Positions 1 to 64,000 of a DNA stretch of 64,000 nt are shown here, piece by piece (the stretch's first letter is position 1; each line of letters opens with the position of its first letter). The notes under the pieces are model-generated. The model saw only the letters and a program-made list of their open reading frames with translations, was not told the origin of the DNA and ran no database searches. The position numbers and the translations under genes were made by a program. Source of the stretch: Kofleriaceae bacterium (GTDB taxonomy: Bacteria; Myxococcota_A; Polyangia; Haliangiales; Haliangiaceae); the NCBI GenBank assembly GCA_018057825.1, contig JAGPCY010000012.1, positions 124,001-188,000 of the forward strand, in the 5' to 3' direction.

Positions 1-812
1 GCGGCCGCGACCGCGGCGTCGAAGCGATCGACCCGGGCCTTGGACTTGACCGTGCGGGCCGGGGGCGCGCGGCGGATCCAGTCGAGCTCGCGGCGCACGA
101 ACATCGCCCGCTCGTGCTCGTGGGTCGACTCGATCGTCAGGCGCTCGGCCTGCTTCTCGAGGAAGTAGGTGTAGTCGCCGTCGTAGGCGAAGACCTGGCC
201 GCGATCGACCTCGAGGATGCGGGTCGCGACCCGGTCGAGGAAGTAGCGATCGTGGGTGACGACGATGACCGCGCCGGGGAACCCGCCCAGGCGATCCTCG
301 AGCCAGGCCACGGTGTCGGCGTCGAGGTGGTTGGTCGGCTCGTCGAGGGCCAGGACGTCCGGCCGACCGAGGAGCGCCCGGGCCAGGGCGACCCGGCGCA
401 GCTCGCCGCCCGACAGCCGACCCAGGATCGCGTCCTCGGGCGGCAGGTCGAGGGCGGCGGCGACGGTGCGCTGCTGATGCAGCTCGACCCCGGGGCGGGC
501 CAGGGTGGCGCCGACGGTGGCGGTCAGGTCGAGGACCGGCTCCTGGGGCACGTACTCGAGGGTGAGCGCGCGCCGCCAGGTGATGAGGCCGCTGTCCGGG
601 GTGATCGCGTCGCGCTCGGCGGCGTCGGCGACCGTCACGCCCGCGCCCGCCGCGCCCGCGACGACCATCTTCAAGAGGGTCGACTTGCCGGCGCCGTTGG
701 CTCCGATCAGGCCGATGCGATCGCGCTCGTCGACGACGAACGACGCCCCGTTGAGCACGCGGCGGTCGCCGAAGCGCTTGTGGAGATCGGTGACGGTCAG
801 GACCGCGGTCAC
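1..812 (-). CDS. ABC-F family ATPase (Uup-like), 3' end cut by window edge
   Basis: This is a cytoplasmic, ribosome-associated ABC-F ATPase with no membrane domain. The first 270 residues are visible. Walker A (GANGAGKST) lies at about residues 38-46. The signature LSGGE is followed by Walker B with DEPTNHLD and a switch His (VTHDR). After the first ATPase domain comes the start of the charged inter-domain linker, with WIRRAPPART and KSKAR, which resembles Uup more than EttA. The start is taken as GTG 812-810. A TAGACT box lies 8 nt upstream and there is no Shine-Dalgarno, so the mRNA is probably leaderless. The second ATPase domain lies outside the window. Family is certain; Uup versus another ABC-F subgroup is inference. 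Confidence 0.93.
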   Translation of the reverse strand, partial: MTAVLTVTDLHKRFGDRRVLNGASFVVDERDRIGLIGANGAGKSTLLKMVVAGAAGAGVTVADAAERDAITPDSGLITWRRALTLEYVPQEPVLDLTATVGATLARPGVELHQQRTVAAALDLPPEDAILGRLSGGELRRVALARALLGRPDVLALDEPTNHLDADTVAWLEDRLGGFPGAVIVVTHDRYFLDRVATRILEVDRGQVFAYDGDYTYFLEKQAERLTIESTHEHERAMFVRRELDWIRRAPPARTVKSKARVDRFDAAVAA

Positions 813-919
813 GGTCGCGCAGTCTACGCACGGCGGCCTGCCCCGGCCACCGCGCGATGGCCGGATCATCCGTCCCGGTGGATTGCCCTGGGCGTCCAGG
901 TCGTTCATGCTCCCCCCCG

Positions 920-2023
920 ATGCAGCTCGATCCGGGAACGAGGGAGGTCCTCGAACGTTTTGGCTTCGACCTGGCGCGCCTCACGGCCAGTGCCGCAGCC
1001 CTGGCCCGCGGCGATGACCTGCGGGCCGCCAACTACACGCGTGGGGTCCTCGAGCCGCTGCGCCCGCGCGAGCTGTTGCCGCTGGCCGCCAGCGGCGGGC
1101 AGATGCGCTCGGGTCTCTACGACAACGGCCTGAAGGCGATCCAGAAGGGCTGGGTCGGCGCGGTCATCCTGGCCGGCGGCATGGCCACGCGCTTCGGCGG
1201 CGTGGTCAAGGCCAAACAGGTCGTGGCCGGCGGGCGGTCCTTCCTCGAGTGCAAGCTGGCCGACCTCGAGAACGTCGCCCGGGCCGCCGGCGCGCCGATC
1301 CCGGTGTGGATCATGACCAGCTTCGCCACCGACGCGGCGATCCGCGAGGTGGCGGCGGCGCGGTCGAGCGAGCTAGTGCCGATCACCTGCGCGCCGCAGT
1401 TCGTGTCGCTGCGCCTGACCCCGGAGGGCGAGCTCTTCCGCGACGCCGCCGGCGCGCTGTCGCCCTACGCCCCCGGCCACGGCGACCTGACCTTCGCCCT
1501 CCTGCGGGCCGGCGCGATCGCCAAGTTCCGCGGCGCCGGCGGCCGCCACCTGTTCGTGTCCAACGTCGACAACCTGGCCGCGACCCTCGACCCGGCGGTG
1601 ATCGGCGCCCACATGTTCTACGGCAAGCCGATGACTGCCGAGCAGGTCCGCAAGGCCCCGGGCGACCAGGGCGGCGGCCCGACCCGCCTCGACGGCAAGG
1701 CCCAGATCGTCGAGGGCTTCCGCTTCCCGCCCAGCTTCGATCAGTCCCAGATCGAGGTGTTCAACACCAACACCTTCACGGTCGACGCGCGCGCCATCGA
1801 TCGCGACTTCCCGCTGCCGTACTACTACGTCGAGAAGCAGGTCGACGGCCGGCCCGCGGTGCAGTTCGAGCGCCTGGTCGGCGAGCTGTCGGCCCACATG
1901 CCGGTGCAGTTCCTCGAGGTCGAGCGCGCCGAGCGCTTCTTGCCGGTCAAGGACCCCGAGGACCTGGGCGCGCGACGCCCGGCCCTCGAGGCCCTGCTCA
2001 AGGCCCGGCAGATGATCGGCTGA
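920..2023 (+). CDS. UDPGP-type nucleotidyltransferase (UTP-sugar-1-phosphate uridylyltransferase family)
   Basis: A 367-residue protein of the UDP-glucose/UDP-GlcNAc pyrophosphorylase superfamily, which makes UDP-sugars from UTP and a sugar-1-phosphate. The nucleotide-binding signature LAGGMATRFGG, followed by a Lys pair (VVKAKQV), lies around residues 77-95. Later parts fit a Rossmann-like GT-A fold: VSNVDN for metal/nucleotide binding and FNTNTF before the C-terminal sheet. I chose ATG 920 because the upstream extension of the frame is proline-rich and unlike the family N-terminus. The sugar specificity (Glc, Gal or GlcNAc) cannot be read from the sequence. The gene stands alone between the ABC-F gene and a convergent LysR gene. 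Confidence 0.85.
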   Translation: MQLDPGTREVLERFGFDLARLTASAAALARGDDLRAANYTRGVLEPLRPRELLPLAASGGQMRSGLYDNGLKAIQKGWVGAVILAGGMATRFGGVVKAKQVVAGGRSFLECKLADLENVARAAGAPIPVWIMTSFATDAAIREVAAARSSELVPITCAPQFVSLRLTPEGELFRDAAGALSPYAPGHGDLTFALLRAGAIAKFRGAGGRHLFVSNVDNLAATLDPAVIGAHMFYGKPMTAEQVRKAPGDQGGGPTRLDGKAQIVEGFRFPPSFDQSQIEVFNTNTFTVDARAIDRDFPLPYYYVEKQVDGRPAVQFERLVGELSAHMPVQFLEVERAERFLPVKDPEDLGARRPALEALLKARQMIG

Positions 2024-2025
2024 GG

Positions 2026-2883
2026 CTAGCCCCGGGTGGCCTGGCGGCTGCCCAGCAAGGCGAGGAGCGCGGCGGCGGCCGGGGTCAGGTAGCGGGTGCC
2101 GCGGTGGCGGATCGCGAGGCGGCGGCGCACCGGCGTGAAGCGCAGCGGCACCTCGACCAGGCTGCCGCGGGCGAGATCGGTCTCGACCGCGAGGCGACTG
2201 ACCAGGGCCAGGCCGATGCCGGCCCGCACGTTGCCCTTGACCGCCGCGATCGAGCCCAGCTCCATCACGATCGCGGCGCCGGGCAGCTTCTCGAGGAGCA
2301 AGGCCCGGGTCGGCGAGCCGGGCGCGAAGGTCACCCACGGCGCGGTCCGTGGATCGACCCCGGGCGCGGCGACCGCGATCAGCTCGTCGTCGGCGTGGAC
2401 GCCCAGGCGCGCGATCGGCCCGGCCGGCGGGCGGCGGCGGTCGACCGTGATGATCGCCAGGTCGAGGGAGCCGTCGTCGATCGCGGCCTCGAGCTCGTCG
2501 GTGTAGCCCTCGCGCAGCGACAGCCGGAGCCCGGGGCGGAGGCGCCGGAACGCGGCCAGGACCGGCGGCAGGATGTACGTGCAGGCGGTGGCGCCGCCGC
2601 CGACCCGGACCTCGCCGGCGGCCAGCCCGGCGACCTCGGCGACCGCGCGCTTACCGTCGGCGAAGGCCGCCAGCGCAGCCTGGGCCCGGGGCACCAGGGC
2701 CCGGCCAGCGGCGGTCAGCTCGGCGCCGCGCCGACCGCGCACGAACAGCGCCGCGCCGACCTCGTGCTCGAGGCGCTGGATGGCGGCGGTCAGCGCCGGC
2801 TGCGACAGGTGGACCCGCCGGGCCGCGGCGGTGAACGTGCCGGCCGCGGCGACCGCGATGAACTGCTCGAGCTCGCGCAGCAC
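2026..2883 (-). CDS. LysR-family transcriptional regulator
   Basis: A 285-residue DNA-binding regulator. The N-terminal winged helix-turn-helix (residues 1-60, with [17 protein letters not shown]) is typical LysR, followed by a periplasmic-binding-protein-like effector domain. It is divergent from the TauE/SafE gene at 2970, a classic arrangement in which the regulator controls both itself and its neighbour; a sulfonate or other small-anion signal is a guess from the neighbour. The start is GTG 2883. TATGCT lies 6 nt upstream and there is no ribosome site, which predicts a leaderless transcript. The intergenic space holds a perfect palindrome that overlaps this promoter. Confidence 0.93.
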
Positions 2884-2889
2884 CGGGTG

Positions 2890-2914
2890 AGCATACCATC
2901 GATGTCGTCGATGG
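2890..2914 (-). promoter_or_regulatory. Candidate LysR operator and promoter between LysR and TauE genes
   Basis: A perfect 7-bp inverted repeat with a 5-nt spacer (CCATCGA, TGTCG, TCGATGG; 2896-2914) abuts the -10-like TATGCT (2895-2890, minus strand) of the LysR gene. It contains an AT-N11-AT type LysR spacing. Binding there would block the regulator's own promoter. Function is inferred from position and symmetry only. Confidence 0.5.
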
Positions 2915-2969
2915 ATAACATCGAATCATTCGACGAGACGGCAGGCCGCCGCGGCCGCATCGTAGGGTC

Positions 2970-3674
2970 ATGCTCGCGCTCCTCGCCATCGGCGTCCTCG
3001 GCGGCGCCCTCACCACAGTGACCGGGGTCGGCGGGGGCATGGTGGCCCTGGCGCTGCTCGGCCTGCTGATGCCGCCGGCCACCGCCCTGGCCCTGTCGGC
3101 GGCGGCGCTCACGGTCGGCAACGCCCACCGGGCGGCGCTGTACGCGCGCGCGATCGATCGCGGGCTGGCAGTGCGGTTCGGCGCCGGGCTGGCGGCCGGG
3201 GCGCTCGGCGGCGCGCTGGTGGTGACGGCGTTGCCACCGCTGATGGTTCGGCTCGCGGTGGTGGCGATCGCCGCCTTGGCGGTGGCGCGCGCCCTCGGCT
3301 GGTACGAGTGGTCGCCGTCGCCGCGCCTCTTGGCCGGCACCGGCGCCATGGTCGGCGCGGTCGGCGCCTCGGCCGGCGGCGCGGGCGTGCTGGTGTCGCC
3401 GGTGCTCCAGGCCGCCGGCGTCCGCGGCGATGGCTACGTCGCCACGGTGGCGGCCTGCGCGTTGATCTTGAACGGCGCGCGCGCCGCCGGCTATGCGCTG
3501 GGCGGGCTGTACGACGTCGCGATGGTGCCGGCGCTGGTCGCGCTGACCGCCGCGCTGGTGGGCGGCAACGTGATCGGCCATCACCTGCGGCGACATCTGG
3601 CCGCGAGCTGGAGGGATCGCCTCGAGGTCGGCGCGCCGCTGGTGGCGATCGCGGTCGCGATCGCGGGAACGTGA
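2970..3674 (+). CDS. TauE/SafE (DUF81) family membrane transporter
   Basis: A 234-residue, very hydrophobic protein with about seven or eight predicted membrane helices. The two-fold repeat and glycine-rich first helix ([13 protein letters not shown]) are typical of TauE/SafE. These proteins are proposed exporters of sulfite, sulfoacetate or other organosulfur anions through the inner membrane. It is somewhat shorter than the usual 250 residues. It is divergent from a LysR gene that probably controls it. Its 3' end runs into a long hexamer tract. The substrate is unknown. A TAGGGT box lies only 1 nt before this ATG, so the true start could be slightly different. Confidence 0.82.
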
Positions 3675-3684
3675 GGGGCCCCGC

Positions 3685-4160
<476 letters not shown>

Positions 4161-4175
4161 GTTCCTGCGGTCCCG

Positions 4176-5642
4176 CTAGAACTTGCTCCACAGGTACTGG
4201 TTGGTGATCTCGTGGTGGAACTGGATCTCGTTGGTCTTCACCGTCGCGCCCAGGGCCTTGGGGCAGCGCTCGGCCGACGCGGTCTTCAGCTCGGCGAACT
4301 TGGTGTGGACGGTGTCGCCGAACAGCTTCTTGGTGAAGGTGCTCGACTTGAACAGCCGGATCGCGTCGTAGATGTTGTCGGGCAGGAACCGAGTCCGCGA
4401 CTTCTTGCCGTCGTCCTCGGGCTCGACCGGCCCCTCGAGGCCGGTCCGCAGGATCGTGTAGACCGACATGTACGGATTGGCGTCGGGCGCGACCGAGCGG
4501 ACCTCGATGCGGGCCGAGCGCTCGTTGCCGAGCGGGATGCGCACCATCGAGCCGCGATCGATCGCCGAGGCCTTGATCTGGTTGGGCGCCTCGTAGTGCG
4601 GGTCGAGGCGGCGGTAGGCGTTGACCGACGAGTTGAGCACCAGACAGATGTCGGGAGCCGCGCCCAGGATGCGCGCGATGAACTCCCACCCGGCCTTCGA
4701 CAGGCCGTCCTTGCCCTTCTTGTCGTGGAACAGGTTCACGCCCTTCTTCGACAAGGACATGTTGGTGTGCATGCCGTTGCCGTTTACGCCGGTGACCGGC
4801 TTGGGCAAGAACGACGCGGTCATGTCGAGCTGGCTCGCGACCTGGCGGGCCAGGAGCTTGTAGAGCTGGACCTGGTCGGCGCCGATCACCGCGTCGGCGT
4901 ACTTGAAGTTCATCTCGAACTGCGACGGCGCCACCTCGGGGTGGTCCTTCTCGTTCTCGAAGCCCATCGCCCGCTGCGCCTCGGCGGCGCGGTCGATGAA
5001 CGTGCGCAGGGCGTCGCCCGGCAGCGAGTGGTAGTAGCCGCCGGTCGAGATGAACTCGAAGGCGCCGGTCTCATGGAACCGGCGCTCGGCGTCCCGGCCC
5101 TTGAACAAGAAGCCCTCGATCTCGTGGGCGACGTTGCACACCATCTGGTCCTTGGCCCACATCGCCTCGGTGAAGGCCTTGAGCCGACCGCGCAGATCGC
5201 CCTCGTAGGGCGAGCCGTCGCGCTCGAGGACCTCGCCGAAGACCAGGACCTTGCCCGGGCCGAACACGTCGGCCGGCAGCCAGTAGAACGCCGGCCAGTC
5301 GATGCCCAGGCGCAGATCGGACTCCTGCTGGGCCGAGAACCCGCGGATCGAGCTGCCGTCGAAGGTCAGGTTGTCGGCCGAGCCGAGCAGGAACTTCTTG
5401 TCGTAGTCGAGCATGTGGACCCGACCCTCGAGGTCGGTGAAGCACACGGTGACCGCCTTGATGCGCTTCTCGTCGGTCAGGTACTTCATCCGCTGCTCGC
5501 GGACCTTGTCGGGCTTGACCCGGGTCAGGCGCTGCTGCTTGGCCTCGAGGTTCAGCTCCTCGAGCTCGTCGTACGGGATCTCGAGGAAGTCGCGCAGGCC
5601 ACGGGCGGGTTCAGATGGGGTCTTGCGAGAGCGGTTGTCCAC
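4176..5642 (-). CDS. glnA: Type I glutamine synthetase
   Basis: A 488-residue cytosolic enzyme that makes glutamine from glutamate, ammonia and ATP. Family signatures are present: DGSSIRGF after the N-terminal beta-grasp domain, the ATP/metal loop ([10 protein letters not shown], then AHEIEGF), the substrate region [10 protein letters not shown], and the arginine-rich stretch ([15 protein letters not shown]). The tail has LPDNIYDAI, which fits the GSI-alpha-like NLYEAL helix rather than the long adenylylation loop of GSI-beta, so adenylylation control is doubtful. The start is GTG 5642 with a strong AGGAGG upstream, unlike the leaderless genes around it. It is convergent with TauE across hexamer tract 1. 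Confidence 0.95.
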
Positions 5643-5836
5643 GGAAGCCTCCTGCGCGCACTCTCCGCCATCCGCTAGGCTTAATCCAGGGGGATTTGAC
5701 TCAATTTTTGCGACGCGAAGCGTAAGCAGGACGACATGAGCAGTATCAGCTACCTACCGGGGATCGCCGGGGCCGATCACCCCCGGCCGGCGAACCATCG
5801 CCACCGCCGGCCGCCGACTCCGGCATGATGGGCGCC

Positions 5837-6919
5837 ATGGTCGACGGACACCGCCTGGTCGTGCGCGCCCTGGGCGACAGCCCCCTGGACGCCATCGAGC
5901 ATCACGTCCACCTCGAGTCGATGGCCCTGCCGGCGCCGGCTGACCGCGCGCCCACCGACGTGGTGATCGCGGTGGCCGCGGCCCAGCTCAACTGGGTCGA
6001 TCTGATCATGCTGAGCGGCCAGTACCAGCACGTCCCGACGCCGCCGTACACCCCCGGCCTCGAGTACGCCGGCACGGTGGCCTGGGTCGGCCCCGAGGTC
6101 GTCGGCCTGGCGGTGGGCGATCGCGTGCTGGTCGACGGCTTCTCGACCGGGCCGCGCTCCCACGGCGCGTACCAGGCCTGGGGTGGCTTCGCGACCTGGG
6201 CGGTGGCGCCGGCGGCCGCGGTGCTGCCGATCCCCGGCGCGCTGTCCTTCGCCCAGGCGGCGTGCCTGCTCGGCAACTACGAGACCGCGTACCACTGCCT
6301 GGTGACCCGCGGCCAGCTCCGCGCCGGTGAGACCGTGCTCATCCTCGGCGCCGCCGGCGCGACCGGCCTGGCCGCGGTCCAGGTGGCCAAGCGCGTGGGC
6401 GCGACGGTGATCGCGGTCGGCCGCTCGGCCGACAAGCTGGCGGTGGTGACCGCCCACGGCGCCGATCACGCGCTCGTCTTGGGCGACGCGCCGCTGCGCG
6501 ACGCGGTGCGCGCGATCGCGCCCGACGGAGTCGACGTGGTCTACGACGGCGTCGGCGGCGAGCTGTCGCTGGCGGCCTTGCGCTGCGTGCGGTTCGGCGC
6601 GCGCTACTTGATCGTCGGGTGGGCGGCGACCCCGGCGGTGGCGGCCGGCAAGGGCGGCCGCGGCGCGCCCAACGCCAACCAGCTCCCGACCAACCTGATC
6701 ATGATGAAGGGCCTCGACGTCCTGGGCTGCCCGACGGTGATCAGCACGGTCCACGATCCCAGCCTGCGCCCGCCGCGCCTGGCCGCGGTGCTCGACTGGG
6801 CGACGACGGGCGCGATCGTCCCCCACGTCTCGAAGCGGTTCGCGCTGACCGACTGGCGGGCCGGCTTCCTGGCCAAGTGGACCGGCGCGATCGTCGGCGG
6901 CGGCGTCCTCGAGCCGTGA
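5837..6919 (+). CDS. Zinc-independent MDR oxidoreductase (NADPH:quinone reductase-like)
   Basis: A 360-residue medium-chain dehydrogenase/reductase. It has a GroES-like N-terminal domain (NWVDLIMLSGQY, PGLEYAGTV) and a nucleotide-binding domain with LILGAAGATGLAAVQVAK, the AxxGxxG motif of NADPH-dependent quinone reductases. The zinc ligands of alcohol dehydrogenases are absent. I prefer ATG 5837, which lies 7 nt after a CATGAT box, over the ATGs at 5825 and 5828. The stop overlaps the GTG of the giant kinase gene (GTGA), so the two are probably co-transcribed. The substrate cannot be named. Confidence 0.87.
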   Translation: MVDGHRLVVRALGDSPLDAIEHHVHLESMALPAPADRAPTDVVIAVAAAQLNWVDLIMLSGQYQHVPTPPYTPGLEYAGTVAWVGPEVVGLAVGDRVLVDGFSTGPRSHGAYQAWGGFATWAVAPAAAVLPIPGALSFAQAACLLGNYETAYHCLVTRGQLRAGETVLILGAAGATGLAAVQVAKRVGATVIAVGRSADKLAVVTAHGADHALVLGDAPLRDAVRAIAPDGVDVVYDGVGGELSLAALRCVRFGARYLIVGWAATPAVAAGKGGRGAPNANQLPTNLIMMKGLDVLGCPTVISTVHDPSLRPPRLAAVLDWATTGAIVPHVSKRFALTDWRAGFLAKWTGAIVGGGVLEP

Positions 6920-9900
6920 CCTCGGACCCGCTCGTCGGCCAGACCCTCGGGCGCTATCGCCTGCGCGAGCCGCTGGCCGCCGGAGGCCAAGGCCAGGTGT
7001 ACCTGGCCGACGATCTCGACCTCGGCCGCACCGTGGTGGTCAAGGTGCGCCCGGCGGCGGCCGCGGCCCAGCGCGCCGCGGCGACCGCCGAAGCGACGGC
7101 GGCGGCGGCGATCGATCACCCGTACGCGATCCACGTCTACGCGTCAGGGCTCACCGACGACGGTCTGGCGTGGACCGCGATGGAGTGGGTGCGCGGCCCG
7201 ACTCTAGCCGAGCTGGTCGCGCGCCGCGGACCGCTGCCGCCGGCAGAGGCGGTCGAGCTGATCGCGCGCCTGGCCGAGGTGGTGGCGGCGCTCCACGGAA
7301 GCGGCGTGATCCACCGCGACGTCACGCCGGCCAACGTGCTGGTGGTGACCCGGGGCGGCGCGGCGCTGCCCAAGCTCGGCGACTTCGGGTTGGTCGGCGC
7401 GGCCGACGACGACGGGGCGGGCACGCCGGCCTACCTGGCGCCCGAGCTGTGGCGCGGCGCGCCGGCGACGCCGGCGGTCGACGTCTATGCGCTGGCCGGG
7501 TGCGCCTACCTGGCGCTGACCGGCGCGCCGCCGTTCGTCGGCGGGCTGGGTGAGCTGGCGGCGGCCCACGCGGCGGACGCGCGCCCGACGCTGCCGCCCG
7601 AGGTGCCCCGCGCGATCGCGGCCGCGGTGACGCGCGGCCTGGCGATCGATCCCGCGGCGCGCCCGAGCGCGCTCGGGTTGGCCGCGGCGCTGCGGGCCGG
7701 GGTGGGCGGCGACCGTCGCCCCGGCCTCGACGCCGAGCTGCTGGCGGCGGCGCTGGCCAGCGCGCCCGAGCCGATCGCCGAGGCCCTGGCCGCCTGGGAG
7801 GCGACCGCGACCCTGGCCGCGGCCGCGGCCGCCGTCGACGCCGCGATCCTGGCGATCGCGCGCTGGATCGGCGTGTGCGCGCTGGCCCTGATCCGCGCCG
7901 ACGGCGATCGCGAGGCCGAGCGGCGCGCGGTGGCCGGGCTGGGCGACGAGCCGACGCCGGCGTCGTGGCTGGCGATCGCCGCGCCGAGCGCGCGGCCGCT
8001 GGGCGCCGCGATCGAGCGCGCCCGGGTCCGGCTCCGCGACGTGCTGGCGGCCGAGCCGGCGGCGGCCGAGCTGGCCGAGCGCGTGGCGGTGTCGACCGCG
8101 ACCCTGGCGGCGGCGGTCCGCGGCCTCGGGCCGCTCCTGGCGTGGCGGGTGGTGGCGCGGATCGACGACCGGGTCGTGCGCTGGACCGGCGTCCGCCGCC
8201 GCCATCGCCCGACGGTGTGGCACGGCGCGCCCGACGAGCTGCCGGCCGGCGCGGCGGCGCTCATCGACGACGGCGGCGCGCTGGCGGTGGCCCTCGACGA
8301 GCTGACCGCGGTCGCGCCGCCCTTCGCCGGCGCGCCGCCGGAGCTGTTCGTCCTCGAGCGCCTCGACGGCGATGGCGCGATCCTGGCGGCCCACCCGACC
8401 GGCTACGTGCGGCGGGTGGCGCGCGGGTCCCTGGGCTCGGCCGGCGTCGACCCGACCGGCGACGCCCCCAGCGAGCACGGCCCGTACCCCGGTCTGGCCG
8501 CGTACCGCGCCGCCGACGCGCGCTGGTTCGTCGGTCGCGAGCGCGAGCTCGTCGCGTGCCAGAACCGCCTGCGCGATCGGCCGCTCATGGCGGTGATCGG
8601 CCCGTCGGGCGCGGGCAAGAGCTCGTTCGTCGCCGCCGGCGTGCTGCCGGCGCTGGCCGCGACCACGGCGGTGACCCTGCGTCCGAGCGCGGGGTTCGGC
8701 GCCGCCCTCGCCCGGGCCCTGGGCCACCCCGACGCCGCGCCGCTGGCCGCCGTGACCGCGGCGGCCGCCGCCGGGACCGTGGCGATCGTCGTCGATCAGC
8801 TCGAGGAGATCGTCGCCGGGGGCGCCGACGCGACTGACCTCGGCGCGCTCCTGGCCGCGGCCGCGGCGATCCCGGGCGTCACCATCCTCGCCACGGTGCG
8901 CGACGACTTCTTCGTCCGCGCGGCCGCCGCCCTGGGCCTGGCCGAGCAGCTCGGCGCGGGCGCGTTCTTGCTCGGACCGCCGGGCCGCGCCGACCTCGAG
9001 CGCATCGTCGCCGAGCCGGCGGCGCGCGCTGGCTACGGCTTCGACGATCCGACGCTGCCGGCGACGATGGTCGACGCCGCGATCGCCGCCGCCGCGCCGC
9101 TGCCGCTCCTGGCCTTCGCCGCGCGCGCGCTGTGGCAGCGCCGCGATCGCCGGCTGCGCCAGCTGTGCCGCCACGACTACGACGCCGTGGGCGGCGTCGC
9201 CGGCGCGCTGGCCGGCCACGCCGACGCCATCGTCGATGGCCTGCCGCCGGCGCGGCGCGCGTTGGTCCGCCCGATCTTCGCCAACCTCGCCACGGCCGAA
9301 GGCACGCGGGTGCCGCTCACCCGCCGCGACCTGGCCGAGCTGGTGCCCGACCCGGACCGCGCGGCGGTGGTCGACGCGTTGATCGACGCGCGGCTCCTGG
9401 CCTCGAGCGACGGCGACGACGGCGGCCGGATCGAGCTAGTCCACGAGGCCCTGCTGACCGCGTGGCCGCGGCTGGCCGGGTGGCGCAAGGATGAGGCCGC
9501 CGCCGCGGTCGTGCGCGACGCGGTGCGGACCGCGGCCCAGCAGTGGGACGCCCGCGGCCGCAGCCGCGATCTGGTGTGGCGCGGCGACGCGCTGATCGAG
9601 GCTCGGGCCTGGCGCCGCCGCCACACCCCGGCCCTCACCGAGCGCGAGCGCGGGTTCCTCGACGCCAGCGATCGCGACGACCAGCGACGCCGACGGTGGC
9701 GCCGCGGCCTCGCGCTGGCCGCGGCGGTGGCAGCGGCGGCCGCGATCGCGATCCTGGCGCGCTCCAACCGCGAGGTCCGTCGCCAGCGCCGCCTCGCGGT
9801 CGCGGCCGAGGCCCAGGCCCGAGCCAGCGGCGCCGAGGTGGCGGCCCGGCTCCAGGCCCAGCTCCTCGAGCAAGGCCGGACCGCGCTCCTCGACGAGCGC

Positions 9901-11913
9901 CCGCTGGTGGCCCTGGCCTGGCTGGCGGCCGCGGTCGAGGCCGGCGCCGATCCCGCCCGGTTCCCGCGGCTGGCCGGCGAGGCCGCGGCGCTCCTGGGCG
10001 CGCGCGGCGCGCGGCGGTCGATCCTGACCGCCGCGGTCAACCAGCTCGCGTGGTCGCGCGACGGCGCGCTCGTGGCGCTGGGCTCCCGCGTCCCCGACGG
10101 GCGCGTGGCGATCGTCGGCCGCGACGGCGCGGTCCGCCACTGGGTGGCGAGCCGCGGGGGCCCGGTCAGCTCGGTCGACTTCGCCGCCGACGGCGCGCGC
10201 CTGGCGTCCGTGGCCGCGGGCGCGGTGGTGGTGACCGAGGTCGCGACCGGCCGCGAGGTCGCGGTCGTGACCAGCAAGGCGCGCAGCGCCCGCTACAGCC
10301 CCGACGGGCGCTGGCTGGCGACCGCCGATCTCGACGGCGGAGTCCGGCTGTGGGACGCCGCCACGTTGACGCTGGCGCGGCGCTTGGCCCCGGTCCCGGT
10401 GCCAGCGGGGACCGCGACCGTCGTCGATCTCGACTGGCTGGCCGGCGGTCCGCTGGTGGTCGGCGATCGCGCCGGCCGACTCCGGGTCCACGAGCCGACC
10501 ACCGGCCGCTTGCTCGCCGAGCACACCGGCGGGCCGGCGGTCCTCGATTTGGTCGTGGTCGGCGACGTCGTCGCGGTGCAGCCCTTCGCCGGCCGCGAGC
10601 CCGCGGTGTGGAACTGGCGCACCGGCGTCCACCACGCGCTCGTCGGTCACCGCAAGGACGTCGAGGAGATCGCGGTCGACCCGACCGCGACCTGGGCCGC
10701 CACCGCCAGCCTCGATGGCGCCGCTGGGTGGTGGCGGATCGCCGACGGGCGCGCCCACCAGGTCGGGGGCGGCGGCGGCGCGCTGGTCGACGTCGGCTTC
10801 GCCGGCGACGCCGCGATCACCGGCGGCGCCGACGGCCAGCTCCGGCGCTGGCGCGGCGACGACGAGCAGCTCATCGGCGCTCACGCCGCGGGCCTGGTCT
10901 CGCTCGAGGTCGCCCCTGACGGCGCGACCGTCGCGGCTGGCGATCAGGACGGTCACCTCGGCCTGTGGTCGACCGCACCGAGCCTGGTCCTCGAGCCGAT
11001 CGCGCCGGCGGTCAGCCAGGTCCTCACCGTGGACCGGGCGCGGATCGAGATCGGCCCCGGCGCGGCGCGGCAGGACGGCGCCACCTTGCCGGCCCGACCC
11101 AGCCACCCGGCGGCCCCCGGCTCGATCGTCGTCGATCACCTGCGGACCGGCGGCGTCCTGGGCGGCGCCGTGGTCATCCCCGACGGCGACGGGGCGCTGC
11201 GGCTCGAACGCGACGGGGCGCCGGGCTGGCGCTGCGCCACCGCCGCGGCCGCCCTGGCCGCGCGACCGGCCGGCGCCGACGTGCTGGTCGCGACGATCGC
11301 CGGGCAGCTCGTCCGCTGCCGACCGGGCGCGGCCCCCGAGGTGCTGGCCAGCGCCGACGGCGCGCTCCGCGCCCTGGCGGTCAGCCCCGCCGGACGGTGG
11401 GCGCTGGTCGCGAGCGTCGACCGCCGGCTCGTGGCGGTCGAGCTCGGCCGCGGGGCCCGGGTCGAGGCCACGCTGGCGCGTCCGGCGACCGTCGCGGCCT
11501 GGCTCGACGAGCAACACGCCGTGCTCGGCACCGCCAGCGGCGATCTGGTGCGGCTCGACGTCGCCACCGGGGCGACCGCGGTGATCCACGCCGGCGACGG
11601 CCACCAGGCCACGGCGATCGCGACGGTCGACGCCGCGCACGTCGCCCTCGGGTTCGACGACGGCGCGGTCGACCTGATCGCGCTGCCGCTCGGGGCGCCG
11701 GTCCGGCGCTGGCGCCTGGGTGGCCCGCCGCTCTCGCTGGCGCTCGAGGGGGCCGGGCTGCGCGTGACCCTGCGCGGCGCGACCGGCGTGCTGCCGCTGG
11801 CGCCGCCGATCGCCGCGGCCGAGGAGGTCCAGCGCCAGGGCTGCGCCGCCGACCTCCACGTCGCCGACGGCGCGCTGCGCCCCGGCCGCGCCCCCGGCTG
11901 CCCACCCCGGTGA
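6916..11913 (+). CDS. Ser/Thr kinase - nSTAND1 NTPase - transmembrane - WD40 fusion
   Basis: A 1665-residue signalling protein starting at GTG 6916, which overlaps the upstream stop. Domains in order: Hanks-type kinase (about residues 10-270; GGQGQVYLA loop, VVKV lysine, HRDVTPAN catalytic loop, GDFGL, APEL); a poorly conserved linker (270-520); an nSTAND1 P-loop domain opening with YPGLAAYRAADARWFVGRE and having Walker A GPSGAGKSS near 562 and Walker B IVVDQLEE near 625; a single alanine-rich membrane helix near 930-950; and about 600 residues of degenerate WD40 repeats (WSRDGALVALGS, YSPDGRWLATADLDGGVRLWDAA). The catalytic-loop Lys is Thr (HRDVTP), seen in some bacterial kinases. The layout suggests a membrane sensor-switch that oligomerises on ligand binding. 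The ligand is unknown. Confidence 0.92.
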   Translation: MTSDPLVGQTLGRYRLREPLAAGGQGQVYLADDLDLGRTVVVKVRPAAAAAQRAAATAEATAAAAIDHPYAIHVYASGLTDDGLAWTAMEWVRGPTLAELVARRGPLPPAEAVELIARLAEVVAALHGSGVIHRDVTPANVLVVTRGGAALPKLGDFGLVGAADDDGAGTPAYLAPELWRGAPATPAVDVYALAGCAYLALTGAPPFVGGLGELAAAHAADARPTLPPEVPRAIAAAVTRGLAIDPAARPSALGLAAALRAGVGGDRRPGLDAELLAAALASAPEPIAEALAAWEATATLAAAAAAVDAAILAIARWIGVCALALIRADGDREAERRAVAGLGDEPTPASWLAIAAPSARPLGAAIERARVRLRDVLAAEPAAAELAERVAVSTATLAAAVRGLGPLLAWRVVARIDDRVVRWTGVRRRHRPTVWHGAPDELPAGAAALIDDGGALAVALDELTAVAPPFAGAPPELFVLERLDGDGAILAAHPTGYVRRVARGSLGSAGVDPTGDAPSEHGPYPGLAAYRAADARWFVGRERELVACQNRLRDRPLMAVIGPSGAGKSSFVAAGVLPALAATTAVTLRPSAGFGAALARALGHPDAAPLAAVTAAAAAGTVAIVVDQLEEIVAGGADATDLGALLAAAAAIPGVTILATVRDDFFVRAAAALGLAEQLGAGAFLLGPPGRADLERIVAEPAARAGYGFDDPTLPATMVDAAIAAAAPLPLLAFAARALWQRRDRRLRQLCRHDYDAVGGVAGALAGHADAIVDGLPPARRALVRPIFANLATAEGTRVPLTRRDLAELVPDPDRAAVVDALIDARLLASSDGDDGGRIELVHEALLTAWPRLAGWRKDEAAAAVVRDAVRTAAQQWDARGRSRDLVWRGDALIEARAWRRRHTPALTERERGFLDASDRDDQRRRRWRRGLALAAAVAAAAAIAILARSNREVRRQRRLAVAAEAQARASGAEVAARLQAQLLEQGRTALLDERPLVALAWLAAAVEAGADPARFPRLAGEAAALLGARGARRSILTAAVNQLAWSRDGALVALGSRVPDGRVAIVGRDGAVRHWVASRGGPVSSVDFAADGARLASVAAGAVVVTEVATGREVAVVTSKARSARYSPDGRWLATADLDGGVRLWDAATLTLARRLAPVPVPAGTATVVDLDWLAGGPLVVGDRAGRLRVHEPTTGRLLAEHTGGPAVLDLVVVGDVVAVQPFAGREPAVWNWRTGVHHALVGHRKDVEEIAVDPTATWAATASLDGAAGWWRIADGRAHQVGGGGGALVDVGFAGDAAITGGADGQLRRWRGDDEQLIGAHAAGLVSLEVAPDGATVAAGDQDGHLGLWSTAPSLVLEPIAPAVSQVLTVDRARIEIGPGAARQDGATLPARPSHPAAPGSIVVDHLRTGGVLGGAVVIPDGDGALRLERDGAPGWRCATAAAALAARPAGADVLVATIAGQLVRCRPGAAPEVLASADGALRALAVSPAGRWALVASVDRRLVAVELGRGARVEATLARPATVAAWLDEQHAVLGTASGDLVRLDVATGATAVIHAGDGHQATAIATVDAAHVALGFDDGAVDLIALPLGAPVRRWRLGGPPLSLALEGAGLRVTLRGATGVLPLAPPIAAAEEVQRQGCAADLHVADGALRPGRAPGCPPR

Positions 11914-11926
11914 CCGCGTCGCGCGA

Positions 11927-12019
11927 TGCGCGGATCGCGCAATGCGCGAACCGGTGCCGTTGCGCGATCCGAACGTCGCGATTGCGCGTATCGCGCAGGC
12001 CGACGCGCAATGATGCGCG
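11927..12019. promoter_or_regulatory. Cluster of TGCGCG-N3-CGCGCA palindromes (candidate activator sites)
   Basis: Two perfect palindromes of the form TGCGCG-N3-CGCGCA (11927-11941 with spacer GAT; 11983-11997 with spacer TAT). Extra half sites lie at 11943 and 11961, and a pair in the opposite arrangement at 12004-12019. They lie 50-120 bp before the first sigma54-like promoter, the usual distance for an enhancer-binding protein. The activator encoded at 14515 is the natural candidate to bind them; that is inference. Confidence 0.65.
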
Positions 12020-12048
12020 AGGCCTCACAACTTGTGCTTCGATGCGCA

Positions 12049-12064
12049 TGGCTCACGCCGTGCA
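12049..12064 (+). promoter_or_regulatory. Candidate sigma54 promoter for first small lipoprotein
   Basis: TGGC at 12049-12052 and TGCA at 12061-12064 give exactly the GG-N10-GC spacing of sigma54 promoters. The predicted start point is about 12075, only some 3 nt before the lipoprotein ATG, so the mRNA would be almost leaderless. A palindrome cluster lies just upstream. Confidence 0.6.
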
Positions 12065-12077
12065 AGAGTGTCGCGCC

Positions 12078-12296
12078 ATGTCGCACCCCACCCGTACCGC
12101 CCTCGCCCTCGCCCTCGCCCTCGCCGCCCCTGGCTGTGCCGAGCTGCCGGACGAACCGCAACCCACCGACACCTCCGCTGAGGTCGAAGACCTCGTCGAC
12201 ATGGTCGCCCCGGACCTCGACGGCCTCCTCGACGAGATCGCCTCGGTGTGTCGGACCACCGGCTGCAGCGAGTACTGCGGCGGGCCCCCGGACTGA
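12078..12296 (+). CDS. Small lipoprotein with Cys-rich C-terminus
   Basis: A 72-residue protein not recognised from any family. The N-terminus is a short lipoprotein signal peptide with lipobox LAAPGC, so Cys20 or thereabouts would be lipidated. The mature part is acidic (about 50 residues) and ends in a small cysteine cluster (SVCRTTGCSEYCGG). The acidic segment EVEDLVDMVAPDLDGLLDEI resembles the matching part of the next lipoprotein (QVEDAELADALGG, DLGEILAEI), which suggests the two are divergent paralogues. It sits behind a sigma54-like promoter and palindromic operators. No Shine-Dalgarno is visible. Function unknown; it could be a secreted signal or the regulated output of the operon downstream. 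Confidence 0.72.
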   Translation: MSHPTRTALALALALAAPGCAELPDEPQPTDTSAEVEDLVDMVAPDLDGLLDEIASVCRTTGCSEYCGGPPD

Positions 12297-12300
12297 GGGC

Positions 12301-12315
12301 TGCGCGATCCGCGCA
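12301..12315. promoter_or_regulatory. Third TGCGCG-N3-CGCGCA palindrome
   Basis: A perfect copy (TGCGCG, ATC, CGCGCA) lies immediately after the first lipoprotein stop and about 40 bp upstream of a second sigma54-like element. It places an operator ahead of each of the two lipoprotein genes. Confidence 0.6.
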
Positions 12316-12355
12316 CGATCGGCGACCACTCGCCCTCATCGTGCAGCGCTCCTGT

Positions 12356-12371
12356 TGGCCCAGGCCATGCA
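12356..12371 (+). promoter_or_regulatory. Candidate second sigma54 promoter
   Basis: TGGC at 12356-12359 and TGCA at 12368-12371 again show GG-N10-GC spacing, the same frame as the element at 12049. The predicted start is about 12381, giving a 65-nt leader that holds a good GGAGG site before the ATG at 12447. Confidence 0.55.
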
Positions 12372-12446
12372 CACCCTCGGCAACACCCTCGACGACCTTG
12401 CGCAAGCCCCACCCCGATCCATCGCTCTCATGAACGGAGGCCTCCG

Positions 12447-12818
12447 ATGAGCACCACGACCACCCGCGCGTTCCTCGCGGTCGCCCTCGCCGGCGCCGCC
12501 GCGTGCGTCGAAGCGCCGAGCGACCTGACGCCGAGCGACCACGGTCCCCCCGAAGCCGCGCGCGCCGAGGCTCAGGTCGAAGACGCCGAGCTGGCCGACG
12601 CCCTGGGCGGCGTCGATCTGGGCGAGATCCTCGCCGAGATCATGAAGACCAGCGGTGCGCCGAGCCCGGTCGCTCAATACTGTGCGATCGGCAACGAAGT
12701 CGACCCTCCGCCTCCGACGGTCCCTCCGGCCGACGACCCGGTGGTCAAACCGACCGAACCCACGTCGGTCACACCGACCGAAGACCCGGTCACGCCAGCC
12801 GAAGACCCGGAGAAATGA
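12447..12818 (+). CDS. Small lipoprotein with acidic body and Pro/Thr-rich tail
   Basis: A 123-residue lipoprotein (lipobox LAGAAAC, lipidated Cys about 20). It has an acidic middle with QVEDAELADALGG and DLGEILAEIMKTSG, a lone cysteine (VAQYCAIGNE), and a disordered C-terminal tail of PTEP/TEDP repeats typical of periplasm-spanning or surface spacers. The start is ATG 12447, preceded by GGAGG at 5-6 nt. The body resembles the lipoprotein at 12078, so I read them as a pair. It is followed at 8 nt by the GRDP-like gene, so it may also feed the downstream operon. Function unknown. Confidence 0.75.
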   Translation: MSTTTTRAFLAVALAGAAACVEAPSDLTPSDHGPPEAARAEAQVEDAELADALGGVDLGEILAEIMKTSGAPSPVAQYCAIGNEVDPPPPTVPPADDPVVKPTEPTSVTPTEDPVTPAEDPEK

Positions 12819-12825
12819 CCAGCCG

Positions 12826-13347
12826 ATGGCCTGTCCGTCGGAGCTCCTGGCCGAGCGCGATCCCGTGGTGATCGCGGCGTTCTGCGATCACTGGGAGGTC
12901 GACCCGGCCGACGCCGACGCCTTGTTCGAGGACACGGTGGCCTGGCTGTGGCTGGCCACTCGGCTCGGGGCGCCGCCGCTGTCCATCACCGAGCCGCTGC
13001 GCATCGTCGACGAGATGTGGCACGAGTTCCTGCTGCACTCGACGCGCTACGCCGCGTTCTGCGAGCGCTGGTTCGGACGCTACGTCCATCACGAACCGAC
13101 GCCGCAGGGCGCCGGCCACGTCGGCGACGCGTTGCACCGGCGGGTGCACGATCAGGGCGCCTTCATCGCGAAGGAGCTCGGCGTCGGACGCCTGTTGCGC
13201 TGGTACGTCGAGCTGCCGCAGCGCTTCGACGACGCCTGGTTCCAGCGGGCGCGGCGCCACCGACCGATGCGCTACCAGCCGACCGCGAAGCTGCTGGCGC
13301 AGTGGCAGGCCTGGCGCCGCCAGACCGGAGCCGACGTTGGCGGATGA
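12826..13347 (+). CDS. GRDP-like (glycine-rich domain protein-like) protein of unknown function
   Basis: A 173-residue soluble protein. The conserved core is VDEMWHEFLLHSTRYAAFCE (residues 61-80), followed by RYVHHEPT (86-92). It closely resembles the WHxxxLxTxxYxxFC and HHxP signature of bacterial proteins related to GRDP (PF07173-like). The clustered His66, His71, Cys79, His88 and His89 could bind metal, but that is inference. There is no signal peptide. It is the first gene of a tight operon: its last 11 nt overlap the kinase gene. Its repeated placement between small exported peptides and a kinase/activator pair gives no firm function. Confidence 0.78.
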   Translation: MACPSELLAERDPVVIAAFCDHWEVDPADADALFEDTVAWLWLATRLGAPPLSITEPLRIVDEMWHEFLLHSTRYAAFCERWFGRYVHHEPTPQGAGHVGDALHRRVHDQGAFIAKELGVGRLLRWYVELPQRFDDAWFQRARRHRPMRYQPTAKLLAQWQAWRRQTGADVGG

Positions 13348-14518
13348 CCTCGTGCTCCTGCCCGGCGATCAGCTCGGCCGCGGGCTGATCATCGAGGCGC
13401 CGGCCGGCCGCGGCGGTAGCGCCGCGGTGTATCGCGCTCGTCGAGCGGCGACCGGCGAGCGGGTCGCGATCAAGCTCCTGGGCCGCGACGCCGACGTCGA
13501 CTGGGCGCGGCTCGAGCGCGAGCGCGCCGCCCTGGCGGCGATCGATCACCCCGGGATCATCCGGGTCCTCGAGCTCGAGCGCGACGACGACGGCGCGCGC
13601 TACGCGGTCCTGCCGTGGTGCGATGGCGTGAGCCTGGCCCGCCAGCTCGCCGACCCCGGCGTGACCGCCGCCGAGGCGGTGGCGGCGATCGCCGACGCCG
13701 CCGCGGTCCTGGCCCTCGCGCATGACCACGGCGTCGTCCACCGCGACCTGAAGCCGGGCCACCTGTGGCGGCGCCCCGACGGCACCGCCGCGATCATCGA
13801 CTTCGGGATCGCCCGCGGCGCGCGCGCCGATCGCCTGACCCGCACCGGCACCGCAGTCGGGACGCCGGGCTACATGGCGCCCGAGCAGATCGTCGGCGGC
13901 GCCGTCGATCCGCGCGCCGACGTGTTCGCCCTAGGCTGCATCCTCTACGAGGCCCTGACCGGGGCCGCGGCCTTCGCCGGCAGCCACGTCGCGATCCTCC
14001 AGGGCAAGATCCTGTGGACCGAGCCGACGGCGCTGACGGCGCGGTGCCCCGAGGCGCCGCCGGCCTTGGCCGCGCTGGTCGCGACGATGCTGGCCAAGGC
14101 CGCCGACGACCGCCCGGCCGACGCCGGGGCGGTGGCCGCCGCCCTGCGCGCGCTGCCGGCGCTCGCGCCCGGTCCACGCCGGCGCCGCACCGCCGACGAG
14201 CTGCCGACCTGCTCGCTGGCCACCCCGGTCACGGTCGCGGTCGGCCTGCCCGACGGCCGCGCGCTCGGCCCGGCCAGCGGACCCGCGGTGACGCTGACCG
14301 ACGGCACCACGATCGCGCTGGTGCCCGATCCACCGCCGCCCGATCTCGCGACGACGCTCGGCGCCGGCCGCACCGTGGCGGCCGCGCGGGCCAGCGACGT
14401 CGGGGCCGCCCTCGACCACTGCACGCGCGCCGCGCTGCGCGCCGCGGCCGGCGGCTCCGGCCGCGCCCCGACCCCACCCGCCGGGGTCCTCCCCCTCGAG
14501 CTCCCGCCCTGCCCATGA
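13337..14518 (+). CDS. Soluble Ser/Thr protein kinase with altered catalytic loop
   Basis: A 393-residue Hanks-type kinase. The start is TTG 13337 inside the upstream gene; no better start precedes the glycine loop. Features: GRGGSAAVYRARR, VAIKLLG lysine, HRDLKPGH (residues 135-142), IDFGIA, GTPGYMAPEQ and DPRADVFALGC. The Mg-binding Asn of HRDLKPxN is His142 here, so activity may be lowered or altered. The catalytic Asp and the DFG motif are intact. After residue 275 comes a non-kinase C-terminal part of about 115 residues, rich in Pro and Ala, with no membrane helix. The stop overlaps the activator's ATG (ATGA), so the kinase and the FHA activator are made together. The FHA domain would read a phosphothreonine, perhaps made by this kinase. 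Confidence 0.9.
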   Translation: MADDLVLLPGDQLGRGLIIEAPAGRGGSAAVYRARRAATGERVAIKLLGRDADVDWARLERERAALAAIDHPGIIRVLELERDDDGARYAVLPWCDGVSLARQLADPGVTAAEAVAAIADAAAVLALAHDHGVVHRDLKPGHLWRRPDGTAAIIDFGIARGARADRLTRTGTAVGTPGYMAPEQIVGGAVDPRADVFALGCILYEALTGAAAFAGSHVAILQGKILWTEPTALTARCPEAPPALAALVATMLAKAADDRPADAGAVAAALRALPALAPGPRRRRTADELPTCSLATPVTVAVGLPDGRALGPASGPAVTLTDGTTIALVPDPPPPDLATTLGAGRTVAAARASDVGAALDHCTRAALRAAAGGSGRAPTPPAGVLPLELPPCP

Positions 14519-16329
14519 CCCCCTCCACGTTCGACGAACCCGAGTCCACCACCGTCGAGCATCACCGCGATCTCGACTTCGGCCGCCTGTCCTTGGTCGT
14601 GGTCGCCGACGGTCAAGCCATCGCCCATGATCTACCGTCCCGCGGCGAGGTCACGATCGGCCGGGGCGAGCGCTGCGACGTGTGCGTCGACCACCCGTCG
14701 GTGTCGCGGCTCCACGTCCGGCTCCAGCTCGGCGCGGAGGTGATCGTGGTCGACGCCGGCAGCCGCAACGGCACGCGGGTCGGCGGCCGCCCGCTAGGCG
14801 AGAGCGCCCAGATGGTGCTGCAGCCGGGCGAGGCCCTGACGATCGGCGACGTCTCGCTCCTTCTGCAGGAGCGCGCCGCCAACGGCCGCCGCCGCCGGGT
14901 CTGGGACCACCCGTACTTCGAGAACCGCACCGAGGAGGAATGTCAGCGGGGCGAGGCCGCCGGCCAGGCCTTCGCCCTGGTGCACCTGCACCTGAGCCCG
15001 GCGCTCGGCGACGACGACGCCATCACCCGGCTCGGCCCGGCGCTTCGCGCCACCGACGTGCTGGCCTCCTACGGTCCCGGCGAGCTGGAGCTCCTGGCCC
15101 CGGGCGCCGACCGCGCCGAGGCCGAGCAGCGGGCGGCCCGGATGGTGAACGAGCTGGGGCGGGCCGGCGTCCTCGCCCGCACCGGCGTCGCCGCGTTCCC
15201 GGTCGACGGCGCCAGCCACCACGCCCTGGCCAGCCGCGCCCTCGCCCGGCTGCGCGGCCTCGACACCCACACCGGTGAGGTCCGGGTGGTGGTGGCGTCG
15301 CCCCGCATGCGTGAGCTCCACGGGCTGCTCGAGCGCGTCGCCGGCGCCGACATCTCGGTCCTCTTGCTCGGCGAGACCGGCGTCGGCAAGGAGGTGATCG
15401 CCGAGACCCTGCAGCGGCGGTCGCGGCGCAAGGACGGCCCCTTCGTCCGCCTCAACTGCGCGGCCCTGACCGAGAGCCTCCTCGAGAGCGAGCTGTTCGG
15501 CCACGAGCGCGGCGCGTTCACCGGCGCGACCGCGACCAAGCCCGGCCTGCTCGAGAGCGCCGCCGGCGGCACCGTGCTCCTCGACGAGGTCGGCGAGCTG
15601 CCGATGACGGTGCAGGTCAAGCTCTTGCGGGTCCTCGAGGAGCGCACCGTCATGCGGGTCGGCGGCCTGACGCCGATCGCGATCGACCTGCGCCTGATCG
15701 CCGCCACCAACCGCGATCTCACCGCCGAGATCGCGCGCGGTCGGTTCCGCGAGGATCTGTTCTACCGTCTGGCCGGCGTCACGATCACGGTGCCGCCGCT
15801 GCGCGATCGCCTCGAGGAGCTCGAGCCGCTGGCGCAGATGTTCATCGCGTCGTTCTGCCAGCGCAACCAGCTCGCGGGCCAGCCGCACCTGTCGGCGCGC
15901 GCGGTCGAGGCGCTGCGCCAGCATCGCTGGCCCGGCAACCTGCGCGAGCTGCGCAACCTGGTCGAGCGCGCCGTGCTCCTGGCCCAGGGCCCGTTGATCC
16001 TGCCCGAGCACCTGCCGCTGCCCCTGGGCGAGGGCCGCCCGACCGAGGGCCGCGCCCTCGAGCTGCGCTCGGCCGAGGCGCGCCTGGGCAGCGAGGGCCG
16101 GGCCAGCGAGCCGCGCCCGGGCGAGGGCCGGCCCAGCGTGACCGCGCCGCCGGGGGTCCCGCTGCCCCGCGCCGCCGACCTCGACGCCGAGCGCGAGCGC
16201 ATCGTCGCCGCCCTCGAGGCCTGCGCTGGCAACCAGACCCGCGCCGCCCAGGCCCTCGGCATCTCGCGCCGGACCCTGGTCTACCGCCTCGACCTGTTCG
16301 GATTGGCCCGGCCGCGCAAGCCGCGGTGA
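14515..16329 (+). CDS. FHA-domain sigma54-dependent transcriptional activator
   Basis: A 604-residue enhancer-binding protein. An N-terminal FHA domain (about residues 22-115; TIGRGERCD, SRLHVR, SRNGTRVGG) binds phosphothreonine. A GGDEF/cyclase-remnant-like linker follows (about 135-250; residues around HLHLSPALGDDD). The AAA+ domain carries GETGVGKE near 286, the sigma54-contact motif GAFTGA near 333, Walker B LLDEVGEL, and the R-finger region (FREDLFYRL). A 55-residue Glu/Gly/Arg-rich hinge follows, then a Fis-type helix-turn-helix at the end (NQTRAAQALGISRRTL). With all sigma54 motifs intact it should activate promoters such as the two GG-N10-GC elements at 12049 and 12356. Confidence 0.95.
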   Translation: MTPSTFDEPESTTVEHHRDLDFGRLSLVVVADGQAIAHDLPSRGEVTIGRGERCDVCVDHPSVSRLHVRLQLGAEVIVVDAGSRNGTRVGGRPLGESAQMVLQPGEALTIGDVSLLLQERAANGRRRRVWDHPYFENRTEEECQRGEAAGQAFALVHLHLSPALGDDDAITRLGPALRATDVLASYGPGELELLAPGADRAEAEQRAARMVNELGRAGVLARTGVAAFPVDGASHHALASRALARLRGLDTHTGEVRVVVASPRMRELHGLLERVAGADISVLLLGETGVGKEVIAETLQRRSRRKDGPFVRLNCAALTESLLESELFGHERGAFTGATATKPGLLESAAGGTVLLDEVGELPMTVQVKLLRVLEERTVMRVGGLTPIAIDLRLIAATNRDLTAEIARGRFREDLFYRLAGVTITVPPLRDRLEELEPLAQMFIASFCQRNQLAGQPHLSARAVEALRQHRWPGNLRELRNLVERAVLLAQGPLILPEHLPLPLGEGRPTEGRALELRSAEARLGSEGRASEPRPGEGRPSVTAPPGVPLPRAADLDAERERIVAALEACAGNQTRAAQALGISRRTLVYRLDLFGLARPRKPR

Positions 16330-16339
16330 CCGGCCCATC

Positions 16340-16360
16340 TGCGCAACACACCGTTGCGCG
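16340..16360. repeat. Inverted repeat after the activator gene (operator-like or terminator-like)
   Basis: TGCGCAAC, ACACC, GTTGCGCG form a 7 of 8 bp inverted repeat 10 nt behind the activator's stop. It uses the same TGCGC core as the operators at 11927-12315. It may be another activator site or the stem of a terminator; there is no T-run. Confidence 0.45.
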
Positions 16361-16416
16361 GCTGACCGATCGACTCTCGGCGGCGACCGGCTAGCGTGTC
16401 GGCCGGAGGGATACGC

Positions 16417-17040
16417 ATGATCAAGCTCTACGGCCACCCGCTGTCGACCTGCACCCGCAAGGTGCTGTGCACGCTGCACGAGACCAACACCCCGTTCGAG
16501 TTCGTAGTCGTCGATCTGATGACCGGCGAGCACAAGCAACCGGCCCACGTCGCGCGCCAGCCGTTCGGCCAGGTGCCGGCGATCGATCACGACGGCTTCA
16601 AGCTGTTCGAGTCGCGCGCGATCTGCCGCTACCTCAACGACGTCGGCCACGGCGAGCTGGTGCCGACCACCGTCACCGGTCGCGCGGTGATGGATCAGTG
16701 GCAGAGCGTCGAGTACTGCGACTTCACGCCAGCGGCGATGAAGCTCATCTACAACTACGTGTTCTACCCGATGCAGGGCAAGGCGACCGATGAGCAGATG
16801 ATCGCCGACGGCAACGCCGGGGTCGGCAAGGCGGTCGCCATCCTCGATCGTCGCCTGGCCGAGGCGCCGTACCTGGCCGGCGACCGGTTCTCGCTGGCCG
16901 ATGTCGGCTACCTGCCGTACCTCGAGTACCTGATGCCGACCCCGGCCAAGGCGCTGCTCGCGCCCCACGCCAACGTGATGGCGTGGTGGACGCGGTGCAG
17001 CGAGCGCCCGAGCTGGCGCCAGGCGGCTGGGCGCGCGTAG
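16417..17040 (+). CDS. Glutathione S-transferase family protein
   Basis: A 207-residue cytosolic GST. It has a thioredoxin-like N-terminal domain (IKLYGHPLSTCTRKVLCTLHE; the Ser/Cys near residue 10-12 are the likely glutathione-thiol contacts, as in phi/beta-like classes), the cis-Pro motif GQVPAID and the ESRAI glutathione-binding motif, then an all-helical domain with SLADVGYLPYLEYL. ATG 16417 is chosen because GGAGGG precedes it; the frame extends further upstream without support. The TAG stop is followed with no gap by hexamer tract 2. Substrate unknown. Confidence 0.9.
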   Translation: MIKLYGHPLSTCTRKVLCTLHETNTPFEFVVVDLMTGEHKQPAHVARQPFGQVPAIDHDGFKLFESRAICRYLNDVGHGELVPTTVTGRAVMDQWQSVEYCDFTPAAMKLIYNYVFYPMQGKATDEQMIADGNAGVGKAVAILDRRLAEAPYLAGDRFSLADVGYLPYLEYLMPTPAKALLAPHANVMAWWTRCSERPSWRQAAGRA

Positions 17041-17280
17041 GGAGACGGAGACGGAGACGGAGGCCGAGGCGGAGGCGGAGGCGGAGGCGGAGGCCGAGGC
17101 GGAGACCGAGGCGGAGGCGGAGGCGGAGGCCGAGACCGAGACCGAGACCGAGGCCGAGACCGAGGCCGAGACCGAGGCCGAGGCCGAGGCGGAGACCGAG
17201 GCGGAGGCGGAGGCCGAGTCCGAGACCGAGACCGAGGCCGAGGCCGAGGCCGAGGCCGAGGCCGAGACCGAGACCGAGAT
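17041..17280 (+). repeat. Hexamer tract 2 (GAGNCC), directly behind GST gene
   Basis: 240 bp of GAGGCG, GAGGCC and GAGACC units beginning at the base after the GST stop codon. The GAG-rich strand is the plus strand, the sense strand of the GST gene. Here GCG variants are common, more than in the other tracts. Confidence 0.95.
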
Positions 17281-17313
17281 GAGGGCACCCCGACCACGGA
17301 GCCCCGGCGGGCG

Positions 17314-17622
17314 ATGGCCAGCTCGGCGACGCGGCTCGTCGGCGCGGTGCGCCGGGCGGTGGCGTGCGCGGCGACGCGGCTCGTCGCTGCGCTGCGCTGC
17401 GCCGGGCGAAGGCAGCTCGGCGAGGCAGCTCGTCGACGCTGCGCGGCGCCGGCTCGGCGAGGCAGCTCGTCGACGCTGCGCTGCGCCGGCTCGGCGACGC
17501 AGTTCGCCGCAGCGCTGCGCCGGGCGGTGGCCAGCTCGGCGGCGCGGCTCGTCGACGTTGCGCTGCGCCGGGCGGCGATGCGGCTCGCCGCCGCGCTGCG
17601 CCGGGCGATGGCGGCGCGATGA
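17314..17622. repeat. Degenerate 33-50 bp tandem repeat
   Basis: About seven imperfect units of 33-50 bp share a core around GGCTCGTCG and GCGCTGCGCCGGGCG. Plus-strand frame 1 gives an Ala/Arg-rich string with RLVxALRRA repeats at both ends. In the middle the unit lengths are not multiples of three and the pattern is lost, so I do not call a gene. 17623-17809 shows nothing I can name. Confidence 0.75.
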
Positions 17623-17809
17623 CCTCGCGCGAGGGCGGCGTGGACGACGGCTCCTCGGGGGTGGCTCACCCTGCGCGCCCTGCGCGCACGGGCAGTGCCC
17701 ACGACCGAGGCTGGATGGAGGCGAGGTGAGAGGGCGGGCGGCGGTCGTGGTCACGGCCCCTGCGCTTGTGGGCGCGTGGCGGGTGAGAGCCACCCCCGAG
17801 GAGATCGTC

Positions 17810-18139
17810 ATGTTCCACGCCCAGACCATCGCGCATGAGTTCGTCGCTGCCGTCCGTCCCGTCATCGCTGCGGTCAAGCCGCAAGACCAGCACCTCGCCG
17901 ACCAGCTCAAGCGCGCGTCGACCAGCGCCTCGCTCAACCTCGCCGAGGGCAACCGCCGCGCGGGCCGCGATCGCGTCGCGCGCTTCCGCATCGCCTCCGG
18001 CGAGTGCGGCGAGGCCGTCGACGCGCTGCGGCTCGCGGTCTGCTTCGGCTACGTCGCCGACGGCGCGATCGCCGACGCGCTCGGCCTGGGCGATCGGCTC
18101 AGCGCCATGCTCTGGCGCCTCACGCACCCGCGGCCGTGA
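17810..18139 (+). CDS. Four-helix-bundle protein (23S rRNA-intervening-sequence/Avd-like family)
   Basis: A 109-residue helical protein of the PF05635 four-helix-bundle group. It has the typical [21 protein letters not shown] pattern (DQLKRAST at 33-40, NLAEGNRR near 44-51), then [13 protein letters not shown] and a final helix ending in [15 protein letters not shown]. Family members form basic pentameric barrels. Some (Avd) serve diversity-generating retroelements and others sit in rRNA intervening sequences, but most are orphans like this one. ATG 17810 has GAGGAG upstream. It lies between hexamer tracts 2 and 3 and beside a degenerate repeat. No reverse transcriptase is present in the window. 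Confidence 0.88.
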
Positions 18140-18179
18140 CAGCGCCCGTCGCCGGATCCGGCCACCGCGCCGGATCCGG

Positions 18180-18598
<419 letters not shown>

Positions 18599-18600
18599 GG

Positions 18601-19568
18601 CTACCGGTCGGTCGGGTCGCGGCCGACGTACTGCCAGCCGAACCGACCCTTGACGCACAGGTTGCCCTCGGTGACCGAGGACTCGAGCGGCGAGGTCACC
18701 TTGACCACCTGGTCGTCCTGGGTGTGCAAGGTGATCGCGCAGCCGACGCCGCAGTACGGGCACACCGTCGTGGTCTGCCGCTGCCGCGACTCGTCCCACT
18801 GCCCGGCCTCGCGCAGGTCGTGCTCGCGCGTGAAGACCAAGGCGCCGGTCGGGCAGGCGTTGACGCAGTTGCCGCAGAACACGCACGCCGAGTCGGGCAG
18901 CGCGACATCGAGCTCGGTCGAGATCCGCGCCTCGAAGCCGCGGCCGGCGACCGCGATCGCGAAGCTGTTCTGGGCGTCGGCGCCGCACGCCTCGACGCAC
19001 TTGTAGCAGAGCAGACACTTGCCGTAGTCGCGGACGAACAGCGGATTGTCGCGCTTGGCCGGCTGCGCGACCGTGGCCGCGGTGGCGCCGTCGCTGGCGT
19101 GGTGGTGCCCGGGCTCGGCGCGATCGCGGGCCCCGGCGGCGGCCGGCGGGGCCGGCGGACCGAACCGCTCGGGGGCGGCGCCGTAGGCCGCCATCCACGT
19201 CGCGATGTTCGGCGTCGCCGACAGGTCGACCGACGAGCCGAGCAGCTCGAGCACCAGCTTGCGCGCGGTGCGGACCCGCGGCGAGTCGGTGTGGATCACC
19301 ATGCCGGCCTCGGCCTTGCGCGAGCACGCCGGGATGAGCGTGCGCGCGCCGTCGAGCTCGACCACGCAGATCCGGCACACGTTGACCGGCGTCAGGTTGC
19401 GGGCGAAGCACAGGGTCGGGGTGGTGACGCCGACCGCGGCGCAGGCGTCGAGGACAGACGCGCCCTCGGGCACGGTGGCGGGCTGTCCGTCGACGGTGAC
19501 GGTGACGTCGCGACGCGGGCCATCAAGGGGGCGGCGGCCACGCTCGGCGGGATAGATCGGCAGGCGGA

Positions 19569-19572
<4 letters not shown>
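18601..19572 (-). CDS. Formate dehydrogenase N-terminal Fe-S subunit (separate gene)
   Basis: A 323-residue iron-sulfur protein that carries electrons between the molybdenum/tungsten site and the diaphorase. Visible centres: a NuoG-type [2Fe-2S] (Cys55, 66, 69, 83); two 4Cys ferredoxin clusters (Cys186/189/192/196 and Cys230/233/236/240, the latter CVFCGNCVNACP); and the proximal [4Fe-4S] motif CPYCGVGC (271-278) with Cys306. This last centre is normally part of the catalytic chain. The protein ends at VGRDPTDR, just where a normal alpha chain would continue into the molybdopterin domain. That remainder is the separate gene at 21408-23321. The ATG overlaps the upstream stop (ATGA), so it is the third gene of the operon. 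Confidence 0.9.
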
Positions 19573-21395
<1,823 letters not shown>

Positions 21396-21407
21396 GGCGC
21401 GACTCTA

Positions 21408-23321
21408 TCAGGGCCGGCGATCGATCCGGATCGCCGCGGCCTTGAACTCGGCGGTGCCCGAGCGCGGATCGTGGGCGTCGATCGTCAGGAGGTTGGTGTC
21501 GACCTCGTCGGGGAAGTGGAAGGTCATGAAGGCCAGCCCGGGCCGCAGGCCAGGGTCGACCCGGACCGGGGCCAAGACCGCGCCGCGCCGCGACGACACC
21601 CGAACGACCTCGCCGTCGGTCACGCCGTAGCGGACGGCGTCGTCGGGGGCCAGATCGATCGACTCGCCGCGGCGCAGCGGCGAGGGGAAGCTGCCCGACT
21701 GCACGCCGGTGTTGAACGAGTCGAGCCGGCGCCCGGTGGTGAGGCGCAGCGGGAACTCAGCGTCGAGGGGATCGACCGGCTCGGCGTGATCGACCACCGA
21801 GAACGGCGCCGCCGGTCCTTCGCGGGGCTCGGCCCACAACCGGCCGTGGAGGAACGGCGAGCCCGGATGATCCTCGTCGGGACACGGCCACTGGATCCCG
21901 CCGGTGGCGTCGAGTCGGGCGTAGCTCATGCCGCCGTGCATCGGCGACAGCGCCCGCAGCTCGTCCCACAGCGCGCCCGGGGTGACGTCGCCCAGGTCGC
22001 GGCCCAGGCGGATCGATAGCGCGGCGATGATCTCGAGGTCGTCCCGGGCGCCGGCCGGCGGCGCGACCGCGCGGCGGACCCGCTGGACCCGGCGCTCGCT
22101 GTTGGTCACCGTGCCGTCGGACTCGGCGAACGACGCGCTCGCGGGCAGGACCACGTCGGCCAGCTCGGCGGTCGGGGTCAGGAACAGGTCCTGGACCACC
22201 AGGTGGTCGAGGCCCTCGAGGAGGCGAACCGTGCGGTGGCCGTCGGCCTCGGAGCGCGCCGGGTTCTCGCCGATGACGTAGAGCGCGCGCAGCTCGCGGC
22301 GGTCCATGGCGTGGAACATGTCGGTCAGGTGCCAGCCTGGCTCGGGCGGGATCGTGACGCCCCAGGCGCGCTCGAACCGGCCGCGCGCGATCGGATCCGC
22401 GACGTCCTGAAAGCCGGTGAGCTTGTGCGGCAGCGCGCCCATGTCGCCGCCGCCCTGGACGTTGTTCTGACCGCGCAGCGGGTTCAGACCGGCGCCCCAC
22501 CGCCCGACCTGACCGGTGAGGAGCGCCAGGTTGATGAGGGCCAGCACGTTGTCGACGGCGTTGGCGTGCTCGGTGATGCCCAGGGTCCAGCAGATCATCG
22601 CGCGATCGGCGCGGGCGTAGGCGTGGGCCATCGCGGTGATGTCGGCCGGCGCGACCCCGGTCAAGGCCGCCACGCGGTCGAGCGGATAGTGGGTGAGGAC
22701 GTGATCGCGGTAGGCCGCGAAGCCGGTGGTGGCGCGGGCGATGAAGGCGTGGTTCTCGAGCCCGGCGGTCAGGATCGCGTGGGCGACGCCGTTGGCCAAG
22801 GCGACGTCGGAGCCGACCGCCAGCGCCAGGTGGCGATCGGCCCAGGCCGCCGACGCGGTGTGGCGCGGATCGATCGCGAACAGGCGGGCGCCGCGGCGCA
22901 CGCCCTTCAGCACGTGGTGGAAGAAGATCGGGTGGGTCTCGCGCGCGTTCGAGCCCCACAAGAGGAGGACGTCGGTGTCCTCCGCCTCGCGGTACGAGCT
23001 GGTGCCGCCACCAGCCCCGAAGACCGTCGCCAGACCGACGACGCTAGGGGCGTGTCACGTTCGATTGCAGCTATCGATGTTGTTCGAGCCAATCGTGGCC
23101 CGCAGGAACTTCATCGCCAGGTAGTTGACCTCGTTGGTCGCCTTCGAACAGGAGAAGATGCCGACGCTCTTGGGGCCGTGGGCGGCGACCGCGGCGCCGA
23201 GGCCGGCGGCCGCGCGATCGAGGGCCTCGTCCCAGGTCGCCGGGCGCAGCGGACCGCGCCCGCCGTCGGCGAGGCGATCGCGGACCAGGGGCTGGGTCAG
23301 GCGAGGCAGAGCGGTGCGCAT
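21408..23321 (-). CDS. Selenocysteine-containing formate dehydrogenase catalytic subunit (TGA read as Sec)
   Basis: A 637-residue molybdopterin oxidoreductase, read through an in-frame TGA at 23057-23055 (Sec89). Before it: TWDEALDRAAAG, NEVNYLAMKFLR, NNIDSCNRT. After it: HAPSVVGLATVFGAGG, LLLWGSNARETHP. Sec followed by His in this setting is the formate-oxidising site of FdhF-type enzymes. The molybdopterin domains continue intact (NPLRGQNNVQGGGDMGALP, ALYVIGENPARSEAD, TGRRLDSFNTG) to the stop. The chain lacks the usual N-terminal CxxCxxxC cluster, which is carried by the third gene of the operon. The start ATG 23321 lies 6 nt after TACAGT. Without Sec the frame would be cut at 88 residues. 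A SECIS hairpin follows the TGA. Confidence 0.93.
23014..23057 (-). promoter_or_regulatory. Bacterial SECIS element with Sec codon
   Basis: Directly after UGA (23057-23055) the RNA folds into a 7-bp upper stem (23043-23037 with 23031-23025) closed by the loop GGUCU (23036-23032). A 5-bp lower stem (GCCCC with GGGGC; 23051-23047 with 23018-23014) lies below an internal loop. The loop begins 18 nt after the UGA, and its sequence and spacing match the E. coli fdhF SECIS as I know it. It would recruit SelB. No sel genes are in this window. Confidence 0.88.
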
Positions 23322-23327
23322 GGGCCA

Positions 23328-23333
23328 ACTGTA
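23328..23333 (-). promoter_or_regulatory. -10-like box of formate dehydrogenase operon
   Basis: TACAGT on the minus strand ends 6 nt before ATG 23321 and no Shine-Dalgarno is present. It supports that start over the upstream in-frame start at 23336 and predicts a leaderless mRNA. Confidence 0.45.
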
Positions 23334-23406
23334 CACGGCTCGCGCCGGCGGCGCGCGCCCGGGTGCGACGACTCGCCGCGGCCCGGCAACCGGGCCGCAT
23401 CATGGA

Positions 23407-23449
23407 TGATTTTGACTTTCATGTTTTGGGACTTTGATTTCTATTTTCA
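23407..23449 (+). promoter_or_regulatory. Two Fur-like boxes in an AT-rich promoter
   Basis: Within a roughly 50-bp AT-rich island, two 15-bp elements with 7-1-7 symmetry, TGATTTTGACTTTCA (23407-23421) and TGATTTCTATTTTCA (23435-23449), agree with each other at 12 of 15 positions. Each agrees with the 7-1-7 Fur consensus at about 10 of 14. They sit immediately before the porin-imelysin-dihaem operon, which fits iron control. Confidence 0.55.
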
Positions 23450-23453
23450 TTTC

Positions 23454-24767
23454 ATGCAAGGTCCCTCCGTGGACCTCCCCGCCCGCCGCTCCGCCGCCGC
23501 GCTGTGCGTCGCGATCGCCACCGCGCCCGCGCTGGCCGCCGCCGACCCGCTGCCGACGACCCCTTTCACCCTCCACCTCGGCGGCTACGGCGAGCTCGGC
23601 GCGACCTTCTACACCTACGGCGCCAACCGCAACCGCGACGCCGGCGCCCAGCGCGATCTGCGCCTCGAGCTCGACGACACCCGCTTCGTCGCGATCCTGC
23701 AGGCGCGGACCCCGACCGGCTGGGAGCTCGAGGCCGAGGTCGAGATCGAGCACGGCGGCACCGGCGGCGCCCGCGAGATCGACTACGACGAGTTCGGCGA
23801 GTTCGAGACCGAGGTCGAGCAAGGCGGCGAGGTGATCCTCGAGGAGCTGTACCTGGAGAAGACCTTCGCTGGTCGCTACCAGGTGAAGCTCGGGCGCTTC
23901 TACGTCGCCCTCGGTCACCTGGCGAGCCGCTTCCGCCCGACCGACTACCTGTCGGCGACGCGCTCCGAGGTCGAGACCACGCTCCTGCCCGGGCAATGGG
24001 ACGAGCTCGGCGTGTCGTTCACCGCGTTCCTCGGCCGGGTCCGCGCCACCGGCCAGGTGGTCAACGGCCTCGACTCGACCGGGTTCTCCTCGGCGGGATG
24101 GATCGCGACCGGCCACCAGACCGCCTACGAGACCGTGCGCGCCACCTCGCCGGCGGCGATCGCGCGCATCGACGTGACGCCCGGGGCCGGGATCGAGGTC
24201 GGCGCCGCCGGCTACGTCGGCGGCTCGAGCGCCAACCGGCCCAAGCCCGATCTGGTGGTCGACTGCCCCGACGGCGATCCCGACGTGGTCGCGCCGTGCG
24301 GCTACGTGTCGGCGCCGGTCGCGATCGGCGAGGTCCACGGCGCGCTCGAGGTCGGCCGGCTGCGCGGCCAGGCCCTGGCGGTGGTCGGCTACCTCGGCAA
24401 CGCCGACGTGGTGACCGAGCGCAACCGCCGGTTGTCCAACGAGGCCGGGGTCGCGCGCACCCCGGTGGCGTCCCACGCCTACGGTCTGTCGATCGAGGCT
24501 GGCTACGACCTCGGCCCCACGCTCGGCCTGTGCCCGCAGCACGCCCTGGCGCCGTTCGTCCGCGTCGAGCGCTACGACACCATGTGGCGGACCCCCGACG
24601 GCGTGTTCGCCAACCCGCGCTACCAGCGCACGGTCGCCACCGCCGGCGCGGCGTTGACCCTCGACCGCCACCTGACCTTCAAGCTCGACGTCGCCCACCG
24701 CCGGTTCGGCAGCGACGCGCTGCGGCCGGAGACCGAGCTGCACGCGGTCGCCGGCTTCGTCTACTGA
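23454..24767 (+). CDS. Outer-membrane porin-like beta-barrel protein (iron operon)
   Basis: A 437-residue secreted protein. The signal peptide covers about the first 30 residues (SAAALCVAIATAPALAAA). The mature part alternates polar and hydrophobic residues with many Tyr/Phe/Gly and ends in Tyr (AVAGFVY), as barrel proteins do. Segments such as LHLGGYGELGATFYTY and KLGRFYVALGHLASRF look like porin strands. An acidic loop near residues 95-125 (DYDEFGEFETEVE) could bind cations. ATG 23454 is used, with GTG 23469 an alternative nearer the signal peptide. It is first in an operon with imelysin and a dihaem protein, so uptake or handling of iron at the outer membrane is inferred. Confidence 0.8.
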   Translation: MQGPSVDLPARRSAAALCVAIATAPALAAADPLPTTPFTLHLGGYGELGATFYTYGANRNRDAGAQRDLRLELDDTRFVAILQARTPTGWELEAEVEIEHGGTGGAREIDYDEFGEFETEVEQGGEVILEELYLEKTFAGRYQVKLGRFYVALGHLASRFRPTDYLSATRSEVETTLLPGQWDELGVSFTAFLGRVRATGQVVNGLDSTGFSSAGWIATGHQTAYETVRATSPAAIARIDVTPGAGIEVGAAGYVGGSSANRPKPDLVVDCPDGDPDVVAPCGYVSAPVAIGEVHGALEVGRLRGQALAVVGYLGNADVVTERNRRLSNEAGVARTPVASHAYGLSIEAGYDLGPTLGLCPQHALAPFVRVERYDTMWRTPDGVFANPRYQRTVATAGAALTLDRHLTFKLDVAHRRFGSDALRPETELHAVAGFVY

Positions 24768-24790
24768 CCCGCTTAGCCCCAGGAGCTCCG

Positions 24791-25855
24791 ATGTCGCGTC
24801 TCGCCCGCCCCGCCCTGTTCGTCACCTTGGCCGCCGGCCTCGCCGCCTGCGACGACGGTGGCTCGACCTCGACCGGCTTCACCGATCGCCAGGTCATCAC
24901 CGACTTTGCAGATCAAGTCGTGATCCCGACCTACGCGCTCCTGCACGATCGCGCGGTCGCCCTCGATCAGGCCGCCGCCGCCCTGCGCGCCTCGCCGAGC
25001 GCCGCGACCCTGACCGCGGCCCAGACCGCCTGGGTCTCGGCCCGGGTGCCGTGGGAGCAGAGCGAGGCGTTCCTGTTCGGGCCGGTGTCGGCCCAGGGCT
25101 ACGACCCGGCGATGGACTCGTGGCCGGTCGAACGCAACGACCTCGAGGCGGTGATCGCCGCGAGCGATCCGCTGACCGCGCAGTTCATCCGCAACCTGCC
25201 CGAGACCCAGAAGGGCTTCCACACCATCGAGTACCTGGTGTTCGGCGAGGGCCGGAGTCGGACCTTCGCCGAGCTGTCGGCCCGCGAGCTCGAGTACCTG
25301 ACCGGCCTCACCGCCGAGCTGGCCAGCGTCACCGACGCCCTCGAGCAGGCCTGGACCACCGGCGCGCCGTCGTACCGCGAGGTGTTCGTGACCGCGGGCC
25401 AGGCCGGCAACACCGCCTACCCGGCCCTCGAGGCCGCGGCCCAGGAGATCCTGGTCGGCATGAGCGGCATCTGCGACGAGGTGGCCAACGGCAAGATCGC
25501 CGACCCCTACGACGCCCACGATCCCAACCTGGTCGAGAGCCAGTTCTCGTGGAACTCGCTCGATGACTTCGCCGACAACCTGCGCGCGGTCGAGCACGCC
25601 TACACCGGCGACGTCGCGACCGCCGGCACCACCGGCCGCGGCCTCGACGAGCTGGTCCGGGCCGTCGACCCGGCCCTCGACACCCGCTTCCGCGCCGAGC
25701 TCGCCGCGGCCCTCGCCGCGATCGCCGCCATCCCGGCGCCGTTTCGCACCGCGATCACCACGCCGTCGGCCTACCCGGCGATCGAGGCCGCCCAGGCGGC
25801 GATCCGCACGGTCCAGGCCACGATCGACGGCGAGCTGACCAGCGTGCTCCTGTGA
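24791..25855 (+). CDS. Imelysin-family lipoprotein (iron-regulated)
   Basis: A 354-residue lipoprotein (lipobox near LAAGLAAC). The imelysin (peptidase M75-like) fold has two helical bundles. The signature GFHTIEYLVFG, matching the GxHxIEY motif, is present near residue 142. Despite the name, family members act in iron uptake (IrpA, EfeO-like) rather than as proven peptidases. A good AGGAG precedes ATG 24791. The stop overlaps the GTG of the dihaem protein, so the two are translationally coupled. Pairing of imelysin with this dihaem family is recurrent in bacteria. Confidence 0.9.
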   Translation: MSRLARPALFVTLAAGLAACDDGGSTSTGFTDRQVITDFADQVVIPTYALLHDRAVALDQAAAALRASPSAATLTAAQTAWVSARVPWEQSEAFLFGPVSAQGYDPAMDSWPVERNDLEAVIAASDPLTAQFIRNLPETQKGFHTIEYLVFGEGRSRTFAELSARELEYLTGLTAELASVTDALEQAWTTGAPSYREVFVTAGQAGNTAYPALEAAAQEILVGMSGICDEVANGKIADPYDAHDPNLVESQFSWNSLDDFADNLRAVEHAYTGDVATAGTTGRGLDELVRAVDPALDTRFRAELAAALAAIAAIPAPFRTAITTPSAYPAIEAAQAAIRTVQATIDGELTSVLL

Positions 25856-27135
25856 GGCGCGCGGTCGTCGCGGTGGCGCTGGTGGCCTGCACCGACGCCG
25901 CACCGATCCGCCCCGGCGGTGACACCACCGTCGATGATCGGACGTCCAACGCCTTCTCGTTGCCGGCCGCGAACCTGACCGCGGCCGCGCTCGCCGAGCA
26001 CCAGAGCGGCGACGTCGGCTTCGAGGCGGTGTTCGTGCGTGGTCCAGCCCCGATCAACCCCGGGCTCGGCCCGCTGTACAACCACAACGCCTGCGCCGCC
26101 TGCCACAACCGCGACGGCCGCGGCCTGCCCAGCTTCGCCGCCCCGGGGTCCCAGGCGCTGGTGCGCATCAGCGTGTCCGACGGCACGCCGCCGGTGCCTG
26201 GCGCGCCGGTGCCAGTGCCCGGGCTGGGCGGCCAGCTCCAGGACCACGGCGTGTTCGGCGTCGAGCCCGAGGTGACGATCGCGCTGTCGTGGCGCGAGGT
26301 CCCGGGCGCCTACGGCGACGGTGAGCCGTACCTCCTGCGGGCGCCCGCGGTGACGCTGACCCGCGCCGACGGCACCGCGTTGCCGCCGACGATCCTGACC
26401 TCGCTGCGCCAGGCGCCGGCGGTGTTTGGCCTGGGGCTCCTCGAGGCCATCCCCGACGATGCGCTGGTCGCCGCCGAGGATCCCGACGACCGCGACGGCG
26501 ACGGCGTGTCGGGCCGCGCCAACCGGGTGTGGGACGTCGACGCAGGCGCGGTCCGACTCGGCCGCTTCGGCCACAAGGCCGGACAGCCGAGCCTGGTGCA
26601 GCAGGCCGCCGCCGCCTACGCCAACGACATGGGCGTGACCAGCCGGCGCTTCGACGGCGAGGTCGAGGTCGCCGATGAGACGATCGCCGCGACGGCGTTC
26701 TACACCGCGACCCTCGGGGTGCCGGCCCGGGCGCCCGGTGACGTCGCCGCCGGCGAGGCGCGCTTCGCCGACTTCGGCTGCGCCGCATGCCACACGCCGG
26801 TGCAGCACACGGGCGATCATCCCGCGCCCGCGGTGGCCGATCAGACCTTCGCGCCGTACACCGACCTCTTGCTCCACGATCTGGGCGACGGCCTGGCCGA
26901 CGGCCGCCCCGAGTTCGCCGCCGATGGCCGCGAGTGGCGGACCCCGCCGCTGTGGGGCCTGGGCCTGGTCCAGACCGTCCTGCCGGGCGCGAGCTACCTG
27001 CACGATGGACGCGCGCGCACCGTCGCTGAGGCCATCCTGTGGCACGGCGGCGAGGCCGAGGCCGCGCGCGAGCGGTTCCGGACCGCGCCCGCGCGCGATC
27101 GCCGCGCGCTCCTGGCGTTCCTGTCGGCGCTGTGA
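25852..27135 (+). CDS. Dihaem c-type oxidoreductase (DUF1111 family)
   Basis: A 427-residue exported protein with two haem-binding CxxCH motifs (CAACH at residues 81-85 and 310-314). The second lies in a typical cytochrome c fold (GEARFADFGCAACH), and both resemble bacterial dihaem peroxidase-like proteins of DUF1111. EF-hand-like DRDGDGVSGRANRV near 215 is a common calcium loop in this family. GTG 25852 overlaps the imelysin stop (GTGA). The N-terminus is short but hydrophobic (AVVAVALVAC) and looks like a lipoprotein signal. Its probable job is periplasmic redox handling of iron next to imelysin. Confidence 0.9.
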   Translation: MRRAVVAVALVACTDAAPIRPGGDTTVDDRTSNAFSLPAANLTAAALAEHQSGDVGFEAVFVRGPAPINPGLGPLYNHNACAACHNRDGRGLPSFAAPGSQALVRISVSDGTPPVPGAPVPVPGLGGQLQDHGVFGVEPEVTIALSWREVPGAYGDGEPYLLRAPAVTLTRADGTALPPTILTSLRQAPAVFGLGLLEAIPDDALVAAEDPDDRDGDGVSGRANRVWDVDAGAVRLGRFGHKAGQPSLVQQAAAAYANDMGVTSRRFDGEVEVADETIAATAFYTATLGVPARAPGDVAAGEARFADFGCAACHTPVQHTGDHPAPAVADQTFAPYTDLLLHDLGDGLADGRPEFAADGREWRTPPLWGLGLVQTVLPGASYLHDGRARTVAEAILWHGGEAEAARERFRTAPARDRRALLAFLSAL

Positions 27136-27168
27136 GCGCGCCGCCGCCCTGACGTACACTCGCGGTCG

Positions 27169-30156
<2,988 letters not shown>

Positions 30157-30159
30157 CGG

Positions 30160-31404
30160 TCACAGGTTGGTGAAGCGGTTGTTGCGCGCGCCGTTGCTGG
30201 CGTCCCAGTGCAGGCGGAGGTTGAACGACCCGTAGATCGAGGTCGGCTCGGCGTAGTCGGCGCGCCCCACCGCTTGCGGATCGTCCTCGGGGATCACGAA
30301 CTCCGGTAGCTCGCGCCGGGTCATCGACAGATCGAAGCCGAGATCGACGTGATCGCCGAGCTGGATCTCGACGCCTGGGCTGGCCGACAGGGTGTAGCGG
30401 CGATCCGGCCGCACGACCTCGCCGCCGGCCCGCACCGACAGCCGGAACGACACCTTGTCCTTGCGCACGCTGGCGAAGGCGGCGACCGCGTGCTCGGCGT
30501 AGTGCGCGAACCGCTGGCGCAAGACGTTGGGGAAGTTGTAGCCGTCGACGGTGTAGCCGAGCGAATACGCCACCGCGAGCACGTTGCCGCGGGGATCGTC
30601 GGACGGGTAGCGGTCCCACTCGATCGCGCCCTGGGCCCCCCAGGCGTAGCGGTACTGGCCGTGCGGATCGTCCTTGGCGATCGTGGTCGCGAGCTGGAGC
30701 GCGTAGCACGGGTTCAGGTGCCAGCCGTAGGAGGTCGAGGCGTAGGTCGACCAGCGGTTGGTGTCGAAGGACACGCCGCCGACCTCCGGCGAGCGGCTGA
30801 GGCCGCCGTTGGCCCCGAGCGACGCCGACCACCGCGTCGTCGGCGTGACCCGCGACAGGCCGAGGTTGACGTAGGCGCTGGCCGACCGGTACGGACCGGT
30901 CCAGCTCCCGTAGCCGCTGAGGTTGAGATCGACGCCCCACGGCGTCGTGCTCGGCGCCGCCACCGCGCCGTCCGGCGCCACCAGCTCGACCGCCACCGCG
31001 TCGGGATGGAGGGCGGCGACGTAGAGCGCCACTCCGCGGAGGAACGCCGGCCGGAGCTGGGCCCGCTGCTCGTCGTCGGTGCCGCGGGTGTCGACGTCGA
31101 CGTCGAGCTCGATCGTCTCGGGCGCGCCGCGGACCTGGCCGACGAACCGCAGGTGCAGGCGATCGGCGTTGGCCACCGGCGCCGCGGTCACGTACAGCGT
31201 GACCTGGGCCGAGGCGCGCGGCGCCGCCAGGAGCAGCGTGGTCTCGTCGATGAACCCGCGCAGGAAGGTCGGGCAGGCCTTGGTCCGCCCGGGGTCCTGG
31301 CAGGCCAAGGTCAGGCGCAGCGGCCCGGGGCCGTCGTCGGCGCGGGCCGCGCCAGCGAACGCGGCGAGCAGGGCGAGGGCGGGGGCGAGCAAGCGAGCGC
31401 ACAT
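30160..31404 (-). CDS. Outer-membrane beta-barrel protein, unknown function
   Basis: A 414-residue exported protein with a clear signal peptide (LLAPALALLAAFAGAARA). About 130 residues of N-terminal soluble domain contain two cysteines (LACQDPGRTKACP). A barrel of alternating strands rich in Tyr, Ser and Trp follows (LNLSGYGSWTGPYRSASAYVNLG, LSVRAGGEVVRP), ending with FTNL. I used ATG 31404 because the signal peptide starts there and GAGG lies upstream. Not recognised as a named family. The gene stands alone. Confidence 0.78.
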   Translation of the reverse strand: MCARLLAPALALLAAFAGAARADDGPGPLRLTLACQDPGRTKACPTFLRGFIDETTLLLAAPRASAQVTLYVTAAPVANADRLHLRFVGQVRGAPETIELDVDVDTRGTDDEQRAQLRPAFLRGVALYVAALHPDAVAVELVAPDGAVAAPSTTPWGVDLNLSGYGSWTGPYRSASAYVNLGLSRVTPTTRWSASLGANGGLSRSPEVGGVSFDTNRWSTYASTSYGWHLNPCYALQLATTIAKDDPHGQYRYAWGAQGAIEWDRYPSDDPRGNVLAVAYSLGYTVDGYNFPNVLRQRFAHYAEHAVAAFASVRKDKVSFRLSVRAGGEVVRPDRRYTLSASPGVEIQLGDHVDLGFDLSMTRRELPEFVIPEDDPQAVGRADYAEPTSIYGSFNLRLHWDASNGARNNRFTNL

Positions 31405-31461
31405 GGGTAGACCTCGACGACAGCGACCAGGACGCGCGGTTGCAGCCCTCACGGCACCGAA

Positions 31462-32388
31462 CTAGGTCGCCGCTGGGCGCGACACGGTGCGGGGCGGCGG
31501 CGGTCGGGTGGCGGTCAGCTCGACCTGACCGGCGAGGAGCCCGAGCTTGAGCGCGGTGCGGACCAGGGTCGCGATCTGGCGGATCGCGAAGAGCGCCAGC
31601 GCTCCGCTCGTGCCGTACATCGGATGATCGTGGGTCAGCCACACGAACACCAGCCAGACCGCGATCACCGCCAGCCAGTACGCGCCGACGTGGGCCAGCG
31701 CCACCGGCCGGCGCGCCAGGTAGCCGGCGGCGCGGACCACCGCCCACACCGCGCCCAGGTTGCCGTTGGTCGGTCGGCGCAGCGTCAACTCGGCCCGGGC
31801 GTAGTCGGTGATCGTGCTGGCGACCACGTGCAGCACGATCGCCGGGCCCAGCCCGAGGAGCAGCGGCCCGTACAGCTCGGACACCTCGACCGCGGTGGCG
31901 ATGCGATCGCTCAGGTAGCCGACGCCGACCAGGAGCGCGAGGATCGCCGGGAGCTGGAGCACCGTCGACAGGACCGCGAGGCGGGCGAACACGAAGAAGG
32001 TCGCGGCCCCGCCCGCGCCGAAGCAGCGGGCGGTGTCGGCGCGCCCGAGCGGCCGCTCGGTGAAGACCGCCAGCACGCCGCCGGTCAGGTACCAGCTCCA
32101 CGCGCTCCACATCGCGACCGCGCCGATCACGACCCAGACGATCGACGCGATCACGTCGGGCGCGGCGCGCAGGATCGTGAGCAGCGCCACCAGGTCGCCG
32201 TCGACCGCGTCGTCGAACAGCGGCTTGTCGGCGAAGGCGCCGTCGAGCTGGAGCAGCACCACCAGCCCGGCGCTCCAGGCCGCGACGAACTGGATCGCGA
32301 ACACCGCGAACACCGTGCCGGTGTACTGCGAGGTCGCGCGGGCCCCGGCCCGCACCATGTCGGCCAGGCGGATGCGCTCGAGGCTCAT
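31462..32388 (-). CDS. Multi-pass membrane protein, unknown function
   Basis: A 308-residue inner-membrane protein with about six hydrophobic helices (FAVFAIQFVAAWSAGLVVLL, VIASIVWVVIGAVAMWSAW, FFVFARLAVLSTVLQLPAILALLVGVG, LLLGLGPAIVLHVVAS, VGAYWLAVIAVWLVFVWL). It resembles the poorly described membrane proteins that often accompany M1 peptidases or ABC-type systems. Its ATG overlaps the stop of the M1 peptidase gene (ATGA), so it depends on that gene's translation. A transport or regulatory partner role is only inferred from the coupling. Confidence 0.8.
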   Translation of the reverse strand: MSLERIRLADMVRAGARATSQYTGTVFAVFAIQFVAAWSAGLVVLLQLDGAFADKPLFDDAVDGDLVALLTILRAAPDVIASIVWVVIGAVAMWSAWSWYLTGGVLAVFTERPLGRADTARCFGAGGAATFFVFARLAVLSTVLQLPAILALLVGVGYLSDRIATAVEVSELYGPLLLGLGPAIVLHVVASTITDYARAELTLRRPTNGNLGAVWAVVRAAGYLARRPVALAHVGAYWLAVIAVWLVFVWLTHDHPMYGTSGALALFAIRQIATLVRTALKLGLLAGQVELTATRPPPPRTVSRPAAT

Positions 32389-34379
32389 AGCCCCACCACC
32401 TGCATGACGTTCTGGGTCCACGAGGTGATGCGCGCGGTGGCCCGCCACGCGGCGTGGCGATCGGGCCGGAGCCGCAGGTGATCGTCGAGGACGTCGTCGG
32501 CCAGCGCGATCTCGCCGTCGGGGTCGAGCTCGACCTCGACGATCGGCGAGCTGCGGGTCAGGGTCGCGCGGTGCCAGCGACTGCCGTCGCGCGCGTCCCA
32601 GCGGAAGCGATCGATCGTGCCGTCGGCGAACCGCAGCTCGACCTCGACCGGCACCGGGATCGTGCCGCGGTTGACGATCACGACCTCGCAGGCGTAGCCG
32701 CCGGTGTCGCCGTCGTCGGTCGGCCCGACGGTGCGCCGGCCGCTGCCCTCGCCGAAAACCCCGCGGGGCGCGCGGTGGGGCCGACACGCGACCGTGCGGA
32801 TCGCCAGCTCGACGCCGCCCGGGTGCTGGAACGCCGGCTGGACGAACCAGTCGAGGTCCTCGCCGAGCGACGCCTCCAGGCTCTGCCACAGATCGGTCCC
32901 GGTCGGGTGGCGGAACGCCCAGGTCGTGGCGTAGTCGCGCATCGCCGCGAGGAAGCGATCGCGACCGACCACGGCCTCGAGGGTGCGCAGCGCCGCCTCG
33001 GTCTTGCCGTAGCTGGCCGCGCCGTAGGCGTCGTTGTCGACGAACACGTCGGCCGAGGCGGCGATGGGGCTGGGCAGGTCGGAGAACCGTCCCCCGACCA
33101 CCCGCTGCAGCCGGGTCATGCCGGCCTGCCAGCCGCCCCAGGCGACGCCGCTGTGCTTGGCGCCGTACAGCTCATCCATGACCACGCCGTCGGCCCACGA
33201 GTTGACGCCCTCGTCGAGCCAGGCCTCGCGGAACTCGTTGGTGGCGAGGATGCCCTGGAACCAGTTGTGACCGATCTCGTGGACGGTGACGTACTCGGGC
33301 AGGCGGATCCCCGGGCGCATGAGCACGTTGTCGCCCGCGGTGGTCACCAGGGTCGGGTACTCCATGCCGGCGGTGGCGCTGGCCTCGGGCGGTGGATCGA
33401 TCACCGTCATGACCGACCACGGGTAGGGCACGAACAGCCGCGAGAACAGCTCGACCGCGCCGATCGCCGCCATCAGGTGGCGGCGGGCGAAGCCGCGCTG
33501 GCGCGGGCGGTGGACCACCCGGATCTCGACCGGCTGACCGTCGACCTGGGCGGTCGCGGTCAGCACCTGCATGTAGGGATCGATCATCCACGCGAAGTCG
33601 TGGACGTCCTCGGCCCGGTAGGTCAGCGTGCGCGTGCCGTCGCCGTGGTCGACGACGGCGGCCAGCACGCCGGTGGCGGCGACGACGTGGGTGGTCGGCA
33701 CGGTCAGGGCCACGTCGTAGACGCCGAAGTCGGCGAAGAACTCGGTGTTGACGTGGAACGGCGGGCACTCCCAGCGCTCGAAGCCGCGGTGGCCGACCAG
33801 GACGCCGAGCTTGGGGAACCACTGGGCGACCATGGCGAACGCGCCCTCGTAGCCGGTCCGCGCGACCGCCCGCGGGAGCTGGGCGGTGAAGGTCATCGCG
33901 ACCTCGACCGACGCGCCGGGCGCGACTGGCGCGGGCAGCGGCACCGACAGCACGGTCTCGTCGGGCCCGACGAAGGTGGCCCGGCCGCGCAGCTCGTCGG
34001 CGCCGAGCTTGATCGAGGTGACGTCGATCCAGCCCCAGGCCTCGCCGGTGGCCTCGACGCCGCGGTGCTGGCCGCCCGACGAGGTCATGAACAAGGTCGT
34101 CTCGTTCTTGAAGCCGTTCAGGTAGAGGTGGAACGGCAGCTCGGTGACCGCGACCCCGCTGCCGTTGGTCCAGCGCAGGGTCTGCGTCGCCTCGATGCGG
34201 CGGGCGTCGGCGTCGTAGCGGGCGGCGATCTGGTAGTTCGCCAGGCGCGGCGAGCGCGGACCGGGGACCCGCAGCGCCGGCTTGCCGTCGGGGGTCGGCG
34301 CCGGGCGCGGGCGCGGCGGCCCGAGGTCCCCGCCACACGCCGCGACCACGCACAGGACCAGGCACAGCGCGCGAGCCAT
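32385..34379 (-). CDS. M1-family zinc metallopeptidase (aminopeptidase N-like) lipoprotein
   Basis: A 664-residue lipoprotein (lipobox VVAAC, Cys15). The catalytic site is HEIGH (His367, Glu368, His371) with the third zinc ligand Glu390 (WLDEG), exactly 18 residues on. The substrate-site motif GMEYPTL replaces the GAMEN of classic aminopeptidases, as in many bacterial M1 peptidases. The N-terminal beta-sandwich and the C-terminal part are present. ATG 34379 follows a TATGCC box by 6 nt; upstream readings of the frame are low-quality. It is translationally coupled to the membrane protein downstream. Likely a surface or periplasmic peptidase. Confidence 0.93.
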   Translation of the reverse strand: MARALCLVLCVVAACGGDLGPPRPRPAPTPDGKPALRVPGPRSPRLANYQIAARYDADARRIEATQTLRWTNGSGVAVTELPFHLYLNGFKNETTLFMTSSGGQHRGVEATGEAWGWIDVTSIKLGADELRGRATFVGPDETVLSVPLPAPVAPGASVEVAMTFTAQLPRAVARTGYEGAFAMVAQWFPKLGVLVGHRGFERWECPPFHVNTEFFADFGVYDVALTVPTTHVVAATGVLAAVVDHGDGTRTLTYRAEDVHDFAWMIDPYMQVLTATAQVDGQPVEIRVVHRPRQRGFARRHLMAAIGAVELFSRLFVPYPWSVMTVIDPPPEASATAGMEYPTLVTTAGDNVLMRPGIRLPEYVTVHEIGHNWFQGILATNEFREAWLDEGVNSWADGVVMDELYGAKHSGVAWGGWQAGMTRLQRVVGGRFSDLPSPIAASADVFVDNDAYGAASYGKTEAALRTLEAVVGRDRFLAAMRDYATTWAFRHPTGTDLWQSLEASLGEDLDWFVQPAFQHPGGVELAIRTVACRPHRAPRGVFGEGSGRRTVGPTDDGDTGGYACEVVIVNRGTIPVPVEVELRFADGTIDRFRWDARDGSRWHRATLTRSSPIVEVELDPDGEIALADDVLDDHLRLRPDRHAAWRATARITSWTQNVMQVVGL

Positions 34380-34455
34380 GGCGATGGCATACCGCGTCGC
34401 CGCGCGTGGCGGCAACCCTTGCGCGCCAGCCGGCTTTCGCGGCACGGTGATCGCC

Positions 34456-34857
34456 ATGCCCGATGAGCTGCGCGCCCGCGTCGCGTCGTACCTCGAACGG
34501 TTCGCCCGCGAGCGCGACCTGGCCCTGCCACCGCTGGGCGCCGACGGCGTCGGCCACGTCCAGCGCGGCTCGGCGGTGGTCGCGGTGCGGGTCCTGGCCG
34601 AACAGGGCGTGCTCCTCTTGTACGCGCGGGTCGGGCCGGCGCCCCAGGCCGGCCACGAGGCCCTGCTGCGCCAGCTCCTGACCGCGTCGTTCACCGCCAC
34701 CGGCGACGCTGCCTTCGCGCTCCACCCCGAGACCGGCGAGGTCTACCTGCGGGTCCTGCGCTCGCTGTTCCACCTCGAGTACGAGGAGTTCGAGGACCTG
34801 GTCCACACCATCGCCACGGTCGCCGACGACTGGGACGACCGCCTGGCCGCGGGATGA
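34456..34857 (+). CDS. Small soluble protein, YbjN/T3-chaperone-like fold
   Basis: A 133-residue acidic protein whose pattern (five-strand sheet with helices; VLLLYARVGPAP, AFALHPETGEVYLRVLRS, FHLEYEEFEDLVHTIATVADDW) resembles YbjN or CesT-type chaperone proteins. There is no signal peptide. The stop overlaps the tsaE start (ATGA), a coupling that may only reflect gene packing. GTG 34447 is an alternative start. Function unknown. Confidence 0.68.
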   Translation: MPDELRARVASYLERFARERDLALPPLGADGVGHVQRGSAVVAVRVLAEQGVLLLYARVGPAPQAGHEALLRQLLTASFTATGDAAFALHPETGEVYLRVLRSLFHLEYEEFEDLVHTIATVADDWDDRLAAG

Positions 34858-35315
34858 GGCGGGTGCTGGCCGACGCCGCCGACACGGAGGCCGCCGGCCG
34901 CGCGCTGGGCGCGGTGCTGGCGCCTGGCGATGTCGTGGCGCTGATCGGCGACCTTGGCGCCGGCAAGACCACGTTCACGCGAGGGATCGCCGTCGGGGCG
35001 GGCGTCGATCCGGCGGTCGTGACCAGCCCGACGTTTAGCCTGGTGAACCTGTACCCGGGGCGGGTCGGCCTGGCGCACCTCGATCTGTATCGGCTCGAGG
35101 ACGAGCGGGCCCTCGACGAGATCGGCTTCGACGACGCGGTCGAGAGCGCCGGTGCCGCGGCGGTGATCGAGTGGGCTGATCGCTTCGCGGATCGCTTGCC
35201 TCGCGACCACCTGTGGATCGAGCTCGGCCACGCGGACGCTGGGAGGACGCTGGAGGCGAGCGCGAACGGGCCTAGGAGCGCCGCGGTGCTGGAGGCGTGG
35301 GCCGCGGGGGCGTAG
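34854..35315 (+). CDS. tsaE: tRNA t6A biosynthesis ATPase TsaE
   Basis: A 153-residue P-loop ATPase needed for N6-threonylcarbamoyl modification of ANN-decoding tRNAs, with TsaB/TsaC/TsaD. Walker A is GDLGAGKTTFTRGI near residues 33-46, followed by TSPTFSLVN, LAHLDLYRLED and VIEWADR, all TsaE hallmarks. The start overlaps the upstream stop. Hexamer tract 4 follows the stop by about 15 nt. Confidence 0.95.
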   Translation: MRRVLADAADTEAAGRALGAVLAPGDVVALIGDLGAGKTTFTRGIAVGAGVDPAVVTSPTFSLVNLYPGRVGLAHLDLYRLEDERALDEIGFDDAVESAGAAAVIEWADRFADRLPRDHLWIELGHADAGRTLEASANGPRSAAVLEAWAAGA

Positions 35316-35329
35316 CGAGGAGGGGGACC

Positions 35330-35530
35330 GGAGGAGGAGGCGGAGGCGGAGACCGAGTCCGAACCCGAGACCGAGACCGAGGCCGAGACCGAGGCCGAGT
35401 CCGAACCCGAGTCCGAACCCGAACCCGAACCCGAACCGGAACCCGAACCCGAGGCCGAACCCGAGTCCGAGGCCGAGACCGAGACCGAACCCGAGTCCGA
35501 GTCCGAGGTCGAGGCGGAGGCCGGGATCGA
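35330..35530 (+). repeat. Hexamer tract 4 (GAGNCC), behind tsaE
   Basis: About 200 bp of GAGACC, GAGGCC, GAGTCC and many GAACCC units. The GAG-rich strand is plus, the sense strand of tsaE. It fills the gap to the convergent lipoprotein gene. GAACCC units are more frequent here than in tracts 1-3. Confidence 0.93.
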
Positions 35531-35552
35531 TGGCGGTGATGGCCTCCGTGGA

Positions 35553-36476
35553 TCAGGGCGCGGACGGATCGGCCAGGCAGGCCGCGAGCGCGTCGGTCTC
35601 GGTCCAGCCGCACTCGCCGCCGATCTGCTCCTCGCACACGGCGTCCTGATAGCACGCGTACTCGGGCCGGTACTCGCAGGTCGAGATCGCGCCCGGGCGG
35701 TCGCTGCAGAGCTGCCCCGAGCAGCCGCCGACGAAGCACGCCTTCTTGTCGCGGGCGCGAACGTAGAACTGGCTGACGGTCCGGGCCTTGCCGGTGCCGC
35801 CGGGGCCGCGCACGGTGTAGCGATCGCCGGCGATGATCAGGTTGCGCTCGAAGATCTCGCTGATGGCCCGGCCGACGCGCTCGTCGTCGGCGCCCGACGA
35901 CTCCCAGCCCAGCTCGGCCAAGGACGCCGTGGTCGAGGCGTTCAGCTTCTTCTCGCGCCAGAAGTTGCACGGCGTGGTGATGCAGCGGACGCCGGACTCC
36001 TCGACCATCGCGAACGGCCCGGCCGGCGGGTTCGGGCCCTGACCGATCCAGGCCTCGGTCGGGCGGAACTCGCCGAGCTGGCCGAACTGACCGCCGAAGT
36101 CCTTCTTGCCCACGGTGCCGCGGACCAGCACCGAGCTGCCGTCGATCGCGGCCTGGAGCTCGTCCATGGCCGGCGCGCCGAGACCGAGGCGGTCCCAGCG
36201 AACCTCGGCCATGTAGCACGACGGCTGGTAGCTGCCGTCGGCGCACTTGGTGGTGGTCCGGTTGACCCGCGACACCCAGTAGCCGCCGCACAGCGGCGAC
36301 ACGCAGCGGCGGTAGTCGCGCTTGATCTCGAAGAAGGTGTAGGTCCCGCCGAGGTCGGCCTTGCTCTCGTCGATCTCGCCGGTCTCCTCGGTCGCGAACT
36401 CGTCCACGGGGGCGGTCTCGGTACACGCCGCCACGCCGGCGAACAGGAGCGCAGTCACAAACAGTCGAGTCGTCAT
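35553..36476 (-). CDS. DUF6748-like lipoprotein, Cys-rich
   Basis: A 307-residue lipoprotein (lipobox AGVAAC). The N-terminal region has a Cys pair motif RRCVSPLCGGYWVSRVNR typical of myxobacterial DUF6748 proteins, a second pair (RCITTPCNFW), and a Cys-rich tail (CFVGGCSGQLC, TCEYRPEYACYQDAVC) that probably forms several disulfides. The fold is unknown. There is no clear -10 box or Shine-Dalgarno at ATG 36476. It stands alone, convergent with tsaE across tract 4. Confidence 0.8.
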   Translation of the reverse strand: MTTRLFVTALLFAGVAACTETAPVDEFATEETGEIDESKADLGGTYTFFEIKRDYRRCVSPLCGGYWVSRVNRTTTKCADGSYQPSCYMAEVRWDRLGLGAPAMDELQAAIDGSSVLVRGTVGKKDFGGQFGQLGEFRPTEAWIGQGPNPPAGPFAMVEESGVRCITTPCNFWREKKLNASTTASLAELGWESSGADDERVGRAISEIFERNLIIAGDRYTVRGPGGTGKARTVSQFYVRARDKKACFVGGCSGQLCSDRPGAISTCEYRPEYACYQDAVCEEQIGGECGWTETDALAACLADPSAP

Positions 36477-36639
36477 TTGCCGCAGCGCGTGAGCATGGGG
36501 TGTGCCATGCAGGGCGCGGCGACCGGGCCCGCGAGATCGAGCAGTTGCGCCGGCCGATCCCGGCTAGTCGGCTAGCCAGCGGCGGGCCGCCTAGCCAGGC
36601 TGACCGCGGCGACGACAGTCCCCCGGTCGCCGCGGGCAG

Positions 36640-36668
36640 TTGACCAGCCGCGCATCCGCCCCTAGGTT
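36640..36668 (+). promoter_or_regulatory. Sigma70-like promoter of luxE-luxC
   Basis: TTGACC (36640-36645) and TAGGTT (36663-36668) are separated by the ideal 17 nt. The ATG at 36676 lies 7 nt after the -10 box, so the transcript should start at or next to the A of ATG. This is the clearest leaderless promoter in the window. Confidence 0.65.
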
Positions 36669-36675
36669 CGCCGCC

Positions 36676-37776
36676 ATGGTCTCCGAGGCGCTGGCCGCCG
36701 CCATCGACGCCCTGCTCGAGGCCCCGCTGTACGAGCTGCCGCAGGCCGAGAAGGCGGCGCGCCTGACCCCGGTCCTGGCCGGCCTGACCGCCCACCACCG
36801 CGCCACCTGCCCGGCCTACCGGCGGCTGACCGACGTCCTGGCGGGCGGCGAGCGCGCGATCGGATCCCTCGACGAGGTGCCGTGGTTGCCGGCCGGGCTG
36901 TGGAAGAGCCATCGCCTGGCGTCGATCCCGGACGAAGCGATCACGACCACGCTGACCTCGAGCGGCACGACCGGCCAGGTCCCGAGCCGGGTGTTCCTCG
37001 ACCGCGACACCGCGCGCCGCCAGAGCCGGGCCCTGGTGCGGATCATGACGCAGGTCCTGGGCCCCCGGCGCATGCCGATGCTCATCGTCGACAGCCGTGA
37101 GCTCCTGGCCGATCGCGCGGCCTTCACGGCGCGCGGCGCCGGCGTCCTCGGCATGATGAGCTTCGGCGCGCGCCCCCACTTCGCGCTCGATCGCGAGCTG
37201 ACGCTCGATCGCCCGGCCCTCGAGGCCTGGCTGGCCCGCCACGGCCGCGAGCCGTTCCTCATCTTCGGCTTCACCTACCTGGTCTGGGCCTACCTGCTCG
37301 AGCCGCTGCGCGACGCCGGGCTCGATCTGCGCAACGGCATCCTGGTGCACTCCGGCGGGTGGAAGAAGCTGGCCGAGCGCGCCGTCGACAACGCCGGCTT
37401 CCGGCGGGCCTGGGCCGAGGCCACCGGCCTGACGCGGATCTACAACTTCTACGGCATGGTCGAGCAGATCGGCTCGGTGTTCCTCGAGGGCGAGGACGGC
37501 CTCCTGTACCCGCCGGTGTTCGCCGATGTGATCGTGCGCGATCCGCTGACCCTGGCGCCGGCGCCGATCGGAACGCCGGGCGTGCTGCAGACCGTGAGCG
37601 CGCTGCCGACCAGCTACCCCGGCCACTCGGTCCTGACCGAAGATCTCGGCGTGATCGAGCGGGTCGACGGCGACCGCGGGCGCCGCGGCCACGGCATCCG
37701 GGTGCTGGGGCGGGTGCCGCGGGCCGAGCTGCGCGGCTGCAGCGACACCCACGTCCCCGCCGAGGGCCGGCCATGA
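36676..37776 (+). CDS. luxE: LuxE-like acyl-protein synthetase
   Basis: A 366-residue member of the LuxE (PF04443) branch of adenylate-forming enzymes, which activates a fatty acid as acyl-AMP and passes it to the reductase. Visible: the LTSSGTTGQ phosphate loop near residue 92-100, GFTYLVWAYL, HSGGWKKL, and YNFYGMVEQ as the second adenylate motif. It was not confused with acyl-CoA ligase because the C-terminal lid domain is short. It is coupled to luxC by an ATGA overlap. No luciferase genes (luxAB) are near, so the product is probably a fatty aldehyde for another use. Confidence 0.9.
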   Translation: MVSEALAAAIDALLEAPLYELPQAEKAARLTPVLAGLTAHHRATCPAYRRLTDVLAGGERAIGSLDEVPWLPAGLWKSHRLASIPDEAITTTLTSSGTTGQVPSRVFLDRDTARRQSRALVRIMTQVLGPRRMPMLIVDSRELLADRAAFTARGAGVLGMMSFGARPHFALDRELTLDRPALEAWLARHGREPFLIFGFTYLVWAYLLEPLRDAGLDLRNGILVHSGGWKKLAERAVDNAGFRRAWAEATGLTRIYNFYGMVEQIGSVFLEGEDGLLYPPVFADVIVRDPLTLAPAPIGTPGVLQTVSALPTSYPGHSVLTEDLGVIERVDGDRGRRGHGIRVLGRVPRAELRGCSDTHVPAEGRP

Positions 37777-39002
37777 AGGTGACCTGCAGAGTCCCGGCCC
37801 GGGGCGAGGTCGCGCTGGCCGGGCTCCTCGACGACCTGGCCGACGCGCCGAGGAGCGCGCCGTTCGCCGAGGAGGCGATGGCCCTGGGCCACGCCTTCGC
37901 GACCCGGCTGCTCGCCGATCCGGTGGCCCGGGTCCATCCCGAGCTGATGACGCTCGGGTTCTTCCTGCGCAAGACCGAACTGGTCAAGGCGCGTCGCGAG
38001 TTCGAGGCCCGGACCCCGAGCGACGTGGTGCCGGTGCCGGTCGGGCTGGTGTTCCACGTCCCGCCGGCCAACGTCGACACCATGTTCGTGTACTCGTGGC
38101 TGGTGTCGGTCCTGGCCGGCAACGCCAACCTGGTGCGCCTGTCGAGCCGGGCCAGCCCCATCGTCGACCACCTGTGCGCGCTCCTCGACGAGCTCCTGGC
38201 CCGGCCCAGCTTCGCCGAGGCCGCGCGGCGGGTGGCGATGATCCAGTACGACCACGATCCCGCGATCACCCGCGCGATCTCGGCGCGCGCGGAGCTGCGG
38301 ATGTTGTGGGGCGGCGACGCCGCGATCGCGGCGATCCGCGCCGCGCCGCTGCCACCGCACGGGCGCGATCTGACCTTCGCCGATCGGTTCTCGCTGGTGG
38401 CCCTGGCGGCGCCGGCGGTGGCCGCGCTCGACGACGCCGGCCGGCGCGACCTGGCCGAGCGGCTGGCCAATGACGTGTTCTGGTTCGATCAGGCGGCGTG
38501 CGCGTCGCCGCGGCTCTGCGTGTGGGTCGGCGCGGTCGGCGACGTGGCCGCGGCCCGCGATCGGCTATGGCGCGAGGTCGCCGCGGTCGCCGCCGCGCGA
38601 GGGCTGCGGCCCGAGGTCGCGCACCGGATGGCGCGCGAGGTGTTCATCCACCAGGCGGTGCTCGACGGGCCGGTGGTCGCGCGGGCCGACTACGGCCCAG
38701 GCCTGACGGTGCTGCGGGTCGATCGGCTCGACGGGCTGTCCCGGGCCCACCCCGGTGGCGGCCTCCTGTACGAGGCCATCGCCCCATCGCTGGCCAGCCT
38801 CGATCGGTTCGTCGCCCGCAAGGACCAGACCCTGACCCACTTCGGCTTCGCCCGCCACGAGCTGGCTGAGCTGGCGCAGCGCCTGGCTGGGCGCGGCCTC
38901 GACCGCCTGGTGCCCGTCGGCCAGGCCCTGACCATGGCGCGGATCTGGGACGGCTACGACCTGATCGGCCAGCTCACGCGCGCGGTCCACGTCGTCGGCT
39001 GA
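37773..39002 (+). CDS. luxC: LuxC-like acyl-CoA/acyl-protein reductase
   Basis: A 409-residue NADPH-dependent reductase of the LuxC family (PF05893, aldehyde dehydrogenase fold) that turns the activated acyl group into an aldehyde. The catalytic cysteine is likely Cys243 in FWFDQAACASPRL. The nucleotide-binding part has MFVYSWLVSVLAGNANLVRLS, and the C-terminal part has GGGLLYEAI and LTHFGF. The ATG overlaps the luxE stop. The stop abuts hexamer tract 5. Pathway partners such as fatty-acid thioesterase or luciferase are absent here. Confidence 0.92.
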   Translation: MKVTCRVPARGEVALAGLLDDLADAPRSAPFAEEAMALGHAFATRLLADPVARVHPELMTLGFFLRKTELVKARREFEARTPSDVVPVPVGLVFHVPPANVDTMFVYSWLVSVLAGNANLVRLSSRASPIVDHLCALLDELLARPSFAEAARRVAMIQYDHDPAITRAISARAELRMLWGGDAAIAAIRAAPLPPHGRDLTFADRFSLVALAAPAVAALDDAGRRDLAERLANDVFWFDQAACASPRLCVWVGAVGDVAAARDRLWREVAAVAAARGLRPEVAHRMAREVFIHQAVLDGPVVARADYGPGLTVLRVDRLDGLSRAHPGGGLLYEAIAPSLASLDRFVARKDQTLTHFGFARHELAELAQRLAGRGLDRLVPVGQALTMARIWDGYDLIGQLTRAVHVVG

Positions 39003-39252
39003 TCGGGTTCGGGTTCGGGTTCGGGTTCGGGTTCGGGTTCGGGTTCGGGTTCGGGTTCGGGTTCGGACTCGTCTCGGACTCGGACTCGGACTCGGACTCG
39101 GACTCGGGTTCGGCCTCGGTCTCGGCCTCGGACTCGGACTCGGTCTCGGGTTCGGTCTCGGTCTCGGTCTCGGCCTCGGTCTCGGTCTCGGCCTCGGTCT
39201 CGGACTCGGTCTCGGGTTCGGCCTCGGCCTCTGACTCGGTCTCGGCCTCACC
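39003..39252 (-). repeat. Hexamer tract 5 (GAGNCC on minus strand), behind ygiQ, with G-rich GGGTTC array
   Basis: About 250 bp. From 39003 to 39062 it is an almost perfect run of ten GGGTTC units, like telomeric repeats. Then come CTCGGA, CTCGGC and CTCGGT units. The GAG-rich strand is the minus strand, the sense strand of ygiQ, which stops 20 nt to the right. It lies between the convergent luxC and ygiQ genes. Confidence 0.94.
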
Positions 39253-39271
39253 CTCGCCCGCCTCTCTCGCC

Positions 39272-41425
39272 CTAGCGGCCGCGGCGCTTGCCGACGTCGC
39301 GCTCCCGAGGGCGTGGCGGCAGACCGGTGTGCTGGGTCAAGGCATCGCCCCGTCGGGGCCGGTTCGGGGTCCGCCGCCCCTCGCCGGCGACGGCCACGCC
39401 TTGCGGCTGCCAGCGCGGCACCAGGTGATGCTTGCCGTTGCCGATCAGCTCCGAGCGGCCCATGCGCTCGAGGGCGGCGCGCAACATCGGCCAGTTCGCC
39501 GGGTCGTGATAGCGGAGAAACGCCTTGTGCAGACGGCGGCGCTCGGGGTGCTTGACCGTGACCACCGGCGCCCGGGCCTTGAGCGAGCGCAGCGGGTTGT
39601 AGCCGGTGTGGTACATCGCGGTCGCGGTCGCCATCGGCGACGGCAAGAAGGCCTGGACCTGGTCGGGGCGGAAGCCGTTGGCCTTGAGCCACACCGCGAG
39701 GTTCAGCATGTCCTCGTCGGTCGTGCCGGGGTGGGCGGCGATGAAGTACGGGATCAGGTACTGCTCCTTGCCGGCCTCGGCGCTGGCGCGATCGAACAGC
39801 TCCTTGAACCGGGCGTAGGTGCCGATGCCCGGCTTCATCATGTGCTCGAGGGGACCGGCCTCGGTGTGCTCGGGAGCGATCTTCAGGTAGCCGCCGGTGT
39901 GGTGCTGGGCCAGCTCCTTCACGTAGGCCGGCGACCGCACCGCGAGGTCGTAGCGCAGGCCGCTGGCGATCAGGATCTTCTTCACGCCCGGCAGGGCGCG
40001 GGCCTTGCGGTACAGGGCGATGAGCGGGCCGTGATCGGTCCCCAGGTTCTCGCAGATGTCGGGGAACACGCACGATGGCTTGCGGCAGGCCGCCTCGATC
40101 TCGCGATCTTTGCAGGCCAGCCGCCACATATTGGCGGTCGGTCCGCCGAGGTCGCTGATGATCCCGTGGAAGCCCGGCGTGCGATCGCGCACGGCTTCGA
40201 TCTCGCGGAGGATCGAGGCCTCGCTTCGGTTCTGGATGATGCGGCCCTCGTGCTCGGTGATCGAGCAGAACGAGCAGCCGCCGAAACAGCCGCGGAGGAT
40301 CGTCACCGAGAACCGGATCATCTCGTAGGCCGGCAGCTTGGCGCCGCCGTAGCCAGGGTGAGGCACCCGCTGGTAGGGCAGCTCATAGAGCGCGTCCATC
40401 TCGGCGGTGGTGAGCGGGATGGGCGGCGGGTTGAGCCAGACATCCCGATCGCCGTGGCGCTGCACCAGGGCGCGGGCGTTGCCGGGGTTCGCCTCGTGGT
40501 GGAGCACCCGCGAGGCGTGAGCGTAGAGCACCGGGTCGGCGCGGACCGCCTCGAAGGCCGGCAGGCGGATCGCCTGCTGCTCGCGGGGGACCTTGGGCGG
40601 GCGCGGCCGCAGCGTGACCAGGGGCGCGGGGGTCGCGCCATCGGCGCAGGCCGCGCCGGGCGTGGCCTCGACCATCGCGTAGGGGTCGCTCGGCGGCGCG
40701 ACCGGGCCCGGGCGATCGACCGTCGTCGAGTCGAGCTCGACCATGCCATCGGGCCAGGTCCGGAGCATGAAGCCAGTGCCACGGACGTCGCGGATCGAGG
40801 CGATCGGGGTCCGGGCGGCCAGGCGATGGGCGATCTCGACGATCGCGCGTTCGCCGTTGCCGTAGACCAGGAGGTCTGCGTGGCTGTCGACGAGGATCGA
40901 CCGCCGCACCTGATCGGACCAGTAGTCGTAGTGGGCGATGCGCCGCAGGCTGGCCTCGATGCCGCCGATCACGATCGGGACGTCGCCGAAGGCCTCGCGG
41001 GCGCGCTGGCTGTACACCACCACCGCGCGATCGGGACGCAGCCCGCCGGCGCCATCGGGGGAGTAGGCGTCATCGGAGCGCAGCTTCCGGTCGCTGGTGT
41101 AGCGGTTGACCATCGAGTCCATGTTCCCGGCGGTGATGCCGAAGAACAGGCCGGGCCGCCCCAAGGCGGCGAAGGGCGCCGCCGACCGCCAATCGGGCTG
41201 GGCGATGATGCCGACACGAAAGCCTTGGGCCTCCAGCAGGCGTCCGACGATCGCCATGCCGAAGCTCGGGTGGTCGACGTAGGCGTCGCCCGTCACCAGC
41301 ACCACGTCGCACTGCTCCCACCCGAGGGCATCCATCTCCGCCCGGGACGTCGGCAGAAACGGCGCCGGCCCTAGGCGGTGGGCCCAGAACTTGCGGTAGC
41401 CAAACAGCGGCCGCAGCGCAGACAT
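39272..41425 (-). CDS. ygiQ: YgiQ-family radical SAM protein
   Basis: A 717-residue member of the YgiQ radical SAM family. The N-terminal B12-binding-like region ([16 protein letters not shown]) is followed by the radical SAM cluster [15 protein letters not shown], and by [17 protein letters not shown] long C-terminal part has the family marks [15 protein letters not shown] and [17 protein letters not shown]. The full length is typical of the family. The reaction is unknown. ATG 41425 lies 6 nt after TAGCAT, with no ribosome site. The gene stands alone. Confidence 0.95.
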
Positions 41426-41471
41426 TGCCGCATGCTACAGCGGATCGGGCGGGAGGCACGCCCCTGCGCCC

Positions 41472-41526
41472 TACGGGGTTCCTACCGCTAGCGATACGGG
41501 GTTCGTGCCGCCGGTACGGGGTTCGT
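41472..41526 (+). repeat. Three TACGGGGTTC repeats left of the transposase relative
   Basis: Copies of TACGGGGTTC at 41472, 41495 and 41515. The last two extend to TACGGGGTTCGT and are 20 bp apart, the first two 23 bp. The inverted form ACGAACCCCGT occurs at 42737-42747 on the far side of the transposase gene. Such short repeats are typical targets of REP-associated transposases. Confidence 0.6.
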
Positions 41527-41693
41527 GCCGCCGTCGCTGCTCCGCCGCGAGGCGAGCGCGCCCCAAAGCCGCCCGAACCGCGCTCTCCCTGCGGTTCACG
41601 AAAGGCCCTCCGTGCCGATTTGGTCCCGCGCAGCCACGCCGCGACGGCGCGAGCCGAGTGGCCCGCGCGACGCCCTGCTGCGATTTCGTTCGG

Positions 41694-42617
41694 TCAGCCG
41701 GCTGGCGCGGGCTCGACCTCGACGTTCGCGAATCGTCTCAGCCAGTAGGTGCCGTACGGGAAGACGGCCCTCGCGCCGCTGAGGAACTTCTGCCGCGCCG
41801 CTCGATAGCGGCTGATGAAGCCTCGCAGGTGCTCGATCGCGCCCTTGCGCGACTCGTGGTTCTTGGCCGCGATCACCGGGTTCAGACGACCGCGCGGCGG
41901 CAGCTGATCCGGCCTGCGACTCCAGGTCTGCGCCAAGACGGCCAACCGGCCCAACACCGAACCGCCGCGTTTTCGCCGTCGCTCGGCCTGGCCGCGTTCG
42001 AACGCGGCCACCCGCTCACGCAGGTTCCCCTTGAACACGGCCGGGTCACCGAGCTTCTCGGGGATCTCGAGGCGCAGCGTGTAGGACGGCGCCATGGGAC
42101 CCTTGGCACGAAAGAAGCCTGCCGGCCGCGCACAGACCAACTCTCTTCCCTCGAGAAGTGCGTCGAGCGTGTTGACGCCTGGCCAGTCGGGCACCGTCTC
42201 GACCAGCTCGTCCTTCACGGGGTTGCACAGGCAGTACACCAGCTTGTCCAGCACATCGTCGGGATCGACCAGGCGCACCAGGCTCGGCGCCCCTGCCTCC
42301 CAGAAGTACCCTCGACGCCCCCACTTGGCGTTCATCGCCCGCGCCACCAGCTTGTGCAGGTACTCGTAGAACTCCACCGCGAAACCGATGGGGTCGTAGA
42401 ACACCAAGTGGTGGTGGTTCGACGCTACGTAGGAGCCCAACAACTGCACGCCTGACCGCTGCACGGCTGACGCCAGCACGTAGAGGAACGTCTCGACCGT
42501 CTCCGGTTCCGGCAGCAGCAGGAACTGCCCTTCCGTGCACTTCCGGGTCAGCATCCAGAAGCACCCCGGCTCGATCTGTCGCGGGTAGACCACGTCGGCG
42601 TGCACTCCACGTCCCAT
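41694..42617 (-). CDS. Y1/REP-associated tyrosine transposase-like protein
   Basis: A 307-residue protein of the IS200-like Y1 group. It has an HUH-type motif in ASNHHHLVFYD and a YCLCNPVKDELV segment that matches the YIxxNPVKAGLV element of RAYT proteins, followed by a long basic C-terminal region. Start ATG 42617; the frame is open further upstream without coding character. Short palindromes and inverted repeats flank the gene on both sides. It is the only transposase-type gene in the window and is not part of a paired IS structure. Confidence 0.82.
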   Translation of the reverse strand: MGRGVHADVVYPRQIEPGCFWMLTRKCTEGQFLLLPEPETVETFLYVLASAVQRSGVQLLGSYVASNHHHLVFYDPIGFAVEFYEYLHKLVARAMNAKWGRRGYFWEAGAPSLVRLVDPDDVLDKLVYCLCNPVKDELVETVPDWPGVNTLDALLEGRELVCARPAGFFRAKGPMAPSYTLRLEIPEKLGDPAVFKGNLRERVAAFERGQAERRRKRGGSVLGRLAVLAQTWSRRPDQLPPRGRLNPVIAAKNHESRKGAIEHLRGFISRYRAARQKFLSGARAVFPYGTYWLRRFANVEVEPAPAG

Positions 42618-42692
42618 GCCAACCGCCGACCTCTGGAGTCTCGCCCACCTGGCGGCCTGCCGAGGGACTGCGCGTCCGGGAGAGTCCGGCAT

Positions 42693-42747
42693 CCGGACGT
42701 TTCGTCCGGCCGGACGGACGGCGCCGGACAAACGAAACGAACCCCGT
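42693..42747. repeat. Hairpin and inverted repeat right of the transposase relative
   Basis: CCGGACG, TTT, CGTCCGG (42693-42709) is a perfect 7-bp hairpin, followed by more CCGGAC repeats. ACGAACCCCGT (42737-42747) is the inverse of the TACGGGGTTCGT copies at 41495-41526. The layout is what one expects of REP elements handled by a RAYT. Confidence 0.55.
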
Positions 42748-42776
42748 TACGTCATCGCGGCCGGCAGGCCGGACAA

Positions 42777-42797
42777 CGCCGCTGCTCCGCAGCGGCG
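42777..42797 (-). terminator. Terminator-like hairpin behind MFS gene
   Basis: CGCCGCTGC, TCC, GCAGCGGCG: a 9-bp perfect stem with a 3-nt loop, 5 nt downstream of the MFS stop on the minus strand. There is no T-run, so a Rho-independent role is uncertain. It also lies at the edge of the transposase-linked repeats. Confidence 0.45.
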
Positions 42798-42802
42798 CCG
42801 AC

Positions 42803-44065
42803 TCAGCGCGGCGTCGCCTGGGCGCGCGGCAGCTCGGCCGGCGCGGCGGCGGCCAGGCGGGCCCGGACCCGGCGCTCGACGGGCCACATGAGGAGCGGCA
42901 TGGCCAGCGCGACGGCGGCCGAGAGGCCGACGACGACGTCGATGTGGACGAGGTGGTGGTCGGCGGCGCTCACCACGATCTGGGCCGCGACGATGGCGCC
43001 GGCCGAGGACGCCAGGTGCTGGACCGCCGACTGTAGCGACATGTACTGCGCCCGCTCGTGAGCCGCCGGCAGCTTCGAGGCCAGGGCCGACAGCGGCACG
43101 CCGCGCAGCGAGGCGGTGCACATGAACAGCGAGAACACGAGCATCACCGGGAGGACCGGCGCCGCCGGCAAGAACCCGATCGCCATGGTCGCCGCGACCA
43201 GCGCGGTGCCCACCGCCGCGACCGGCGTCGAGCCGATGCGGTCGACGGTCGGCCCGGTGACCCGCACGACCGCGAAGCTGGCGATCCCGCCGACCAGGTA
43301 CAGGAACTTGATCTGATCGTCGGCGACCCCGTGGTTGTTCTGCAGGAACGACCGGATGTAGGGCACGATCATGAACACCGAAAAGGTCATCGCGGCGGCC
43401 GCGGCCAGCGTCAAGCGCACGTCGCGCCGGGCCAGCAGGTCGCGGGTCCGCGTCGCCGGGCCCCGAGCCCCGACCAGGTGGCCGCGCAGCGGCGGCAACG
43501 ACCGCCACGCGTAGCCGGTCACACCCAACCCCAGGACCGCCAGCGCGAAGAACGGCGTCCGCCAGTCGCCGAGCTCGGCGGCGTACAGCCCGAGCGGCAC
43601 GCCGACGACCGACGCCACCGAGAACGCAGCCATGACGACGCTCATGGCCGCGCCGCGGCGCGCCGGCGGCACGACGTCGGCCACGATCGCCATCGCCAGC
43701 GAGGTCGCCGGGCCACCGAACGCGCCGGCGATGATCCGCGCCGCCATCATGGTCGGCAGGTCGCGCGCCAGCCCACCCGCGGCGGTCGCCACCACCAGCC
43801 CGAGCATCGCCCAGGTCAGCGCGGTCCGCCGATCGAAGCGGTCGAGGAAGCGCGCACCCGCGATGCCGGCCACCGCCGCCGCCAACGTGTAGCTCCCGCC
43901 GATCAGCCCGAGGCTGGCCTCGGGGAAGCCCAGGGCGCGCGCGAAGTCGCGCCCCAGCGGCATCACCATCACGAAGTCGAGGACGTTGATGAACTGAATG
44001 AGCGCGACCAGCCAGATCACGCGGCGCTCGTCGATCGCCGGTGTTCCGGTCGGGGCGTCAGCCAT
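42803..44065 (-). CDS. Major facilitator superfamily transporter
   Basis: A 420-residue membrane protein with about 12 helices. The MFS loop motif (ARFLDRFDRRTALTW) lies between helices 2 and 3, a helix-5 motif GGPATSLAMAIVADVVPPARRG fits antiporter-type drug or sugar exporters, and a VDRIGS loop occurs in the second half. ATG 44065 follows a CATGAT box by 6 nt. The substrate is not readable; drug efflux or sugar-like permease are both possible. Confidence 0.9.
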   Translation of the reverse strand: MADAPTGTPAIDERRVIWLVALIQFINVLDFVMVMPLGRDFARALGFPEASLGLIGGSYTLAAAVAGIAGARFLDRFDRRTALTWAMLGLVVATAAGGLARDLPTMMAARIIAGAFGGPATSLAMAIVADVVPPARRGAAMSVVMAAFSVASVVGVPLGLYAAELGDWRTPFFALAVLGLGVTGYAWRSLPPLRGHLVGARGPATRTRDLLARRDVRLTLAAAAAMTFSVFMIVPYIRSFLQNNHGVADDQIKFLYLVGGIASFAVVRVTGPTVDRIGSTPVAAVGTALVAATMAIGFLPAAPVLPVMLVFSLFMCTASLRGVPLSALASKLPAAHERAQYMSLQSAVQHLASSAGAIVAAQIVVSAADHHLVHIDVVVGLSAAVALAMPLLMWPVERRVRARLAAAAPAELPRAQATPR

Positions 44066-44188
44066 CGCCCCATCATGGCCGAGGCGCGCGGCCGCGACCA
44101 GGCCATCACCGGGACGGACTGTTCCAGCCCCGCCCCCGAACCGCAGCGGCAGCGTCGTCGACGCCCCGACGAGCACCCCGTTCGTGCG

Positions 44189-45094
44189 CTACGCGTCGCT
44201 CACGTCGGGCTCAGCCCCCGCCGGCAGGCGAAACCCGGCGACGTGAGGGTCGGCCAGGTAGTGGTCGGTCAGGCGCTTCTTCTTCGGCCAGCCCGGCAGG
44301 AGCCGGAGCGGCCAGGTCACCAGTCGAGCCAACCCGCCCAGCGCCTTGCCGCCGTAGGCCTCGATCACCAGGGCCGCCCGCCGCCAGCCGCCGAGCTCCG
44401 CCAGGGGCCGGTCGAGCACGCCGATGCGCCTGAGCCGCAGCTCGGCGCAGCGATTGGCCAGGGCCAGGAACTCCGGCAGGTGCCGCATCACCGGGTGGGG
44501 CGTGCCGTCGGGCAGATTGGTCCGCTTGGCCATGTACCCGGCCAGCTTGCGCACGCCCCACATCGACACCAGCGACAGGCCGAGCAGGCGTCGGCGCAGC
44601 CAGGCCTTGCCGGCGATCGCCTTGGCGGTCTCACGCTCGCCGAACTCGACGTGGCGCTCCTCCTGCTTGACCGCGCGCCGCAGGATCTCGACTGACGGCT
44701 TGTGATCGAGGGTGTCGATCACGCCGTAGAACGCCATCAGCACGAAGCCCTCGCCCTGGGCCATCTCGAGCGCGACGTGCTCGGCCCACGACCCGCCCAT
44801 CATCCCGGTCGACAGGAACCGGACCGCCCAGTGGGCCTCACCCGGCGACAGCCCGAGCGAGGTCATGATGCGCAGGAAGTTGTCGACGTGCTGCATCTCC
44901 TCGAGGGACTGCCGGGCCAGGAAGCGCGCGGCGTTGACGTCGGGGGCGTCGTACAGCCAGTGGCCGACCTGGATGCCGGTCATCTCACCGTAGAGGAACT
45001 GGTTGAACATCCAGCCCAGGAGCTCGCGATCGCGCTCAGGATCGAGCTTGGCGCCGCCGAAGTCGAAGGTCATCTCCTCGCGGGTGAGCAACAT
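44189..45094 (-). CDS. Ferritin-like diiron protein, unknown substrate
   Basis: A 301-residue protein with a ferritin-like four-helix core in the N-terminal two thirds. The two ExxH motifs SLEEMQHVDNF and KQEERHVEFGE would give the diiron ligands, with extra Glu in FLYGEMTG and EHVALEMAQGEG. The last 100 residues are basic (WPKKKRLTDHYLADPHVAGFRLPAG) and of unknown role. ATG 45094 lies 6 nt after TAGCTT, predicting a leaderless mRNA. Oxidase or hydroxylase activity is inferred from the ligands. Confidence 0.82.
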   Translation of the reverse strand: MLLTREEMTFDFGGAKLDPERDRELLGWMFNQFLYGEMTGIQVGHWLYDAPDVNAARFLARQSLEEMQHVDNFLRIMTSLGLSPGEAHWAVRFLSTGMMGGSWAEHVALEMAQGEGFVLMAFYGVIDTLDHKPSVEILRRAVKQEERHVEFGERETAKAIAGKAWLRRRLLGLSLVSMWGVRKLAGYMAKRTNLPDGTPHPVMRHLPEFLALANRCAELRLRRIGVLDRPLAELGGWRRAALVIEAYGGKALGGLARLVTWPLRLLPGWPKKKRLTDHYLADPHVAGFRLPAGAEPDVSDA

Positions 45095-45129
45095 GGAGCG
45101 AAGCTACCCCAGCGGCCGGCCGGCGGCAG

Positions 45130-45639
45130 CTACTTCTGCTCGACGCTGGTGTCGACCTCGATCGCGCCCCGCCGTTCGTCGTCGTCGAGCGGCTGGTAGT
45201 AGGCCTCGGCCCAGGCGAAGGTCGCGTCGTCGACCTCGATCGACAAGGTCGCGCCGCCGGCGTTGCGCGCCGCGACCCGGGCGGCGCGGACCGCGGCCGG
45301 GGCCGACAGGTGGTGGAGCTGGAGCGCCAGGCCGCGCCGCGCGGCCTCGGCGCGCAGGCGAGCGCGCTCGTCGCGCCGGAACAGCCCGAGCTCGATCAGG
45401 CACGGCACGCCGCGCCGCGCCACCTGCTCGGTCACCGTCCAGATCATGGCCTCGCAGCGCTCGACCCGCGGCACCATCCACTCGAGCGACGGCGGCTGCG
45501 GCGCGTCCGGCGTGAACAGCGTGCGCATCCACTCGTCGAGGACCAGGTGGACCGCGCCGTGGGCCGCCGCCCACCGCCGCCCGTAGGTGGTCTTGCCGAC
45601 CCCGACCGGGCCGACCACCGCGTGGACGGTCGCGCTCAC
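45130..45639 (-). CDS. P-loop ATP-binding protein (AAA_33, kinase-like)
   Basis: A 169-residue P-loop protein with Walker A GPVGVGKTTYGRR near residues 9-21, a D/E switch (LVLDEWMRTLF) and an arginine-rich lid (LFRRDERARLRAEAARRG). This is the small kinase-like group that includes zeta-toxin relatives and gluconate/chloramphenicol-type kinases. GTG 45639 overlaps the amidohydrolase stop (GTGA), so it is translated with it. Antitoxin is absent, and the phosphate acceptor is unknown. Confidence 0.83.
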   Translation of the reverse strand: MSATVHAVVGPVGVGKTTYGRRWAAAHGAVHLVLDEWMRTLFTPDAPQPPSLEWMVPRVERCEAMIWTVTEQVARRGVPCLIELGLFRRDERARLRAEAARRGLALQLHHLSAPAAVRAARVAARNAGGATLSIEVDDATFAWAEAYYQPLDDDERRGAIEVDTSVEQK

Positions 45640-46967
45640 GGGCCGACCCGGGCGAACACGGCGCGCGCCGCGGCGGTGGCGGACCGGCTGATCGCGGCCA
45701 CGTCGCCGGTGAGCAAGGTGCGATCGCGCACCACCAGCCGGCCGTCGACCGCGACGTGGCGGACGTCGCTGGACCGGGCGGCATAGACCAGGGCTGACAG
45801 CGGCTGCTCGACCGGGACCACGTGGGGCCCGGTCAGGTCGACGGCGATGACGTCGCCCCGCCGTCCGACCGTGAGGGCGCCGACCTCGTCGGCCAGCCCC
45901 AGGGCCGCCGCGCCGCCCCGGGTCGCCAGCGCCAGAGCCCGAGCGGCCGGCAGCGCACGAGGCCCGCACCGCGGCTTGTGCAGGAGCGCGGCGAGGCGCA
46001 GCTCGAGGAAGCCGTCGAGGTTGTTGTTGCACGGCGCCCCGTCCGCGCCGATCCCGACGTTGATCCCGCGCGCCGACAGCTCGGGGATGCTGGCCACGCC
46101 CGAGGCCAGCTTCAGGTTCGAGCTCGGGCAGTGCAAGACGTGGGTGCCCGTGGCCGCCAGGAGCTCGACCTCGGCGTCGTCGAGGTGGATGCAGTGCGCG
46201 ATGCCGGTGCGCGGCCCGAGCAGGCCGAGGTCGTGGAGCGCCGCCAGGTTGCGCTTGCCGTAGCGCGCGGTGACCGCCGCGATCTCGCCGCGGTTCTCGC
46301 TGGCGTGGGTGTGGATGCCCAGGCCGCGGGCCGCCGCGCGCCGGCCGACCTCGGTCAGGAGCTCGTCGGTGCACGACAGGACGAACCGCGGCGCGTAGGC
46401 GTAGCGCAGGCGGCCGCCGGCGGCGCCGTGCCAGCGGTCGGCCAGGGCGTCGGACTCGGCCAGGGACGCCGCGGTCGACTCGCGCAGCCCCGGCGGGATC
46501 GCCGGATCGGGCGCGTCCATCATGGCCTTGCCGATCGTGGCGCGGATGCCGAGACGTTCGGCGGCGGCGAACACCGCGTCGGTGTGGTGAACCGTGGCCA
46601 TGTCGAGGATCGAGGTCGTGCCCCCCAGGAGCAGCTCGGCGATCGCCAGCTCGGCGGCGGCGGTCAGCTCCCCGGCGGTCAGCGCGCCCTCGTAGGGCCA
46701 CACGACCTCGTGCAACCAATCGAGCAGCTCGCGATCGTCGGCCCGACCGCGCGCCAGGGTCTGGCAGGTGTGGACGTGCGCCTGCACCAGCCCGGGCATG
46801 ACCACACACCCGGTGGCGTCGACGATCGTGTAGTCGTGGCCGGCCGGGGTGTAGCTGCCGCCGACCGCGGCGATGACGCCGTCGGCGATCGCCAGATCGC
46901 CGGTCACGACCCGGTGGTGGTCGTCGACGGTGACGATGGTCCCGCCGCGGAAGATGAGTTCGCCCAT
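45636..46967 (-). CDS. SAH/5'-deoxyadenosine deaminase-like amidohydrolase
   Basis: A 443-residue metal-dependent hydrolase of the TRZ/ATZ/MtaD family. Visible: the metal-binding HxH motif (GLVQAHVHTCQTL), HASENRGE, TGIAHCIHLDD, and the family loop GADGAPCNNNLD, where Cys takes the place of the more usual Ser. The likely reaction is deamination of an adenosine-like compound such as S-adenosylhomocysteine. ATG 46967 follows TAGTGT by 7 nt, with no ribosome site. The stop overlaps the P-loop protein. Confidence 0.88.
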   Translation of the reverse strand: MGELIFRGGTIVTVDDHHRVVTGDLAIADGVIAAVGGSYTPAGHDYTIVDATGCVVMPGLVQAHVHTCQTLARGRADDRELLDWLHEVVWPYEGALTAGELTAAAELAIAELLLGGTTSILDMATVHHTDAVFAAAERLGIRATIGKAMMDAPDPAIPPGLRESTAASLAESDALADRWHGAAGGRLRYAYAPRFVLSCTDELLTEVGRRAAARGLGIHTHASENRGEIAAVTARYGKRNLAALHDLGLLGPRTGIAHCIHLDDAEVELLAATGTHVLHCPSSNLKLASGVASIPELSARGINVGIGADGAPCNNNLDGFLELRLAALLHKPRCGPRALPAARALALATRGGAAALGLADEVGALTVGRRGDVIAVDLTGPHVVPVEQPLSALVYAARSSDVRHVAVDGRLVVRDRTLLTGDVAAISRSATAAARAVFARVGP

Positions 46968-47078
46968 CGCCGCCACACTACCGCCGGGGCCGGGCGCTGG
47001 GAAGCCGGGGCCGTGACCGCGGTCGCGCCACCCCGACCGAGGTTGCTCGCGACCGACGGCGAGGCGTAGCTTCGGGGC

Positions 47079-48362
47079 ATGCGCCGCCTGCCCTTCGCCC
47101 TGGCCGCCGCCCTGGCCGCCTGCTCGTTCAACCCGACCGGCTCGGGTGGACCGGTCGACGCCGCGGTGGTCGACGGCCCGGTCGACGCCCCCGACGCCGG
47201 GATCGACGCGTGTGTCCCCGCACCGGGTGGCGAGCGGTGCAACGGCGTCGACGACGACTGCGACGGCGACGTCGACGAGGACTTCCCGACCCTGGGCGAC
47301 GCCTGCGACGGCGCCGACCTCGACCAGTGCGCCGACGACGTGGTGGTGTGCGCCGGCGACGGCACCGGCCCGACCTGCGGCGGCGCCAACCCCGACGACG
47401 ATCTCGAGCGGTGTAACGCCGGCGACGACGACTGCGACGGCGCCACCGACGAGGGCTTCGTCGGCCTGGGCACCGCCTGCGACGGCGCCGACGTCGATCA
47501 GTGTCCCGAGGGCACGGTCGCCTGCACGCCCGACGGCACGGCGACCGCGTGCTCCGACGCCACCGGCGACAGCGTCGAGGTGTGCAACGGCGGCGACGAC
47601 GACTGCGACGGCACGCCCGACGATGGCTTCATGCTCGGGGTCACCTGCGACGGCCCCGACACCGATCAGTGCCCCGAGGGCCAGGTGGTGTGCGACGGCG
47701 GCGGCGGCACGACCTGCTCGGACGCCACCGGCAACAACCTCGAAGCCTGCGACGCGCTCGACAACGACTGCGACGGCTCCACCGACGAGGGCTTCGACCT
47801 GACCAGCGACGTCGCCAACTGCGGCCAGTGTGGCCGCACCTGCCTGAACAGCCATGGCACGACCACCTGCGCCGCCAGCACCTGCGCGCCGACCTGCGCC
47901 GCCGGCGCCCGTGACTGCGACGGGGATCCGGTCGACGGCTGCGAGCTGTTCGACACCAACCCGCTGTGCACCGGCGCGCTCACCGATCTGGGCTTCGTCA
48001 ACGGCGACTCCGCCAGCACGCCGATCAGCCGCACCGGCAGCGGCGAGGCCCACTTCACGATCGCGGTCCGGGAGACCGTGTCGGGCGGCGGCGGCGACCT
48101 GCGCGCGGTCGTCACCCTGACCAGCGCCACCGGCACGAACTACGACCTCGACGTCCGGTGCTCCAGCTGCGGCGCCACGGCGGTGTCGTCGAACTCGGCG
48201 ACCGGCATCGACACCGTCACCGTCGAGCGCAACGACGCCATGGGCGTCAGCACCTACGACCTGATCATCAGCGTCCGCTGGACCGCCATGACCGCATGCG
48301 GCGACTGGACCCTGACCGTCGCGGGCAACCTCGGGACCGCCCCGCAGCTCGTGTGCCCGTAG
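47079..48362 (+). CDS. MopE-type Cys/Asp-repeat lipoprotein
   Basis: A 427-residue surface lipoprotein (lipobox LAAC). Five degenerate repeats (CNGVDDDCDGDVDE, CNAGDDDCDGATDEGF, and further copies) are the MopE metal-binding motif (PF11617). An unrelated Cys-rich part (TCAASTCAPTCAAGARDCDG) follows, then a C-terminal beta-sandwich domain of about 110 residues (SGSGEAHFTIAVRETVSGGGGDL) of the kind that ends many myxobacterial surface proteins. The Asp-rich loops would bind Ca2+ or other cations. ATG 47079 follows TAGCTT by 6 nt. Confidence 0.88.
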   Translation: MRRLPFALAAALAACSFNPTGSGGPVDAAVVDGPVDAPDAGIDACVPAPGGERCNGVDDDCDGDVDEDFPTLGDACDGADLDQCADDVVVCAGDGTGPTCGGANPDDDLERCNAGDDDCDGATDEGFVGLGTACDGADVDQCPEGTVACTPDGTATACSDATGDSVEVCNGGDDDCDGTPDDGFMLGVTCDGPDTDQCPEGQVVCDGGGGTTCSDATGNNLEACDALDNDCDGSTDEGFDLTSDVANCGQCGRTCLNSHGTTTCAASTCAPTCAAGARDCDGDPVDGCELFDTNPLCTGALTDLGFVNGDSASTPISRTGSGEAHFTIAVRETVSGGGGDLRAVVTLTSATGTNYDLDVRCSSCGATAVSSNSATGIDTVTVERNDAMGVSTYDLIISVRWTAMTACGDWTLTVAGNLGTAPQLVCP

Positions 48363-48372
48363 CCGCCCGCGC

Positions 48373-49362
48373 TCACCGCGCGTCGCCGACCAGTGGCTGC
48401 CCCAGCTCGACGCGCGTCACGCTGGCGAGCGCGGCCACCGCCGGCAGCGCGCGCAGCGGCAGGCGCACCCCTTGGATCGAGGTCAGGCGCGTCGAGTTGA
48501 ACGCGCCGCCGAGGGCGATGATGCGGTCGCGATCGGCCGGCGCCGCGGTCCACTCGAGCAGCACCTCGACCGCGGGGTCGTGGCCGGGGTCGAGCTGGGC
48601 CAGCGCCAGGGTCGCCCGGGCGTCGAGCTTGTTCCGCGGATCGCGCGGCTGCGCGACGTCACCCCGCACGTCCGCGACGATGGTCGCGAGTTGCGCGCAC
48701 TGCGCGGCCGACAACGGATAGGGTTCGGCGAACTCGGTCGCGACCGCGCACGGCGCCGCGGCGCCGACGGTCGGATCGATCACCGCGGCCGAGAGCCAGG
48801 TCGTGAGAGGGCGCAGGTCGGCGCCGGCCGTCAGCCCGAGGCCTGGGCAGTCGTGGGCGAGCACCTCGGCGCCGCGGCCCGTCACCTGGCAGCGACCATC
48901 GGCGGTGGTGACGTGCCAGCGGTAGAACGGCGGCGACGCCGCGCTCGCCAGGGCGCTCGCCGGGGGCGCGCGCAGCACTGCCTTCAGCGCCCGCGCGATC
49001 GGCCCCCAGCCGTCGCTCACCGCCCCGACCAGGACGCCGTCGACCGCGAGCTGCGCCGGCGGCCAGCCATCGACCTGCTCGTCTCCCGCCCCAGGCACCA
49101 GGGCCGCGACCATCGCGCCCAGGCGCGCCGACGAGGGGTCCTGCCGCAGGTCGAAGGTCCCCAGGCCCGCGCACGCGCCGACCGTGGCCCGGGCGCCCTG
49201 GCCCGACAACATACACTCACCGCCGAGCATGACGAGGGTCCAGACCTCGTCCGATGCAGCGGGCACCGGCGGGGCGACCGGGCTCCGCGCCGGAGCGCAG
49301 TGGAGCGAAGGCAGCGCGGCGCACGCGAACAGCGCGGCGCGGAGAGCAGAGCGAGGCGACAT
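48373..49362 (-). CDS. Lipoprotein with I9-inhibitor-like C-terminus, unknown function
   Basis: A 329-residue lipoprotein (lipobox SLHC). The middle contains several Cys (GECMLSGQG, ACAGLG, RCQVTGRGAEVLAHDCPGLG, CAVATEF, CAQLATI) that would pair in the periplasm. The last 45 residues (FNSTRLTSIQGVRLPLRALPAVAALASVTRVELG) look like the inhibitor/prodomain fold of subtilisin-type peptidases, but no S8 peptidase follows or sits near. The start is placed at ATG 49362, with ATG 49371 possible. Not recognised as a named family. Confidence 0.72.
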   Translation of the reverse strand: MSPRSALRAALFACAALPSLHCAPARSPVAPPVPAASDEVWTLVMLGGECMLSGQGARATVGACAGLGTFDLRQDPSSARLGAMVAALVPGAGDEQVDGWPPAQLAVDGVLVGAVSDGWGPIARALKAVLRAPPASALASAASPPFYRWHVTTADGRCQVTGRGAEVLAHDCPGLGLTAGADLRPLTTWLSAAVIDPTVGAAAPCAVATEFAEPYPLSAAQCAQLATIVADVRGDVAQPRDPRNKLDARATLALAQLDPGHDPAVEVLLEWTAAPADRDRIIALGGAFNSTRLTSIQGVRLPLRALPAVAALASVTRVELGQPLVGDAR

Positions 49363-49527
49363 ACGGAGCATCCTGGTGAGTGGGATCCAGAGCACCGAAC
49401 GGTCTGCGTGCCGTCGCAGCAGGCATTCAAACCACTCGGTGCTCAGCGAGGTCCGGTGATGAACGCGCCGCCCGCCCGCCCGGTCTACCGCGGCCCTACG
49501 GCAGCACCGCCGTCACCGCGCCAGCGC
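49363..49527. other. Intergenic region without recognisable feature
   Basis: Part of the 593-nt gap between the lipoprotein at 48373 and the SPFH gene. I see no gene, hairpin or clear promoter here; the remainder of the gap is hexamer tract 6. Confidence 0.6.
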
Positions 49528-49938
49528 CTCGGACTCGGTCTCCGCCTCGGTCTCGGCCTCGGCCTCGGTCTCGGTCTCCGCCTCGGTCTCGGCCTCGGCC
49601 TCGGTCTCGGTCTCTGCCTCGGTCTCTGCCTCGGCCTCGGTCTCCGCCTCGGTCTCGGTCTCGGCCTCGGTCTCGGCCTCGGTCTCGGCCTCGGCCTCGG
49701 CCTCGGTCTCGGTCTCGGTCTCGGCCTCGGTCTCGGGTTCGGTTTCGGGTTCGGTCTCGGTCTCGGTCTCGGTCTCCGTCTCGGCCTCCGCCTCGGTCTC
49801 GGTCTCGGCCTCCGCCTCGGTCTCGGTCTCGGCCTCCGCCTCGGCCTCGGCCTCCGCCTCGGTCTCGGTCTCGGCCTCGGTCTCGGTCTCCGCCTCCGCC
49901 TCCGCCTCCGCCTCGGTCTCCGCCTCCGTCTCCGCCTC
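49528..49938 (-). repeat. Hexamer tract 6 (GAGNCC on minus strand), behind SPFH gene
   Basis: About 410 bp of CTCGGT, CTCGGC and CTCCGC/CTCCGT units (plus strand). The GAG-rich strand is minus, the sense strand of the SPFH gene that stops 17 nt to the right. Here tract and gene are in tandem with the next gene, not convergent, which shows that convergence is not required. Confidence 0.95.
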
Positions 49939-49955
49939 CCCCGGGCCCCCCTTCC

Positions 49956-50864
49956 TCAGCTCGTGGTCCGGGCCGCGAGCTGCGCGACCAGCTGCCCGCG
50001 ATCGGTCGCCCCGGCCGGCGGCAAGAGCGTGACGCGCGCCGGGCTCGCCACCAGGCGCTGGACCTCGAGCACCTCGAACATCGCCGTGGCGATCTCGCGA
50101 TCGCTCGCGATCTGGCGCAGCTCGGCGCCGACGATCTCGGGCCGGATCGCTCCGGCGCGCGCGAACTCGACCGCGGCGGTGCGATCGGCGCTCGAGGTGA
50201 TGACGCTCACCTGGTTGGCGCCGTCCTGGCGGATCGCCGAGGTCACCTGGCGCAGGCGGTTGACCACCTTCTCCTCGATCTGGTGGGTCATGCCGGCGTC
50301 GCGGAAGTGGACCTTGCGGATGTAGATCGAGCCGACCTTGAAGCCCCAGTCCTGGGACCGCGGCGACACCTCGGCCCGCACGGTCTGCGACAGCTCATGG
50401 CGGTCCTCGAGGAGCCGGGCCAGCTTCATGTTCGACAGGCACCGCACGGTGGCGTTCGACACGTTGGCGTGAAGCGAGCCGCGCGGATCTTGGTTCTTGA
50501 ACAGGTACGACACCGGATCCGAGATGAACATCTCGTACCAGACGCCGATGCCCATCGGCGCGCCCTCCTCGGAGTTGACCGGCTGCGACCGCAGGTAGGT
50601 CTGATCGATGCGCAGGTCGAGCTCGTAGCGCTTGCCGAGGAGCGGCACCAAGAGGGCCTTCACGCCCATCTTCGGCCACAGCGAGGTCAAGCCAGGCTCA
50701 TCGTAGACCGCCGCGACCTTGCCGAACAAGGTGTAGACCAGGGCCTGGCGCTCCTGGACGACGATGTAGACGCCGAGCGCGCGCAGGATCGCCAACGCCA
50801 CCGGCACCGCGATCCACCACCCGACCATCGCCAGGCCGGCGACCAGAAGGACCGGGCCCGACAT
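49956..50864 (-). CDS. SPFH/prohibitin-domain membrane protein (second of pair)
   Basis: A 302-residue protein of the stomatin/prohibitin/HflC type: one N-terminal membrane helix ([23 protein letters not shown]), an SPFH domain with [27 protein letters not shown] near 37-63, and a helical C-terminal part ([12 protein letters not shown]). Such proteins form ring-like membrane scaffolds, often in pairs. The start overlaps the previous SPFH gene by one base (TGATG), so the two are translated as a pair, like HflK and HflC. No FtsH is close. Confidence 0.9.
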
Positions 50865-51916
50865 CACTTCACCTCCACGAACGCGCGATCGGCCTTGTCG
50901 TACAGGCCGAGCTTCAGGTTGCGCAGGTAGGTGGAGAGGGCGTCGGGGCCCTGGGCCCGCAGCCGAGTGAGCTGATCGGCCAGCGCCCGCAGCGGCTCGA
51001 CCTCGGCCTGGGCGCGCAAGGTCTCGATCTCGACCGCGCGCCGCGACTGCACGATGCGTTGATCGGCGGCGGCCTGGGCCAGGCTGATGTCCGACGACAC
51101 CTGGTTGTGCGCGGTGTTGATCGCGGCCAGGGCGCTCTCGACGTCGACCGGCGGCGAGATCTCGGTGATGAGCGAGGCGTCGAGGTGGACGCCGTAGCGC
51201 GCCACCGACGACGCGCACTCCTGATCCATCATGTCGTTGAGCGCGCGCAGGTTCTTGCGCAGGTCGTTGATCGAGATGCCCGAGATCGCCGAGGCCCCGG
51301 CGCGGTCGGCGGCCAGGTCGCGCCCCTCGGTGTCGTCGCCGACCACCGGCGCGCGCGGCGGCTGTTCGAAGTTGGCGATGCGCTCGCGCAGGATCGAGAT
51401 GAAGAAGCCCATGACGTGGGCCGGCGGATGCTTGACCCCGAACAGGTAGGCGTAGAGGTTCTGCTCGCTGACCCGGAACCGGATCTGGCCGGTCAGCCCG
51501 ACGTGGAGCTGGTCCTTGGTCACCGCGTCGAGGAGCGTGCCGTTGCGGTTGGCGGTCGGGACCTCGGGATCCCAGGCCATGTTGACCGTGCGGGTCGCGA
51601 TCGAGACCTTGTGGACGCGCTGCCACGGCCAGCAGAAGTACGGCCCGCCCGGCCCGATCACCTGGACCTGCGGGTAGTGGTAGCGCTCCTTCTCGCTGTC
51701 GCGCATGACCGCCCCCTCCGGCGTGTACACCGTGCTCGCGCCCAGGATGCGCCGCGCCCGGCCGAAGCTGGTGAGCACCGCGCGCTCGTTCTGATCGACG
51801 GTGTAGAAGCCCAGGATGACGTGGCGGACCACGAACCAGGCGACGAAGCCGAGCCCGATCCCGTAGAGCCACCCTTGCCCGTGGACCTCGCGGAGGAAAC
51901 CTGACAGGTCGTTCAT
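50864..51916 (-). CDS. SPFH/prohibitin-domain membrane protein (first of pair, HflK-like)
   Basis: A 350-residue membrane protein with an N-terminal helix (YGIGLGFVAWFVVRHVILGF) and an SPFH domain starting YTVDQNERAVLTSFGRARRI. A central part with RIRERIANFEQ-like helices and a long coiled region follow (NTAHNQVSSDISLAQAAADQRIVQSRRAVEIETLRAQAEVEPLR is a heptad-rich stretch in the C-terminal third). It is paired with the next SPFH gene. ATG 51916 is used; CGAGG just upstream is a weak ribosome site. The partner substrate is unknown. Confidence 0.9.
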   Translation of the reverse strand: MNDLSGFLREVHGQGWLYGIGLGFVAWFVVRHVILGFYTVDQNERAVLTSFGRARRILGASTVYTPEGAVMRDSEKERYHYPQVQVIGPGGPYFCWPWQRVHKVSIATRTVNMAWDPEVPTANRNGTLLDAVTKDQLHVGLTGQIRFRVSEQNLYAYLFGVKHPPAHVMGFFISILRERIANFEQPPRAPVVGDDTEGRDLAADRAGASAISGISINDLRKNLRALNDMMDQECASSVARYGVHLDASLITEISPPVDVESALAAINTAHNQVSSDISLAQAAADQRIVQSRRAVEIETLRAQAEVEPLRALADQLTRLRAQGPDALSTYLRNLKLGLYDKADRAFVEVK

Positions 51917-51984
51917 GCCTCGAGGGTGCGCCGTTGAGCCGCCGCACACAACCACGAGCTGAACCGTCGGTCTCGCCCAGGCCG

Positions 51985-53763
51985 CTACGGACGGTGCACG
52001 ACGACCCGCCGCAGGTGCGCCGCGCTGGTGGTCCGCACCGTGAGCACCCCGGGCGCGGTCACCGCGACCGCGACCGCGCCAGTGGCCTCGACCTCGACCC
52101 GCCAGCCGGGCGCGATCGCCGCCGCCTCGGGCGGGCGCCATCGCGCGCCAGCGCCGGCCGCCAGCTCGACGCCCATGCGCCCGGCGTCGTCGAGCGTCGC
52201 GACGCCGGTGTGAGCGGCGAGCAGGAACCCCGGCAGCTCGACGCGCTCGGCCCACGCCCGGACACCGATCCGGCCTCCGCGCCGGACCCACAGGCGCGAT
52301 CGGACCGTCCGCGGTGCGCGGCCCTCGAAGGTGACCAGGGCGTAGTCGCGGCGAAACGCCGGCAGCTCGAGCAGCTCGCGGCCGCTGCGGAAGCAACCCT
52401 CGGCGCTGCCGCGCGGCGTGCACAGCACCACGACATCGGGCGCGCGGCGGAGCACGTAGGGCCCGTCGCCGAGCTCGTGGCCGAGGAAGCCGCGCCCGAA
52501 CGAGGCCGGCGGGTGGGTCGCCAGGTAGCGATCGTTTAGGCCGAGCAGGTCGAGGGACGGCAGGCGCGAGAAGTACGGGATGCAGCCCGCCGGATCCGCG
52601 GCCACCAACGGCCGCTCGGCGGCGAACCCGCGCGCCAAGAGCCGCCCGATCACCTCGCCGTCCCACTCCCAGCGCTCGCGGATCGCGCGGCGGTTGTGGG
52701 GATCGCGCCAGGTCAGGTACGTCTGCACGACCACCGCGGAAAGCCCGGCGGCGACCGCGAAGAGGGCGCTCCGTCGCCGCACCAGGGCCGCGCTGGCCGT
52801 CGTGGCGATCGCGAAGCCGCACAGCACCACCGCCGGACCGAGGTGGCGGCGGGCCGGGAAGATGTCGCCGCCGATGAAGATCGTGTAGCCGAGCCAGACG
52901 CCGAGCGGCAGTCCGATCAGCACCAGCTCGCGCCGGCGCTCGCGCGCCACCACCGGCGCCAGCGCCGCGGCGATCGCGATCGGCCACATCCAGCGGACGC
53001 CGACGCTGACGTAGGTCCATCCGGTCGCCAGGCGCTCGTCGGTCAACGCCAGCTTGGCGCGCGCGGTGTTCGAGACCCAGTCGCCGTAGTAGAGCAAGCG
53101 GAACCCGAGCTGGGCCACGACCGCCGCCAGCCCGGGCAGCCCGAGGAGGATCGCTGAGCGCAGGCTCGCGCAGGTCGGGCCCGCCGCGAGCCACACCGCC
53201 GCCGCCACCGCCGCCACCAGGAGCGCTCCGTCGGGCCGCGTCCAGCACAGGAGCGCCAGCGGGAGGCCCGCCGCCCATGGCCCGGCCTCCCCGCGGACCA
53301 GCCGCCGCGCCCCCACCAGGCCGAGCGCCAGGAGGCCCATCACCGCCGGCTGCTCGAGGCCACCGATCGTCCACACCGCCACGCACCCGGTCCCCGCCAC
53401 CGCCGCCCCCGCGATCCCGCCCCCGATCCAGCCCACCTGTCCGCGCTCGCGCTCCCAGCCCACCACGCACCCGATCGCCGTCGCCACGCCGAGCACGCCG
53501 AGCAACCTCGCCGCGTCGATCAGGTCGAACCCGAGCCCGCCGAGCGCCGCGCACGCCAGCACCCACAGGAGGTTCGAGTAGCCCTCGACCCGCTCACCCT
53601 CCGTCCAGGTCAACCCATCGCCGTCGAGCAGCCGGTCCGCATACCGCAGCGAGATCAACGCGTCGTCGGCGATGAACGGGTAGTACCGGGCCGCGTGAAC
53701 CGCCAACAACACCAGCGCCGGCAGCGCCGCCAGCGCATGCAGTTGCCAACCGCGCCAGCGCAC
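51985..53763 (-). CDS. GT-C-type membrane glycosyltransferase-like protein
   Basis: A 592-residue protein with about ten membrane helices in the N-terminal two thirds, then a periplasmic domain. The signature YYPFIADDALISLRYADRL with EGERVEGYSNLLWVL fits GT-C fold lipid-linked-sugar transferases (the DD motif of PMT and arabinofuranosyltransferase-like proteins). GTG 53763 lies 6 nt after TAGGCT. The sugar and acceptor are unknown. The neighbours are SPFH proteins and envelope lipoproteins, which suits an envelope glycan role. Confidence 0.83.
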   Translation of the reverse strand: MRWRGWQLHALAALPALVLLAVHAARYYPFIADDALISLRYADRLLDGDGLTWTEGERVEGYSNLLWVLACAALGGLGFDLIDAARLLGVLGVATAIGCVVGWERERGQVGWIGGGIAGAAVAGTGCVAVWTIGGLEQPAVMGLLALGLVGARRLVRGEAGPWAAGLPLALLCWTRPDGALLVAAVAAAVWLAAGPTCASLRSAILLGLPGLAAVVAQLGFRLLYYGDWVSNTARAKLALTDERLATGWTYVSVGVRWMWPIAIAAALAPVVARERRRELVLIGLPLGVWLGYTIFIGGDIFPARRHLGPAVVLCGFAIATTASAALVRRRSALFAVAAGLSAVVVQTYLTWRDPHNRRAIRERWEWDGEVIGRLLARGFAAERPLVAADPAGCIPYFSRLPSLDLLGLNDRYLATHPPASFGRGFLGHELGDGPYVLRRAPDVVVLCTPRGSAEGCFRSGRELLELPAFRRDYALVTFEGRAPRTVRSRLWVRRGGRIGVRAWAERVELPGFLLAAHTGVATLDDAGRMGVELAAGAGARWRPPEAAAIAPGWRVEVEATGAVAVAVTAPGVLTVRTTSAAHLRRVVVHRP

Positions 53764-53811
53764 CCGCGCAGCCTATCACCGCCACCGGACCTTCACGCCA
53801 CCTCGGCCTCC

Positions 53812-54064
53812 GACTCCACCTCCACCTCCACCTCCACCTCGGCCTCGGACTCGGCCTCGGACTCGGCCTCGGTCTCGGCCTCGGACTCGGTCTCGGTCTC
53901 GGACTCGGTCTCGGCCTCGGACTCGGTCTCGGCCTCGGTCTCGGACTCGGTCTCGGGTTCGGGGTCGGGTTCGGGTTCGGGTTCGGGCTCGGGTTCGGGG
54001 TCGGGTTCGGGCTCGGGCTCGGGTTCGGGCTCCGGTTCTGCCTCCGCCTCGGCCTCCGCCTCGA
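53812..54064 (-). repeat. Hexamer tract 7 (GAGNCC on minus strand), behind TPR protein gene
   Basis: About 250 bp of CTCGGC, CTCGGA, CTCGGT and then GGGTTC, GGGCTC and GGGGTC units (plus strand). The GAG-rich strand is minus, the sense strand of the TPR-protein gene whose stop lies at 54270. A duplicated 80-bp block sits between that stop and the tract. Confidence 0.93.
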
Positions 54065-54104
54065 TCTTCGTGGTCACCGCGACCGATCCAACTCAGGGCG
54101 GCTT

Positions 54105-54268
54105 GGTTCACGCCCCGGGGTTCCGGAAACCCCTCCGATAGATCGACCGCCCCCGCGCCCCACGCACCGGGTGCCGAAATAAACTCAGGTTCACGCCCCG
54201 GGGTTCCGGAAACCCCTCCGATAGATCGACCGCCCCCGCGCCCCCACGCACCGGGTTCCGAAATAAAC
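54105..54268 (-). repeat. Direct 80-bp duplication with hairpin, between TPR gene and tract 7
   Basis: 54105-54184 and 54188-54268 are near-identical (one base substitution, one extra C). Each contains a hairpin GGGGTT, CCGGA, AACCCC that could act as a terminator for the TPR gene, so the terminator is doubled. No coding role is supported, although one frame reads FIS-PGAWG twice. Confidence 0.8.
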
Positions 54269-54269
54269 G

Positions 54270-55781
54270 CTAAAACCCCAGGACGATGCCCAGGTTGGCG
54301 TCGATGTGCACGCCGAAGTTGAGCTTCGAGCTGCCGACCTCGCTGACGACCGGGATGCCGACGATGGCGTTCAGCTGCGCCAGGAGCGCCAGGCCGCCGC
54401 CGAGCTGCGCGGTGTAACCGGCGCCGACGTCGATCCAGGCCGGACCGATCGCGACGATGTCGGTGTCCATGGTCTCGTCGGCGACGCCCTCGAGCTTGAT
54501 GGTGTCGCGCATGATGCCGCCGCCCAGGCCACCGACGACGTGAAGCCCGCCACCGGTGGGCGCGAACCAGTGGGTGATGCGGACCATGCCACCCGGCGCG
54601 GCGGTGGCGTGGCCCATGATGTTGGCGCCGATCGGGAAGCCGATGCGGCCGGCGACCGAGAGCGCCGTCTGCGGCGACAGGTAGAACCCGATCTCCGGCA
54701 TGACGTGGACGAGCTGGGGCGCGAAGCAGCACTTGACCGCGTTGCCCTGCTGCTCGGTCTCGCCGCTCACCAACCCGCCGCCCGAGCCGGCGACCAGGGC
54801 GATGAAGACGGTGTTGCGCTTGGCCTTGCCACCACCACCGCCGCCGCGGTCGTCACCGCCGCTGGGATCGCCGCCGCCGCCGCCACCACCACCACCACCA
54901 CCGCCCAGGGGGTTGTCGTCGTCATCGCCGCCACCACCGCCCGCGGCGACGCGCCCGGTGACCTCGATGATGTTCGGCGAACCCGCCGAGCCCTTGGACG
55001 CGATCAGCTTGCCGGCCTGGTTGAAGGCGGCGATGTAGTAGTGGACGACGTCGCCGCTCAAGGCGTCGTTGGGGATGGCGCCGCCGAAGACGCACTCGCC
55101 CGACAGCGCCATCTTGGCCTCGGTGAAGTCGGTCGCGCCGCGCGGGCGGTACATGATCGCGACCTTCGCCGGCTGGACGTCGGCTCCGACCGCCGCGGTC
55201 ATCGCCAGGGGCTTGCCGCGGGTCGCCTCCTCGATGATCGTGTGCTGCACGCCGGTCACGGCGGCGCAGTCGATGGCCAGCGCGGGGTCGCCGCCGGTAT
55301 CGCCGCCGCCGGTGTCGCCGCCGCCGGTATCGCCGCCGCCGGTGTCGCCGCCGCCAGTATCGCCGCTGCCGCCCGCTTCGGCCTTGGCCTCGGCCAGGAG
55401 CTTCTGCATCTCCGGGGTCGCGTAGGCCTTGTCGAGGGCGATCGACTTGTCGATCTCGGCGGCGTTCAGGAACGACAGCTTGGCGCTCTCGGGATCCTGG
55501 AGGCCGGCGAAGTACACGATGCCGAGGCGAAGGTGGACCTTCGCGGTGATCGGGTCGCTCTCGATCTTGGCCTTCTTGGCGATCGTGAGGGCCTGGTTCA
55601 GGATCTTCCGCGCCTCCTCGTACTCGAGCAGGTCGTAGTTCTCCATCGCCTGCGTCATCTTCTGCTCGATGTCCTTTTTGGCCTTGGGATCGGCCTGCGC
55701 AGAGCGCGGCGCGCTCACGCCGAGGAGCAGCAGCAGCGCCGCCACGGCGGCGGCCAGGACGGGGACACGTCGAGCAGACAT
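54270..55781 (-). CDS. TPR-like exported protein with Gly/Asp repeats and beta-barrel-like end
   Basis: A 503-residue exported protein. After the signal peptide (LAAAVAALLLLLGVSAPRSAQA) come TPR-like helices (YEEARKILNQALTIAKKAK, AKVHLRLGIVYFAGLQDPESA), five 5-residue repeats (GGGDT; 15-bp units at about 55296-55370), a compact beta domain, a long Gly/Asp-rich spacer, and a C-terminal beta-rich domain of about 190 residues (FYLSPQTALSVAGRIGFPIGANIMGH, LNFGVHIDANLGIVLGF) that looks like a barrel. ATG 55781 lies 7 nt after TAATCA. Similar layouts occur in myxobacterial envelope proteins; the function is unknown. Confidence 0.8.
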   Translation of the reverse strand: MSARRVPVLAAAVAALLLLLGVSAPRSAQADPKAKKDIEQKMTQAMENYDLLEYEEARKILNQALTIAKKAKIESDPITAKVHLRLGIVYFAGLQDPESAKLSFLNAAEIDKSIALDKAYATPEMQKLLAEAKAEAGGSGDTGGGDTGGGDTGGGDTGGGDTGGDPALAIDCAAVTGVQHTIIEEATRGKPLAMTAAVGADVQPAKVAIMYRPRGATDFTEAKMALSGECVFGGAIPNDALSGDVVHYYIAAFNQAGKLIASKGSAGSPNIIEVTGRVAAGGGGGDDDDNPLGGGGGGGGGGGGDPSGGDDRGGGGGGKAKRNTVFIALVAGSGGGLVSGETEQQGNAVKCCFAPQLVHVMPEIGFYLSPQTALSVAGRIGFPIGANIMGHATAAPGGMVRITHWFAPTGGGLHVVGGLGGGIMRDTIKLEGVADETMDTDIVAIGPAWIDVGAGYTAQLGGGLALLAQLNAIVGIPVVSEVGSSKLNFGVHIDANLGIVLGF

Positions 55782-55915
55782 GCGGGAGTGATTAGCACGA
55801 CGCCCCCCGCGGATGTCGGTTTTTGCAGGCGAGCTTGCCGAGTGACAGACGGTGACAGGCCCCGCCGGCCCGCCCCGCTCCCCCACCGACCGCGCACCGG
55901 CCGGCCGCCGACCGG

Positions 55916-56992
55916 CTACCGCCCGGTGATGAAGAACTCGACCCGGCGGTTCTGGGCCCGGCCGTCCTTGGTGCGGTTGTCGGCGATCGGCACGCCCTCG
56001 CCGAAGCCCTGGGACTCCATCCGCGCCTCATCGATGCCGCGGGCGATCAGGTACTTCCGGACCGAGGCGGCCCGGTTCTTCGACAGCTTCAGGTTGAACT
56101 TGTCCGAGCCCTGGCTGTCGGTGTGGCCCTCGATGCGGACCGTGATCGTCGGGTTGTCGCGCAGCGCCTGGGCGACCTCGTCGAGCAGCGGGAAGCTGAC
56201 CCGCTTGATGGTGGCCTTGCGGGTGTCGAAGTAGACCGTCTGGGACAGCTCGATCTTGTCCTCGGTGACGGTGATCATCGTGTACTTCGGCGGACAGCCG
56301 TCGATCGTCTTGGCCGGCTCGGCCGGACACTGGTCGATGGCCTGCGGGCACTCGGGCACACCGTCGCCGTCGTTGTCGCAGTCGGGGCAGCCGTCGTCGT
56401 CGGCGAAGCCGTCGGCGTCCTCGGGCTCGTCGGGGCACTGGTCCACCCGGTCGGCGATGCCGTCGCCGTCGTTGTCGGGATCGGGGCAGCCGTCGGTGTC
56501 CTCGGTGCCGTCGCGATCCTCGGGGTCGAGGGGGCAGTCGTCGATCTTGTCGTTGATGCCGTCGGCGTCGTTGTCGTCCTCGGGGCAACCGTCGGTGTCC
56601 TCGAAGCCGTCCTTGTCCTCCGGCACCCGCGGGCAATCGTCGTCGGTGTCGAGGATGCCGTCCTTGTCGAAGTCGGCCGGCTTGGCCGGCTCGACCGGCG
56701 GCGCGTCGGCCGGGTTGCACAGATCCTTGGGCGACTTCTCGATCGCCCGCCGGGCGTTGTCCTCGGCGACCTCGGCCTCGCGCTTGGCCGGGAAGTACTG
56801 GCCCTGAGATAGCTGCTCCTTGGCGACGTCGTTGTGGACCTCGGCCAGGGCCAGCTCGACCGGGGCGCAGCGCAGCGCGCCGTTGTCGCGCGCGGTCTTG
56901 ATGAGCTGATCGATCGTGCGGGTCTGCGAGCGCACCTTGGCCCCGGCGCAGGCCGCGACCAGCGCCAGCGGCAGGAGCCAGCGCGCGGTCAC
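55916..56992 (-). CDS. OmpA-family lipoprotein with TSP3 calcium repeats
   Basis: A 358-residue outer-membrane lipoprotein (lipobox LVAAC). After a helical N-terminal part comes a run of thrombospondin type-3-like repeats (DFDKDGILDTDDDCP, DNDGDGIADRVDQCP) that bind Ca2+, and a C-terminal OmpA peptidoglycan-binding domain (TVYFDTRKATIKRV, IRVEGHTDSQGSD-type GHTDSQG, RAASVRKYLIARGI). The start is GTG 56992, overlapping the upstream stop (GTGA). It anchors outer membrane to cell wall. Its partner gene encodes a DUF4398-like lipoprotein. Confidence 0.93.
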   Translation of the reverse strand: MTARWLLPLALVAACAGAKVRSQTRTIDQLIKTARDNGALRCAPVELALAEVHNDVAKEQLSQGQYFPAKREAEVAEDNARRAIEKSPKDLCNPADAPPVEPAKPADFDKDGILDTDDDCPRVPEDKDGFEDTDGCPEDDNDADGINDKIDDCPLDPEDRDGTEDTDGCPDPDNDGDGIADRVDQCPDEPEDADGFADDDGCPDCDNDGDGVPECPQAIDQCPAEPAKTIDGCPPKYTMITVTEDKIELSQTVYFDTRKATIKRVSFPLLDEVAQALRDNPTITVRIEGHTDSQGSDKFNLKLSKNRAASVRKYLIARGIDEARMESQGFGEGVPIADNRTKDGRAQNRRVEFFITGR

Positions 56993-57423
56993 GGCCGGTC
57001 CTCGCCGTCCTGCCTAGCGGGCAGGATCCCGTCCTGCTCGGCGGGCAGGAGTTCAGCCGGGGTCTCGTCGTCGCTGCCCGGCGGCAGCGGCCGGCGCGGC
57101 GGCGTGATCTCGTCGAGCAACCGGGGATCGGCGGCGCGACGGATGGCGTCGGCCTTGGCCCGCTCGGCGGCCACGGTCGCCAGGCGACCGAAGCGGTTGG
57201 CGGCCTGGAAGTTGGCGTGGGCCGCCTGCTCGCGGGCCGCCCGCAGGTACTCGATGGCCCGGGTCCAGTCGTAGGGTGCCAGGCGCTCGGCGTCGACGGC
57301 GCGGGCGTCGTCGACCGCCGAGGCCGCCGTGCGCGTCACCTGGCTGACGTACTCGATGGGGCCACAGGCCGAGGCGGCGGCGAGGAGCCCGGCCAAGGCG
57401 AAGAGCACGAGCGCGCGACGCAT
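56989..57423 (-). CDS. DUF4398-like lipoprotein
   Basis: A 144-residue lipoprotein (lipobox ASAC). The domain (VTRTAASAVDDARAVDAERLAPYDWTRAIEYLRAAREQAAHANFQAANRFGRLATVAAERA) fits the alpha-helical DUF4398 of outer-membrane lipoproteins found beside OmpA-type genes. A Pro-rich tail follows. The ATG is taken at 57423, just before the signal peptide, with GATACT 9 nt upstream; the frame is open further 5'. It is coupled to the OmpA-family gene and may form a complex with it. Confidence 0.85.
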   Translation of the reverse strand: MRRALVLFALAGLLAAASACGPIEYVSQVTRTAASAVDDARAVDAERLAPYDWTRAIEYLRAAREQAAHANFQAANRFGRLATVAAERAKADAIRRAADPRLLDEITPPRRPLPPGSDDETPAELLPAEQDGILPARQDGEDRP

Positions 57424-57495
57424 CGGGCGGTCAGTATCGGCGCGCGCCATCAGCCGGTCAAGGAAGCCGGCCGCTTCCCGCGCGGCGTCGTGACG

Positions 57496-58041
57496 TCAGC
57501 GCGCGCGCACCCGACGACCGTCGCGGGCCAGCTCGAAGCCGACGTAGGCGGCGGCGGCGATGGTGGCGACCGTGGCCACCAGCACCGCCCACCCCAGCTC
57601 GACGCTCATCGGCCGACCGATCGCGCCGACCTGATAGCCCCGGTAGGTCGAGGCGGCGGTCAGGCGCGGGAACAGGATCGCGACCGCGACCACGACCGCC
57701 AGGCCGACCGCGCCCACGAGGTAGAGGTGCAGCCGCCGACGCTCGGACCGGACCAGGTGCGCGCCCAGGTACCATCCGCCGACCACGACCAGGCCGTGGG
57801 CGACGACCAGCGGCAGGATCGCCAGCGCCGGGACCTTGGCCGGATCGATCAGGTAGTGCCAGGTCCACGCCGGCTGGACCGCGTAGAAATAAAACGCCAC
57901 CGGCAAGGTCACCACCGCGGCGTGGGCCGCCACCAGGAGGAAGGCCGGCGGCGCGCTCGGCCCGTCGGCGCGGATGCGATCGCGCGCGACCAGCGCGAAC
58001 GCCAGGGCCAGGCCCAGCTCGACCAGGATCGCGACTAGCAT
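57496..58041 (-). CDS. Small multi-pass membrane protein, unknown function
   Basis: A 181-residue protein with about five predicted helices (LLVAAHAAVVTLPVAFYFYAVQP, VPALAILPLVVAHGLVVVGGWYLG, LYLVGAVGLAVVVAVAILFPRL, AVLVATVATIAAAAYVGFELA). Not recognised. It begins 3 nt after the glycosyltransferase stop and is probably in its operon. Confidence 0.78.
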   Translation of the reverse strand: MLVAILVELGLALAFALVARDRIRADGPSAPPAFLLVAAHAAVVTLPVAFYFYAVQPAWTWHYLIDPAKVPALAILPLVVAHGLVVVGGWYLGAHLVRSERRRLHLYLVGAVGLAVVVAVAILFPRLTAASTYRGYQVGAIGRPMSVELGWAVLVATVATIAAAAYVGFELARDGRRVRAR

Positions 58042-58044
58042 CGA

Positions 58045-59952
58045 TCACGCACCGGTGTCGGGCTCCTTGCCGCCGAGCAGGTGCGCGGCGGCGGTGAACA
58101 GGTCATCGTCGATCGCCGGCTCGAGCAGCTCGGGCGCCGGCGTCGGGACGTCGATCTCGCCGGCGACGAAGGTGCCGGCCTCGAGGGAGCCGGTGGCGGG
58201 CGCCGCCGGGGTGTCGATCGGCGTGCCGTCCTCGAGGGTGTGGCGATGGCGCCGCCGGCCGGGGTGGCGGACCACCCAGGGATCGCGGCGGCGCCGGGCC
58301 GGGCCGGACGGGGTCACCGCCGGGTGCTCACCGCTGGCGCCATCGCCGGCCTCGCCGGAGTCGTCGCCGGCCTCACCGGAGTCGTCGCCGGCCTCGCCGG
58401 AGTCGTCGCCGCTCTCACCCCCGTCGAGGATCACGCCGGCCAGCTCGGCGTCGATCGTGTCGACCGACCGCTCCTGGGTCTCGTCGACGACGATGATGAT
58501 CCGCTCCTCGGTGTACGGGTGATCGAGGCGGCTGTCGCCGTCGAGGGTGGCCAGGGCGGCGTCGAGATCGCTGGCCGAGTCATCGCTGGCCGACCGCGGG
58601 CGGCCGGTGGCGGTCGGCGGCCCCAGCCGATCGAGCGCCGGGTCCGACGGATCGATCGTGGGATCGATCACCACCACGCCGCTGCCGTCCGACGCGGTCG
58701 GCGCGACCTCATAGACGGTGGCCTCGAACTCGTCGTCGACCGCGATGGGATCGCCAGCGGCCACGACGCCGGGGGCCTCGCCGCCGCCGGTGGTGGCGTC
58801 GGCGAACCGGTGCCGCCATTCCGGACGCTCGGCCAGCTCGGCGTAGGCCGCCCGCACCGCGCGGCGCGAGGCCGACGCGGTGAACTCGCGGCGAACCCGG
58901 TCGTAGCCGTTGGCCGCCAGGCGGTCGCGCAGGCCGGGATCGTCGAGGAGCCGGCGCAGCTTGCGGGCCAGGTCGAGGTGGTCGCCGGGCGTGAACAACA
59001 GGCCCTCGCGGCCGTGATCGATGAGCATCGCGACGGTGCCGCGGCGCGGCGCGACCACCGGTCGGCGACACGCCATGTACTCGAGGAGGCGGGTCGGATA
59101 CAGGGCATGGGCGTGGGGCGTCAGCTCGGTGGCGGCGGCGACCACGCACAGGGCGGCGCTCGCCAGCAGGGCCGGCACCTGATCGTGCTCGATCGCCGGC
59201 CGGACCTCGACCCGCCCCGACAGCCCGAGCTCGGCGATCGCGGCCTTGAGCGGCGACTCGAAGCCGGGCGCGATCGGGCCGACCATGATCAGCCGGGCCG
59301 GCACCGCCTTGACCACCTCGGCCACGGCGCGTAGCAGCGTGCGGATCCCACGACCCGGTCCGATCGCGCCGACGTGCACCATCGCCGTCGGGCCGGACCG
59401 CACCGCCTCGTCCCAGTCGAAGCGATCGACGTCGACGCCGGGCGGCGACAGCCGGACCCGGTCGGGCAGGCCCCGGCCTTGGGCGTGGCGCAGCGCGACC
59501 TCGCTCGGGACCAGGACCAGATCGGCGGCCAGGACCGCGGCGTCCTCGTCGCGATCGAGCTGCGCCGCCAGCTCGGGGGGCAGGCCGTCGCGCTCGCCGC
59601 CGCCGCGGGCCAGGTCGAAGACCACCGCGTACCCGAACTGCTCGCGGGCCTCGAGCACCGGCGCGACCGCCCAGGCGTCGCGGCAGTGGACGACGTCGTA
59701 GTCGGCGCCGTCGAGCTGGCGGCGCAGCGCTCGCTGGTAGGCGAGGATCTGTCCGCGGCGATCGGCGTCGTGGGTCGGCACGCGCAGGAGCCGCCCGCTG
59801 CCCTGGCGCTCGACGTAGGGCTGATCGCCGTCGCGCAGGACCAGGAGGTCGACGGTGTGCTCGGCCAGGGCCCGCACGACGTGGCGGAGCTGCACCCCGG
59901 CCCGGGATGGACCCGGCACCGCGCAGAACCCGGTGACCAGGATGCGCGCCAT
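58045..59952 (-). CDS. GT4-family glycosyltransferase with disordered repeat tail
   Basis: A 635-residue protein. The first 380 residues are a GT-B glycosyltransferase of family 4: PGPSRAGVQLRHVVRALAEH, VRLSPPGVDVDRFDW, MVHVGAIGPGRGIRTLL, and the E-x7-E nucleotide region YPTRLLEYMACRRPVVAP. The last 240 residues are low-complexity and acidic, with about three 7-residue SGEAGDD repeats (21-bp units around 58350-58420), followed by a basic patch (RRRRDPWVVRHPGRRRHR). The tail is unusual for GT4 and may target or tether the enzyme. Sugar and acceptor unknown. Confidence 0.88.
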   Translation of the reverse strand: MARILVTGFCAVPGPSRAGVQLRHVVRALAEHTVDLLVLRDGDQPYVERQGSGRLLRVPTHDADRRGQILAYQRALRRQLDGADYDVVHCRDAWAVAPVLEAREQFGYAVVFDLARGGGERDGLPPELAAQLDRDEDAAVLAADLVLVPSEVALRHAQGRGLPDRVRLSPPGVDVDRFDWDEAVRSGPTAMVHVGAIGPGRGIRTLLRAVAEVVKAVPARLIMVGPIAPGFESPLKAAIAELGLSGRVEVRPAIEHDQVPALLASAALCVVAAATELTPHAHALYPTRLLEYMACRRPVVAPRRGTVAMLIDHGREGLLFTPGDHLDLARKLRRLLDDPGLRDRLAANGYDRVRREFTASASRRAVRAAYAELAERPEWRHRFADATTGGGEAPGVVAAGDPIAVDDEFEATVYEVAPTASDGSGVVVIDPTIDPSDPALDRLGPPTATGRPRSASDDSASDLDAALATLDGDSRLDHPYTEERIIIVVDETQERSVDTIDAELAGVILDGGESGDDSGEAGDDSGEAGDDSGEAGDGASGEHPAVTPSGPARRRRDPWVVRHPGRRRHRHTLEDGTPIDTPAAPATGSLEAGTFVAGEIDVPTPAPELLEPAIDDDLFTAAAHLLGGKEPDTGA

Positions 59953-60039
59953 CGCGCCCCCATGCTCGCAAGAGGTGGCCCGCGGCATCAAGGGCCGCGC
60001 GCCTTGCGTTGGTCGCGATCGCTTTGGTACATCGCGCCG

Positions 60040-60294
60040 GTGCAGCGCCTCCTCGCCTTCTTGCGCGACAACATCTTCCTCGACTTCCAGGGCGACCTCG
60101 ACCTGGCGCGGGTGCGTGAGCTCCTGGCCGGCGACGACAGCCCGACGGCGCGCAAGCTCCTGGCCCACCTGACCAAGGACGGCGGCACCGAGGGCTTCCT
60201 GGTCGCGATCGCCGACTGCCTGCTCGAGCCGGTCCAGGCCGCGCTCACCGACGAGGTCCTGCGCGAGCAGGTCCACACCTACGTCGAGTCGTAG
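60040..60294 (+). CDS. Small conserved-looking protein, unknown function
   Basis: An 84-residue helical, acidic protein (LLAFLRDNIFLDFQGDLDLARVRELL, GFLVAIADCLLEPVQAALTDEVL). The start is taken at GTG 60040, with a TACATC box 6 nt upstream and no Shine-Dalgarno. There is no signal peptide or membrane helix. Not recognised. Confidence 0.6.
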   Translation: MQRLLAFLRDNIFLDFQGDLDLARVRELLAGDDSPTARKLLAHLTKDGGTEGFLVAIADCLLEPVQAALTDEVLREQVHTYVES

Positions 60295-60333
60295 CGATAG
60301 CGCGGGGGGGCCTTTGCGGGTACCCTTGGCGCG

Positions 60334-60611
60334 ATGGCGCAACCGGTGTCCGACTCCAAGCTCCCCGCGCTCGTCGCCTTCGGCCTGTGCGCCGTCGGCC
60401 TGTTGATCGGCCTCGTCGGCGGCATCAGCCAGGGCTCGTACCTGGGCGGCGTGCTGGCCGGGCTGGGCGTGATCCCGGCGATGGTCGGGATGTGGAAGGG
60501 CATCCAGCAAGAGACCCAGACCACGCTCGGCCTGTCGGTCCTCGCGGTGCTCGCCGCGCTCGGGGTCGGCGGCCTGCTTCTCATCCTGGCGATCGTCGAC
60601 ACGGTCCGGTC

Positions 60612-60615
<4 letters not shown>
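60334..60615 (+). CDS. Small membrane protein beside ApbE
   Basis: A 93-residue membrane protein with three helices (ALVAFGLCAVGLLIGLVGGIS, VLAGLGVIPAMVGMW, LSVLAVLAALGVGGLLLILAIV). ATG 60334 lies 7 nt after TACCCT, with no ribosome site, so the transcript is likely leaderless. The stop overlaps the ApbE start (GTGA). A partner to ApbE at the membrane is plausible but unproven. Confidence 0.75.
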
Positions 60616-61676
<1,061 letters not shown>

Positions 61677-61685
61677 CGGAGAGGA

Positions 61686-61890
61686 CGTGAAGGAGGAGGA
61701 GGAGGAGGAGACCGAGACCGAGGCGGAGGCTGAGTCCGAGACCGAGGCGGAGACCGAACCCGAACCCGAACCCGAACCCGAGACCGAGACCGAGTCCGAG
61801 ACCGAGGCCGAGTCCGAGACCGAGTCCGAGACCGAGTCCGAGTCCGAGTCCGAGTCCGAGGCCGAGACCGAGTCCGAGGCCGAGTCCGCG
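61686..61890 (+). repeat. Hexamer tract 8 (GAGNCC), behind apbE
   Basis: About 205 bp: a run of GAG, then GAGACC, GAGGCG, GAACCC and many GAGTCC units. The GAG-rich strand is plus, the sense strand of apbE. It fills the gap to the convergent small gene. Confidence 0.93.
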
Positions 61891-61906
61891 ACCCGAGGCG
61901 TCGGTA

Positions 61907-62203
<297 letters not shown>

Positions 62204-62352
62204 GTCCGACGACCGTACCCGCCGCGGCCGCGACTGTCGACCAGCGCGTCGAGGGATCCTGTGAGATCGGCTGAGGGAACCGTGCGATGCGCGCGCCGCG
62301 CAGAGGGCGCACACCGAAGGCGCGGACGGCCATCGCCGTCCTGGAGGTCCTC

Positions 62353-64000
62353 ATGCTCGCGCGTTTCGCTTCGATCCTATCGGCCGCCGCCGTCGTCGCC
62401 TGCCACGACGGCGGCCCCGGCCAACCCGACGCAACCACCCCCACCACCCCGGCCGCCGCGCAGGGGCCCCAGGGCTGGCGCCTGACGTTCTACGACGAGT
62501 TCAACGGCCCGGGGACCAGCGGCGACGCCACCGGGCCGTTCGCAGCGAGCTGCTGGAACGCCAACGTCACGCCGCCGCGCTGCGCCTGGGAACGCGGCAA
62601 GTCCGATCCGTGCAACGCCAACCCGCTGCGCGGCCCCGGCGCCCTCGAGCCGAGCTTGAACCTGGCCAACCTCGACGACCTGAACAAGTGCGCGTGGACG
62701 GTCTACGATCAGTTCAGCTACTGGGGCGAGGCGGTCGCGCGCTTCCAGCCCGATCAGGTCGTCTTCGCGCCCCATCCCACCGAGCCGGGCAACCGGATCC
62801 TGCGCCTGCGCACGCAGCTCGGCGGCAGCACGGCACCAGCCGGTGACACCTGCGGCGCGTACCAGAGCGCACCGTGGGGGCACGCCGGCCGGGCCTGCCC
62901 GATCGTCTCGGGCGCGTTGACGTCGCGGCCGGCGACCGGCCTCGCCGGCGCCGCCCAGCGCTACGGTCGCTTCGAGATCCGCGCCAAGCTGCCCGAGGGC
63001 AAAGGCGCGTTCCCGGCCCACTGGATGCAGAGCGCGACCGGCTCGCCCAACGGCTGGATCGATCCGACCTGCGGCCACTACCACTACGGCGAGGTCGACA
63101 TCATGGAGTGGACCCCGTGGCGACCGGGCCGGACGATCGGCAGCATGCACTACGGCTACGATCGGCCGGGCCAGTGCGGCGCCGCGACCGATCCGGCCCT
63201 GGGCGGGAGCTTCTCGACCGATCACGATCCCGGCGACACGCGCTTCACCAGCGGCTTCCACACCTACGCCCTCGAGTGGGAGCCGGGCGAGGTCCGGATC
63301 GAGGTCGATGGCCTGCGCCTGGCCCACTACCGCGAGGGCCAGGTCGTGATGGCCGACGACCTGGCCACCAACGGCTTCGAGGCGATCGGCGCCCACCTGC
63401 CCGATGAGGCGATGTTCCTCATCCTCAACACGTCGATCGACGACTCCGGCGGGGTCAACCTCCAGACCTTCGCCAACTTCCAGACCATGTTCCACGACCT
63501 CGACTACGTCCGCTTCTACGAGCGGTGCGACCTGTCGTCGCTCGATCCGGCCTGCCACGCCCCGGCGCCGCGGGCCGCGATCGTCACCGACGACTACGGC
63601 ATGAGCGGGCCCCACGTCTACGACTCGGCCGGCGATCAGCCCACCGGCCCGGTGCTGTGGTCGTCGGCGCTGCGCCGCCTCGAGGTCCTCGACGTCGACG
63701 GCGACGGGAAGGACGATCTCCTGCTGCGCAACCGCGCTCCAAGTAACCACTCGAGCTACCTCTTGCGCGCCGTGGGCGACGGCGAGTTCGCGGACCGGGT
63801 GGTGGTCGACAACCTGTGGGGCATGAGCCGCGCGCTGTGGGCCGACGATCGCCGGGACCTGGTCCGGGGCGACTGGAACGGCGACGGCTGCGACGATCTG
63901 CTGTTGCGGGGCCGGACCGCGACCGAGCCGAGCTACCTCCTGACCGCCAACTGCCAGGGCGGCTTCGCGCCAGCGCAGCTCATCGACACCGCGGCCGGGA
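62353..64000 (+). CDS. GH16 beta-glucanase lipoprotein with FG-GAP-like repeats, 3' end cut
   Basis: 549 residues are visible, and the gene runs off the right edge with no stop. Lipobox AAVVAC, so the protein is lipid-anchored. The catalytic domain is glycoside hydrolase family 16 (endo-beta-1,3-glucanase or related), with GEVDIMEW near residue 247: Glu247 nucleophile, Asp249, Glu252 acid/base, with the beta-bulge Met of the laminarinase group. YGRFEIRAKLPEGKGAFPAHWM precedes it as expected. After the catalytic domain come FG-GAP/VCBS-like repeats (DVDGDGKDDLLLRNR, DWNGDGCDDLLLRGR). GGAGG precedes ATG 62353. It likely attacks external polysaccharide such as fungal or algal glucan. Confidence 0.93.
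   Translation, partial: MLARFASILSAAAVVACHDGGPGQPDATTPTTPAAAQGPQGWRLTFYDEFNGPGTSGDATGPFAASCWNANVTPPRCAWERGKSDPCNANPLRGPGALEPSLNLANLDDLNKCAWTVYDQFSYWGEAVARFQPDQVVFAPHPTEPGNRILRLRTQLGGSTAPAGDTCGAYQSAPWGHAGRACPIVSGALTSRPATGLAGAAQRYGRFEIRAKLPEGKGAFPAHWMQSATGSPNGWIDPTCGHYHYGEVDIMEWTPWRPGRTIGSMHYGYDRPGQCGAATDPALGGSFSTDHDPGDTRFTSGFHTYALEWEPGEVRIEVDGLRLAHYREGQVVMADDLATNGFEAIGAHLPDEAMFLILNTSIDDSGGVNLQTFANFQTMFHDLDYVRFYERCDLSSLDPACHAPAPRAAIVTDDYGMSGPHVYDSAGDQPTGPVLWSSALRRLEVLDVDGDGKDDLLLRNRAPSNHSSYLLRAVGDGEFADRVVVDNLWGMSRALWADDRRDLVRGDWNGDGCDDLLLRGRTATEPSYLLTANCQGGFAPAQLIDTAAG

Follow-up and report, generated by a model that had tools for sequence, protein, structure and literature searches.

A predicted selenocysteine-containing formate dehydrogenase whose Fe4S4 domain is encoded in a separate gene

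Among bacterial selenoproteins, selenocysteine (Sec)-containing formate dehydrogenase (FDH) is the most widespread (PMC1794560, PMC13188914). In the NAD-dependent FdsABGD enzyme of Rhodobacter capsulatus (PDB 6tg9), cryo-EM identified an electron path that runs Mo - A1 - A2 - A3 - A5 - B6 - FMN, whereas cluster A4, located at the dimer interface, is not on this path (PMC7171172). FdsA in this enzyme is a single, Cys-type chain. The alpha subunit of Methylorubrum extorquens FDH1 (PDB 7vw6) is likewise one chain, of 989 aa, and in E. coli FdhF (FDH-H), which is part of formate hydrogenlyase, the catalytic chain also includes the Fe4S4 domain. Division of a Mo/W-bisPGD catalytic unit over two polypeptides is known from formylmethanofuran dehydrogenase, FwdB/FwdD (PMC7331816), where the catalytic chain retains its N-terminal [4Fe-4S] domain and lacks the C-terminal one, which is separate.

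Here we describe an FDH locus in a 64,000-nucleotide stretch of a Kofleriaceae genome (the window) in which the reverse part, the N-terminal Fe4S4 domain, is the separate one. In the other FDHs compared, the Mo/W-bisPGD centre and the first [4Fe-4S] cluster are on one chain. Relative to R. capsulatus, the locus is predicted to keep the same domains and the same chain of centres (Mo, A1, A2, A3, A5, B6, FMN), whereas FdsA is represented by two genes, the gene order is permuted and Sec takes the place of Cys.

The catalytic gene and its in-frame UGA

The FDH catalytic subunit is encoded on the minus strand (21408..23321; 637 aa, with Sec at residue 89). Its ATG (23321), an internal TGA (23057-23055) and the stop TGA (21410-21408) all lie in one minus-strand frame, and codon 89 (23055..23057, minus strand), assigned to Sec from the sequence and from alignment to relatives, is the sole interruption of that frame, at the position of the FDH metal ligand. 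The initial annotation had described two open frames in the same phase, parted only by a TGA, that together contain an FDH active site with Sec at the stop. Both frames are real, although their ends had been placed up to 3 nt off because stop codons were counted in, and the active site is where it was said to be. The joined protein aligns to residues 60-686 of E. coli FdhF, with codon 89 on Sec140 and His90 directly after it. The U-H active-site pair (U89-H90) and the RGQ motif (R283-G284-Q285) are invariant among 21 sequences, in agreement with the C/U-H and RGQ motif classes of FDHs (PMC8808070). An AlphaFold model of the subunit (pLDDT 76) has E. coli FDH-H as its best Foldseek match (TM 0.81), and the catalytic part also closely matches the structure of M. 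extorquens FDH1.

Selenocysteine insertion: hairpin, machinery and relatives

Downstream of the UGA lies a bacterial SECIS upper stem-loop (23025..23043, minus strand), recognized by folding, codon resampling and comparison with fdhF. Its stem, CGUCGUC/GGCGACG, has seven contiguous base pairs and folds at -10.6 kcal/mol. The loop GGUCU (23036-23032) occupies nt 22-26, with the U of UGA as nt 1, so that 18 nt separate it from the UGA, and E. coli K-12 fdhF (NC_000913.3) likewise has GGTCT at nt 22. The hairpin had been reported in advance with this spacing, stem length and loop, all of which are present; its description as 'textbook' is apt for the loop and the spacing but not for the stem, since the upper stem of E. 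coli fdhF has one unpaired base on its 5' side that the window stem lacks.

Folding gives a z-score of -1.96, only mildly better than shuffled sequences. TGA-N18-GGTCT occurs twice in the window, with a stem in the SECIS copy alone (7 bp versus 0 in the other), and the motif with a stem of at least 6 bp was absent from all of 100 random sequences matched in dinucleotide composition. Because Rfam at gathering thresholds returned no match in the window, the SECIS was tested by pair counts and by synonymous-codon resampling, in which the protein is kept and the RNA randomized (75 distinct sequences, 2000 draws). The GGUCU loop is kept in 97% of the sequences, against 9% expected, and the seven stem pairs are formed at 96%, against 77% expected and a maximum of 83% over the 2000 draws; six of the seven pairs form in every sequence. 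At pair 18-30, G-C replaces C-G in two sequences (GTG for GTC at codon 5, GCC for GCG at codon 9), and at pair 20-28 U-G, C-G and U-A all occur while C-A never does. The Gly codon that matches the SECIS loop is mostly GGC in Cys-type relatives. Judged from these comparisons, conservation of the hairpin exceeds what the protein sequence demands, and the hairpin, with its compensatory changes, is under selection. Two Rokuibacteriota loci (L095 and L107) have the loop GGGCU in place of GGUCU, the sole departures among 85 relatives.

The assembly (8.9 Mb, 84 contigs) contains selA (524 bits), selD (305 bits), a tRNA-Sec with anticodon TCA (75.4 bits) and a full-length selB (276 bits) whose frame continues through the C-terminal region to its stop. 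The initial annotation had predicted that selA, selB, selC and selD would be found, as all four were, and had named two results that would count against it, a genome without sel genes and relatives without the TGA. Neither was seen: TGA stands at the Sec site in all 85 relatives above 60% identity, with Cys in none. Among 251 sampled Chloroflexota genomes, 29 carry the split FDH gene described below, and TGA is present in 27 of the 27 that cover the site. selA accompanies TGA-containing FDH genes in 18 of 18 related genomes, compared with 61 of 95 overall (P about 1e-4). In other groups it was found in 21 of the 22 split-FDH genomes sampled and was not found in the remaining one, a small assembly of 2.4 Mb.

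Simple read-through would give an identical-looking frame, and the UGA could on that ground be a true stop in a decayed gene or be read as another residue by suppression. We regard this as extremely improbable in the face of the full Sec machinery, the TGA at the Sec site of selD, the constraint on the SECIS and the TGA at this codon in every relative. By the same comparative evidence the FDH gene is very probably that of a selenoprotein read through UGA, and we infer UGA-directed Sec insertion into the catalytic subunit. As Sec-containing FDHs are so widespread, the original claim was correct but ordinary. A second likely selenoprotein of this genome is encoded by selD (L010:293-1237, contig C18), which has an in-frame TGA at its Sec site (GGG-U-AAK).

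A displaced Fe4S4 domain in a three-gene operon

By Pfam, the catalytic protein contains only the Molybdopterin (PF00384) and Molydop_binding (PF01568) domains, and the molybdopterin Fe4S4 domain, PF04879, is the C-terminal domain of the 19572-18601 gene product. The initial reading of the joined protein as an FDH stands on its alignment to FdhF, but it had overlooked that the N-terminal Fe4S4 domain is absent and is encoded two genes downstream. TIGR01591 is divided accordingly: the first gene matches positions 51-672 and the third gene positions 1-50. The catalytic protein alone does not cover the whole model and scores 590.9 bits, below the curated cut-off of 666.25. E. coli FdhF is apportioned in the same way, residues 2-52 aligning to the third-gene tail and the remainder, from residue 60, to the catalytic gene. 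R. capsulatus FdsA matches the first gene with residues 306-931 and the third with 24-303, and the FDH1 alpha subunit also matches both halves. PF04879 was found in 0 of 21 catalytic proteins and in 20 of 20 third-gene proteins. What is a single chain in FdsA is here two genes, with the break between the Fe4S4 and catalytic domains, while in unsplit FDHs of related genomes (35-46% identical) one frame holds the catalytic part and, upstream of it, the Fe4S4 domain. A missed upstream start that would restore this domain was considered and rejected, as only 26 open codons lie upstream and none of the 21 catalytic proteins has PF04879.

The second gene (19569..21395, minus strand) begins with GTG 12 nt after the catalytic gene and encodes a diaphorase subunit of 608 aa, a NuoE-NuoF fusion with a thioredoxin-like [2Fe-2S] domain, an FMN/NADH domain and a 4Fe-4S domain. 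The beta subunit of M. extorquens FDH1 is also a NuoE-NuoF fusion. With its FMN/NADH domain, this protein corresponds to the NuoE- and NuoF-like subunits of FdsABG. The third gene (18601..19572, minus strand) overlaps the second by ATGA and encodes a NuoG-N/HoxU-like electron-transfer subunit of 323 aa, the C-terminal end of which is the displaced domain (18625..18774, minus strand; residues 267-316, matching FdhF 2-52). The 12-nt gap and the ATGA overlap suggest that the three genes form one operon. The order catalytic subunit, NuoEF fusion, NuoG-N with Fe4S4 corresponds to fdsGBA cyclically permuted, the break falling within fdsA. fdhD is present in the genome and flanks the operon in some relatives, and formate-THF ligase adjoins it in several; such neighbours would be in line with formate metabolism.

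The third subunit contains ligands for a [2Fe-2S] cluster (C55, C66, C69 and C83), a 4Fe-4S dicluster (C186-C196 and C230-C240) and the displaced Fe4S4 domain (C271, C274, C278 and C306), after which seven residues remain before the stop. The A1 ligands, the ferredoxin pair and the [2Fe-2S] ligands are invariant among 20 third-subunit sequences. By these ligand motifs, every centre of the FdsA-type path is present, with A1 on a different chain from the Mo/W centre. An AlphaFold model of this subunit is poor (pLDDT 52). In R. capsulatus, cluster A4, with its His/Cys ligands, lies at the FdsA dimer interface; here these His/Cys3 ligands, expected between the [2Fe-2S] and ferredoxin parts, are absent. 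The window protein is free of Cys from C83 to C186, and the 20 sequences share no invariant Cys in that interval. The motif is missing from several unsplit FDHs too, and A4 loss was therefore rejected as a trait specific to the split. A complex whose third subunit (18601-19572) lacks the A4 ligands may not form an FdsA-FdsA dimer of the R. capsulatus type.

Distribution of the split form and the proposed enzyme

Sixty-four loci hold third-gene parts beside a catalytic gene, and in 57 of the 58 loci with the end of the third gene present, it stops 7-32 residues past the CxKGR motif. Gene order is kept in most loci, with extra sequence between the parts in a few (L097, L102 and L106). These observations bear on whether this is an ordinary Sec FDH in which a recent rearrangement in this strain, possibly aided by a minisatellite, interrupted fdsA and left a split without function. 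A hexanucleotide array (18183-18595) does begin 5 bp past the third-gene stop, and further arrays of this kind are dispersed over the window. About 60 loci from several phyla, however, share the split point and the gene order, at 65-80% identity and with all path-cluster ligands kept. The conserved loci refute a strain-specific break by the minisatellite, and a functionless split appears very improbable to us.

Maximum-likelihood analysis places the split FDHs in a single clade, with support 100/100 and a long branch; every member of this clade that covers the site has TGA there. Members from Myxococcota, Planctomycetota, Chloroflexota, Actinomycetota and Acidobacteriota, soil and water bacteria, intermix in the tree. 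This intermixing, in a set made up mostly of metagenome bins, suggests transfer of the split FDH; the sequences themselves are more certain than the phyla of their hosts, since almost all of the relatives come from metagenome-assembled genomes. No Cys form of the split FDH was found among the relatives compared. We consider it likely that these genes represent a previously undescribed and widely exchanged family of Sec FDHs, with the cluster supplied in trans, that arose by one cyclic permutation of fdsGBA and has been committed to Sec since. The permuted order could plausibly have arisen from a tandem duplication of fdsGBA followed by loss of both ends.

We propose that the three co-oriented genes encode a cytoplasmic, soluble, NAD(P)-linked Sec FDH in which the Mo/W-proximal cluster is supplied in trans, a reading that we consider very probable. 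SelB and tRNA-Sec, acting at the downstream hairpin, would decode UGA 89 as selenocysteine. Sec89, His90 and the RGQ motif would hold a bis-MGD centre with Mo or W, at which formate would be converted to CO2. Electrons would then pass from Mo/W through A1, A2, A3 and A5 in subunit 3 to the 4Fe-4S cluster, FMN and NAD+ in subunit 2. As the A1 domain is located at the C-terminal end of subunit 3, docking of the subunits should be required to connect the active site to this path.

The split enzyme may instead be real but serve mainly as a CO2 reductase for one-carbon metabolism, or pass its electrons to an acceptor other than NAD, such as ferredoxin. The formate-THF ligase beside the operon in several relatives and the resemblance of subunit 3 to subunits of bifurcating and NADH-dependent hydrogenases both fit such a role. 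We think it unlikely, though a good deal less so than the alternatives considered above, as the NuoF-like subunit keeps its FMN/NADH domain, and the solved structures that subunit 3 matches most closely are NAD-linked FDHs, which are also among the close matches of the catalytic subunit. An NAD-linked enzyme that oxidizes formate is the reading we favour.

The split form is not described in the open-access PMC full text searched, which included papers on FDHs and selenoproteins, and may have been described elsewhere. Several features make the operon easy to overlook: the UGA cuts the catalytic gene, the score falls below the FDH cut-off with 50 model positions elsewhere, and the missing piece sits in a hydrogenase-like protein. 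Should the split form be as common as sampled (29 of 251 Chloroflexota genomes), present counts probably underestimate how many uncultured bacteria of soil and water use formate and depend on selenium. A natural split at this joint would make electron transfer and cofactor assembly testable with separate, mixed or mutated subunits, and the split FDH might be of use as a scaffold for enzymes that reduce CO2.

Other features of the window were also observed. Divergent from the operon, at 23445-27135 (plus strand), genes for outer-membrane porin-like, imelysin-like and di-haem/thiol-oxidoreductase-like proteins, identified by eye, stand in a row that resembles a metal-uptake cluster. Hexanucleotide arrays of one theme (CCGAGA/CCGAGG as read on the plus strand, or the complement) are dispersed over the window; at least eight, of 150-410 bp each, lie at 3718-4063, 17060-17278, 18183-18595, 35343-35523, 39003-39249, 49526-49932, 53801-54063 and 61708-61893. 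Tandem repeats of 174 bp (47237-47795) and 99 bp (56361-56662) possibly encode Asp-rich repeat proteins.
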